Below are positions 1 to 36,729 of a DNA stretch of 36,729 nucleotides, one piece after another (within the stretch, counting starts at the first letter, position 1; every line of letters begins with the position of its first letter). The position numbers and the translations under genes were made by a program. The stretch comes from a virus, in IMG/VR virus record IMGVR_UViG_3300038701_001536, positions 1 through 36,729 of that record. One strand, 5' to 3'. The notes below the pieces were generated by a model. The model had not been told where the DNA came from. It saw only the letters and a program-made list of their open reading frames with translations, and did not search any database.

Positions 1-2
1 GG

Positions 3-1892
3 ATAGGAAGAAGATGGACTACACCAGCAAGTGGATTTCACGGAAAAATTGGAGAAGTTATGATTCATGATAGAGTTCTAACAGCTGCAGAAAGGGAATA
101 CATTTGGACTTCAGGACAAGGACAGCAAGCACAACAATATCCAGGAACTAATAACATCGGTTCTCTTACTGATATCGCAGCTATATATAATATGGAAGAT
201 AATGTTACAGACTCATCTCCTATGTTAAATAATGGCACAGCAACGGATATAACATATGCAGCAGGTAAGGTAGGACAAGCAGGGGTATTTAATGGCACAA
301 GTTCAAATATTTTAGTTCCTTCAGTTTGGGATAGTGGAGCAGACCCGGTTTTTGATACTTCAGTTGCTTTTTGGTCAAGAAGAGATTCTACAACAGGAAC
401 AGAAAGAATATTTTCATATGATTCAGATGGAAGGTATTTTCGTATTGAGTTTGATGATCTTACACAAATACAAGTTCACTGGACAGATGGAGTAGGCGCT
501 CAGGTTATGACTTATGCAATAGACCCTTCTACATACGCTTTCTACGAGGTAAGAGTAGTTGATAATGGAACTTGTGAGATAAGGGTTAATAATGTACAAG
601 TAGCAACTCAAGCCTCTACAACAGTTCAAGCCCTTCTTGATGATGGTATACGTATTGGATCAAATAGAAATGGTGATGCTAGTTGGTTTGAGGGGCAGAT
701 TGATCAGTTTGTAATAAAACAAGGTCAATTTACCACAGATGAAAGAACTACAATGTATAATGCAGGAGCAGGAGGAACTTTGCCAGGATATACAAATTCA
801 ATAATACCGAAAGTATATAAAACAGCAGGGACAGCAGATGCAGGAGTTCATACATGGACTGGATTTCAAGAAACAGCCTCAAATGGAAGTATTGGATATA
901 GGTTAAGTGATGACGGATCTACTTGGAAGCATTGGGATGGAGCAGATTGGATAGTAGGATCAAGTACAAATAGTGTTTCAACTGTTAATGCTAATATAGT
1001 AAACTTTGATGCTAGTGCTAAAATAATATATGCAGAAGCTAATTTTGTTGGTACAGGATCTCAGAAAACAGCTATAGATCAAAATATAGTAGTATTTAAT
1101 ACAAACCCAACGGTTAGCGCAGGTGCAGATAAAGGTACTTCAGGTAATATAAAAGATGATCAAAGTTACCAGCCATTCTCAGATGGATCAGTTACTGATA
1201 CTGAGAACAATATAAATTTAGTTGAATATACAATAGACGGCGGAGGAAGAATAGAAATACCATTAGGAATATTTGCTACATATACAGATGCATTACAGGC
1301 AGTTACATTATTCGGGGGGACTACAGGAATTGGAACACATGCTTTCGTTCTATACGCTACAGATACAAACGGAGCAGAATCTAGTGATGTATGTAATGTT
1401 ACTATTGCAAGAAGCTCAGTGACAGTTAAAGACTTTACACAAGAAGCTCTTGATCAACTAGCGCCAGTCATATCAGCTTCAGTATGGGGGATACAACAAG
1501 CTCCATATCTTACACAAAATGGTACATTTGGACAATATGCTGATTACAGAATTTCACGTATTGCTAACATTGGTGGTACATTTACAAAGGTGTCTCAGAA
1601 AGTAGAAGAAACTATTAATAAGAAGTTTAATGATAGCAAAGACATGTTCAAGCTAGATCATAAAGCATTAGAAACAGCATTAAGCAAAAAGACACCATCG
1701 GCAGCAGGTATGGATGATGTAATGACTGGTATTGCTCAGCTAATCAATAATAATAAGAATGTAACAGATTTTGCAATAGATTCAGCTCGTAAAGAGAAAT
1801 CACAAAGAATTAAAGGAAAAAGAGACATAGCGAAGAACTTAACATTGAAAAGAAAAAAGAAAATAGCTAAGAAACTTTTAAATTCTAAATAA
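3..1892 (+). CDS. LamG-domain tail fibre, C-terminal part (gene begins at 35983)
   Basis: The reading frame is open from base 3. The gene starts at 35983 and crosses the contig junction, giving a protein of about 836 residues. This part holds the end of a first LamG/concanavalin-like jelly roll, then a second LamG-like domain (about residues 265-480 of the full protein; Met-Glu-Asp start, G.FNG.. strand, WF.G.ID.F end), a beta-rich Ig-like stretch (TVSAGAD region) and a lysine-rich helical C-terminus ending KRKKKIAKKLLNSK. LamG folds usually bind glycans, so a receptor-binding or host-attachment role is inferred. It lies directly upstream of the lysis genes, a common place for fibre genes. 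The exact attachment domain and trimerisation are not visible. Confidence 0.8.
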   Translation: MGRRWTTPASGFHGKIGEVMIHDRVLTAAEREYIWTSGQGQQAQQYPGTNNIGSLTDIAAIYNMEDNVTDSSPMLNNGTATDITYAAGKVGQAGVFNGTSSNILVPSVWDSGADPVFDTSVAFWSRRDSTTGTERIFSYDSDGRYFRIEFDDLTQIQVHWTDGVGAQVMTYAIDPSTYAFYEVRVVDNGTCEIRVNNVQVATQASTTVQALLDDGIRIGSNRNGDASWFEGQIDQFVIKQGQFTTDERTTMYNAGAGGTLPGYTNSIIPKVYKTAGTADAGVHTWTGFQETASNGSIGYRLSDDGSTWKHWDGADWIVGSSTNSVSTVNANIVNFDASAKIIYAEANFVGTGSQKTAIDQNIVVFNTNPTVSAGADKGTSGNIKDDQSYQPFSDGSVTDTENNINLVEYTIDGGGRIEIPLGIFATYTDALQAVTLFGGTTGIGTHAFVLYATDTNGAESSDVCNVTIARSSVTVKDFTQEALDQLAPVISASVWGIQQAPYLTQNGTFGQYADYRISRIANIGGTFTKVSQKVEETINKKFNDSKDMFKLDHKALETALSKKTPSAAGMDDVMTGIAQLINNNKNVTDFAIDSARKEKSQRIKGKRDIAKNLTLKRKKKIAKKLLNSK

Positions 1893-1898
1893 TATTAC

Positions 1899-2534
1899 AT
1901 GAATATCGAACAATCAATTAATAATGAAAATAACCCTATACGAGATTTAAAAGATATACAATCAATAATATTACATCACACAGGAAGTAATGCAAGCGAT
2001 GAGGCAAATAAAAATTACTTAAACAGAACAGATTATATATCAGCGCATTATATGGTTGGAAAAGATGGCAAAGTATATCAACTGATGGATGATGATCTTA
2101 TTGCATATCATGCAGGGGTAAGTTCATATAAAGGACTAAATACAAAAGGAAACAGTCTTAACTGGAACACTCTTGGCATTGAGGTGAATAGTAATGGAAC
2201 AGATTTTACAGATGATCAACGCAAGGCGACAAAAGAACTTGTAGAATATCTTGCTGTGAAGTATAATATACCTAGAGAATTAATCCTGGCACATAAACAT
2301 ATTGCACCTGATAGAAAGTGGGATATAGGAGAAAACTTTCATAAAGGAATGTCTTGGAACTTTTGGCTAGGAACTCTTGATTTATCCGATAAAAAAAATA
2401 CTATGACACCTGAACAAGAAAAACTATGTGAAACAGCTATTTTAGCACTAGGAAATATGCACAACTTCGGAACAGATGATATGAAAAAGACTGCTCATGA
2501 GTGCGCAAATAAAGTAAGAGAACTTAAATCTTAA
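1899..2534 (+). CDS. N-acetylmuramoyl-L-alanine amidase (endolysin)
   Basis: This 211-residue protein belongs to the Amidase_2/T7 lysozyme-like family, which cuts the amide bond between MurNAc and the stem peptide. ILHHTG (His26/27) and AHKHIAPDRKWDIG (His132 or His134, Asp142) match the zinc-ligand pattern, and IAYHAG and LGIEVN are further family motifs. About 55 C-terminal residues after NFW form a helical extension that may bind the wall. There is no signal peptide, so export must depend on the holin 10 bp downstream. No Shine-Dalgarno precedes the ATG. It is the main endolysin candidate. Confidence 0.92.
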   Translation: MNIEQSINNENNPIRDLKDIQSIILHHTGSNASDEANKNYLNRTDYISAHYMVGKDGKVYQLMDDDLIAYHAGVSSYKGLNTKGNSLNWNTLGIEVNSNGTDFTDDQRKATKELVEYLAVKYNIPRELILAHKHIAPDRKWDIGENFHKGMSWNFWLGTLDLSDKKNTMTPEQEKLCETAILALGNMHNFGTDDMKKTAHECANKVRELKS

Positions 2535-2544
2535 TTATAATAAT

Positions 2545-2727
2545 ATGAAACAACTAAAAGGTAAAAAAACATTCATAGGAATTGCAGTATTAGCTATTCC
2601 ATTTGCTATTAAAGCTTTCTTCGATATAGAAGTAGCAGAGGGAGAAGTTCAGTCTATAATTGATCAGTCTTTAGTAGTTATTGGATCAGTTATGGCTATT
2701 TATGGAAGGATGGATGCCAGTAAATAA
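2545..2727 (+). CDS. holin
   Basis: A 60-residue protein with a basic N-terminus (MKQLKGKK), a hydrophobic segment at about 9-26 and a second at about 42-57, ending in a short polar tail. Size, two membrane segments and position directly after the amidase support a holin, which would permeabilise the inner membrane and release the endolysin. No recognisable antiholin start is seen. The next frame starts inside its 3' end. Confidence 0.75.
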   Translation: MKQLKGKKTFIGIAVLAIPFAIKAFFDIEVAEGEVQSIIDQSLVVIGSVMAIYGRMDASK

Positions 2728-2908
2728 AAAAGAGCTATTTCAAGATGCTTTTGATGAATGGGATAATAAACAAAGAGAACTTCTTAGTGAATTATACACT
2801 GAAAAAGATGAAGATAAAAAGCTTCTCATAGAAGAGAGGCTTTTAGACTTAAAAGAGGATTATAAAAGAATGATTAATAGAGTTATTAACTTTTCTTCCG
2901 ACGAGTAA
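2714..2908 (+). CDS. small helical protein after the holin
   Basis: I prefer the ATG at 2714 (MPVNKKELFQ, 64 residues), which overlaps the holin end by 14 bases, to the upstream ATG at 2681, which would lie deeper in the holin gene. The product is highly charged and helical (repeated E/K/D with heptad-like leucines), with no membrane segment and no lipobox, so it is not a clear spanin. It ends convergently, overlapping the 3' end of the minus-strand gene at 2886-3083. Function unknown; a lysis accessory role is only inferred from position. Confidence 0.55.
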   Translation: MPVNKKELFQDAFDEWDNKQRELLSELYTEKDEDKKLLIEERLLDLKEDYKRMINRVINFSSDE

Positions 2909-3083
2909 CTTTTATGTTACGCGGTTTTACTTTAATAGCAACTTTAACTCGTTTTGGTTTTACCTTAACGATTTTTTTTGCATTTTTAATCTGTTCTTTT
3001 GTAGCTCGTTTTGGTCTAATAACTTTTACTCCTTTTTTAGGTTTTCCAGTAGATCTATCTATTCTAAATCCTATTGTTGCCAT
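2886..3083 (-). CDS. very basic small protein
   Basis: A 65-residue protein dominated by Lys, Arg and Val, with repeating V-K/K-V pairs (KIVKVKPKRVKVAIKVKP) and an RRKKS end. There are no acidic clusters after the first 40 residues and no membrane segment. The composition suggests nucleic-acid binding or DNA condensation, but no family is recognised. It is the last gene of the leftward strand and overlaps the convergent plus-strand gene by 23 bases. Confidence 0.6.
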   Translation of the reverse strand: MATIGFRIDRSTGKPKKGVKVIRPKRATKEQIKNAKKIVKVKPKRVKVAIKVKPRNIKVTRRKKS

Positions 3084-3089
3084 ATTATA

Positions 3090-3521
3090 TTAATTAAGTA
3101 ATTCAGGGTCAAGTATAATACTAATTTCAACGAAATTCAATGTGTAAATATATGTTATCAGTATTGAAACTATAATAACTGCAAGAGATATCATCAAATA
3201 CATAGCAGATTTAGCCTTATATTCGTTTCTAAGCAACCTTTCAATATTATTGGTCTCTAACATCATAATAAGACTATTCTTGTCGTCTGAGAGAAAGTTT
3301 TTATTAACAAATACTTTGCCATTCTTTCTCATGACAGGTTTTGGTAGAATGTTCTTAACTTTAGTAAGGTCTTGATCAAGATACTGATAAAAATCATCCT
3401 CATCAATTTTTTCTAATAGGTCAAGTTCACTAATGGAAATAAAGTCTCCTTCGTCTGTTCCATGCTCCTCAATAGTGTTAAGGATTCTTTGTGGTTTGTT
3501 TAAGTTTTTCATTTCCTGCAT
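3090..3521 (-). CDS. tail-anchored membrane protein, unknown
   Basis: A 143-residue protein (starting MQEMKN; the second Met four codons on is equally possible). Residues 1-105 are soluble and acidic, and residues about 110-131 form one hydrophobic helix (MYLMISLAVIIVSILITYIY) near the C-terminus, followed by a short tail. This is the layout of a membrane-anchored cytoplasmic protein. Its start overlaps the 3' end of the small gene at 3478-3642, which suggests translational coupling. No family recognised. Confidence 0.6.
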   Translation of the reverse strand: MQEMKNLNKPQRILNTIEEHGTDEGDFISISELDLLEKIDEDDFYQYLDQDLTKVKNILPKPVMRKNGKVFVNKNFLSDDKNSLIMMLETNNIERLLRNEYKAKSAMYLMISLAVIIVSILITYIYTLNFVEISIILDPELLN

Positions 3522-3642
3522 TTTTAAATAATAATTCTAATTTAATCATCTCCATTACTTTTGAAAGTTTTATTTTTTTATTTGTAGCCGTTTTAATAGA
3601 CTTGCCGATTTGTATATATTTTTGTAGCAGATTAGTTTTCAT
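3478..3642 (-). CDS. small basic protein overlapping two neighbours
   Basis: A 54-codon frame, MKTNLLQKYIQIGKSIKTAT at the start. It begins within the last codons of the 3632-3880 gene and runs 44 bases into the start of the next gene. Lys-rich and helical. The chained overlaps are typical of this operon and are the main reason to call it. Function unknown. Confidence 0.45.
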   Translation of the reverse strand: MKTNLLQKYIQIGKSIKTATNKKIKLSKVMEMIKLELLFKNAGNEKLKQTTKNP

Positions 3643-3880
3643 AGTTATCATCATTAATGATTCTAAAGTCTATCCCAGAAGCGACTTGTGTTTGTAAATC
3701 AATAATCCTGCACCTGATAGATATCATTTGTTTTTTAAGAAGAAGTCCACTTGTTGTTCCTTCTATACAAGAGTGGGATAAAGCAAGTGCTTGATACTTA
3801 TCAATAAGGTCAAAAACTTTTTTCTTTTTGCATTCCACCTCTTCTTTTGATAGATAGATTGGCTCTGTTAAAATATTCAT
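3632..3880 (-). CDS. hypothetical protein
   Basis: An 82-residue helical protein with an amphipathic first half (KEEVECKKKKVFDLIDKYQAL) and two Cys residues. It overlaps the next start by 11 bases. A promoter-like pair (TTGCTA, 18 bp, perfect TATAAT) lies upstream at 3903-3932, so it may open the last leftward transcription unit. No family recognised. Confidence 0.6.
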   Translation of the reverse strand: MNILTEPIYLSKEEVECKKKKVFDLIDKYQALALSHSCIEGTTSGLLLKKQMISIRCRIIDLQTQVASGIDFRIINDDNYEN

Positions 3881-3902
3881 TGCATTTAGGTTAAATTATA
3901 CA

Positions 3903-3932
3903 ATTATAACTTAACATACACAGTCCTAGCAA
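3903..3932 (-). promoter_or_regulatory. possible sigma70-type promoter
   Basis: On the minus strand TTGCTA (3932-3927), an 18-bp spacer and TATAAT (3908-3903) lie just ahead of the gene starting at 3880. The -10 is perfect, the -35 matches four of six. Weaker than the TTGACA promoters elsewhere in the window. Confidence 0.4.
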
Positions 3933-3939
3933 AACCTAA

Positions 3940-4128
3940 CTAAATCACATATTCCATTAAAAGAAGTTTTATTTCTCCTTTATAATCATCAGCAATGGCT
4001 GAAATTAACATTGTCTCAATCTCTATAGTAGAATTTGTTTCATATTTTTCTTTAAATATAAGGATGTTATCTCCTTCTTTATCCTCTGTATGGATTTCAT
4101 ACTCTACTTTCATATTCTTACTTTTCAT
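3940..4128 (-). CDS. hypothetical protein
   Basis: A 62-residue acidic protein with alternating beta-like stretches (MKVEYEIHTEDKEGDNILIF). It resembles the 5020-5214 and 5385-5597 products in layout: a short beta hairpin containing a D/E-G-D/N turn, then a helix. They may be diverged paralogs; this is a visual impression only. Function unknown. Confidence 0.55.
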   Translation of the reverse strand: MKSKNMKVEYEIHTEDKEGDNILIFKEKYETNSTIEIETMLISAIADDYKGEIKLLLMEYVI

Positions 4129-4129
4129 A

Positions 4130-4375
4130 TTATTTATTATTAAATAGTTGTGGTGAATTTTCCATATTTCCTATCACTTCCATGCTATATCCTTCTATCT
4201 TCCTTTCTTCTCCATCCTGCATTTTTATATATTTACCTACTAAGAAGCCTTTTAAACGTTCATTAACATCATTATATAAACCTTCTTCTATCTTTCCTAT
4301 AAGATGATCTCCAAACTCTGTTTCTATAGTAACTATATCGCCAATACTTATTTCTATTCCTGTTTTATCCTTCAT
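4130..4375 (-). CDS. small SH3-like (YopX-like motif) protein
   Basis: An 81-residue protein whose N-terminal K-T-G-I-E-I-S-I-G-D-I-V segment matches the K-N-G-x-E-I-x-x-G-D-I motif of YopX proteins, including the one at 11583-11945 here. The rest alternates beta strands, consistent with a small SH3-like barrel. It lacks the N-terminal half of YopX. Function of the family is unknown; many phages carry them. Confidence 0.55.
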   Translation of the reverse strand: MKDKTGIEISIGDIVTIETEFGDHLIGKIEEGLYNDVNERLKGFLVGKYIKMQDGEERKIEGYSMEVIGNMENSPQLFNNK

Positions 4376-4384
4376 TATTTTTTA

Positions 4385-4591
4385 TTAGTAAGTAAAATTA
4401 GGATTTTCTTCTTCAAACTTATCATTTGCTATTACTCTTTCTGATATTTGCTGCTTAATAATATCAATACTACGTTGTATTACTAACTGTGCTTCATATG
4501 TCAAAGCTTGTTTTTTCTTTAATTCTAGGTCAATCTGATATGACAGCAAATTCTTTGTAGAATTATTATTTGAATTATTTCCGTTGATCAT
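4385..4591 (-). CDS. hypothetical protein
   Basis: A 68-residue helical protein with an Asn-rich N-terminus (MINGNNSNNNSTKN) and one long amphipathic helix. Its start lies 17 bases inside the upstream gene. No family recognised. Confidence 0.5.
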   Translation of the reverse strand: MINGNNSNNNSTKNLLSYQIDLELKKKQALTYEAQLVIQRSIDIIKQQISERVIANDKFEEENPNFTY

Positions 4592-4832
4592 ATATTAATG
4601 GTGTTATTAAATTATAAATGTCACATAAAAGTTCTTCTTGCGTTCCTGCTTCACGACTCATGTATTCTCTATAAGCTTTCCCATCAGGGAATTTTCCAGG
4701 AGATTGACTTCTTCTTAAAGATGCAACCGATCTTTTTAATAGAGATGTTATCTTCTCTTCAAATTCGTCTGTCATAATGAGGACAGTTTTATCTACTTTA
4801 TCAACAGGCTCTTGTATTGGTGGGTTTTCCAT
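4575..4832 (-). CDS. hypothetical protein
   Basis: An 85-residue soluble protein: a proline-rich acidic N-terminus (MENPPIQEPVDK), then helices with an Arg-rich segment (LLKRSVASLRRSQSPG). No membrane segment. It sits in a tight string of small leftward genes. No family recognised. Confidence 0.55.
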   Translation of the reverse strand: MENPPIQEPVDKVDKTVLIMTDEFEEKITSLLKRSVASLRRSQSPGKFPDGKAYREYMSREAGTQEELLCDIYNLITPLIYDQRK

Positions 4833-4834
4833 AT

Positions 4835-5014
4835 TTAATAATTAATTAATGGGTGTTTAATAATCTTACAGTTATCATCTTCCAGCTTCTTAATAGCTCT
4901 TCTAACATCTTCTCTATAGTTATTTGTATCAGTATCTACAAAGTCGACTTTCTCCTTCTCTCCGTATTTATGAGAGATTATTAGTAATTGTAATGAGTCT
5001 TTAAGTTCAGGCAT
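4835..5014 (-). CDS. small hypothetical protein
   Basis: A 59-residue frame starting MPELKDSLQLLIISHKYG, too short for many gene callers, fitting between its neighbours with only a few bases on each side. It has mixed charge, and a DTDTNNYREDVRRAIKKLE stretch looks helical. Supported by fit and lack of a competing frame; function unknown. Confidence 0.5.
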   Translation of the reverse strand: MPELKDSLQLLIISHKYGEKEKVDFVDTDTNNYREDVRRAIKKLEDDNCKIIKHPLINY

Positions 5015-5019
5015 ATATT

Positions 5020-5214
5020 TTAATTAATTTCTAAAACCCTAAGTTGCTTTATTGATATCTGAGTTACTCCCATCTGTTGAGCAATATCTATAGCTGCTTC
5101 TTCTAGCTCCTCAGTGCTTAGTTTATGATAATCCTGGGTCATTCCTTCCATAAGAATTGTATTGCCGTCTTCATCTTTTGTTTCGTATTGAAATACGCAT
5201 GGTGTTTTAATCAT
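5020..5214 (-). CDS. hypothetical protein
   Basis: A 64-residue acidic protein: a beta-hairpin-like N-terminus (FQYETKDEDGNTILMEG), then a helix (STEELEEAAIDIAQQMG) and a final strand. The start ATG overlaps the TGA stop of the upstream gene (ATGA), showing translational coupling. Function unknown. Confidence 0.6.
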   Translation of the reverse strand: MIKTPCVFQYETKDEDGNTILMEGMTQDYHKLSTEELEEAAIDIAQQMGVTQISIKQLRVLEIN

Positions 5215-5381
5215 AATTTTTCAATATTAATATCTTGTAAAGTTACTGCACATCTATCCATTATCTCTTCCAATACCTTATCTAAATCCTCATGCTCATA
5301 CACTATATGTCGTGCAAGTTGTTTTTCTCCTTCTCCTGCCGATAGGTCTACTGTTAATAGATGGGATTCTATTGACTCCAT
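5211..5381 (-). CDS. small acidic protein, ATGA-coupled
   Basis: A 56-residue frame starting MESIESHLLTVDLSAGEGEK and ending in TGA, which overlaps the next ATG by four bases. The neat overlap and continuous packing support it as a real gene. Acidic and helical. Function unknown. Confidence 0.55.
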   Translation of the reverse strand: MESIESHLLTVDLSAGEGEKQLARHIVYEHEDLDKVLEEIMDRCAVTLQDINIEKL

Positions 5382-5384
5382 AAT

Positions 5385-5597
5385 TTATTTATTAGTAAAT
5401 ATTCTGTCTCCACTCACGATCCTATTGTGTTCGTCCTGGATCATTATATCACGAACTGTCTTATTAATCTCCCTTATTAAGAATTTAATTCCAGTATGTA
5501 TAATAATTTCATTCTCCTCTCCATATTTATCACGATATACAATAGTATGTGATACTTTCATTTTATCTTCCCTTCTCTGCTTGTGTGATAGTTTCAT
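5385..5597 (-). CDS. hypothetical protein
   Basis: A 70-residue protein. The first Met and Met13 (MKVSHTIVYRDKYG) are both possible starts; the second gives a beta-hairpin-first protein like its neighbours at 3940 and 5020. Basic N-terminus, no membrane segment. Function unknown. Confidence 0.55.
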   Translation of the reverse strand: MKLSHKQRREDKMKVSHTIVYRDKYGEENEIIIHTGIKFLIREINKTVRDIMIQDEHNRIVSGDRIFTNK

Positions 5598-5599
5598 TA

Positions 5600-6007
5600 T
5601 TAAGAATTAAGTGATTGTTTTTCTGCTTTCAAATAAGAGATCCTTTGTTGTATTGATGATAGTATTCTGTTTACCTGCAATAATAGCATTTTAAGTCTTT
5701 TATATATATTTTCTGATACCATCATGTCATCTTTAAGTTTAATGTTGTCATAACGTGCTTTATTCTTCGCTGAGAGCGTCTTTTCCCCTTCTTGAGCGTA
5801 ATTATATTCTGAACTATTTAAAGCGTTGTCATAGGCATAAAATGAACTATTCTTGTTGTCTCTATAGTCTGAGCAGATCTCTGCTAGGTAATATGATCGA
5901 GTTGATAGTCTATCTTGTGCCCTTAGTAACCTTTCAATACTTAGATTATGAGAATCTTTCTCGTATTGATCAATTATTAGCTTGATGATTTCTAGTGTTT
6001 GCTTCAT
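5600..6007 (-). CDS. coiled-coil protein, unknown
   Basis: A 135-residue, almost wholly helical protein with charged heptads and several Tyr-rich patches (YDNALNSSEYNYAQ). No membrane segment or catalytic motif is seen. Its ATG overlaps the TGA stop of the lytic-transglycosylase frame (ATGA), so the two are probably translated in series. Confidence 0.6.
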   Translation of the reverse strand: MKQTLEIIKLIIDQYEKDSHNLSIERLLRAQDRLSTRSYYLAEICSDYRDNKNSSFYAYDNALNSSEYNYAQEGEKTLSAKNKARYDNIKLKDDMMVSENIYKRLKMLLLQVNRILSSIQQRISYLKAEKQSLNS

Positions 6008-6420
6008 TTATAAAATTTGATTAAGTTATCGACTCTACCTCTGAATTCGCTGTCTGTTTTATATCTATTTAGTCCATAAAATTTTGTTCCTCCTTTATAC
6101 ATATCATAACATGTTTCTACTTGCCACTTTGGATCATAGAATCCTTCCCATGTTGGCTTTGTATATCCTCCACATTTATCTGAATGAAATCCACAATGTA
6201 TCTGACATATTCCATATGAAGGCTCTCTTACTCCATCTTTAATATAATTACTCTGTCTCCTGGGGTCTATTGTTCCATTCTCTGCTACTAGCAATCGTAT
6301 AAAGTCTTTATCATTACTCAGATCATACGCATAACTCAATATCTCATTCTCTTTATCTCCTACTCCTTCTTTAGTGGCTGAATATTTAGTAGTCTTTATA
6401 GGCTCTACCTTCCTCTCACT
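6004..6420 (-). CDS. lytic transglycosylase-like domain, -1 frame partner of 6405-6644
   Basis: The -1 frame is open from the slip point (base 6420) through an upstream segment (SERKVEPIKTTKYSATKEG) to a catalytic domain. In that domain AENG supplies the likely catalytic Glu, followed by PSYGICQIH (the G-L/I-x-Q-I motif of SLT/goose-lysozyme-like folds), then W-Q..C..Y..G. The only internal start is TTG at 6339. Read with the upstream frame through GGGTTTA, it gives a 213-residue enzyme with an N-terminal membrane or export segment. It would cleave murein glycan strands. The frame carries no separate ATG, which favours fusion over independent translation; a sequencing error cannot be excluded. 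Confidence 0.65.
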   Translation of the reverse strand, partial: SERKVEPIKTTKYSATKEGVGDKENEILSYAYDLSNDKDFIRLLVAENGTIDPRRQSNYIKDGVREPSYGICQIHCGFHSDKCGGYTKPTWEGFYDPKWQVETCYDMYKGGTKFYGLNRYKTDSEFRGRVDNLIKFYK

Positions 6421-6644
6421 AAACCCTCTCCTCTCAATAATTCATTAGTATACTCTGTATAGTCTTTAATCTCCTCTAGTAGTTGGATACATTGATTGGC
6501 GTTGTTCCAGTTGTTTGAGTTAGTCTCAATAGCTTTATGATAAGTATTTGTATCAGCACTTGCATAAGTTCCAACGGCTCCAATAAGCAAACCAATAATC
6601 ATAGCGGCAACAGTTGCCATAATAATTTCTTTTAAATCGTACAT
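6405..6644 (-). CDS. N-terminal anchor/export frame of the frameshifted lytic enzyme
   Basis: The zero frame codes for 79 residues: a Gly/Ala-rich hydrophobic segment (about residues 8-30, ending TYASA, which resembles a signal peptidase site), then a hydrophilic helical linker, ending RGEGLVRGR at a TAG. Weakly hydrophobic Gly/Ala segments are typical of signal-anchor-release endolysins. Eight codons before the stop is the heptamer GGGTTTA, and the -1 frame continues into the lytic domain. Without the shift it would be a free membrane peptide, possibly a regulator of the long form. Confidence 0.65.
   Translation of the reverse strand: MYDLKEIIMATVAAMIIGLLIGAVGTYASADTNTYHKAIETNSNNWNNANQCIQLLEEIKDYTEYTNELLRGEGLVRGR
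6420..6426 (-). promoter_or_regulatory. candidate -1 ribosomal frameshift heptamer GGGTTTA
   Basis: Zero-frame codons GAG GGT TTA GTG can slip to GGG TTT AGT. This is an exact X XXY YYZ heptamer, placed so that the -1 frame is precisely the lytic-domain frame. A purine-rich AGGAG-like tract lies just 5' of it, and a weak GGTAG/CTACT hairpin could form downstream. Confidence 0.6.
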
Positions 6645-6650
6645 AGTTTT

Positions 6651-6767
6651 TTAGTTAATTGATATAATAAATGTTCCAATAGCGAATGCAAATACGAACA
6701 TAATAAAGAATAGTATTCCATAGTCACGTTTATCAAGAGACTGAAACTCTCGTTTAATATTTTTCAT
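6651..6767 (-). CDS. single-span membrane peptide
   Basis: A 38-residue frame: a basic, polar N-terminus (MKNIKREFQSLDKRDYG), then one membrane helix (ILFFIMFVFAFAIGTFIISI) reaching the C-terminus. It fits tightly between neighbours and joins a run of four small membrane proteins at 6405-7240. Possibly a holin-like or regulatory partner of the adjacent lytic enzyme; not recognised. Confidence 0.55.
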   Translation of the reverse strand: MKNIKREFQSLDKRDYGILFFIMFVFAFAIGTFIISIN

Positions 6768-6768
6768 A

Positions 6769-7080
6769 TTAGCTAGTTAAAAAAATAAATATACAAGTTC
6801 CAAGAAACATTAGCGACATGAATAATGCAAAGTTTTTTGAGTTGCTTAGCTGCTTTATCATATCTTCTTTAAACTCTCGTGCTTTCTCAATAGTTTCTAG
6901 TCGCTCCTCTTCATATAAGTTAATAATATGCACAGAATCGTCTTGAATCATCTCAACTGTCTTTTCAAATGTTTTAATATCTTCTTTGTATTTTGCAATC
7001 TTCTCATCTCGATATTTAACCTTACTCTCTAGCGATTTGATCTTTTTCTTTGCTTTTTCTAGTAGTAGTGATTTTTCCAT
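6769..7080 (-). CDS. coiled-coil protein with C-terminal membrane anchor
   Basis: A 103-residue protein. Residues 1-80 form a strongly charged coiled coil (KAKKKIKSLESKVKYRDEK), and the last about 20 are hydrophobic (FALFMSLMFLGTCIFIFL), giving a tail-anchored protein with the coil in the cytoplasm. It lies one base from the next small membrane gene. No family recognised; a role with the neighbouring murein hydrolase or in superinfection exclusion is only inferred. Confidence 0.6.
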   Translation of the reverse strand: MEKSLLLEKAKKKIKSLESKVKYRDEKIAKYKEDIKTFEKTVEMIQDDSVHIINLYEEERLETIEKAREFKEDMIKQLSNSKNFALFMSLMFLGTCIFIFLTS

Positions 7081-7087
7081 AGTTTGT

Positions 7088-7240
7088 TTAAATTAAGTAA
7101 AAAATATATACAATCATTGCATGAGCTATCGTTGAACATAACAATCCAATATATTCTAAATGCGTGAGAACTTTATCAAGTATTAATTTCATTGATATAA
7201 CAAGTCCAATTATTGTTAGAACTAAGTGTATGTATATCAT
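7088..7240 (-). CDS. small two-span membrane protein
   Basis: A 50-residue frame with two hydrophobic segments (HLVLTIIGLVISMKLIL and IGLLCSTIAHAMIVYIFYLI) and a short charged link. Its ATG overlaps the TAA of the upstream gene by one base, which supports coupled translation. Size and topology are holin-like, but it is far from the amidase. Confidence 0.55.
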   Translation of the reverse strand: MIYIHLVLTIIGLVISMKLILDKVLTHLEYIGLLCSTIAHAMIVYIFYLI

Positions 7241-7425
7241 TATTTTGTAATTATGATTTTAATCTTCTTTTTGTATCCTGCTCCGTTATCTACATTAAAT
7301 GTAGCAGCTACCTTCTGACCCTTTAATACCTTATTAGTCTTAGGCAAAAGCATATATAAAGGAGTATTAGGATTAGCTTCACAGTTTAATTGTAGATCTT
7401 GATGGTATTGTGATTTCATAGGCAT
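7240..7425 (-). CDS. hypothetical protein
   Basis: A 61-residue basic protein with a beta-rich C-terminal half (KVAATFNVDNGAGYKKKIKI). It overlaps the stop of the upstream gene and the start of the downstream gene. No signal peptide or membrane segment. Function unknown. Confidence 0.55.
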   Translation of the reverse strand: MPMKSQYHQDLQLNCEANPNTPLYMLLPKTNKVLKGQKVAATFNVDNGAGYKKKIKIIITK

Positions 7426-8057
7426 TATTTAATTATTTTAATATCTCTTCCTAACTCTTTGTATACTTGTTCAAGTGTTAGTTCTTCAGAATTGTCTCCA
7501 TCTACTTTTATACCTGATATTTCGTAAAATATATCTGCATCAAAGTTTGGTAGATCTTTAACACTGTCTTTATCTTTTTGAGATGCTTTGTTATATGAAT
7601 TTTTAAAAGCCTGTTTGTAGTCATAACACTTTAAATATCCTCCGGTAGTAATATAACTAGGGTAAGTGTCTTTCTCCTTATCTGTCATATCTGATTCATT
7701 TATCCATTCTGTAAGTCTAAAATAAAAGAAATCGGGAAAAGGAATTGATCCAAAATTTAAATCTGTTTGTTTATTAAACATAATTACTTTAGGAGTATGA
7801 GTGTTGCAGTATCCTGTATTATAATCTCCTGCGTTCCAGCTTCCTGTGTTCCTTATTCCTGTGTTACGGCTTCCTGTGTTACGGCTTCCTGTGTTACAGT
7901 ATCCTGTGTTACGGCTTCCTGTGTTACGGCTTCCTGTGTTACAGTATCCTGTGTTATTGTCTCCCGTGTTACAGTGTCCTGTGTTACAGTATCCTGTGTT
8001 CCATTTTCCTGTGTTCCATTTTCCTGTGTTATAATCTCCTGTGTTAGTTTCTGACAT
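7425..8057 (-). CDS. NTGxx pentapeptide-repeat protein
   Basis: I place the start at 8057 (MSETNTGDYNTG, 210 residues), because the longer frame to 8135 would put a hydrophobic stretch before the repeat and overlap the upstream gene. About eighteen tandem N-T/A-G-x-x repeats (units such as NTGSR, NTGYC, NTGDY) fill the first 90 residues, followed by a 115-residue acidic globular domain (FPDFFYFRLTEWINESDMTD). N-T-G-x-x repeats occur in scattered bacterial and phage proteins of unknown function; a regular beta-solenoid is inferred. The repeats are nearly identical in DNA as 15-bp units, so copy number may vary. Confidence 0.75.
   Translation of the reverse strand: MSETNTGDYNTGKWNTGKWNTGYCNTGHCNTGDNNTGYCNTGSRNTGSRNTGYCNTGSRNTGSRNTGIRNTGSWNAGDYNTGYCNTHTPKVIMFNKQTDLNFGSIPFPDFFYFRLTEWINESDMTDKEKDTYPSYITTGGYLKCYDYKQAFKNSYNKASQKDKDSVKDLPNFDADIFYEISGIKVDGDNSEELTLEQVYKELGRDIKIIK
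7807..8045 (-). repeat. tandem 15-bp coding repeats
   Basis: Near-identical 15-bp units read on the plus strand as CCTGTGTTACGGCTT and variants. They encode the NTGxx repeats. Units SR-SR-YC recur as a higher-order 45-bp block, so the array probably grew by unequal recombination or slippage. Confidence 0.85.
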
Positions 8058-8082
8058 AATATAGTTATTAATGAATAAAATT

Positions 8083-8280
8083 TTAAATAAATGCTCCGTA
8101 AAACTTCGATACAAAGTTTGAATAAGAATCTCCAACTTTACAAGTATTAAATACTACATTCTCATTCTTCTTGCACTTCTCTTTCTCTAAGATCTCATTT
8201 GCGATCCGTACGTCATTTTTAGTTAATCCTTTTACCTTCTGATACTTTCCTACATTATATTTAATTTGTGAATATTTCAT
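8083..8280 (-). CDS. hypothetical protein
   Basis: A 65-residue basic protein with two Cys residues (EKEKCKKNENVVFNTCK). Its leader TTAATAAACACACC-ATG matches the leaders of genes at 15527 and 17678. Function unknown. Confidence 0.6.
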   Translation of the reverse strand: MKYSQIKYNVGKYQKVKGLTKNDVRIANEILEKEKCKKNENVVFNTCKVGDSYSNFVSKFYGAFI

Positions 8281-8290
8281 GGTGTGTTTA

Positions 8291-8545
8291 TTAATGAATA
8301 GATTCTTTCAAAAACTCCTCAAAGTGACAGTCGTATAATATTCCCTCTAATACTCCGTGATGTCGACCCTCCAACAGAATAGAAATTCCATTGTTCATCA
8401 CGTCATAATAGGCTTTATCATCATCTGGGAAACGATCTGCATTCATATGTAAATCAGTAACTATATCAGCAAATAAAGGCATCATGCAATCAAGCATCGC
8501 TACTCTATATTTATCTACTGGATATTTATCAAGTAATGTTTTCAT
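8291..8545 (-). CDS. hypothetical protein, first gene of an operon
   Basis: An 84-residue acidic, helical protein with several Met, His and Cys residues. It follows a strong promoter (8573-8601) and the ACACC-ATG leader, so it should be the first product of this leftward unit. No family recognised. Early position and acidic character would suit a small host-interaction protein, but nothing in the sequence proves this. Confidence 0.65.
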   Translation of the reverse strand: MKTLLDKYPVDKYRVAMLDCMMPLFADIVTDLHMNADRFPDDDKAYYDVMNNGISILLEGRHHGVLEGILYDCHFEEFLKESIH

Positions 8546-8572
8546 GGTGTATGTTTTAATAAGTACGTGTTA

Positions 8573-8601
8573 AGCTTATCAGATATAATTATAATTGTCA
8601 A
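8573..8601 (-). promoter_or_regulatory. sigma70-type promoter
   Basis: TTGACA (8601-8596), a 17-bp spacer and TAAGCT (8578-8573) on the minus strand, 27 bp ahead of the ATG at 8545. Perfect -35 and the same leader pattern as other promoters in this window. Confidence 0.8.
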
Positions 8602-8666
8602 CACTTTTTATTGTTTTCTTAAACTTAGCCTATAAATGAAAACAGCCATGGCTAACGGAAAGCCAA

Positions 8667-8683
8667 TTTATACATTGTATAAA
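8667..8683. repeat. 17-bp palindrome
   Basis: TTTATACA-T-TGTATAAA is a perfect inverted repeat just beyond the tRNA-like region. It could be an operator for the adjacent promoter or a processing hairpin of the RNA transcript. Confidence 0.5.
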
Positions 8684-8695
8684 AACATCTATAAG

Positions 8696-8717
8696 CTAAA
8701 TTTAAAAGAACAATTTT
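8696..8717. repeat. 22-bp direct repeat, copy 1
   Basis: CTAAATTTAAAAGAACAATT followed by TT, identical to 9112-9133. Each copy immediately follows the 3' end of a tRNA-like gene (minus strand), so it is a shared 3' trailer left by duplication. Confidence 0.85.
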
Positions 8718-8720
8718 GAG

Positions 8721-8790
8721 GGAGAGGAAAGGATTCGAACCTTCACATACTGGATTGCGTCAGCAGATCTTACCATTAATCTACCTCTCC
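8721..8790 (-). tRNA. tRNA-like RNA with irregular anticodon arm (T1)
   Basis: A 70-nt cloverleaf. Acceptor GGAGAGG/CCTCTCC, D arm GATT-AATGGTAA-GATC and T arm GAAGG-TTCGAAT-CCTTT are all canonical. Only 21 nt separate the D and T stems. The best anticodon stem is TGCTG/CAGTA, closing an eight-base loop ACGCAATC that lacks U33. The anticodon cannot be assigned safely; GCA (Cys) is possible if the loop is read with C33. No CCA is encoded. Confidence 0.6.
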
Positions 8791-8925
8791 TGATGTCGGG
8801 GTTAAGCACTAGACAGTCCCCTCCACTTATTGGTTTTTAACGTCCAGTGCTATCTGTTGCAAATACGCTCATTTACTTAATCCATACAGATAACTAGATT
8901 CTAAGGGAATTCCCTTAAATTTAGA
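8791..8925 (-). ncRNA. structured RNA segment between tRNA-like genes
   Basis: No protein frame. On the minus strand it folds as AAGGGAATTCCCTT (palindrome), TATCTGT/ACAGATA enclosing GTAAAT/ATTTGC, then a 10-bp stem AGCACTGGAC/GTCTAGTGCT with one GU pair (8842-8851 with 8805-8814). It shares the short motifs TCTGTATGGA and CAGATAGCAC with the neighbouring 8926-9110 segment, in swapped order. Function unknown; it may be a decayed tRNA gene or part of one larger RNA. Confidence 0.35.
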
Positions 8926-9121
8926 TTGTAAGCCAAGGATTTGCCGAGAGTCATGGATCTTTATTTTATAGTCTAGTTCCATACAGACCATTTATTTAGC
9001 TCTATATACTCGTATAGTCACCTTGGAATTTCGTGCTATCTGCATAAACCACTAGTGAGTAATCAAGCCTCACGCAGGACTATTGCGTCTACCTATTCCG
9101 CCACTTACAACCTAAATTTAA
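8915..9121. repeat. 18-bp terminal inverted repeats around the interrupted tRNA-like segment
   Basis: TTAAATTTAGATTGTAAG (8915-8932) faces CTTACAACCTAAATTTAA (9104-9121), with one mismatch in 18. The inner seven bases are the acceptor-stem strands of the tRNA-like gene, but pairing extends well past a normal acceptor. Confidence 0.7.
8926..9110 (-). tRNA. interrupted or decayed tRNA-Leu-like RNA (T2, 185 nt)
   Basis: Acceptor strands TTGTAAG and CTTACAA pair perfectly, and the 5' strand is followed by TGGCGGAATAGGTAGACGC, the hallmark D arm of bacterial tRNA-Leu. CAAATCCTTGG before the 3' acceptor looks like a partial T arm, whose partner CCAAGG sits about 90 nt upstream. The segment is about 100 nt too long for a tRNA. 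It has hairpins (GTGAG/CTCAC, ATGCAGA/TCTGTAT) but no clear group I intron core. It may be an intron-bearing gene, a gene with an insertion, or a pseudogene. Confidence 0.4.
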
Positions 9122-9133
9122 AAGAACAATTTT
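9112..9133. repeat. 22-bp direct repeat, copy 2
   Basis: Identical to 8696-8717. It is the 3' trailer of the tRNA-like gene at 9137-9230 and supports duplication of a tRNA-plus-trailer unit. Confidence 0.85.
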
Positions 9134-9136
9134 CGA

Positions 9137-9230
9137 GGAGAAGGCAGGAATCGAACCTGCGACCCGAGACGTTGTACTCCCTCATATATAAGGGCAGAGC
9201 GCCTGCGCTCTTCCACTGAGCTACTTCTCC
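9137..9230 (-). tRNA. tRNA-like RNA with hairpin inserted in the anticodon loop (T3)
   Basis: A 94-nt gene. Acceptor GGAGAAG/CTTCTCC, TA, D arm GCTC-AGTGGAA-GAGC and T arm GCAGG-TTCGATT-CCTGC are canonical. Between the D and T stems are 46 nt. AGGCG pairs with CGTCT as an anticodon stem, and the loop reads CT, then a 21-nt hairpin-forming block, then TACAA. Removing the block gives CTTACAA, the loop of tRNA-Val(UAC). There is one extra base on each side of the stem. No CCA is encoded. The competing hairpin AGAGCGC/GCGCTCT would break the D arm. Confidence 0.65.
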
Positions 9231-9240
9231 ATATTTTGAG

Positions 9241-9328
9241 AAAGAGAGCTGGATTTGAACCAGCATAAAACACTTGATCAGAGCGTATCACTACCGTCAG
9301 CAGCTGCTTTACATTAAGCTATCTCTTC
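9241..9328 (-). tRNA. tRNA-like RNA with enlarged anticodon/variable region (T4)
   Basis: An 88-nt gene. Acceptor GAAGAGA/TCTCTTT, TA, D arm GCTT-AATGTA-AAGC (lacking the usual GG pair in the loop) and a perfect T arm GCTGG-TTCAAAT-CCAGC. The 41 nt between the D and T stems hold GCTG-CTGACGG-TAGT (a four-pair stem with a seven-base loop) and TGAT/ATCA, possibly a long variable arm. If that loop is used, the anticodon would be GAC, which is odd for a long-variable-arm tRNA. Identity unresolved. Confidence 0.55.
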
Positions 9329-9485
9329 ATATTATCACCTCCTGATTTTGTTACACCTACTTGCGCGCCAAGTATCAGTGCTTTTTGTTCAAGAACCAAA
9401 CGCTGTTTACCCGATGTGAAATACGAGTGCGTCCTTACTCTATAATTGTCTGGATGGAACAAACATGTATTTTTCACACCATGAG
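9329..9485 (-). ncRNA. non-coding, hairpin-rich leader of the tRNA-like cluster
   Basis: I see no protein gene here. On the minus strand a 9-bp stem GGTGTGAAA/TTTCACATC (9480-9472 with 9421-9413) encloses GTTTG-TTCCATC-CAGAC, and TACTTG/CAAGTA forms another hairpin near 9360. AGGAGGTGAT, a perfect Shine-Dalgarno, lies at 9334-9343 just before ATG-AAG-AGA-TAG at the start of T4. No convincing promoter was found; transcription may come from readthrough of the terminator at 9486-9523. Confidence 0.35.
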
Positions 9486-9523
9486 AAAAAAAATTCCACC
9501 CAGGCAGCTACAGAGTAGCTGGG
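9486..9523 (-). terminator. rho-independent terminator after the SSB-like gene
   Basis: Minus strand CCC-AGCTAC-TCT-GTAGCT-GCCT-GGG followed five bases later by eight T residues, starting 15 bases after the TAG of the SSB-like gene. It separates the replication/recombination unit from the tRNA-like cluster. Confidence 0.8.
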
Positions 9524-9537
9524 ATCTTACCCCTATA

Positions 9538-9807
9538 CTAGAATGGCAAATCATCTGTACTTACCTCTGACTGCGCTTCTGTTTGTTTTTGTGTTGGCTT
9601 GAATGTGTTCAGCATTGCAAATGGTTTCCCAGTAGTTTTACTTTTCATAATCGACACTTTTACAAATCCATCGACATCGTCTTGCTCAGATAACCATTTG
9701 ATAAATGATTCTTTCCCAAATGATAGATTACAGACAACTGATTCAGGAGCTGCTGCAGGAGGAGCAAAGTAAAATAACCCGTCTGCAAATTTAATTTCTT
9801 TTTCCAT
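9538..9807 (-). CDS. SSB-like single-stranded DNA-binding protein
   Basis: An 89-residue protein with a beta-rich body (GFVKVSIMKSKTTGKPF) and a polar Gln/Glu linker. It ends in DDLPF, the acidic-Pro-Phe tip by which SSB proteins recruit partner enzymes. It is shorter than a typical SSB, and the OB fold cannot be proven by eye. Its place 22 bp after the ERF gene and before a terminator fits an SSB/annealing-protein pair. I am confident of the tail motif, less so of the fold. Confidence 0.7.
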   Translation of the reverse strand: MEKEIKFADGLFYFAPPAAAPESVVCNLSFGKESFIKWLSEQDDVDGFVKVSIMKSKTTGKPFAMLNTFKPTQKQTEAQSEVSTDDLPF

Positions 9808-9829
9808 ATTATAGTTTATTAATTAATAA

Positions 9830-10342
9830 TTATTTTAAGTTTTTGAAGTAGTCATCAAACATAGCTTCATATTTACTAGCAACTTTATACATCTCTCTCA
9901 ATCTCTTCATTACAACCGATGTTGTCAGTTTATCAATCTTACCTGATGCTGTTAGCTTATTAAACTCACCATCTGTATACCAAGGTAATTCTGCAGCTTT
10001 ATTTCCATCATCATCTTTATCAGTAATAATATTGAATAGCTGACCTAGATTATAACGCTTAGCATATGTAATACATGAACCAATCTTCTGAGGGTCATTT
10101 GACTCTATAAGAGGGAATCGTGACTCAATAGCCTCTCCTGACTCAATATCTAATATTGAAGTTACAACCTCTTTATTTTCCGTACGGTGTAATACAAGCA
10201 TATTATTCTCCTCCAATAATGGAGATAATGTATTAACAATCTGATCAAGTGTAATGTATGAAGATTTAAAAAAAGGATTCTCGGCGTCTTTTTTCATAGA
10301 AAGCCCTTGAACTTTAAATAGTTTTTGATATAAGTTTTTCAT
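9830..10342 (-). CDS. erf: ERF-family single-strand annealing recombinase
   Basis: A 170-residue protein with the ERF signature DPQKIGSCITYAKRYNL (residues 83-99) followed by DKDDDG (108-113). It starts MKNLYQKLFKVQGLSMKKDA with the family's NPFFKSSY element. ERF proteins anneal complementary single strands during phage recombination and genome circularisation. It has its own promoter (10373-10401) and is followed by the SSB-like gene, with RusA upstream: a recombination module. Confidence 0.9.
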   Translation of the reverse strand: MKNLYQKLFKVQGLSMKKDAENPFFKSSYITLDQIVNTLSPLLEENNMLVLHRTENKEVVTSILDIESGEAIESRFPLIESNDPQKIGSCITYAKRYNLGQLFNIITDKDDDGNKAAELPWYTDGEFNKLTASGKIDKLTTSVVMKRLREMYKVASKYEAMFDDYFKNLK

Positions 10343-10372
10343 GGCGTATGTTTTAAAATGTAATCTGCGTCT

Positions 10373-10401
10373 ATGTTAACTTAAATTAATCTCTTTGTCA
10401 A
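10373..10401 (-). promoter_or_regulatory. sigma70-type promoter for erf
   Basis: TTGACA (10401-10396), 17 bp, TAACAT (10378-10373), 30 bp ahead of the erf ATG, with the ACGCC-ATG leader. It lies inside the 3' end of the small upstream gene. Confidence 0.75.
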
Positions 10402-10531
10402 TACCTTTTTTCAATAAAAGTCTATATCGCTTATGTAAATACTTCTTAATTTTACGTTTGCTCTTATTCTTCTTATTAGCATCAACAGTATCTTCCCATA
10501 TCCACCTATCAAGCTCTATTTTCTGTTTCAT
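10376..10531 (-). CDS. small very basic protein
   Basis: A 51-residue frame, MKQKIELDRWIWEDT then a Lys/Arg-rich stretch (NKKNKSKRKIKKYLHKR). Its stop lies within the erf promoter. The basic half suggests nucleic-acid binding. No family recognised. Confidence 0.5.
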   Translation of the reverse strand: MKQKIELDRWIWEDTVDANKKNKSKRKIKKYLHKRYRLLLKKGIDKEINLS

Positions 10532-10564
10532 TATATTATTGTTTAAGGAATCCTATTATGCATT

Positions 10565-10690
10565 CTATATATCTCCATCTTCGATTATATTAGTTTTTCC
10601 ATTTATTATATCATTAATAGCAAGTTTTTCACCATCTTTATCAACTATAAATGCAAATGTTTGCCCCTCTATTTCAATAGAGTTATCCAT
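10565..10690 (-). CDS. small acidic peptide
   Basis: A 41-residue frame starting MDNSIEIEGQTFAFIVDKDG, ending in TAG, placed directly after the RusA gene. Beta-like and acidic. Called from fit only; function unknown. Confidence 0.4.
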   Translation of the reverse strand: MDNSIEIEGQTFAFIVDKDGEKLAINDIINGKTNIIEDGDI

Positions 10691-10693
10691 AAT

Positions 10694-11098
10694 TTATTTT
10701 TTAAAGTATATATTAATCTCACATCTAGGATTATCTCTGTCTATTTCTGGAACTCTTATTAAAACCTCTCCAACGTACTTATCATTATCATCTTCTATAC
10801 ATCCACTCTCCACTAACGCATCCATAAAGAATTTATCAATTACAGCAATTACATTCATCTTATCTCTTCTTCGTTTATCAGGATAAAATAATCTATATTC
10901 CATATTGGCAACTGTAAACTTCTTTCCCTCTATTTGCCATGATATTATTTCTTTATATTTTTTCTTTAAATTATTAGATACTTGATAGTGCCAGTTTCGA
11001 TAATTATTCATATTCAAATGATACTTTTTTGCACCTTCTTTCTTACTGAGTGTAATATGCAGTGGTGATATAACTTTAATCATGTTAAATTCGTCCAT
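10694..11098 (-). CDS. rusA: RusA-like Holliday junction resolvase
   Basis: A 134-residue protein matching RusA in length and in its key features: N-terminal strand ISPLHITLSKK, NNYRNWHYQVSNNLKK, a central PDKRRRDKMNVIAVIDKFF, and the acidic ESGCIEDDNDKYVGEV active-site stretch. RusA dimers cut four-way junctions, resolving recombination intermediates and branched DNA before packaging. It sits between the HNH gene and erf in the recombination module. The start gives a normal family length. Confidence 0.88.
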   Translation of the reverse strand: MDEFNMIKVISPLHITLSKKEGAKKYHLNMNNYRNWHYQVSNNLKKKYKEIISWQIEGKKFTVANMEYRLFYPDKRRRDKMNVIAVIDKFFMDALVESGCIEDDNDKYVGEVLIRVPEIDRDNPRCEINIYFKK

Positions 11099-11138
11099 TA
11101 TAAGCCCTTGGTTAAGTTTTAGAATGTTTTATGATAGA

Positions 11139-11429
11139 TTATGCCATATAGATGTCAGAAGTCCTTAAATCGAGTGTTCTTTGTTTCATATTAAATCTAA
11201 CTATTTCATATAATTCCTCCGGATCAATCCACCCTCCTATCCTGTGCGCATGATCATGATGTTTTTTACATAACGGTATAAGGTTTTCCAGCTCATCTTT
11301 GCCTCCTGCCGACTTATACTTTATGTGATGCGTTCCTCCTGTTGCTTCATTTCCACATTTAAAACATTGAATAAAGTCTTGTTCTCCATATCCGTAAAAG
11401 TCACATACTAGCTTTGTGTGTTTTTTCAT
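11139..11429 (-). CDS. HNH endonuclease
   Basis: A 96-residue protein with a zinc-knuckle HNH fold: CFKCG (Cys22, Cys25), THHIKYKSAGG (His34/35), DELENLIPLCKKHHD (Asn49, Cys54, His57). It is a free-standing nuclease within the replication/recombination block, not next to a terminase, so it is more likely a recombination or homing-type nuclease than a packaging partner. Its start overlaps the previous gene's end by 29 bases. Confidence 0.85.
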   Translation of the reverse strand: MKKHTKLVCDFYGYGEQDFIQCFKCGNEATGGTHHIKYKSAGGKDELENLIPLCKKHHDHAHRIGGWIDPEELYEIVRFNMKQRTLDLRTSDIYMA

Positions 11430-11586
11430 ATGTATTGATTATATTATATAAAACTCTCTCAACATACTTATTCTCAAAGTGTTTTTCATTCCATTTTCTT
11501 TGAGATCTTGTCTTCTTAACTAAAGCATTTATATCTTTAGTTGGCAAGAATTCTTTTAAACGTTGTTTGTATTGCGTGATATTCAT
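11401..11586 (-). CDS. small basic hypothetical protein
   Basis: A 61-residue helical protein rich in Lys, Arg and Asn (KKTRSQRKWNEKHF). It overlaps the YopX-like gene's stop and the HNH start, so the three are probably co-translated. Function unknown. Confidence 0.55.
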   Translation of the reverse strand: MNITQYKQRLKEFLPTKDINALVKKTRSQRKWNEKHFENKYVERVLYNIINTYEKTHKASM

Positions 11587-11945
11587 TTAATTAATTCAGG
11601 GTTTTCGTATATATTTCCTATCACTGTACTGGCTTTGTATTTTTTATCTTCATTACAATCATCAATATCAATCCATTCTCCTGTGTCTTCGCTCCACATT
11701 ACAACACCTTTATTATAATTCCATGTGCTTTCAATTATATCTCCCTCATAAATCTCAACACCGTTTTTATCTTTAAGTCCTGTGTACTGCATTAGATCAG
11801 AGAGATCTTTTCCTATTATTAAATCACCTCTTGCAGGAAACCTATTTTTCTTTTCTACAAAAACTGAACCATTATAATATATTTCTGAAACCTCTCTCAT
11901 GATTTTTCTCTTCTTATCCCATACTCTAAATTTTATTTCTCTCAT
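11583..11945 (-). CDS. YopX family protein
   Basis: A 120-residue protein with the standard YopX start (MREIKFRVWDKKRKIM) and core (LMQYTGLKDKNGVEIYEGDI), then VIGNIYENPEL. The family is widespread in phages but has no known function. It has its own promoter (11969-11997). Confidence 0.9.
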   Translation of the reverse strand: MREIKFRVWDKKRKIMREVSEIYYNGSVFVEKKNRFPARGDLIIGKDLSDLMQYTGLKDKNGVEIYEGDIIESTWNYNKGVVMWSEDTGEWIDIDDCNEDKKYKASTVIGNIYENPELIK

Positions 11946-11968
11946 AGTGTAAATATTAAGTTGTCTTT

Positions 11969-11997
11969 ATTGTATGGTGCTTAGTTATATTTGTCAA
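11969..11997 (-). promoter_or_regulatory. sigma70-type promoter
   Basis: TTGACA (11997-11992), 17 bp, TACAAT (11974-11969), then AAAGACAAC. It lies in the 55-bp gap between the helicase stop and the YopX-like ATG. The AAAGACA tract just after the -10 recurs at the plus-strand promoters 15471 and 17620. Confidence 0.8.
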
Positions 11998-12000
11998 TAC

Positions 12001-13278
12001 CTATTTAGCCCAACCAGGTATAGTCATTGGAGCATCTGCAAATCCTGCTTTATTTTTATTTCTCCTCAACATAAAATCTCCTAACTGTCCTCCATTACGA
12101 TCATGAGTTTTTCTAATAATATATATTGGATCATATGGTTGATATTCTTCTTCACAATTCAGACTTCCATTGTGTAAGATTACAAGATTATCAAAGTCTT
12201 GTTTCATTGCCTCCCCTCCGAATAGATCATTTGAACTTGGAAAATCTTTCTTTGCCGATTCTCGAGAGAATTGTGATAATGCAATGCCCCCAATTCCTAA
12301 GTTAAGTATAATGCTTTTAAACTTACTCGAGTTATGAATTGTTTTTTGTACAAGCTCCATACTCTTCTTTGTTGGTGTTCGTTGTAGATAGTCAAGCACA
12401 ATAAAATCAAGTCCATTCTTTATCTTCTCAATCTTACAAATTTCCTCTACCTCCTCAATAGTCATAGCCTTATCAATAATCTTGAGGTTTTTATATTTAT
12501 TATGGAATGATGTTTCCATTGCTTCGAGCTCCTCTAGTGATAATTTACAATCTCTGAAATCATTTATATCTCTTCCTGTATGTATTGATAAAAGTCTATG
12601 GTGTATTTCATACTTTGTCATCTCAAAGCTAAAGAAGATCACTTTACTGTCCACTGATACATTCATTGCAATATTTGCCGCTAACATTGATTTACCTTGT
12701 TTTGGTAATGCTGATAGTAAACATGCTTGACCATTATCGATATTGATATTTTTGTATCCTGTATTAAATCCAAGTTTATCTCCTGACTTTAATCTCTTGT
12801 GACGTTCATTATAGTATTCAATATAGTCTTTAGAGTCTTTTTCAGAGTCATTAAGATTGAACTCCTTAGAATTACTTAGTAGTTCATCAAATACGTCTAC
12901 AAAATCCTTTACAGCATCCGAGCAATCTTCTTCTCCATCTACTTTGTTTATGAGTTTTCTAGCATTATTAGCTGTTTCTCTTCTGATATAAGAATCATTA
13001 ATAATATCTGCATAAGCTGCCGCATGTGATCTTGATATTACTTCTGATTGCATTCTAGCTAGATCAGACATATCGATATTTACTCCTCGTTTATCACATT
13101 CTGATTTTACAGTTATCATATCAATTTCTGGTAGTCCTTTCATTATCTCATATATATTTCCATATATTCCGTTAGAGAAAGCTTCCTTACAAATCTTTAT
13201 CTCTGATATTAGATCAGGATATGACATAATAGTCCCAATAAGAGAAGCCTCTGGAGTATCTGAGTGTAGATTAGTCAT
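12001..13278 (-). CDS. DnaB-type replicative helicase
   Basis: A 425-residue protein with a DnaB-like N-terminal helical domain (PEASLIGTIMSYPDL), a linker, and a RecA-like motor with Walker A ALPKQGKS (about residue 191-198) and Walker B FIVLDYLQ (about 290). A GGEAMKQDFDN element and RRNKNKAG near the C-terminus match phage DnaB helicases. It would unwind DNA 5'-3' ahead of the host replisome. Its ATG overlaps the initiator gene by eight bases, so loader and helicase are translated together. No primase or polymerase gene is present. Confidence 0.92.
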   Translation of the reverse strand: MTNLHSDTPEASLIGTIMSYPDLISEIKICKEAFSNGIYGNIYEIMKGLPEIDMITVKSECDKRGVNIDMSDLARMQSEVISRSHAAAYADIINDSYIRRETANNARKLINKVDGEEDCSDAVKDFVDVFDELLSNSKEFNLNDSEKDSKDYIEYYNERHKRLKSGDKLGFNTGYKNINIDNGQACLLSALPKQGKSMLAANIAMNVSVDSKVIFFSFEMTKYEIHHRLLSIHTGRDINDFRDCKLSLEELEAMETSFHNKYKNLKIIDKAMTIEEVEEICKIEKIKNGLDFIVLDYLQRTPTKKSMELVQKTIHNSSKFKSIILNLGIGGIALSQFSRESAKKDFPSSNDLFGGEAMKQDFDNLVILHNGSLNCEEEYQPYDPIYIIRKTHDRNGGQLGDFMLRRNKNKAGFADAPMTIPGWAK

Positions 13279-13909
13279 TGTTTATAAAGTTAATTGATAT
13301 TTTTTTCTTTGTATTAGTTGTTTTTATCTCATCTTCCCAACATTCACCATTAATCCATGTTGTAGGATGTTTTCTGTATTGTATATCTGGAGTTGACTTT
13401 ACATATGCTGGTATTGCCTCTATTGCTAACTTTCTTTTAGTCTCTGATAAGTTTTTCCATTTAGTGAATGTTTTCTTCCTATCAGTCTTCTTCTGATATA
13501 GATTCCAGAATACTTCAAAGCTTTCTTCAATATTAGACTTTTGCGTATTATTAGTAATTGTATTATTAACTGTATTATTATCTTTTAACTTTTGTTGTAT
13601 AGGGTCTTTAACTTTTGTTAAAGGGGGTATATAACATTTATTAAGTACCCTGTTTAATATTTGTTTAGTACCTTCTTTATATTTTATCTTAGAAACAATC
13701 TTTCCTTTTTGTATTAGTGATTTAATGACTAGAGATACCCTAGTTATAGATATACCAAAAAAATCAGAGAAATATTTATTAGATGCAAAACATCCTTTGT
13801 CATTATCTAAACTATCAATCTCTACAAGAAATAGTTTTTCTTGCATTGTTAAATCTTTATCTAGCCAAATTTCTTTTGGAATCCAAATTCCTTTAAAGTC
13901 TCTGTTCAT
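13271..13909 (-). CDS. winged-helix replication initiator / helicase loader
   Basis: A 212-residue protein. The N-terminal half is a winged helix of the HTH_36 type (GIWIPKEIWLDKDLTMQEK, then ITRVSLVIKSLIQKGKI). An Asn/Thr-rich linker follows. The C-terminal domain has FWNLYQKKTDRKKTFTKW and HPTTWINGECWEDE, as in phage replication proteins that bind the origin and hand over helicase. The linker DNA holds three GTATTATTA and two TTTAACTTTTGTT copies, possible iterons. The gene is preceded at 25 bp by a terminator and structured leader, so expression is probably attenuated. Confidence 0.8.
   Translation of the reverse strand: MNRDFKGIWIPKEIWLDKDLTMQEKLFLVEIDSLDNDKGCFASNKYFSDFFGISITRVSLVIKSLIQKGKIVSKIKYKEGTKQILNRVLNKCYIPPLTKVKDPIQQKLKDNNTVNNTITNNTQKSNIEESFEVFWNLYQKKTDRKKTFTKWKNLSETKRKLAIEAIPAYVKSTPDIQYRKHPTTWINGECWEDEIKTTNTKKKISINFINND
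13545..13619. repeat. iteron-like repeats inside the initiator gene (possible origin)
   Basis: GTATTATTA occurs at 13545, 13560 and 13572, and TTTAACTTTTGTT at 13584 and 13607. They lie in the AT-rich linker of the initiator gene, as origin iterons do in lambda-like O genes. They also encode Asn-rich protein, so the repetition may be a coding effect. Confidence 0.4.
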
Positions 13910-13930
13910 AATATAAAATATTAGTGTATA

Positions 13931-13971
13931 AAAAAAGCCCCTAGTGCTAAAAACGAAGTCACACTAGAGGC
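13931..13971 (-). terminator. attenuator terminator before the initiator gene
   Basis: Minus strand GCCTCTAGTG / CACTAGGGGC, ten pairs with one GU, then six T residues. On the plus strand the GU becomes a mismatch, so it acts leftward. The loop carries CTTCGTTT, complementary to AAACGAAG 100 nt upstream. Confidence 0.85.
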
Positions 13972-14058
13972 TAATACTCAATCCCACAACCCGAGAAATC
14001 CCTGGTTCAGTTTCCTGAACCTACCATTGAGTAAGTGATTCATTGTTCAGCTTCGTTT
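13931..14058 (-). ncRNA. structured leader RNA with alternative pairings
   Basis: Reading the minus strand: AAACGAAG, CTGAAC, ACTCAAT, GGTTCAG-GAAA-CTGAACC hairpin, a G-rich strand (AGGGATTTCTCGGGTTGTGGG without partner), ATTGAGT closing ACTCAAT, then the terminator whose loop can pair with AAACGAAG. GGTTCAG can pair either with the downstream CTGAACC or the upstream CTGAAC copy. Mutually exclusive helices plus a terminator just before an ATG suggest a switch or attenuator controlling the initiator and helicase genes. No known riboswitch motif is recognised. Confidence 0.6.
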
Positions 14059-14127
14059 CTAAACAAGAAAATAAAATTTTAAAAAGAACTAATTTCACCT
14101 TAACATAATATCTCTAAAATATCAAGA

Positions 14128-14307
14128 CTATTTCTTCAAATGTTCTAAAAAATGTGCTGCTGACATCCTTAGAGCTTTTGATTTACTTGTTAATTTATAT
14201 ATGCCATTCTCTACATTTCTCGCATCAAGTATTGATTTAATTTCCTCAATGTTTTGGATATCTTGATTATAGAATCGTGAATTATATCTTTTTGCAACTT
14301 CTTTCAT
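14128..14307 (-). CDS. small basic protein, first leftward gene
   Basis: A 59-residue frame, MKEVAKRYNSRFYNQDIQNI at the start, basic and helical, ending HLKK at a TAG. It follows the strong leftward promoter (14332-14360) and precedes the leader RNA. As the first leftward product it could be a regulator, but no DNA-binding motif is clear. Confidence 0.6.
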   Translation of the reverse strand: MKEVAKRYNSRFYNQDIQNIEEIKSILDARNVENGIYKLTSKSKALRMSAAHFLEHLKK

Positions 14308-14321
14308 ATTGTGTAATTAAT

Positions 14322-14333
14322 TTGTATATACAA
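14322..14333. repeat. 12-bp palindrome, possible operator
   Basis: TTGTATATACAA is a perfect palindrome overlapping the first two bases of the leftward -10 region and the start of the transcript. It is placed like an operator; no repressor is identified. Confidence 0.4.
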
Positions 14334-14360
14334 TGTAACAAAGGTGTTGACTTTTGTCAA
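14332..14360 (-). promoter_or_regulatory. leftward sigma70-type promoter
   Basis: TTGACA (14360-14355), 17 bp, TACATT (14337-14332) on the minus strand. Its -35 is one arm of TTGAC-TTTT-GTCAA, shared with the rightward promoter. Confidence 0.75.
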
Positions 14361-14375
14361 ATTATAATATAAAGT
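14347..14375 (+). promoter_or_regulatory. rightward sigma70-type promoter
   Basis: TTGACT (14347-14352), 17 bp, TAAAGT (14370-14375); a TATAAT lies seven bases earlier. The -35 overlaps the leftward promoter region, so polymerase binding in one direction should exclude the other. Confidence 0.6.
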
Positions 14376-14405
14376 TCTGTCGAATAATAATTAATAAAAA
14401 CGTTT

Positions 14406-14750
14406 ATGTTAGAAACAAAAAGAGTAATTGATTGGAATGTGAAAGCAGGAAATCTACAAGGAGATATAGACTATGAACTAGAAGTAAATATGCTCAAGGA
14501 GGAGCTTATGGAAACAATGGTAGCTATGAACAATAATGACAAGATAGAAATTGTTGATGGTCTTATTGATCTTATTTATGTAGCAACTGGAACACTTCAC
14601 AAACTAGGACTTGATAACACTCAGATTATACAATGTTTTCATGAGGTATGTGATTCTAATGATTCAAAGATGCCTTTTGAGAAGGATGTAGATGGAAAGA
14701 TTAAGAAGAGTAAGAATTATTTTAAACCTAACTTAAAACGTTTTTTATGA
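14406..14750 (+). CDS. MazG-like nucleotide pyrophosphohydrolase
   Basis: A 114-residue all-helical protein with the MazG/PRA-PH metal-binding pattern: KEELMETM in one helix and EIVDGLIDLIYVATG (ExxD) in the next. These enzymes hydrolyse NTPs or dNTPs to monophosphates and pyrophosphate; phage copies may cleanse the nucleotide pool or alter host alarmone state. It ends in TGA within ATGA, overlapping the methyltransferase start, so the two are coupled. Confidence 0.8.
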   Translation: MLETKRVIDWNVKAGNLQGDIDYELEVNMLKEELMETMVAMNNNDKIEIVDGLIDLIYVATGTLHKLGLDNTQIIQCFHEVCDSNDSKMPFEKDVDGKIKKSKNYFKPNLKRFL

Positions 14751-15481
14751 TTAATTTAATACAGGGTGACTGCCTTGAAGAGATGAAAAATATACCCGAT
14801 GGAAGTATAGATTGTATTCTTACAGACCCTCCTTATGGAACTACAGCTTGTAAATGGGACTCAGTAATACCGTTTGAAACTATGTGGAAAGAGTTGAATA
14901 GAATTATCAAGCCGGACGGAGCTATTATTTTGTTTGGAACAGAACCTTTTAGTTCGTCTTTGAGAATGAGCAATATAAAAAATTATAGATACGATATAAT
15001 ATGGGAAAAAGAACGACCAACAAATATATTTTTTATGAAAAGGCAAATTGGAAAAGTGCATGAAATAATATCTATATTTTATAAAAAACAGCCTACATAT
15101 AATCCTATTATGGAAAAAAGAAAATCAAAATCCAAGGGGTTGATTACAGGAAATATAAAAAATAGTAGGACTCATAAAAATCAATCATATAAACATTCTG
15201 ATGATTATAATTATAAACTAAGGTATCCAAGAAGTATATTAAAGATAAATAGAGATATAGAAAAAGGAGGAAAATCACATCCGACACAAAAGCCTGTTGC
15301 ATTAATGGAATACTTAATAAAAACATATACAAATGAAGGAGAAACAGTGTTAGACTTTACTATGGGGAGTGGTACAACTGGTGTTGCATGTAAAAACATA
15401 AATAGAAACTTTATAGGGATAGAAAAAGATAAAACTTATTTTAATATTGCAAAAGAAAGAATAAAAAGTGTTGACAAATAA
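14747..15481 (+). CDS. DNA methyltransferase (beta-class, N6-adenine or N4-cytosine)
   Basis: A 244-residue enzyme. The catalytic DPPYGTT (residues 27-33) precedes the SAM-binding DFTMGSGTTG (about 201-210), the order of beta-class methyltransferases. SHPTQKPVALMEYLI upstream of the SAM motif is also typical. No restriction enzyme lies nearby, so it is probably an orphan enzyme protecting phage DNA from host restriction. Recognition site unknown. The next promoter's -35 lies in its last codons. Confidence 0.93.
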   Translation: MINLIQGDCLEEMKNIPDGSIDCILTDPPYGTTACKWDSVIPFETMWKELNRIIKPDGAIILFGTEPFSSSLRMSNIKNYRYDIIWEKERPTNIFFMKRQIGKVHEIISIFYKKQPTYNPIMEKRKSKSKGLITGNIKNSRTHKNQSYKHSDDYNYKLRYPRSILKINRDIEKGGKSHPTQKPVALMEYLIKTYTNEGETVLDFTMGSGTTGVACKNINRNFIGIEKDKTYFNIAKERIKSVDK

Positions 15482-15499
15482 GAATTATTAGTATAAAAT
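15471..15499 (+). promoter_or_regulatory. sigma70-type promoter
   Basis: TTGACA (15471-15476), 17 bp, TAAAAT (15494-15499), then AAAGACAC and a TTAATTTTACACC-ATG leader. Overlaps the 3' end of the methyltransferase gene. Confidence 0.82.
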
Positions 15500-15526
15500 A
15501 AAGACACTATTATTTAATTTTACACC

Positions 15527-15688
15527 ATGAAAATATCAACAGAAAAACACGGAGAGCTTTGGATTAACGGAGCTAGCCAAGAGACATTATTAAAAATGCT
15601 TGATCATTATGGAGCAGTTAGTTTCCTAGAGCAGATGTGTCGAGAGGGAAGAGTGACGAAGAATGGAAAACGACTTAAACAATATTAA
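15527..15688 (+). CDS. small hypothetical protein
   Basis: A 53-residue frame starting MKISTEKHGELWINGASQET, right after a strong promoter and the conserved ACACC leader. Soluble, basic C-terminus (GRVTKNGKRLKQY). The promoter context makes it a convincing early gene despite its size. Function unknown. Confidence 0.6.
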   Translation: MKISTEKHGELWINGASQETLLKMLDHYGAVSFLEQMCREGRVTKNGKRLKQY

Positions 15689-15703
15689 TTAATAAAAAAC
15701 TCT

Positions 15704-16264
15704 ATGAAAACTTTAAAACTAAAACATAACCTTGTATTAGAAGGCACGAAGATCTCTGGTAGGATATTAGATATTAAGTGGAATGATAGTGAGAGAGGGG
15801 ATTTTGTTAGAGTTTATTCAGGTGATTATTACATATGTTCAGCTAGATGCCCATTCCTTGGTGAGAGAGATATTTATGTTTGGGGAAAAGATGATTTTGA
15901 TGATAAATTTATTATGCATGAATATGACACAGCACAAGAGGCAAAAGAAATGTTCGACTTCATTATGAAACATACATATGAACATATAGATTTATCAAAG
16001 AAAAAGAAAACAACTATAGAAACAGTACAGCCAGAAGTAATTAAATATACTGACTCAGAAACAACTTATAGTGATTTATATATCAATGTTGATGGAGAAA
16101 ATTATAAGCTGGATGAGTATGAGGAAATGCTAAAGAAAGGACGTAGGGAGTTGGCTAGGTGGAAGAAATATTTATCAGGTCGTGGAATGTTTCTACAGAA
16201 AAATATTGATCCGACAAAGTTTAATATATTAAAAGGGAAGAAATATTTATCAAGTAAAAAATAA
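15704..16264 (+). CDS. hypothetical protein
   Basis: A 186-residue protein: a beta-rich N-terminal domain (residues 1-70, with CSARCPF and DIYVWGKDDFDD), then a charged helical part and a Lys-rich end (ILKGKKYLSSKK). No family recognised and no membrane segment. Confidence 0.7.
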   Translation: MKTLKLKHNLVLEGTKISGRILDIKWNDSERGDFVRVYSGDYYICSARCPFLGERDIYVWGKDDFDDKFIMHEYDTAQEAKEMFDFIMKHTYEHIDLSKKKKTTIETVQPEVIKYTDSETTYSDLYINVDGENYKLDEYEEMLKKGRRELARWKKYLSGRGMFLQKNIDPTKFNILKGKKYLSSKK

Positions 16265-16268
16265 AACT

Positions 16269-16448
16269 ATGAAAATAACGATAGAAAAAGTATGTAATGG
16301 ATACATATTGGATATTTATGAAAGCAGTGTACAACATAGGCGCATGGTATCTGGGTTTGAAAAAAATTTAAATCTTGAGGCAGACGAAAAAGCTTTAATC
16401 AGTGCATTTAATATAATTCAAGAAGTATTTGAAGTTCCTTTCTCGTAA
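16269..16448 (+). CDS. small hypothetical protein
   Basis: A 59-residue frame starting MKITIEKVCNGYILDIYESS, beginning four bases after the preceding stop. A beta hairpin then a helix (EADEKALISAFNIIQEVFEV). Function unknown. Confidence 0.55.
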   Translation: MKITIEKVCNGYILDIYESSVQHRRMVSGFEKNLNLEADEKALISAFNIIQEVFEVPFS

Positions 16449-16476
16449 AAATATTTATAAATTAAAAAATAACATT

Positions 16477-16683
16477 ATGAAAAAATACGAAGTAATTGCA
16501 GAGACAGATAAAAACCATATTCATTTCTCTACAGAGGCACATCATGCCTATTAAGCTCATATTCGAGCAGTAGATGCAGTATCTAATAATGAAGAGATTG
16601 ATCAAATTGAAGCAATGAAGGCTATTACAAGCTTAACTGTAGATCAGATTTATGAAACTATTGGAAATATTATTATAATTTAA
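16477..16683 (+). pseudogene. small gene interrupted by one in-frame TAA
   Basis: The frame runs 25 codons (MKKYEVIAETDKNHIHFSTE...) to TAA at 16552, then stays open a further 42 codons to TAA at 16681 with gene-like composition (EEIDQIEAMKAITSLTVDQI). A single nonsense change fits best; readthrough or a sequence error are alternatives. Spacing to both neighbours is that of an intact 68-codon gene. Confidence 0.5.
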
Positions 16684-16692
16684 TTAAATAAT

Positions 16693-16938
16693 ATGTTTAA
16701 CACACAATTAACTAGTGATGTAGAAGCTCTTAATCTAAGGGTGAAATCACTTGAAAGAAAGATTGCAAATATGAACTCTGATAACTATTTAAGGTCACGA
16801 AATTACTTTGATATATCGTGTAGAGTTGATGTTATTCCATTCTTAAAGAATCAATTGAGCCTGCTTATTGATTACTTAGGAGTTGAATACGTTCCAGAAA
16901 GTAAGAAGAAAGAACATTTTAGAAAATTAAAAAAATAA
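16693..16938 (+). CDS. coiled-coil protein, paralog of 18388-18642
   Basis: An 81-residue protein starting MFNTQLTSDVEALNLRVKSL, with a heptad coil, then FLKNQLSLLIDYLGVEY and a Lys-rich end. The gene at 18388 shares MFNT, the coil, a DYL/EYL-L-E element and the basic tail, so both come from one duplication. Function unknown. Confidence 0.6.
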   Translation: MFNTQLTSDVEALNLRVKSLERKIANMNSDNYLRSRNYFDISCRVDVIPFLKNQLSLLIDYLGVEYVPESKKKEHFRKLKK

Positions 16939-16940
16939 CT

Positions 16941-17444
16941 ATGAGTAAAAAATATAAACTATTGAAGGATACCCCTGTTACTAAATCTGGTGCTATATTT
17001 GAAAAAAGTGATATGTTTTTTGGTGACTATGGATATTTAAGCAAGAGAGGCGTAGAGGAATCTTTTAGTAAGGAGTTCGTAGAAAACAACCCTGAATGGT
17101 TTGAAGAGGTTAAGGATGAGTTTGAGAAGGAATTTATTGTTTCAAATATTTGTATAATGGATAAATCTCATGTACACCTTAAAGAAACCTTTGAAACCCA
17201 AGAACAAGCAGAAGCTATGAAAGAACTAAAAGGGCATATATATAAATTTGATGAACCTGAAAACCAGAAAGATTTTTTTAAACTTTGTATAGGTCAAGTT
17301 TCATGGGGAATAGATCATTATTATAATATTTATACAAATAACCGAGTAGATTATAATTCAGGTACGGTTATGAATATAAACACAAAACCAGAAGAGAGAA
17401 TAGAAAGAATAAGACTATTAAAGAAAGCCTATAATATTAAATAA
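16941..17444 (+). CDS. hypothetical protein
   Basis: A 167-residue protein. The N-terminus (KYKLLKDTPVTKSGAIFEKS) resembles a small beta domain seen in many phage accessory proteins. The central part is acidic (NPEWFEEVKDEFEKEF) and the end is helical and basic. Its MDKSHVHLKETFETQEQAE segment loosely resembles the NHIHFSTEAHH part of the broken gene at 16477. Function unknown. Confidence 0.65.
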   Translation: MSKKYKLLKDTPVTKSGAIFEKSDMFFGDYGYLSKRGVEESFSKEFVENNPEWFEEVKDEFEKEFIVSNICIMDKSHVHLKETFETQEQAEAMKELKGHIYKFDEPENQKDFFKLCIGQVSWGIDHYYNIYTNNRVDYNSGTVMNINTKPEERIERIRLLKKAYNIK

Positions 17445-17450
17445 TAAATT

Positions 17451-17612
17451 ATGAAATACACAGAATCAGTAATACTTGTAATATGTTTTCTAATAGCTGC
17501 TATTATGTTTAGTGCTTATTGGGGAATGCATACATCAGGAAAGAAATGTCTTAAAGATCATTTATCATTGTATAATGTAACGGAAAAGAAACTATATTGT
17601 ATAAAATATTAA
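17451..17612 (+). CDS. single-span membrane protein
   Basis: A 53-residue frame: MKYTES, a membrane helix (VILVICFLIAAIMFSAYWGM), then a Lys/Cys-containing tail. It is likely N-in with a short exposed tail. No lipobox. Function unknown. Confidence 0.55.
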   Translation: MKYTESVILVICFLIAAIMFSAYWGMHTSGKKCLKDHLSLYNVTEKKLYCIKY

Positions 17613-17619
17613 AAAAGGG

Positions 17620-17648
17620 TTGACATTGTTAAAATAGTTTGTTATTCT
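17620..17648 (+). promoter_or_regulatory. sigma70-type promoter
   Basis: TTGACA (17620-17625), 17 bp, TATTCT (17643-17648), then AAAGACAAC and the TTAATTTTCACACC-ATG leader. It closely matches the promoter-leader at 15471. Confidence 0.82.
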
Positions 17649-17677
17649 AAAGACAACTACTTATTAATTTTCACACC

Positions 17678-17833
17678 ATGAAAAACACTAACAACACTAT
17701 CGGCTTATATGATCTCTTTGATGCATTAACATGTGAAGAGCAGAATGAGATTGAACGAGAAGCAATGGCAGAAACACAGGCAGTGTTAAATTCTATGTAC
17801 AATAAAGTATTATTTAACGGAGAAGAATTATGA
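17678..17833 (+). CDS. small acidic protein
   Basis: A 51-residue acidic frame ([20 protein letters not shown] at the start), directly after a strong promoter. It ends in TGA overlapping the next ATG (ATGA). Function unknown. Confidence 0.6.
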
Positions 17834-18009
17834 AATTATATGAAATACCACGTGGATCAGTTATAAAGATTGATGATATGATAGTAACGTTTCATAGATT
17901 AGATGGGGCATACTCATACTGTACAACTGAAAAAGGAGTTGTACTTCATTTATCTGTCAGTACATCTCTTGAAAAAGACTCAGATGGATTTTATACAATA
18001 ATTAACTAA
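17830..18009 (+). CDS. small hypothetical protein
   Basis: A 59-residue, beta-rich frame starting [24 protein letters not shown]-coupled to the gene before it. It looks like a small barrel. Function unknown. Confidence 0.55.
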
Positions 18010-18012
18010 TCT

Positions 18013-18168
18013 ATGAATGAGTCACAAATATTTTTAACAGCTGGCTTTATTGTTTATTTGATATCAGATACCATTATTTATATATACGATGTATCTATAT
18101 ATCATGAGACATTTGTATTGTTACTGTTAGGAATACCAACGTTTTATTATCTTATAAATAAAAAATAA
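18013..18168 (+). CDS. small two-span membrane protein
   Basis: A 51-residue frame with hydrophobic segments at about 6-27 and 33-48 and a KK end. Function unknown; the topology resembles small phage membrane proteins. Confidence 0.5.
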   Translation: MNESQIFLTAGFIVYLISDTIIYIYDVSIYHETFVLLLLGIPTFYYLINKK

Positions 18169-18170
18169 TA

Positions 18171-18338
18171 ATGAAAGCAATTTATAAAGTAAGCTCAGGA
18201 GATTTAATTGATGCAGTTGAGGCTAAGACTCCAGAACTGGCAATTAAGAAGTTCATAAATAAATATGCTTTACCAAGTGACGGATGGCAGAGAGTTCAAA
18301 TTGATGTTCAGTTTATATCAATGATATTATTAAAATAA
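18171..18338 (+). CDS. small hypothetical protein
   Basis: A 55-residue frame starting MKAIYKVSSGDLIDAVEAKT. Strand-helix pattern, two bases after the preceding stop. Function unknown. Confidence 0.5.
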   Translation: MKAIYKVSSGDLIDAVEAKTPELAIKKFINKYALPSDGWQRVQIDVQFISMILLK

Positions 18339-18387
18339 AGAACAATATATAATGGACAACTGTATTTTATAAATTAATAACTAAACT

Positions 18388-18642
18388 ATGTTTAACACAA
18401 AAAAGATTAAAGAGATGGAAAATGATATTAAAGAACTCAGGCTTTATATCTCTTCATTAAATTCAATGCTAGAGCGCAGTAAGGGAATAATTGATGGTTC
18501 TGCTAGTGTGGCAAGAAAAAGCTACATAGAAACGCAAAGGCTTGAAGATAAAGTTGATGATCTATTTGAGTACTTAAAACTTGAGCATAGTGCTGGATGT
18601 AATAGCTGTGATAATAGGTCGTCAGTTAGAAAGAAGAAATAA
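18388..18642 (+). CDS. coiled-coil protein, paralog of 16693-16938
   Basis: An 84-residue protein starting MFNTKKIKEMENDIKELRLY: coiled coil, then FEYLKLEH, a CNSC pair and a basic end (SSVRKKK). Shares its layout with the gene at 16693. It is the last gene before the terminator that precedes the packaging genes. Confidence 0.6.
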   Translation: MFNTKKIKEMENDIKELRLYISSLNSMLERSKGIIDGSASVARKSYIETQRLEDKVDDLFEYLKLEHSAGCNSCDNRSSVRKKK

Positions 18643-18668
18643 CTATAAAACACCACATTGACTACATC

Positions 18669-18699
18669 AACTGCCTTATGTATAATTAGGGCAGTTTTT
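18669..18699 (+). terminator. rho-independent terminator
   Basis: AACTGCCTT / AGGGCAGTT, nine pairs including one GU, then TTTTTA. It separates the early rightward genes from the terminase genes, so late expression needs a further promoter or antitermination. I see no strong promoter right after it. Confidence 0.8.
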
Positions 18700-18718
18700 A
18701 ATTCTTAACTGTAATAAT

Positions 18719-19099
18719 ATGACAGAGAAGAACAAGGTTGGAAGACCTAAGACAAAGATGTCGGACTTGCCTAAAGGATGGGAAGTAAAGGCACTACAAC
18801 TGTATGAATCAGGAGCAAGTGATGTAGAGGTTAGAGTACAAGCTTTAGACTGTATGAGTGATGATTTATGGTATAGACTCATGAAAGAAGAGCCTGAATT
18901 TTACGGAACCATAAAAAAAGGAAAGCTTTTATGTCAGACTTGGTGGGAAGCTAAAGGACGTTGTAGTTTAGAGAATAAAGAGTTCTCTTATACAGGTTGG
19001 TATATGAATATGAAGAACAGATTTGCATGGGCTGATAAGCAAGAGGTGAAACAAGATAACAGTGGAGAGATAAATATTAAGTGGAGTGAAGAAGATTAA
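18719..19099 (+). CDS. terS: small terminase subunit
   Basis: A 126-residue protein: KVGRPKTK N-terminus, then a helix-turn-helix-like region (ALQLYESGASDVEVRVQALD) and a helical body (YGTIKKGKLLCQTWWEAKGR) ending in an acidic tail. These features and its position two genes before the large terminase match small terminases, which recognise the genome's packaging site and stimulate TerL. The packaging site may lie in or near this gene. Confidence 0.8.
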   Translation: MTEKNKVGRPKTKMSDLPKGWEVKALQLYESGASDVEVRVQALDCMSDDLWYRLMKEEPEFYGTIKKGKLLCQTWWEAKGRCSLENKEFSYTGWYMNMKNRFAWADKQEVKQDNSGEINIKWSEED

Positions 19100-19116
19100 T
19101 CAATTAATAATATACA

Positions 19117-19332
19117 ATGACATTACAACAAATACAGTCACGACTAGAGGAGATTAAGTTTCTACGTGATCAGCTAGATACAGAGTTCTTACGATTAACA
19201 GATGAAGCAGGATTTATGCAACAGTGGGAGATAGCAAGACATGAGTATATGAAGATACAGAATATGATTCCTGTTAGAAATGAGAAGCTAGACAATTACT
19301 TTAAATTATCTAATGAATGCAAAAAGTCGTAA
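19117..19332 (+). CDS. small helical protein between the terminase genes
   Basis: A 71-residue helical protein (QIQSRLEEIKFLRDQLDTEF) overlapping the TerL start by 16 bases. It may assist the terminase or simply be a small structural protein. No family recognised. Confidence 0.6.
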   Translation: MTLQQIQSRLEEIKFLRDQLDTEFLRLTDEAGFMQQWEIARHEYMKIQNMIPVRNEKLDNYFKLSNECKKS

Positions 19333-20600
19333 TCCCTTATACACCTAGACCTTTACAAAAGGAATTTCACAAGTCTTCTAAACGATGGAGACTTGTTTTA
19401 GCGCATAGGCGGTTTGGTAAGACAGTAATGATAGTGAATCAGTTGATTAAAGATGCTCTTACATTACAGAAGAAGGACATACGATTGGCATATATAGCGC
19501 CAACATATAAGATGGCAAAGAATATTGTATGGGATTACTTGAAGAAGTATGCTTTTCCTATACCAGGTATGAAGTTCAATGAGTCAGAGTTAAGAGCTGA
19601 TTTCCCTAACGGAGCAAGGGTTAGATTATATGGAGCAGATAATCCAGACAGTCTTCGAGGTATATATCTTGACGGATGTGTCTTTGATGAGTATGCGCAG
19701 TGTAGACCAAGTATGTTCACAGAGATTATACGACCAGCATTATCAGATAGAATAGGTTATTGTATCTTTATTGGAACACCTAAGGGAAGAAATCATTTCT
19801 ATGAACTATATGAGAAGGCTATTAATATGGATAGTTGGGATGCTTTTAAGTTTATTGCATCAGAGACTGGATATGTATTACCAGAAGAGCTAGCAGAAGC
19901 AAAGAGTATAATGAGTGAGGATGAGTTCTTGCAAGAATATGAGTGTTCATTTGATGCCGCTATAAAGGGAGCAATATACGCTGACTACTTAAACACTGCA
20001 AAAGAGGAAGGAAGGGTCACAGAGGTAAAATATGACGCAAATTTACCAGTATACACAGCATGGGATATAGGATGGAGTGATGATACAACAATAATCTTCT
20101 TCCAGATCTTTAAAGATGAGATCAGAGTGATTGACTCATATAGTAATAACTTCCAGAACTTAGAGTTTTATGCAGAGATATTAAGGGAGAAGGAATATAA
20201 GTATGATACACATTTCTTTCCATGGGACTCAAAGATCAAGCCGATGAGTTCAGGTAAGAGTACATTAGATATAGCAATTTCATTAGGTATGAAGTGTGAG
20301 GTAGTGCCAAGCCTAAGTGTATTGGATGGTATTAACTTTGCACGTAAGCAATTCCCTAACATGTATTTCGATGAGGAGAACAATGCAGGACTATTGAAAG
20401 CTATTGAGGCATATCAGAGGGAATATGATGAGAAGAAACAGGTTTTTAAACCTTCGCCATTACATAACTGGGCATCACATTATGCCGATGCTTTTAGGTA
20501 TATGGCTATCTCAATTAAAAAACATGTTGCTTTAAATGAGGAAGAATATCATAATATAGTAGAATCTTATAACAGTTCACAAATATATAGTAAATTTTAA
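19317..20600 (+). CDS. terL: large terminase subunit
   Basis: A 427-residue packaging motor. Walker A AHRRFGKT (29-36), Walker B CVFDEYAQ (121-128) and coupling motif IGTPKG (152-157) form the ATPase. The RNase H-like nuclease follows, with AWDIGWSDD (Asp250), an acidic WDSKIKP and HYADAFRY near the end. It pumps DNA through the portal and cuts concatemers. Length and motif spacing fit podovirus-type TerL. The start overlaps the preceding gene. Confidence 0.95.
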   Translation: MQKVVIPYTPRPLQKEFHKSSKRWRLVLAHRRFGKTVMIVNQLIKDALTLQKKDIRLAYIAPTYKMAKNIVWDYLKKYAFPIPGMKFNESELRADFPNGARVRLYGADNPDSLRGIYLDGCVFDEYAQCRPSMFTEIIRPALSDRIGYCIFIGTPKGRNHFYELYEKAINMDSWDAFKFIASETGYVLPEELAEAKSIMSEDEFLQEYECSFDAAIKGAIYADYLNTAKEEGRVTEVKYDANLPVYTAWDIGWSDDTTIIFFQIFKDEIRVIDSYSNNFQNLEFYAEILREKEYKYDTHFFPWDSKIKPMSSGKSTLDIAISLGMKCEVVPSLSVLDGINFARKQFPNMYFDEENNAGLLKAIEAYQREYDEKKQVFKPSPLHNWASHYADAFRYMAISIKKHVALNEEEYHNIVESYNSSQIYSKF

Positions 20601-20603
20601 ATT

Positions 20604-22328
20604 ATGTCTGAAAGTCTACAACAAGAGATAAATAAGAACTTTAAAAACAACACTGATGATCCAGCAGTGGTATCTGCAATGGATTTAATGTTTAAGTCAG
20701 AGTTAGTTCGTAATGATAAAGAAAATGAATGGTCGGCAATCCAAGACTTGTTTGAGTCAGGTTTTTCTGTTAGTGATCCAAGTGGTACACGGAAGATTGA
20801 ATCAAGTTTATTGTTTCATGCAGTACGACGTACAGTAGAGAAGATGAAGCCTTTAGATGCTCAGTTACATGCAACAGGAGTTGATGAAGACTCGGAGTTC
20901 ATTACAACACAAGGAGTAGGAACAGTGTTGGAAGAAGGAGGATTTGTTAAAGCTTTACGAGATGACTTCGGAGTATTCTACCGGATGTTATTATTCGGAG
21001 ATGCTTTTGTAAGGGTTGGAGCTGATACAGATAATAAGTATCCAATTAAATTCCAAAACACTTCTTTATTGAATGTATATGTTGATCCATATGCTAATAA
21101 TATGAGAAGTCCAACATCAGAGAAAGATGCAGATGAGTTAGTAGCTATTTACAAGTACAGTTGGGATGATGCCGTGAAGATATATCCAAAGATTGCAGAG
21201 GTAGCAACTTCAGGACGTATCACACGTATTAATGAGTTGGAAGAGTTAGATGAGACTATAGAACAACAGCTACAAACAAGAGACCGAGAGATTGAAGTGG
21301 CTCATTACTATAACTTGAGTTCTAAGAATTACACAGTATTTGCTGGAGTAGCTAATAGTATTATTGAACAACATGAAGGAGATGATTATCCATTTATGAA
21401 AGATAAGAAACCTTTTATACCTTTCTTACGGTTTAGATGTTTTCCTGCTTCTGAGGGGTTTTATTCAAATGGTATTGGTCATGCTCTATATAGACTGGCA
21501 GTTATCTCACGACAACTGAATAACATGGCATTAACATATGGTGAACAAAATATTTCTCCAATAAGAATGATTAATGTTCCATCAGGACAGCAACGAAATT
21601 TCTTTAATAGACTTGTATCAGCACAACGTAGTCAAGCTGAAGGTAAACAAGGGTTTATTGTTAATGAGTATGAGTTAAGTGATCCTAACGCTGGACGTAT
21701 TAATATGGACTCATTCCGATCTGATCCAATCTCTAGCGAATGGGAACGATTATTCAACGCTATTGATCTTGAAATTAAACGTATGGGTATTAACATTGAT
21801 GCAGCAGACCGAGGAGGTTCTATTACAGCAACGCAGATATTAGCAGAGGAAGAAACACAAAACTCATTTGTACGACAGATTATGGAAGATAATGCAGGTG
21901 AATATAAATTTGCATGGGAACTAACGATTGAAATGATTAAAGAATTCATAAGTAAGAAAGACAAGACACCAATTAATATGCTTTCAACAGTAATGGTTGA
22001 TGGTAAAGAGGAGAGACTTGATGGATTTACAATGGGTCAGTTATCATCAGAGTTAAAAGAGAATGATTATTTTGTGAAGATAAACTCTCGTAGTGGGTTC
22101 ATTCCATCTAATATCATGCAACAGGTACAAATCAATCGTACACTCGCTGTAACACAGCCTGGAACGCCAGCCTTTGCTAAGTTATCACTTAAACTTGCAC
22201 GATTAAATGGGCAAGACCTTAAGTCAGAGGATTTACAAGCACAACAGAGTGGACCATCAGGAATAGAGGGGCAAGAATCAATCCCAACAGAGACAGGAGA
22301 CCTATCACTTGATCAAGTAATACAATAA
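20604..22328 (+). CDS. portal (head-tail connector) protein
   Basis: A 574-residue protein directly after TerL. It has the mixed alpha/beta body and long helices of portal proteins, a GFYSNGIGHALYRL segment and a Q/S-rich acidic C-terminus. The dodecameric portal forms the DNA gate and docks the terminase. No single diagnostic motif exists, but size, order and style agree with podovirus portals. Confidence 0.85.
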   Translation: MSESLQQEINKNFKNNTDDPAVVSAMDLMFKSELVRNDKENEWSAIQDLFESGFSVSDPSGTRKIESSLLFHAVRRTVEKMKPLDAQLHATGVDEDSEFITTQGVGTVLEEGGFVKALRDDFGVFYRMLLFGDAFVRVGADTDNKYPIKFQNTSLLNVYVDPYANNMRSPTSEKDADELVAIYKYSWDDAVKIYPKIAEVATSGRITRINELEELDETIEQQLQTRDREIEVAHYYNLSSKNYTVFAGVANSIIEQHEGDDYPFMKDKKPFIPFLRFRCFPASEGFYSNGIGHALYRLAVISRQLNNMALTYGEQNISPIRMINVPSGQQRNFFNRLVSAQRSQAEGKQGFIVNEYELSDPNAGRINMDSFRSDPISSEWERLFNAIDLEIKRMGINIDAADRGGSITATQILAEEETQNSFVRQIMEDNAGEYKFAWELTIEMIKEFISKKDKTPINMLSTVMVDGKEERLDGFTMGQLSSELKENDYFVKINSRSGFIPSNIMQQVQINRTLAVTQPGTPAFAKLSLKLARLNGQDLKSEDLQAQQSGPSGIEGQESIPTETGDLSLDQVIQ

Positions 22329-22329
22329 T

Positions 22330-22644
22330 ATGGATATAAAAAACTTCTTACAGAATCGGAAAGATGCAGAAAGCTCACTTGGCGAAGTAGTCGGTGAGCA
22401 TAACATCGAAAAGCTTGGGGTGTTATTCAATAACAATAAAGATTTGTTAAAGGATATCACAACTGGTATAATAGTGCAGGCTGCTGAGAGTTGTAGATAT
22501 TCTTCAGAGGAATTTAAGATATTTACAGCAGGAACAAAAACCGTGTTGCATTTTATGGATGCTTGCGGGTATGATATAGACAGCAAGAAAGCAGAGAAAG
22601 AGGCACAAGAAAAGAAAAAGGCAAAGAAAAAGCCTACATATTAG
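22330..22644 (+). CDS. small head-associated protein, unknown
   Basis: A 104-residue helical protein starting two bases after the portal stop and ending in a Lys/Glu-rich tail (KAEKEAQEKKKAKKKPTY). Its position between portal and scaffold suggests a head-assembly role; no family recognised. Confidence 0.6.
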   Translation: MDIKNFLQNRKDAESSLGEVVGEHNIEKLGVLFNNNKDLLKDITTGIIVQAAESCRYSSEEFKIFTAGTKTVLHFMDACGYDIDSKKAEKEAQEKKKAKKKPTY

Positions 22645-22666
22645 ATCTTTTACATCATCGCAAAAC

Positions 22667-22759
22667 ACGTCGTACTGTTTACCTCACCGTTAGGGTAGTA
22701 AGTTTTCTACGACGTTTCTTACTATTCTGACCGTGACGTAAATCGTTACGGCTTTTTTT
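22667..22759 (+). ncRNA. pseudoknot-like leader RNA before scaffold and capsid genes
   Basis: ACGTCGTA (22667-22674) is complementary to TACGACGT (22708-22715), which lies in the loop of a second perfect helix, TAGTAAG/CTTACTA (about 22696-22724). The two can form a pseudoknot or alternate. A terminator follows at once. No protein frame is present in the 135-bp gap. It may set the ratio of scaffold/capsid to portal transcripts. Confidence 0.5.
22731..22759 (+). terminator. rho-independent terminator between portal and scaffold units
   Basis: CCGTGACG-TAAAT-CGTTACGG, eight pairs with one GU, then CTTTTTTT. It lies 20 bp before the scaffold ATG, so it must act as an attenuator or be bypassed. 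Confidence 0.85.
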
Positions 22760-22779
22760 ATATTTTAAGTTTTATCGTT

Positions 22780-23502
22780 ATGACTGACGAAATTATGACA
22801 GTTGAAGGTGAAGATATTCTCAATCTCACCGAAGAAACTGAACAACAACAAGCAGTTGTCGACTCTGAGGAAGAAGGAGTTGAAAGCGACATTGCAGACC
22901 TTTCTTTTTTAGAAGAATCTGACAATGCTGATTCTATTACTAATGACAGCAAAGAAGATGCTCGAGAGAAAACTCTCCAAGGGCAGATCAAAGCAGCTCA
23001 GAAGAAAATAGATGAGGGAAAGGCTTCATTCGAAGATTTTCCAAGTTACATTAAGGAAAAATTGGATGGAGAGTCAAAGCCAGTTAAGGATAGTAAGAAA
23101 ACAGAAAAGGTGAAAGCCTTGGATGAAGAAGCTATTGTTAAACGGGCAATGCAAAGGATAAAGGAAGAGCAAACATTTGAATCTCTACGATCTCAAGTAC
23201 AATCACTTGAACTAGACTCTGAGAAAGCATCTTTACTGAAAGCTGAGTTTACTGGGCTAAAGAAAGAAGGTGTGGCAAACACAAAAGCCTTAGAAACTGC
23301 CATTCGGTTGGTAGGATTAGGCGAAGAAGTGGCATCAGCAGAGCAACGAGGGTTAAAAATGGGATTAATGGGAATTAAGCCTAGCGGAAAACATCAAACG
23401 ATGAAGAAGCAGGAACAGAATATCGAAAAGATGTCAGATGATGACTTTATGAATTGGTCTGATAATCTAGGAAAGAAACAAAAAATCGTCTATAAAGTTT
23501 AA
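22780..23502 (+). CDS. scaffolding protein
   Basis: A 240-residue, very acidic N-terminal half (EEEGVESDIADLSFLEES) and a helical, Lys-rich C-terminal half that would bind coat protein. No catalytic motif. Its place immediately before the major capsid gene is that of a phage scaffold, which directs shell assembly and then leaves. Prolonged helices and low complexity are typical of the family. Confidence 0.82.
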   Translation: MTDEIMTVEGEDILNLTEETEQQQAVVDSEEEGVESDIADLSFLEESDNADSITNDSKEDAREKTLQGQIKAAQKKIDEGKASFEDFPSYIKEKLDGESKPVKDSKKTEKVKALDEEAIVKRAMQRIKEEQTFESLRSQVQSLELDSEKASLLKAEFTGLKKEGVANTKALETAIRLVGLGEEVASAEQRGLKMGLMGIKPSGKHQTMKKQEQNIEKMSDDDFMNWSDNLGKKQKIVYKV

Positions 23503-23521
23503 TTATTAATATAACAACACT

Positions 23522-24703
23522 ATGGCAAATGTACTAGGTGCGTTTACACCAGAATATTGGTCGCGACGATCACAAATCTTACTCAAAAAATCTCTTGTAG
23601 GAACAATGATTGCTTCTATGGAAGAACGAGAAACACTACGAAACGGAGACACTGTTCACCGACCGTACCACTCTGATCCATACGTAGTAGACTACGTAAA
23701 AGGAACATCTGTTAATATCCAAGATATTACAACAACTGACGAAACATTGGTTATCGACCAATCTAAAGTAGTTGGAGTATATGTTGACGATGATGACATG
23801 AAACAAAATAAATATGAAACAGCTAACCTATTGATTGACCGTTCTACTCATATGCTAGCACGAGAAATGGACTTCTCTATTCTCTCAAAAGCTTCTGACT
23901 CTGCACTTACTGTAGATGATGGAACTATTGGAGGAACAGCAGGAAATCCTATTGCTCTTTCTACAACTAACGCTGTTAACACTTTCTCAACTGCTAAAGC
24001 TGAGCTTGCGTCTAACAATGTTGAACATGATAAAGACTGGTTCCTTGTAGTTGATCCAAAAACTGTGAATGTAATTACACAAACTTTCATTGCAAATGGT
24101 TTTAATACAGCTGATCTTTCACTTCGAAATGGTTTCCTTGGAGACTGGCTTGGATTTAAAGTATTTGAGTCTAATGCACTTAAAAACACAACTGTTCTAG
24201 GAATTGCAACTAACCCTACAGATGGTGATACTTTCACTATTAAAGGAGTTACTTTCACATTCAAAACTGTTTTAGCTGCTGCTGGAGATATCCTTATTGG
24301 AGCTGCTGCTGCTGATTCAGTTGACAATGCTGTTGCTGCTATTAACGGAGCTGCTGGAGCTGGTTCACTTTATACTGAACTATCTGCTGCTAACCGAGCA
24401 ACAATCAGTAACCAAATCGTATCTGCTGTAGATGGTACAACTATCATCACAATTACAGCTGCTGGAGATATCAACCCATCTGAAACTCTAACTGCTGGTG
24501 CAGATGGATTCTCAGGAGGAAAAGTTGAAGCTTTCGCAGGACGAATGGGAGCGGTTGACTTCGTAGCTCAAATTGAGCCACAAGTAAACATCAAAGACGT
24601 ACAAGACAAACTAGGTAAGAACTTCTTATCTCACTCTCTTTACGGAACTAAAATGTTTAACGAAGGAGCACAACGATCTACATCTATCGAACTTGCAAAA
24701 TAG
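23522..24703 (+). CDS. major capsid protein with inserted domain
   Basis: A 393-residue HK97/P22-type coat candidate: N-arm (SRRSQILLKKSLVGTMIAS), E-loop-like strands and a spine helix. Residues about 225-335 look like a separate domain (DGDTFTIKGVTFTFK, ILIGAAAADSVDNAVAAING, GGKVEAFAG). That pattern recurs in unrelated phage surface proteins, so it is probably a projecting insertion. The coat fold resumes at DFVAQIEPQVNIKD. Follows the scaffold by 19 bp and ends before a hairpin. Likely the most abundant virion protein. Confidence 0.85.
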   Translation: MANVLGAFTPEYWSRRSQILLKKSLVGTMIASMEERETLRNGDTVHRPYHSDPYVVDYVKGTSVNIQDITTTDETLVIDQSKVVGVYVDDDDMKQNKYETANLLIDRSTHMLAREMDFSILSKASDSALTVDDGTIGGTAGNPIALSTTNAVNTFSTAKAELASNNVEHDKDWFLVVDPKTVNVITQTFIANGFNTADLSLRNGFLGDWLGFKVFESNALKNTTVLGIATNPTDGDTFTIKGVTFTFKTVLAAAGDILIGAAAADSVDNAVAAINGAAGAGSLYTELSAANRATISNQIVSAVDGTTIITITAAGDINPSETLTAGADGFSGGKVEAFAGRMGAVDFVAQIEPQVNIKDVQDKLGKNFLSHSLYGTKMFNEGAQRSTSIELAK

Positions 24704-24719
24704 TAAAATGATGTTAATT

Positions 24720-24741
24720 AAGGGAGCTTTCGGGCTCTCTT
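24720..24741 (+). terminator. hairpin after the capsid gene
   Basis: AAGGGAGC-TTTCGG-GCTCTCTT, eight pairs with one GU, 17 bp after the capsid stop, followed by TATATT and no clear T run. A weak terminator or RNA-stabilising hairpin that would favour capsid messenger. Confidence 0.6.
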
Positions 24742-24769
24742 ATATTGGTATTATTTAATAACATAAAAT

Positions 24770-25090
24770 ATGAGACCATATAAACTACCAAATGCAGCGG
24801 CTTCTCAGCTTACAGTTACAGGAACAGCAGCATCACTACAGAGTTTAATCACTACAGCAGCATCAGAGGATTATATTATACCTACAGAGGTTGATTCTGT
24901 AGATTTATATGTAGAATCTGTTGGTATTCGTTTATTAGCAGAAGGAAATACTCCTACAGCTGCATTGGGGATCCCAGTTGCATCAGGTGAGTCTATTAAA
25001 CTTAAAGGAATTGACGCCTCTAAGCTCCAATTAATATCTATCGGAGCAAATGCAACAGTTTCAGTACAGATTGGACAACGAATTATTTAA
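24770..25090 (+). CDS. small beta protein, probable head decoration, paralog A
   Basis: A 106-residue all-beta protein: KLPNAAASQLTVTGTAASLQ, SVDLYVESVGIRLLAEGNTP. The next gene has the same order of motifs (LP.AAASQ.TV, S.D..VES..IR.L..GNTPT..LG). Position right after the capsid gene and small beta fold suggest a capsid decoration or head-completion protein; not proven. Confidence 0.65.
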   Translation: MRPYKLPNAAASQLTVTGTAASLQSLITTAASEDYIIPTEVDSVDLYVESVGIRLLAEGNTPTAALGIPVASGESIKLKGIDASKLQLISIGANATVSVQIGQRII

Positions 25091-25099
25091 AAAAACAAT

Positions 25100-25432
25100 A
25101 TGCAAAGTATAATCAAACTACCATCGGCAGCTGCATCACAAATAACAGTGAGTACAACAGCTATGACAATTAATGACTTTATTGAAGCAGCAGCAGGATC
25201 AGATTTTAAGGTTCCAACAGATGCTAATTCTCTTGATATTCAAGTTGAGTCAAATTCTATCCGTTTTTTAACAGATGGAAATACTCCTACATCCTCTTTA
25301 GGGTTTGAAATGTCAGCGAGTGGAATTAGTATTAAACAATTCCGAGGTTTTGATCTAACAAAGTTCTATCTTATTCGTTCAGGAGGTGCAGATGCAGTAT
25401 GTAACGTCTCAATAGGTAAAATTATCCGTTAA
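25100..25432 (+). CDS. small beta protein, probable head decoration, paralog B
   Basis: A 110-residue homologue of the preceding gene, nine bases downstream (IKLPSAAASQITVSTTAM, NSIRFLTDGNTPTSSLGF). The pair arose by tandem duplication and has diverged, which suggests two related sites on the virion. Function inferred from place only. Confidence 0.65.
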   Translation: MQSIIKLPSAAASQITVSTTAMTINDFIEAAAGSDFKVPTDANSLDIQVESNSIRFLTDGNTPTSSLGFEMSASGISIKQFRGFDLTKFYLIRSGGADAVCNVSIGKIIR

Positions 25433-25444
25433 AAATATAAAATT

Positions 25445-28180
25445 ATGAGTGCAATAAACAATGGAGAAGGATTTTTCAGTGCAGGAGCGGCAGGATCAGC
25501 GCCAGTTGACTCTGTAAATGGAAAGACTGGTGTCGTCGTGTTAGATCAAGATGATGTATTGGATGGAACAAATAACAAACAATTTTCATCTGCTGAGCAA
25601 ACAAAGCTTGCATCATTGACTAATCTATACGGATTAAATGCTTTATCTACAGGATTACATGAAGGAGGAGCTCTTTCTATTAATGGAGGTGATAATACTA
25701 AGTTTGATATTTCACTTGGTCATGGGTTTGTCGTAGATAATGCAACTGATCCAGATAATCCAACATTTAGTGATGTTAACTGGACAACATTTACAGCTGT
25801 TACAGTTACAAATATCGCAACACAGCCCGTTACTTATATATCGATTGATAGCGTAGGAGCAATTGTACAAAGTTCAACACTTCCGGATGCTACAGGAAGA
25901 AGAGCTAATATATTTCTTGGTGTTATTGTTCATTCTGATAACGTGACTGTAAATGCTGTAAATAATCTTCCTACTGTAGGATATGATGTTAATGGTCAAT
26001 TACAGGATCTCATGAATTCTATGGGGTTCCGTTCTGAGGAAGGGAACTTAATTACTCCAAATGGAGCAAATCTTAATATAGATAAGCGTGCAGGTATTGG
26101 ATTTAAGCCAGGAGCTAATTTTCAAACATTAAATACACAGCCTCATCAATTTATAATGCCACTATTAACAGCGGCAACATTCCGATACAGAAATCAGGAT
26201 TCATCTGAAGGAGCTAACACAACACTTATTGATCCAACAACTTACGATAATGGAGGGACAACAACAACAGTTCCATCAAATAATAATGCAACATTACAAC
26301 GTGTATATATATTTCCAAGTAATTTAATTCGTATACAGAGAGGTCAAGAGGTGTTTGCTAATTTATCTGAGGCTATAAATGCTTCAGGAAAAGAGTCTTT
26401 TGTGGTAGAAGATAATATTGCAGAAAATGGACTATTCCTTGGGTCTATAGCTGTAAAAAAGACAGCTACTGATCTTAGCGACACATCTGATGCAAAATTT
26501 ATACCAGCTGCTAGTATTTCAGGAGCGGTAGGATCAACTACAACGTTGCAACAGGCTTATGACGTATCAACAGAACCAGAGATACTAACTGATTCAATAT
26601 TGGGTGCTGTAACAGTGCGCAGAGGTTCTGCTGCTGATACAGATGATGTTTTTCAAGTAGAGAATGGAGCAGGTACTAAAAATGCTTCTATTACAGGAGA
26701 AGGTAATATATCATGTAAAGATATTTTTGTAGATGGAGTGGCTGATGTTATACATACAGCTTCAGAGTCTGACGATCATGCTGTTGAGATAATATGTGAC
26801 GCGGCAGGTTTTGGAGATGTTAAGGCTGTTGATTTTGTATACACAACAGGAGCAATATCTTCAGGGCAAGATGAAGAGGCAATTTTATTAAATATAGATG
26901 AGTCAGCATCAAACGGAGGAACTGTAAATGGTTATGAAGTATTAACAACATCAACAGGGTCAGCAAGTATTAATGGATATGTTGCAGGAGTTCAAGTAAA
27001 TCCTATTTTACAAGAGTCAGGATCTTTTAAAGATATGGATTATGCAAGATTTACAACAAGTGGAGGAGGTGAAGTTGATTGTCTTACAGATTTTATCACT
27101 CCAGGAGCTGGGACTACAATGTTTACAGCAGATAATGATTATATTATTGTTGGAGATGCCTCACAATTTAGTGAAATAGAATTTATTTTATCTACTGTTT
27201 CAGATAGAAATATCCGTCCGACAATACAATACTCAACAGGTGGATCAGGTTTTACAACATTTAATCCAACAGACGGAACAAATGGTTTTAGAAATACAGG
27301 TATTATAGCTTGGTTACCAGGAGATATATCTGGATCATGGGCTACAAATGCAAGTGGGAACTATGAGATAAAAATTATAAGAACTAGAAATGGGGCTATG
27401 ACCCCACCAGTAGAGGATTTTGTACAGATATCTGAGGTAACAGAATATTCTTGGAATAAAGATGGAGATGTTAATATAAAAGGCTTAACAGTGACTGATA
27501 CAATATCGGGGTCAATTAATGGAAATGCATCAACTGTCACAACAAATGCTAATTTAACAGGAGATGTAACATCAACAGGTAATGCAACAACAATATCATC
27601 AAAAGCTGTAGATATATCAATGTTAGCAGATGGAACAGATGGTGAACTTATTACATGGGATGCAACAGGAAAGGCTGCAACGGTTCCAGTTGGTACAGCA
27701 ACACATGTATTAACAAGTAACGGAGCAGGTGCAGCGCCTACATTTCAAGCTCCTGCAGCAGGAGGAGGAGCCTCTGCATTGTTTAGCGCAAGGAGAGGAA
27801 GTAATCAAACTATTGCAGATTTAACTTCTACAACTGTAGAGTTTGACACAGAGCTTTTTGATACAGGAAGTGACTTTGATACAGGAACATATACATATAC
27901 AGCTCCATCAGCAGGTAAATATATGTTTACAGTTAGCGCATATGGGTTTGGATTAACAGCAGGAGATGTGTTTAAATTCCTTCTTCTGAAGAATGGATCA
28001 TCAATAGGGACTTCTAATGTTGAATATACAGTGTCAACAGATGCAAGACGTGGAAATACATGGGTTGTAGATCTAGCGTCTAGTGATGCAATAAAAATAA
28101 ATTGTTTACATGATCATGGAAGTAATATTACTCTAGGTGCATCTGCTGAATATACATTTTCAGGATACAAATTAGCATAA
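25445..28180 (+). CDS. large tail fibre / receptor-binding protein with C1q-like tip
   Basis: A 911-residue protein. The N-terminal VDSVNGKTGVVVLDQDDV and SSAEQTKLASL are classic phage tail-fibre repeats. The middle is beta-rich and Gly/Ser/Thr-rich. The last about 140 residues (SARRGSNQTIADLTSTTVEF, then YTAPSAGKYMFTVSAYG) form a C1q-like jelly roll, usually trimeric and ligand-binding. It is the best receptor-binding candidate besides the LamG fibre. It precedes a probable fibre chaperone. Confidence 0.85.
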   Translation: MSAINNGEGFFSAGAAGSAPVDSVNGKTGVVVLDQDDVLDGTNNKQFSSAEQTKLASLTNLYGLNALSTGLHEGGALSINGGDNTKFDISLGHGFVVDNATDPDNPTFSDVNWTTFTAVTVTNIATQPVTYISIDSVGAIVQSSTLPDATGRRANIFLGVIVHSDNVTVNAVNNLPTVGYDVNGQLQDLMNSMGFRSEEGNLITPNGANLNIDKRAGIGFKPGANFQTLNTQPHQFIMPLLTAATFRYRNQDSSEGANTTLIDPTTYDNGGTTTTVPSNNNATLQRVYIFPSNLIRIQRGQEVFANLSEAINASGKESFVVEDNIAENGLFLGSIAVKKTATDLSDTSDAKFIPAASISGAVGSTTTLQQAYDVSTEPEILTDSILGAVTVRRGSAADTDDVFQVENGAGTKNASITGEGNISCKDIFVDGVADVIHTASESDDHAVEIICDAAGFGDVKAVDFVYTTGAISSGQDEEAILLNIDESASNGGTVNGYEVLTTSTGSASINGYVAGVQVNPILQESGSFKDMDYARFTTSGGGEVDCLTDFITPGAGTTMFTADNDYIIVGDASQFSEIEFILSTVSDRNIRPTIQYSTGGSGFTTFNPTDGTNGFRNTGIIAWLPGDISGSWATNASGNYEIKIIRTRNGAMTPPVEDFVQISEVTEYSWNKDGDVNIKGLTVTDTISGSINGNASTVTTNANLTGDVTSTGNATTISSKAVDISMLADGTDGELITWDATGKAATVPVGTATHVLTSNGAGAAPTFQAPAAGGGASALFSARRGSNQTIADLTSTTVEFDTELFDTGSDFDTGTYTYTAPSAGKYMFTVSAYGFGLTAGDVFKFLLLKNGSSIGTSNVEYTVSTDARRGNTWVVDLASSDAIKINCLHDHGSNITLGASAEYTFSGYKLA

Positions 28181-28197
28181 TCATTAACTATTATAAT

Positions 28198-28503
28198 ATG
28201 GAACTAGGATCAATACTAAAATACAAATTCCCTAACGTTAAATTTGAGGTTAGGGACGATTCAAATGGAGAAGGAGCATATATTGCATCTTTTGATGGAA
28301 CAATGCCTACAGAGGAAGAATTAACCGTTTATGAGGCAGAATATAATGATTACAAAGCATCTATCTTATATATCGAACAAAGAAAGTCTGAATACCCTTC
28401 TATTGAAGATCAATTAGACATGCAATACCATGATGGTATAAATGGAACAACTACATGGAAAGATGCTATTGATGCAGTAAAACTTAAATACCCGAAATCA
28501 TAA
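28198..28503 (+). CDS. XkdW-like tail-fibre-associated protein
   Basis: A 101-residue protein ending in SEYPSIEDQLDMQYHDG and KDAIDAVKLKYPK. The EYPSI-DQLD motif is characteristic of phage tail proteins of the XkdW/tail-fibre-assembly type. It follows the fibre gene, which fits a chaperone or fibre-linked role. Its stop overlaps the next ATG (TAATG). Confidence 0.7.
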   Translation: MELGSILKYKFPNVKFEVRDDSNGEGAYIASFDGTMPTEEELTVYEAEYNDYKASILYIEQRKSEYPSIEDQLDMQYHDGINGTTTWKDAIDAVKLKYPKS

Positions 28504-29096
28504 TGTTTGATTCAGAATTTTTCAAGATGGCAATAACAGAACTACCTTCTACAGCAATGATGTTTGCTGTAGTTGTTATGATGATGAAGAATAATGAGAA
28601 GAATACAATGAAAATAACAAAGAGTGTTCAGGCATTATGCAGGGATATAAAGATGGCGGTTGGAAATACAACTCTAAATGAAGAACAAGCTGTAGCAATG
28701 ATTCATGGAACTATGTGGAAGGCTTCTGATAGGAAAATAAAGTTTCTTGAGATACTTCTTCATAAGAATGATATTATGAACAAAGAAAGAACAGAATTGA
28801 TTAAAAGAAATATAAAATCAACATTTATATCAGAAACAGAGCCTGTACTAGCTATACTTGATTCATTTGAAACAGAGGTTGGGAAAATCAGCGACATAAT
28901 TATGAGGGAAGATATATTTAAGTTTAAGACATTTTTGTCAGAGATTTATAAGATATTTTTTAGGAAATGTGATTGTGAAGATAAGGAGAGAGATACTTGT
29001 ATTGAAATAAAAATACAAGACGTAGAGGCTCTAATGAGATCAACACATAATAAGATGGTAAAAGGAGTAAAGGATGAGTATGCAAAGTTGGGATAA
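28503..29096 (+). CDS. hypothetical protein with N-terminal membrane segment
   Basis: A 197-residue protein: short polar start, a Met/Val-rich hydrophobic segment (about 12-29), then a long charged helical body with a CDCEDKERDTC cluster. It may be membrane-anchored. Located among tail genes, but no virion motif is visible. Function unknown. Confidence 0.6.
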   Translation: MFDSEFFKMAITELPSTAMMFAVVVMMMKNNEKNTMKITKSVQALCRDIKMAVGNTTLNEEQAVAMIHGTMWKASDRKIKFLEILLHKNDIMNKERTELIKRNIKSTFISETEPVLAILDSFETEVGKISDIIMREDIFKFKTFLSEIYKIFFRKCDCEDKERDTCIEIKIQDVEALMRSTHNKMVKGVKDEYAKLG

Positions 29097-29162
29097 CCTA
29101 GCTTGTAAACATTATTTACGTAATGTATTATATTATTGACAATATTTTTTAATAAACACAAC

Positions 29163-29372
29163 ATGGCAAAAGTAGTAAAAGCTAAAGCGGCAAAAAAAGC
29201 CCCTAAACCTTCCGTAAAACAAGCGGCAGAGGTATTAAGCAGTGTTTCTATCGTTAAACTTGATGGAGGCGTTATACGAGAGTATAGTAAAGAGATTCAT
29301 GGTGATTCTTTTAAAGAACTTGCTATTGAATTTTCAGAAAAGAAAGGTTATAAATACAAATTAAATAAATAA
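29163..29372 (+). CDS. small basic protein
   Basis: I choose the ATG at 29163 (MAKVVKAKAAKKAPKPSVKQ, 69 residues) over 29136 because the Lys/Ala-rich start and AACACAAC leader fit this phage. The N-terminus is histone-tail-like, and the C-terminal part is a small strand-helix fold. DNA-binding is possible. It starts just before the adaptor gene. Confidence 0.6.
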   Translation: MAKVVKAKAAKKAPKPSVKQAAEVLSSVSIVKLDGGVIREYSKEIHGDSFKELAIEFSEKKGYKYKLNK

Positions 29373-29374
29373 GT

Positions 29375-29998
29375 ATGGCTAATATTACACTAGCAGATGC
29401 AAAACTTCAGCTGGAACGTCATTATTATGATTCATTGCCTGATGTATCAGACACCCTTTTTGAGGATTGGGCGAATATTATTAATCAGTTTGTTTACAGG
29501 GAACTTGTACAGATTGACCCAGAGAGATATATCACAACAACTACAATTACTACAACTCCTGGAGTATCTCAATATGCATTACCTGCAGATTTTGAACGTA
29601 TGGGAGATGGTCAATGTGGTCTATTTATAGAAGATGGTAATGGTTTACCTACTGATCGACGATTAAAAGTAACATCTTATGGTAGCCCAAGCACTGGTTA
29701 TTACGTAGATTCATCTAATATAGTATTTACACCACAACCACAAGAGGCAAAACAATACTTTTTTCGATATATACCAGAATTGGCAGAGGTTGATATTAAT
29801 GATTCATTTATTATTCCAACACAATACCGTTCTTATATCTTACAAGCTTTGATTGTACAATTTGAGTCTTGGGATAATAACTCAGGAGAAGAAGTATTTG
29901 AAGATCAGAAATTCGTACGAGTGATGGAAGAACTGCTTGCTAACTTCAGACGAGATTCTGAAATATTTTCAATTGACAGTATCGTTAATAACTACTAA
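29375..29998 (+). CDS. head-tail adaptor / tail tubular protein A-like
   Basis: A 207-residue protein with the features of podovirus gp11/tail tubular A-type adaptors: helical start (DAKLQLERHYYDSLPDVSDT), ITTTPGVSQYALPADFERM, TGYYVDSSNIVFTPQP and FFRYIPEL. It would bind under the portal and receive the tail tube. Followed at two bases by the tube/hub gene. Confidence 0.82.
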   Translation: MANITLADAKLQLERHYYDSLPDVSDTLFEDWANIINQFVYRELVQIDPERYITTTTITTTPGVSQYALPADFERMGDGQCGLFIEDGNGLPTDRRLKVTSYGSPSTGYYVDSSNIVFTPQPQEAKQYFFRYIPELAEVDINDSFIIPTQYRSYILQALIVQFESWDNNSGEEVFEDQKFVRVMEELLANFRRDSEIFSIDSIVNNY

Positions 29999-30000
29999 TT

Positions 30001-31761
30001 ATGTATAAATCAATTAAAAGAACGGCTCAGGGGCGTAAGAAATTCCAGAAGATCAGTGTTATTCCTGTAAAAGGGGTTAATGGTTTGACTGCGAACGAGT
30101 TTCAAGGTGATACATATGCTCAGATAATCAATGGGTATAAAATAAGACAGGAAGGAGTGTTAGAGAAAGTAAAAGGTATTAATCAGTTACAAACGCTCGG
30201 ACTAGGTACTTCTCAGATGGTTTTAAACTATGACGAGAATATTATTTACTGGCAAGACGGTGCAGATATATATACATATAATCTCACAACAACAGCAAAT
30301 ACACTTGTGTTTACAATGCCCTCATCAGGACCTTGTTTTGGACATGTATATGGAGGCTTTGTATACTTAGCGAATGGAGTAGATCAGATTCATATAGGAA
30401 AGAATGGAGAGGATATGTTCCTTATTCAGAACGGAGCAACTTTATTTCAAGCGGGCGAAGTAATAACTGGAGGGACAAGTGGAGCAACGGCTACTATTGG
30501 AAATATATCGGATACAGGTAGTGGATCACAAATATGTACAATATCAAATCAAGTTGGTATTTTTATAGTATCAGAGGCTCTAACAGGAAGTTTTGGTGGG
30601 GCAGGTTTAGCACAAGCAACAGCAGGGGTGGCTTTTATGCCAGGTTTTGCAGCTCCGCAAGCATCAACACTTCATGTGCATAACGGAAGGATGTATGCAG
30701 ATGCTAGAAATGCACCAGGGCGAATACAATGGTCACCAGTTGATGATGTAGAGTTTGGAGTTCCTTTCTTTCAATGGGGGAATAATGCCAACCCTCCATT
30801 ACCTAATGATCCTTTTCGATTATTTAATAAGAACCTGGGAGATCCTAAATCTATCTCTAACTTTGGAGAACAAACAGTTGTATTTTTTGAGAATGGAAAG
30901 ATTGGTTTCAGAGTGGGACAGCTTGATGTTTCAGGTGTAGGGTTGATACAGAATACAGTAGTTGACTTTGAATATAGTGACTTTGGAGGTGAAAGACGTT
31001 CATTATATACTCCTAAAGGTATCTTTTACGCCAATGAGAAAGGTGTTTGGCGACTTATTAATGGAGGAACAACAGATCAGCCATTTACAAAGAATGACAT
31101 CAATATATCTCTTATACTTGGTATAGACTTTATCAATGACATATCTTTTGATGATATGGATATGATATATGATGAATTCGAAGACATAATCTATATTATG
31201 TGTAAGAAAGGAGTAACAACGGAGAATAATTTCATGTTAATGTATAACATTGGGAATGAAGCATGGACATATATTGAAGGGAGCGCTTCACAATTCAACT
31301 TTAAACGATTTATGAAGACTCGTGATAGATTCTTTGCAGTTGAAAACGGTTCTAATGCTATATTAAACGAGATATTCGTTGGAGATGATTATGATGGATC
31401 AAATTATGCTACAAACTTTGAGCAAGAGGTGTCTTTGGGGAATTTAACAGGTCTTTATTCACTAGAAAGCGTTGATTTAAAAGGTTTTATATCATCAGGG
31501 ACTAACTTACGTATACGTTTTAGTATATATGATAAGGATGGAACATATCAGGCATTCACAAAGTCTTTAGATATGACAACATCTCCATTAGTTGGAGATT
31601 CTCTTGAAATATCAATGCATAGACGTATAACGATTAGACAATTCAGTCGATTAGTTGTTACAATAGACTCGTCAGATCAAAAACCACACAAGATTACATG
31701 GTTTTCATTGAACTTAGCAGAAAGAGGTTATAATAGATTCCAGAAAAACTTAACTTTATAA
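30001..31761 (+). CDS. tail tubular protein B / tail hub-like protein
   Basis: A 586-residue, beta-rich protein with repeated blade-like units (NYDENIIYWQDGADIYTYNL, GGFVYLANGVDQIHIG, MMYNIGNEAW-type) suggesting a propeller. Size and order after the adaptor match gp12/TTPB of T7-like phages or the gp10 hub of P22-like phages. Forms the tail tube or DNA-retaining plug. Confidence 0.8.
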   Translation: MYKSIKRTAQGRKKFQKISVIPVKGVNGLTANEFQGDTYAQIINGYKIRQEGVLEKVKGINQLQTLGLGTSQMVLNYDENIIYWQDGADIYTYNLTTTANTLVFTMPSSGPCFGHVYGGFVYLANGVDQIHIGKNGEDMFLIQNGATLFQAGEVITGGTSGATATIGNISDTGSGSQICTISNQVGIFIVSEALTGSFGGAGLAQATAGVAFMPGFAAPQASTLHVHNGRMYADARNAPGRIQWSPVDDVEFGVPFFQWGNNANPPLPNDPFRLFNKNLGDPKSISNFGEQTVVFFENGKIGFRVGQLDVSGVGLIQNTVVDFEYSDFGGERRSLYTPKGIFYANEKGVWRLINGGTTDQPFTKNDINISLILGIDFINDISFDDMDMIYDEFEDIIYIMCKKGVTTENNFMLMYNIGNEAWTYIEGSASQFNFKRFMKTRDRFFAVENGSNAILNEIFVGDDYDGSNYATNFEQEVSLGNLTGLYSLESVDLKGFISSGTNLRIRFSIYDKDGTYQAFTKSLDMTTSPLVGDSLEISMHRRITIRQFSRLVVTIDSSDQKPHKITWFSLNLAERGYNRFQKNLTL

Positions 31762-31770
31762 TATTTACAC

Positions 31771-34092
31771 ATGGCAATACTTAACAATCAATTTGAAAAT
31801 GAGCAGGAAAAGAAAGTAGCTACTGCACAAATACCTCAGCCAGCAGCTGGGGCAGTTGCATTTACTACTCCTCAGCCTCAGCCAGTTGCAGAGCCAATTG
31901 GAATACAACAAGAAGAGTTTGAGCAAATTACTGATGTCCGATCTCCTGAACAAAGATTTCAAGATCTAGCTTCTGAACTAATACCAGAAGGAGAGGTTCA
32001 GGACTTATCTATTTCAGGAAGAGTTGCAAGGCTTAAAGGACAACAAGAGGAGCAGAAAGCTTCATTTGAAGCCACAGCAGCACGAGAACAAGAATTACAA
32101 GCCATAGAGCAAGGAAGACAAGAACAACAGCTTGAGAGGGCAGGAAAGAGTGTTTCTGCATTTACAGGAAGAGGAGTTGGTGGAACATCAGTCAATGCTA
32201 CTACTCCAGAAGCTTTTCGTAAGATCTTTGAACAAGATAAACGTAAAATCACTCTTAGACGTGAAGCATTTGATCAATCTATAACAGAGAAACGAAAACA
32301 ACTTGAAGAGGCTCAGAAGGCTCAAAATACAGTATTAGTAGGACAACGGCTTGAAGAGTTGAATGCTTTAGAGTTACAGAAAGAACAACAAGACCTAAAA
32401 GAGCGTCAGTTGTCTTTAGACGAAGCAAATCTACAGTTTGGAATTCAAACACAAACAGAGAGAGATAAACAAACATCTTTTTCTAACCTATTAAAGACAA
32501 TCAATCAACTTCCTTCATCAGCAGTCGCGAATTTAGGAGCAGATGGGATTGCTTCTCTTGCAGGATCACTTGGGGCAGAGATTGATCCAGTACTTGCATC
32601 AGGCATAGCATCAGAGATGGCAAATATTGCAGAATTACAGAAAAGTTCAAATGAATTAGATCGTCAGCTAGCAGAAACTAAACTGGCAGAGATGCAGTCT
32701 TCGTTATTACGTAGTGTTACAGCTCCTCAAACAGCACTTGATGAACAACGTGTTGGTTTAGACTCTTTATTAAGTTCAGGTATTATCACACAAGATGAGT
32801 ACAAAACAAGATTACGACAAGTGTCTGGCGTAGATAATCAACCTTCTAAGAAGACAACTGTAAAAGTAGGTGATGATGTATATGCTTTTAATCCAGATAC
32901 AGGAGAGTCAGAAAAAATAGTTGATAGTAGTGGTAGTAATGATATACAACCAACAGGGCAGATAGTTTCACAAACTGTAGCTGGTCGCAATGTAACATTA
33001 GACAGTGGAGCAATGGCAGCATTTAACTTTGCAAATACAGCATCAGTACAGGCGGGAGTTGGAGAGATAAAGATAGGAGGTACAGAAACGTCATCTACAA
33101 GAGACCAGTCAGCAACAATTGCTGGGATGGTGAGTCATTGGAATTCACAGAATCCTAATGAACAAATACTATTTGATGCGGCAAGACCAAACGATTCAGC
33201 AGCAGCTTTAAGGTTAAAAGGGATAGCGGTTGCTAATGTTGGAGCAAGTAAACATGAACACGGAATGGCGTTAGATATTTTTCCAGATCATGAATATATA
33301 GCGAAAGTAAAACCATTTTTAGAAGCAAATGGGTGGAAACAAACGCTTCCTCAGGGAGACGCTGGACATTTTGAGTTTCAAGGGGTAACAGAGGTTGAAG
33401 ATACATCTGAATTATCAGTATTAAAACAAGAAGCTAAAGCTCTTGGATTATCAGGAAAAGAAGCAGATGAATTTGCAAAAAAGAGATTAGACGAGTCTTT
33501 TGGCAAGCTAACAGAGTCTCAAGGTAAGGCATTAAAAGCTGTCCAGGTGTCATCACAAGAGTCTAAATTATATGATTCTTTAGTAGAAGATATAGATCAA
33601 GAGGATTTTGCAGATGCGATAAATGTTATATCAACGACAATAACAGACTCTAGTACTCCATTGACCGGAGAATTAGTTAATCGGCTGGTAGTTGATCCTA
33701 AAATACGACGTGCTATCACATCAGAAGCTCGTTGGCTTGGAGCTATATTGCGTGAGGAGTCTGGAGCTGCAATATCAATCGATGAATACCTAACTAAAGG
33801 AGGGGCATTCTTCCCAAGGGCTGGAGATGATATAGATCAAATACTTGATAAAGATAGAGCGCGAAAGATAGAGTCAAGAAGTCTAAGGTCAAAAATTGGA
33901 CCAGCTGGAGAAAGAAGTTTAAAAGAATTCTTTTTAGAGCAGGAAGAAGAGGCAAAAGATATTGTGAATTTATCTACACAAGATTTTCTGTCAGTTCCAA
34001 GTAAAGAAAAGAGCAATGAAGACTTCTTTAATAGTATTGATGGCACAGGAAACTCTTTTAGTAGTACACGTGGAGTTAGTGGAAGTTTTTAA
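31771..34092 (+). CDS. internal virion (ejection) protein with M15-type peptidase
   Basis: A 773-residue protein. The N-terminal 350 residues are Gln/Glu-rich coiled coil. A peptidase M15/VanY-like domain lies at about 440-540: SKHEHGMALDIFPD (His and Asp zinc ligands about 495-502) and AGHFEF (His about 531). The C-terminal part is helical (LTKGGAFFPRAGDDIDQIL). Virion-carried peptidases of this type cut peptidoglycan peptides so the ejection channel can cross the wall. Its place after the tail hub fits an ejected protein. Confidence 0.85.
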   Translation: MAILNNQFENEQEKKVATAQIPQPAAGAVAFTTPQPQPVAEPIGIQQEEFEQITDVRSPEQRFQDLASELIPEGEVQDLSISGRVARLKGQQEEQKASFEATAAREQELQAIEQGRQEQQLERAGKSVSAFTGRGVGGTSVNATTPEAFRKIFEQDKRKITLRREAFDQSITEKRKQLEEAQKAQNTVLVGQRLEELNALELQKEQQDLKERQLSLDEANLQFGIQTQTERDKQTSFSNLLKTINQLPSSAVANLGADGIASLAGSLGAEIDPVLASGIASEMANIAELQKSSNELDRQLAETKLAEMQSSLLRSVTAPQTALDEQRVGLDSLLSSGIITQDEYKTRLRQVSGVDNQPSKKTTVKVGDDVYAFNPDTGESEKIVDSSGSNDIQPTGQIVSQTVAGRNVTLDSGAMAAFNFANTASVQAGVGEIKIGGTETSSTRDQSATIAGMVSHWNSQNPNEQILFDAARPNDSAAALRLKGIAVANVGASKHEHGMALDIFPDHEYIAKVKPFLEANGWKQTLPQGDAGHFEFQGVTEVEDTSELSVLKQEAKALGLSGKEADEFAKKRLDESFGKLTESQGKALKAVQVSSQESKLYDSLVEDIDQEDFADAINVISTTITDSSTPLTGELVNRLVVDPKIRRAITSEARWLGAILREESGAAISIDEYLTKGGAFFPRAGDDIDQILDKDRARKIESRSLRSKIGPAGERSLKEFFLEQEEEAKDIVNLSTQDFLSVPSKEKSNEDFFNSIDGTGNSFSSTRGVSGSF

Positions 34093-34110
34093 TCAATTAA
34101 TTTTAATAAT

Positions 34111-35967
34111 ATGAGTTTAAGAGAAGCAATAACATTTTCACAGGCAAACCCTGACTCAGAATATGCTAATGAACTACGTAAGCGTATTGAGTCTGGCTCT
34201 ATGGATCAACAAGCAGCTATTGAGGGGGTTTCTTTGCCAGGAAGACCTAAAGCAGCTATACAAGAAGCAGAAGGGCCTGGAGTTATTGATCGTTTAGGAT
34301 CAGCTGCAAGTGGTTCTATCGGAATATTTAAATCAGGTGCAGAAAAGGCAATGTCAGGTTTAACTGATATTGGTCAAGCATTTACAAGTAAAAGTCCAGT
34401 TGAGCAGTTTACTCCAGAAGGGGAGATGTTTGAAACAAGAGAGGATTTACCAGGAGGAAGAACGGCTTCAAGTAGAGCGCGGCAATTTTTCCGAGGTATA
34501 TCTCGATTAGGATCAGGTTCATTAACAGCAGCAGCAGGAGCAACTCCTATTGGAGCAGGTATTGCCGCTGGTGCAGGTTTTATTGAGCCAGAGATTGGTC
34601 AAGCTATTCAAAGCGCATCAAAAACAGATTTTGGAAAAGCAGCTATTGAAGAATGGCAAACTCTTTCTCCATCAGCTCAAGAAGGGATTATCAATATTGT
34701 TGAATCACTTCCCACCGCTACACAATCAGGAGCAAAAGCATTAAAGGGGCAACTGGCCACAACTGGTCGTATTGCATCTAAAGTAGGGAAGAAAGCTATT
34801 GAAGGAGCAGGAAAAGCAGGAGCTCTAACAAAATCAGTTGCAGAAGAGGGGCTTGCAAAAGCAACATCGTTAAGTCCTGAAACAATTAAGACTATTGTTG
34901 AAGAAACTCCAGACTTTATAAAGGCACAAAAGAATGTTATATCGCGTGAATCATTAGCAGATGGCTTAAAGACATCATTCGATGATGCAGTAAGAGATGT
35001 ATCAGAAACAGGCGCTCAATATAATAAAATACGTCAAGCAAAAGAAGTTATTCAAACTCCAATTAAACAAATTGACGACTTGATGTCAAAAGCCGATATT
35101 AAAGTTGGAAAAGGTGGAAGACTTGATTTCTCAGATAGTGCTATTGGGTCAATAGCAAATAGAAACGCAATACAAACAGCATATAAAGAGATAGTAAGGA
35201 ATGCAAAAATGACAGGAGGAAAGGTATTAAATCTACGAGGAAGAGTTGATGACCTAATTAACTTTGAAAGTGGGACAACAGGAAGGGCTCAGGCTATTGT
35301 TAAACAGATGAGAGGGATGGTTGATGATGTAGCTAAAAATAAGATACCAGGATTAAAAGAACTTGACTCTAAGTTTTCAAAAATAAAAGGAGAATTAAAA
35401 CAATTTAAAAAAGATTTCTTTAATAAAGATGGATCTTTAAAAGATACAGCTATGAGCAAAGTCGCTAACCTTACAAAGAAGGGAAGAGAAATCCTTTTGG
35501 GAAGATTAGAACCAAAGATGCCAGGAGTAACAAGACAAATAAAAGCCCTAACAGCACTTGAAGACGTGACGGATTCTCTTGGTAATAAGGTCGGTACATA
35601 TTTCAGAACAGGGGTTGCAGGAGCGGGAGCAGCTTCTGGTAATATTCCAGTTATAGTAGCATCAGTATTAACAAGTCCAAAAGTAGCAGCAGAAGTACTA
35701 AAGGCATATGCAAAGGTATCTAAAGTTCCACGATCTATGCTTGGCAAGATAATGAAAAACATTCAAGAAGGTATTAAATTATCAGAACAAGAAGCGACTG
35801 TATTTACAGACGCTTTAAAGAACATTACACCTAAACAAGCAGCTATAAGAGCAATACCAGCTGTTGCAGAGAGTATCCCTACTAAAAACACTTTGGTAAA
35901 CAAGGATAAAATTGATACAATGACAGAGGAAGAATTAGACATCTTTATTAATAAGATGACTAAATAA
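34111..35967 (+). CDS. internal virion (ejection) protein
   Basis: A 618-residue protein with Gly/Ala-rich, weakly hydrophobic stretches (SLTAAAGATPIGAGIAAGAG and VAGAGAASGNIPVIVASVLT) separated by long Lys/Glu-rich helices. This pattern is usual for podovirus ejection proteins that line a channel through the envelope. No enzyme motif. Sits between the M15 ejection protein and the LamG fibre. Confidence 0.72.
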   Translation: MSLREAITFSQANPDSEYANELRKRIESGSMDQQAAIEGVSLPGRPKAAIQEAEGPGVIDRLGSAASGSIGIFKSGAEKAMSGLTDIGQAFTSKSPVEQFTPEGEMFETREDLPGGRTASSRARQFFRGISRLGSGSLTAAAGATPIGAGIAAGAGFIEPEIGQAIQSASKTDFGKAAIEEWQTLSPSAQEGIINIVESLPTATQSGAKALKGQLATTGRIASKVGKKAIEGAGKAGALTKSVAEEGLAKATSLSPETIKTIVEETPDFIKAQKNVISRESLADGLKTSFDDAVRDVSETGAQYNKIRQAKEVIQTPIKQIDDLMSKADIKVGKGGRLDFSDSAIGSIANRNAIQTAYKEIVRNAKMTGGKVLNLRGRVDDLINFESGTTGRAQAIVKQMRGMVDDVAKNKIPGLKELDSKFSKIKGELKQFKKDFFNKDGSLKDTAMSKVANLTKKGREILLGRLEPKMPGVTRQIKALTALEDVTDSLGNKVGTYFRTGVAGAGAASGNIPVIVASVLTSPKVAAEVLKAYAKVSKVPRSMLGKIMKNIQEGIKLSEQEATVFTDALKNITPKQAAIRAIPAVAESIPTKNTLVNKDKIDTMTEEELDIFINKMTK

Positions 35968-35982
35968 TTTAATTAAACACAT

Positions 35983-36729
35983 ATGGCACAATCTCAAATT
36001 AATTATACTAATTCAGGTGATTATACATTTGATTCAGACCAGATAGAGTTTGTCGCTGGACAAGCTGAGTTAAAAGAGACCACTCTTTGGGATGGTCTTT
36101 TAAGATATTACAAGTTTGATCAATCCTCTTGGGGTGTAAGTGCTTCAGATGTAACTAATTATGCTCCATCTGGTCCAGATATTAGTTCGTTTAATTCAAA
36201 GCCTACAAAATATGGAAAAATAGGAAGAGGAGCATATCAGGTGCTTGATAATGATGTATTCATAGAGGCAGCCCCAGCAGATTTTCCATATGGAAACTCG
36301 CCTAGAACAATTACTATGTGGGTTCATCCTGATCAAGTAGCTACTACACAATATACATGGGCTTGGGGAAATACAGGAGTAGATAAAGAATTTTATGGTG
36401 CAATCGGTGCAGGTGGATCTGTTTGGGTTGGTAGAGGATCTGGGAATATGGTTATGACAGCAACAGGTGTAGTAACAGCAAATGCTTGGAATCTTATAAT
36501 AATTACTTTTGACGGGACATTGTTTGATGCGTATGTAAATAATGTAGATGAGGGTGGTGCTTCTAGACCAAGTTTAAATACAACCTTTGGACAGCCTTTT
36601 TATATAGGAAGAAGATGGACTACACCAGCAAGTGGATTTCACGGAAAAATTGGAGAAGTTATGATTCATGATAGAGTTCTAACAGCTGCAGAAAGGGAAT
36701 ACATTTGGACTTCAGGACAAGGACAGCAA
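35983..36729 (+). CDS. LamG-domain tail fibre, N-terminal part (continues at 129-1892)
   Basis: ATG at 35983 opens a frame that runs off the window and matches the frame at the left edge. About 30 N-terminal residues (MAQSQINYTNSGDYTFDSDQ) probably join the virion. The first LamG-like domain follows (WDGLLRYYKFDQSSWG, TITMWVHPDQV, WNLIIITFDGTLFDAYVNN, FYIGRRW, GKIGEVMIHDRVL). The full protein is about 836 residues. Likely glycan-binding. Confidence 0.82.
   Translation, partial: MAQSQINYTNSGDYTFDSDQIEFVAGQAELKETTLWDGLLRYYKFDQSSWGVSASDVTNYAPSGPDISSFNSKPTKYGKIGRGAYQVLDNDVFIEAAPADFPYGNSPRTITMWVHPDQVATTQYTWAWGNTGVDKEFYGAIGAGGSVWVGRGSGNMVMTATGVVTANAWNLIIITFDGTLFDAYVNNVDEGGASRPSLNTTFGQPFYIGRRWTTPASGFHGKIGEVMIHDRVLTAAEREYIWTSGQGQQ
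36604..36729. repeat. 126-bp terminal direct repeat (with 3-128)
   Basis: Bases 36604-36729 are identical to 3-128; the first two bases of the window differ from those before 36604. It lies inside one gene, so it is most simply the overlap of a circular assembly rather than a true cohesive or terminal repeat. Confidence 0.9.

What the first reader, a model, noticed from the sequence alone, without database searches (positions are those of the whole stretch)
6004..6644. Lytic transglycosylase-like enzyme apparently made by -1 frameshifting at GGGTTTA
The zero frame (6405-6644) encodes a Gly/Ala-rich signal-anchor and linker and stops eight codons after an exact slippery heptamer, G GGT TTA. 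The -1 frame from that point is open into a domain with AENG and GICQIH motifs and has no ATG of its own. The fusion would be 213 residues: export segment plus murein hydrolase. Heptamers of this form are established -1 slip sites. Regulation of a secreted lytic enzyme by frameshifting would be unusual.
Basis: partly seen in the sequence, partly recalled or inferred. Interest (0 to 1): 0.8.

Follow-up and report, generated by a model that had tools for sequence, protein, structure and literature searches.

The report
Phage wall-cutting enzyme fused by frameshifting
An uncultured phage appears to make an exported cell-wall-cutting enzyme only when ribosomes slip back one base from a short membrane-protein gene, and at least five very different phages carry the same two-frame arrangement, so it is not a sequencing error and would be an unusual way to control a lysis enzyme.

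Summary
A 79-aa signal/anchor ORF (6405-6644, -) overlaps by 37 nt a 145-codon ORF in its -1 frame (6004-6441). The overlap holds G GGT TTA, and the -1 ORF has no ATG before its active-site Glu. One such heptamer proves little (about 5% by chance in this overlap). Related loci decide the matter. I found five independent homologues in IMG/VR (28-44% identity, mostly unrelated phage genomes; one seen in two metagenomes). All five have the same layout: an export-signal ORF, then the catalytic ORF in the -1 frame. In one (L042) no AUG or near-cognate start tested precedes the conserved domain. L037 has the identical heptamer followed 5 nt later by a strong hairpin. All six have an NNT TTN slip pair before the 0-frame stop (P about 3e-4, pattern partly chosen afterwards). 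Linker codon usage favours the -1 frame in all six. Four of six cassettes directly follow a tiny membrane ORF; in one an amidase endolysin is next door. The domain belongs to no Pfam, NCBIfam or PHROGs family; profile and fold searches point weakly but consistently to lysozyme/SLT-type enzymes. Best reading: programmed -1 frameshifting makes an exported murein hydrolase in a lysis cassette. Frameshifting itself and activity are untested.

The parts
6405..6644 (-). 0-frame ORF, 79 aa: N-terminal hydrophobic export signal/anchor (Kyte-Doolittle peak 2.51) plus polar linker; ends TAG
6420..6426 (-). slippery heptamer G GGT TTA in the 0 frame; predicted junction ...RGEGL|SERKV...
   Evidence: identical heptamer in L037
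6405..6441 (-). 37-nt overlap of the two open frames in which the -1 shift must take place
6004..6423 (-). -1 frame part of the fusion (stop TGA 6006-6004); whole -1 open frame is 6004-6441; fusion product 213 aa
   Evidence: codon usage of the linker between the 0-frame stop and the domain favours this frame only
6004..6336 (-). predicted lysozyme-fold catalytic domain; likely catalytic Glu codon 6282-6280 (AENG), GICQIH motif about 6213-6196, invariant Cys codons 6207-6205 and 6111-6109
   Evidence: alignments A3/A4, AlphaFold model pLDDT 83
6651..6767 (-). 38-aa one-span membrane protein ORF ending 6 nt before the 0-frame ATG; holin-like position
   Evidence: similar small membrane ORFs 2-10 nt before, or overlapping by 4 nt, the 0-frame ATG in L032, L037, L042
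6769..7080 (-). 103-aa coiled-coil protein with C-terminal membrane span, upstream neighbour
5600..6007 (-). downstream gene whose ATG overlaps the TGA of the -1 frame (ATGA); homologue near the same cassette in L037 (1038-1451)
1899..2534 (+). separate Amidase_2-type endolysin of the same phage; its homologue lies just upstream of the cassette in L042 (8621-9220)

Best explanation
The locus is one gene expressed by programmed -1 ribosomal frameshifting. Most ribosomes are expected to stop at the TAG (6407-6405) and release a 79-aa exported or membrane-anchored protein. A fraction have the tRNAs on GGT-TTA slip back one base to GGG-TTT and continue in the -1 frame, making a 213-aa protein whose N-terminal export signal carries a lysozyme-fold murein hydrolase to the cell wall. 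It sits next to small membrane proteins and works as part of the phage's lysis machinery alongside an amidase endolysin; the slip frequency fixes the ratio of enzyme to anchor-only form. Shown by sequence: the two-frame split, its conservation in six phages, absence of usable starts in at least three of them, slip motif, codon usage. Inferred: that frameshifting is the mechanism in the cell, its efficiency, export, enzymatic activity, the lysis role, and any role of the short form.
For: Six independent loci (window, L032, L036, L037, L040=L041, L042) all have an N-terminally hydrophobic ORF with the catalytic ORF in its -1 frame. In L032, L037 and L042 no ATG/GTG/TTG precedes the conserved domain, and in L042 no CTG/ATT/ATC/ATA either. 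The heptamer G GGT TTA is identical in window and L037 (3 in-phase occurrences in 45,246 codon pairs; about 0.0009 expected in the L037 overlap). Every overlap has an NNT TTN pair (6/6, P 3e-4; canonical heptamers 3/6, P 0.008). L037 has a stable hairpin 5 nt after the heptamer (z about -3). The linker beyond the 0-frame stop is open in all six (product of shuffle probabilities 1e-5) and codon usage favours the -1 frame in all six. The domain has no export signal of its own while each 0-frame ORF begins with one. Lysozyme-like fold. Lysis-cassette context.
Against: No translation data. The slip motif is strictly canonical in only 3 of 6; L036 (C GAT TTT) and L042 (A GTT TTA) would re-pair poorly in the P site. 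The window has no significant downstream structure (z 0.15 to 1.5). L036 has an in-frame ATG (2381) in the overlap and L040 an ATG just before the conserved Ala, so those two could initiate separately. GGGTTTA's efficiency in the unknown host is unknown. The -1 offset alone is also what ATGA/TAATG translational coupling gives. PDB fold matches are weak (best E 0.86).
Confidence: 0.83

Rival explanations
1. Two translationally coupled genes: the catalytic ORF is a separate protein started by re-initiation near the 0-frame stop, in the window perhaps at TTG 6339 or a non-AUG codon.
For: Short overlaps with -1 offset are typical of coupled phage genes; L036 has ATG 2381 in the overlap and L040 an ATG shortly before the domain; window has TTG 6339.
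Against: L042 has no AUG, GTG, TTG or tested near-cognate start before the conserved domain; L032 and L037 have no ATG/GTG/TTG there. In the window the codons between the 0-frame stop and the domain, mostly before TTG 6339, show coding bias in the -1 frame. A separately started enzyme would lack an export signal.
Confidence: 0.1
2. Sequencing or assembly error, or a decayed gene: one base lost or gained split a normal single-frame gene.
For: Metagenomic contig; raw reads cannot be inspected here.
Against: Same -1 split in five other independent contigs, one locus identical in two metagenomes (L040, L041); errors would also give +1 splits and would not fall at slippery sites.
Confidence: 0.03
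3. Transcriptional slippage rather than ribosomal slippage makes the fusion.
For: L040 has a run of six T in the overlap.
Against: GGGTTTA, GGATTTT, CGATTTT and GTTTTA contain only short runs, below what RNA polymerase slippage normally needs (general knowledge, not tested here).
Confidence: 0.03
4. The fusion is made by frameshifting but the enzyme is virion-associated (entry) rather than a lysis enzyme.
For: Many phage SLT-like domains are in virions; the phage already has an amidase endolysin.
Against: The cassette follows tiny membrane ORFs in four of six loci and neighbours the amidase in L042, and carries an export signal.
Confidence: 0.12

Closest known systems
Lambda-type tail assembly chaperone G/GT and dnaX -1 frameshifting (X XXY YYZ tandem slip)
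   Same: -1 frame, heptamer in the overlap, short and fused products from one start
   Different: Here the fused part is an exported cell-wall enzyme and the short part an export/anchor module; slip site less strict, upstream SD and downstream structure not conserved
[quoted passage not shown] 1994; known here only through citations in PMC10885494 and PMC3111421)
   Same: A phage lysin associated with overlapping genes; PMC10885494 lists lysins among genes known to contain a frameshift; PMC3111421 describes a lysozyme-like lysin plus a smaller holin-like lysis protein
   Different: Paper not held, its mechanism not checked; no sequence link to this family was tested
MS2 lysis protein L, linked to frameshifting during coat translation (Kastelein 1982, cited in PMC5009743)
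   Same: Lysis gene tied to reading-frame shifts of an upstream overlapping gene
   Different: MS2 L is separately started after termination and is not fused; RNA phage, no enzyme
Endolysins with an export signal (SAR and signal-peptide endolysins)
   Same: Lysozyme-fold hydrolase carried out by an N-terminal hydrophobic segment
   Different: Those are single-frame genes; here signal and enzyme lie in different frames
LT_GEWL / SLT domain phage transglycosylases
   Same: Best structural neighbours in the viral library (E 0.013, probability 0.96)
   Different: No sequence match to PF01464 or any Pfam, NCBIfam or PHROGs model; two invariant cysteines

Membership tests
Programmed -1 ribosomal frameshift gene | downstream ORF in -1 frame, overlapping, without its own adequate start | tested here: met
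   6/6 in -1 frame; no ATG/GTG/TTG before the domain in L032, L037, L042; only TTG in the window
Programmed -1 ribosomal frameshift gene | X XXY YYZ slippery heptamer in the overlap | tested here: met
   window, L037, L040 canonical; L032 GGATTTT near-canonical; L036, L042 only A-site slip; met for the window, not for all homologues
Programmed -1 ribosomal frameshift gene | stimulatory downstream structure or upstream SD at suitable spacing | tested here: inconclusive
   strong hairpin in L037 (z about -3), none in the window; AGGAG in the window is only 1 nt upstream of the heptamer
Programmed -1 ribosomal frameshift gene | fusion product demonstrated | not testable with these tools
   needs expression or proteomics
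SLT lytic transglycosylase family PF01464 | match to the family model | tested here: not met
   no match in Pfam for the window or the six members, nor in own-record search
Lysozyme superfamily (GEWL/SLT/c-type) fold | catalytic Glu in helix followed by G-[ILF]-C-Q-I segment and lysozyme fold | tested here: met
   invariant Glu and Gly, Q in most; profile hits c-type lysozyme E 0.0035; viral fold hits led by transglycosylase/LT_GEWL proteins, E 0.013; PDB fold hits MltF and lysozymes but weak, E 0.86
Lysozyme superfamily (GEWL/SLT/c-type) fold | murein hydrolase activity | not testable with these tools
   needs assay
Exported (signal-anchor) endolysin | N-terminal hydrophobic export segment on the enzyme | tested here: met
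   present in every 0-frame ORF, reaching the enzyme only through the shift

The most novel reading that the evidence does not exclude
A previously unrecognised family of exported phage murein hydrolases whose production is always gated by -1 frameshifting, with the anchor-only product acting as a regulator or partner, so that slip frequency sets the dose and timing of host lysis across distantly related uncultured phages, including one that reads TGA as glycine.
Probability: 0.45. Interest if true: 0.8.

Novelty: new variant of a known kind. Interest (0 to 1): 0.7.

Why it matters
Programmed frameshifting in tailed phages is known mainly for tail and capsid genes. A conserved frameshift that joins an export signal to a cell-wall enzyme would be a new way to dose a dangerous protein, and it means standard annotation misses or truncates this enzyme family. 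It gives a concrete set of six slip sites, differing in strength, for testing in one reporter.

Tried and rejected
Single-sequence searches with the window's domain found nothing in phages, viral contigs or curated families, and only a spurious antisense match in genome contigs. Motif scan YGICQIH gave only chance matches. Relatives reached through the pentapeptide gene and terminase do not carry the domain. An AENG + G.CQ.H gapped pattern found L032; profile scans then gave L036, L037, L040-L042; a further pattern scan found no new member. Plasmids: none. The tRNA with an 8-nt anticodon loop was considered as a suppressor and rejected: a four-base reader gives +1, not -1. The motif 'GFS' at the junction is the -1 reading; the actual product would be GL|S or DF|S, so its conservation is at nucleotide level.

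Full report
Check of the observation. On the minus strand the 0-frame ORF 6644-6405 codes for 79 aa and ends in TAG; the -1 frame is open from 6441 to the TGA at 6006-6004. The heptamer G GGT TTA is at 6426-6420 in the right phase. After it come four sense codons and the stop, not eight codons. The heptamer string itself is not enriched in the window and some canonical heptamer would be found in an overlap of this size about 5% of the time. On the window alone the case would therefore be weak.

Finding relatives. The domain has no match in Pfam, PHROGs, NCBIfam, 50,697 phage records or plasmids. A gapped DNA pattern for AENG...G.CQ.H found L032; its protein matches the window's at 30% identity, E 2e-11 in a direct comparison. 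Profile scans then gave L036, L037, and L040, L041, L042. L040 and L041 are the same locus in two metagenomes and appear to read TGA as glycine. The genomes share very little besides this gene; the window shares a structural module only with L032's genome.

The shared architecture. In all six distinct loci an ORF with an N-terminal hydrophobic export segment is followed by the catalytic ORF in the -1 frame, with overlaps of 37 (window), 193 (L032), 49 (L037), 34 (L042), 25 (L040) and 22 nt (L036). In L032, L037 and L042 there is no ATG, GTG or TTG upstream of the conserved alanine of the domain; in L042 there is not even CTG, ATT, ATC or ATA. The window has only TTG 6339, L040 an ATG just before the alanine, L036 an ATG inside the overlap. 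So separate initiation is possible in some, essentially impossible in L042, and the common solution is that ribosomes arrive from the 0 frame.

The slip site. Window and L037 have the identical G GGT TTA (about 0.0009 expected in the L037 overlap). L040 has A AAT TTT and T TTT TTG, L032 G GAT TTT, L036 C GAT TTT, L042 A GTT TTA. Every overlap therefore has a pair NNT TTN, whose A-site tRNA can re-pair on TTT; the joint chance is 3e-4 from each genome's own codon-pair frequencies, canonical heptamers in at least three of six 0.008. Five of the six 0-frame stops are TAG, a minority stop in these genomes. L037 has a strong hairpin exactly 5 nt downstream; the window has none.

Coding in the linker. 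Beyond the 0-frame stop and before the domain, the -1 frame is open in all six (product of shuffle probabilities 1e-5) and its codon usage is better than the other two frames in all six; for the window 0.33 per codon against -0.72 and -1.22. This stretch lies mostly before TTG 6339, which argues that translation comes from upstream.

What the enzyme is. The six-sequence alignment has an invariant Glu-Asn, Gly and two cysteines. A profile search of the PDB puts c-type lysozymes first (E 0.0035). The AlphaFold model (pLDDT 83) finds transglycosylase/LT_GEWL phage proteins first in the viral library (E 0.013, probability 0.96) and MltF and lysozymes, weakly, in the PDB (E 0.86). I call it a lysozyme-fold murein hydrolase; 'lytic transglycosylase' is possible but not distinguished from lysozyme.

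Context. A membrane ORF of 30-55 aa ends within 10 nt of, or overlaps by 4 nt, the 0-frame ATG in window, L032, L037 and L042. In L042 an Amidase_2 endolysin homologous to the window's (1899-2534) lies just before it. This looks like a lysis cassette.

Mechanism and doubt. Most likely the short product is the export/anchor part alone and a minority of ribosomes add the enzyme, which limits its dose. A regulatory role of the short form is inference. The host of the window phage is unknown; its terminase is nearest to Pelagibacter phages (46%), while L040's code suggests a Gracilibacteria/Absconditabacteria host for that relative (inference).

Relation to known work. Frameshifting in tailed phages is documented chiefly for tail assembly chaperones and capsids (PMC10885494). 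The same paper cites one phage lysin (Lactococcus phi-vML3, Shearman 1994) among genes with frameshifts; PMC3111421 describes that locus as a lysozyme-like lysin plus a holin-like protein. That paper was not available, so the claim here is 'new variant', not 'first lysin frameshift'.

Noticed in passing
window 8720-9328 (-): Three Rfam tRNA matches with odd anticodon arms: one with an 8-nt loop (ARAGORN anticodon gcaa), one tRNA-Val(tac)-like with an apparent 21-nt insertion after position 33, one with a long variable region.
   Followed up: partly
window about 8920-9105 (-): tRNA-Leu/Ser-like 5' half (GTGGCGGAATAGGTAGACGC) with matching acceptor strands GGTTGTAAG...CTTACAATC about 170 nt apart; possible interrupted tRNA.
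   Followed up: no
L040 and L041 (IMGVR_UViG_3300032038_000272, IMGVR_UViG_3300031760_006356): Phage apparently reading TGA as glycine (code 25), inferred from conserved glycines at TGA in the lysozyme-like domain.
   Followed up: partly
window 7425-8135 (-): Pentapeptide-repeat protein family widely shared with unrelated phages (Rheinheimera phages, a Clostridioides phage) and IMG/VR contigs, roughly 40-60% identity.
   Followed up: no
0-frame stops of the six loci (window 6405-6407): Five of six 0-frame stop codons are TAG although TAG is a minority stop in these genomes.
   Followed up: no
window 19317-22328: Terminase is closest to Pelagibacter HTVC010P-type phages (46%), while the next gene (20604-22328), whose homologue lies in L032's genome, has no match in the phage collection.
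   Followed up: no
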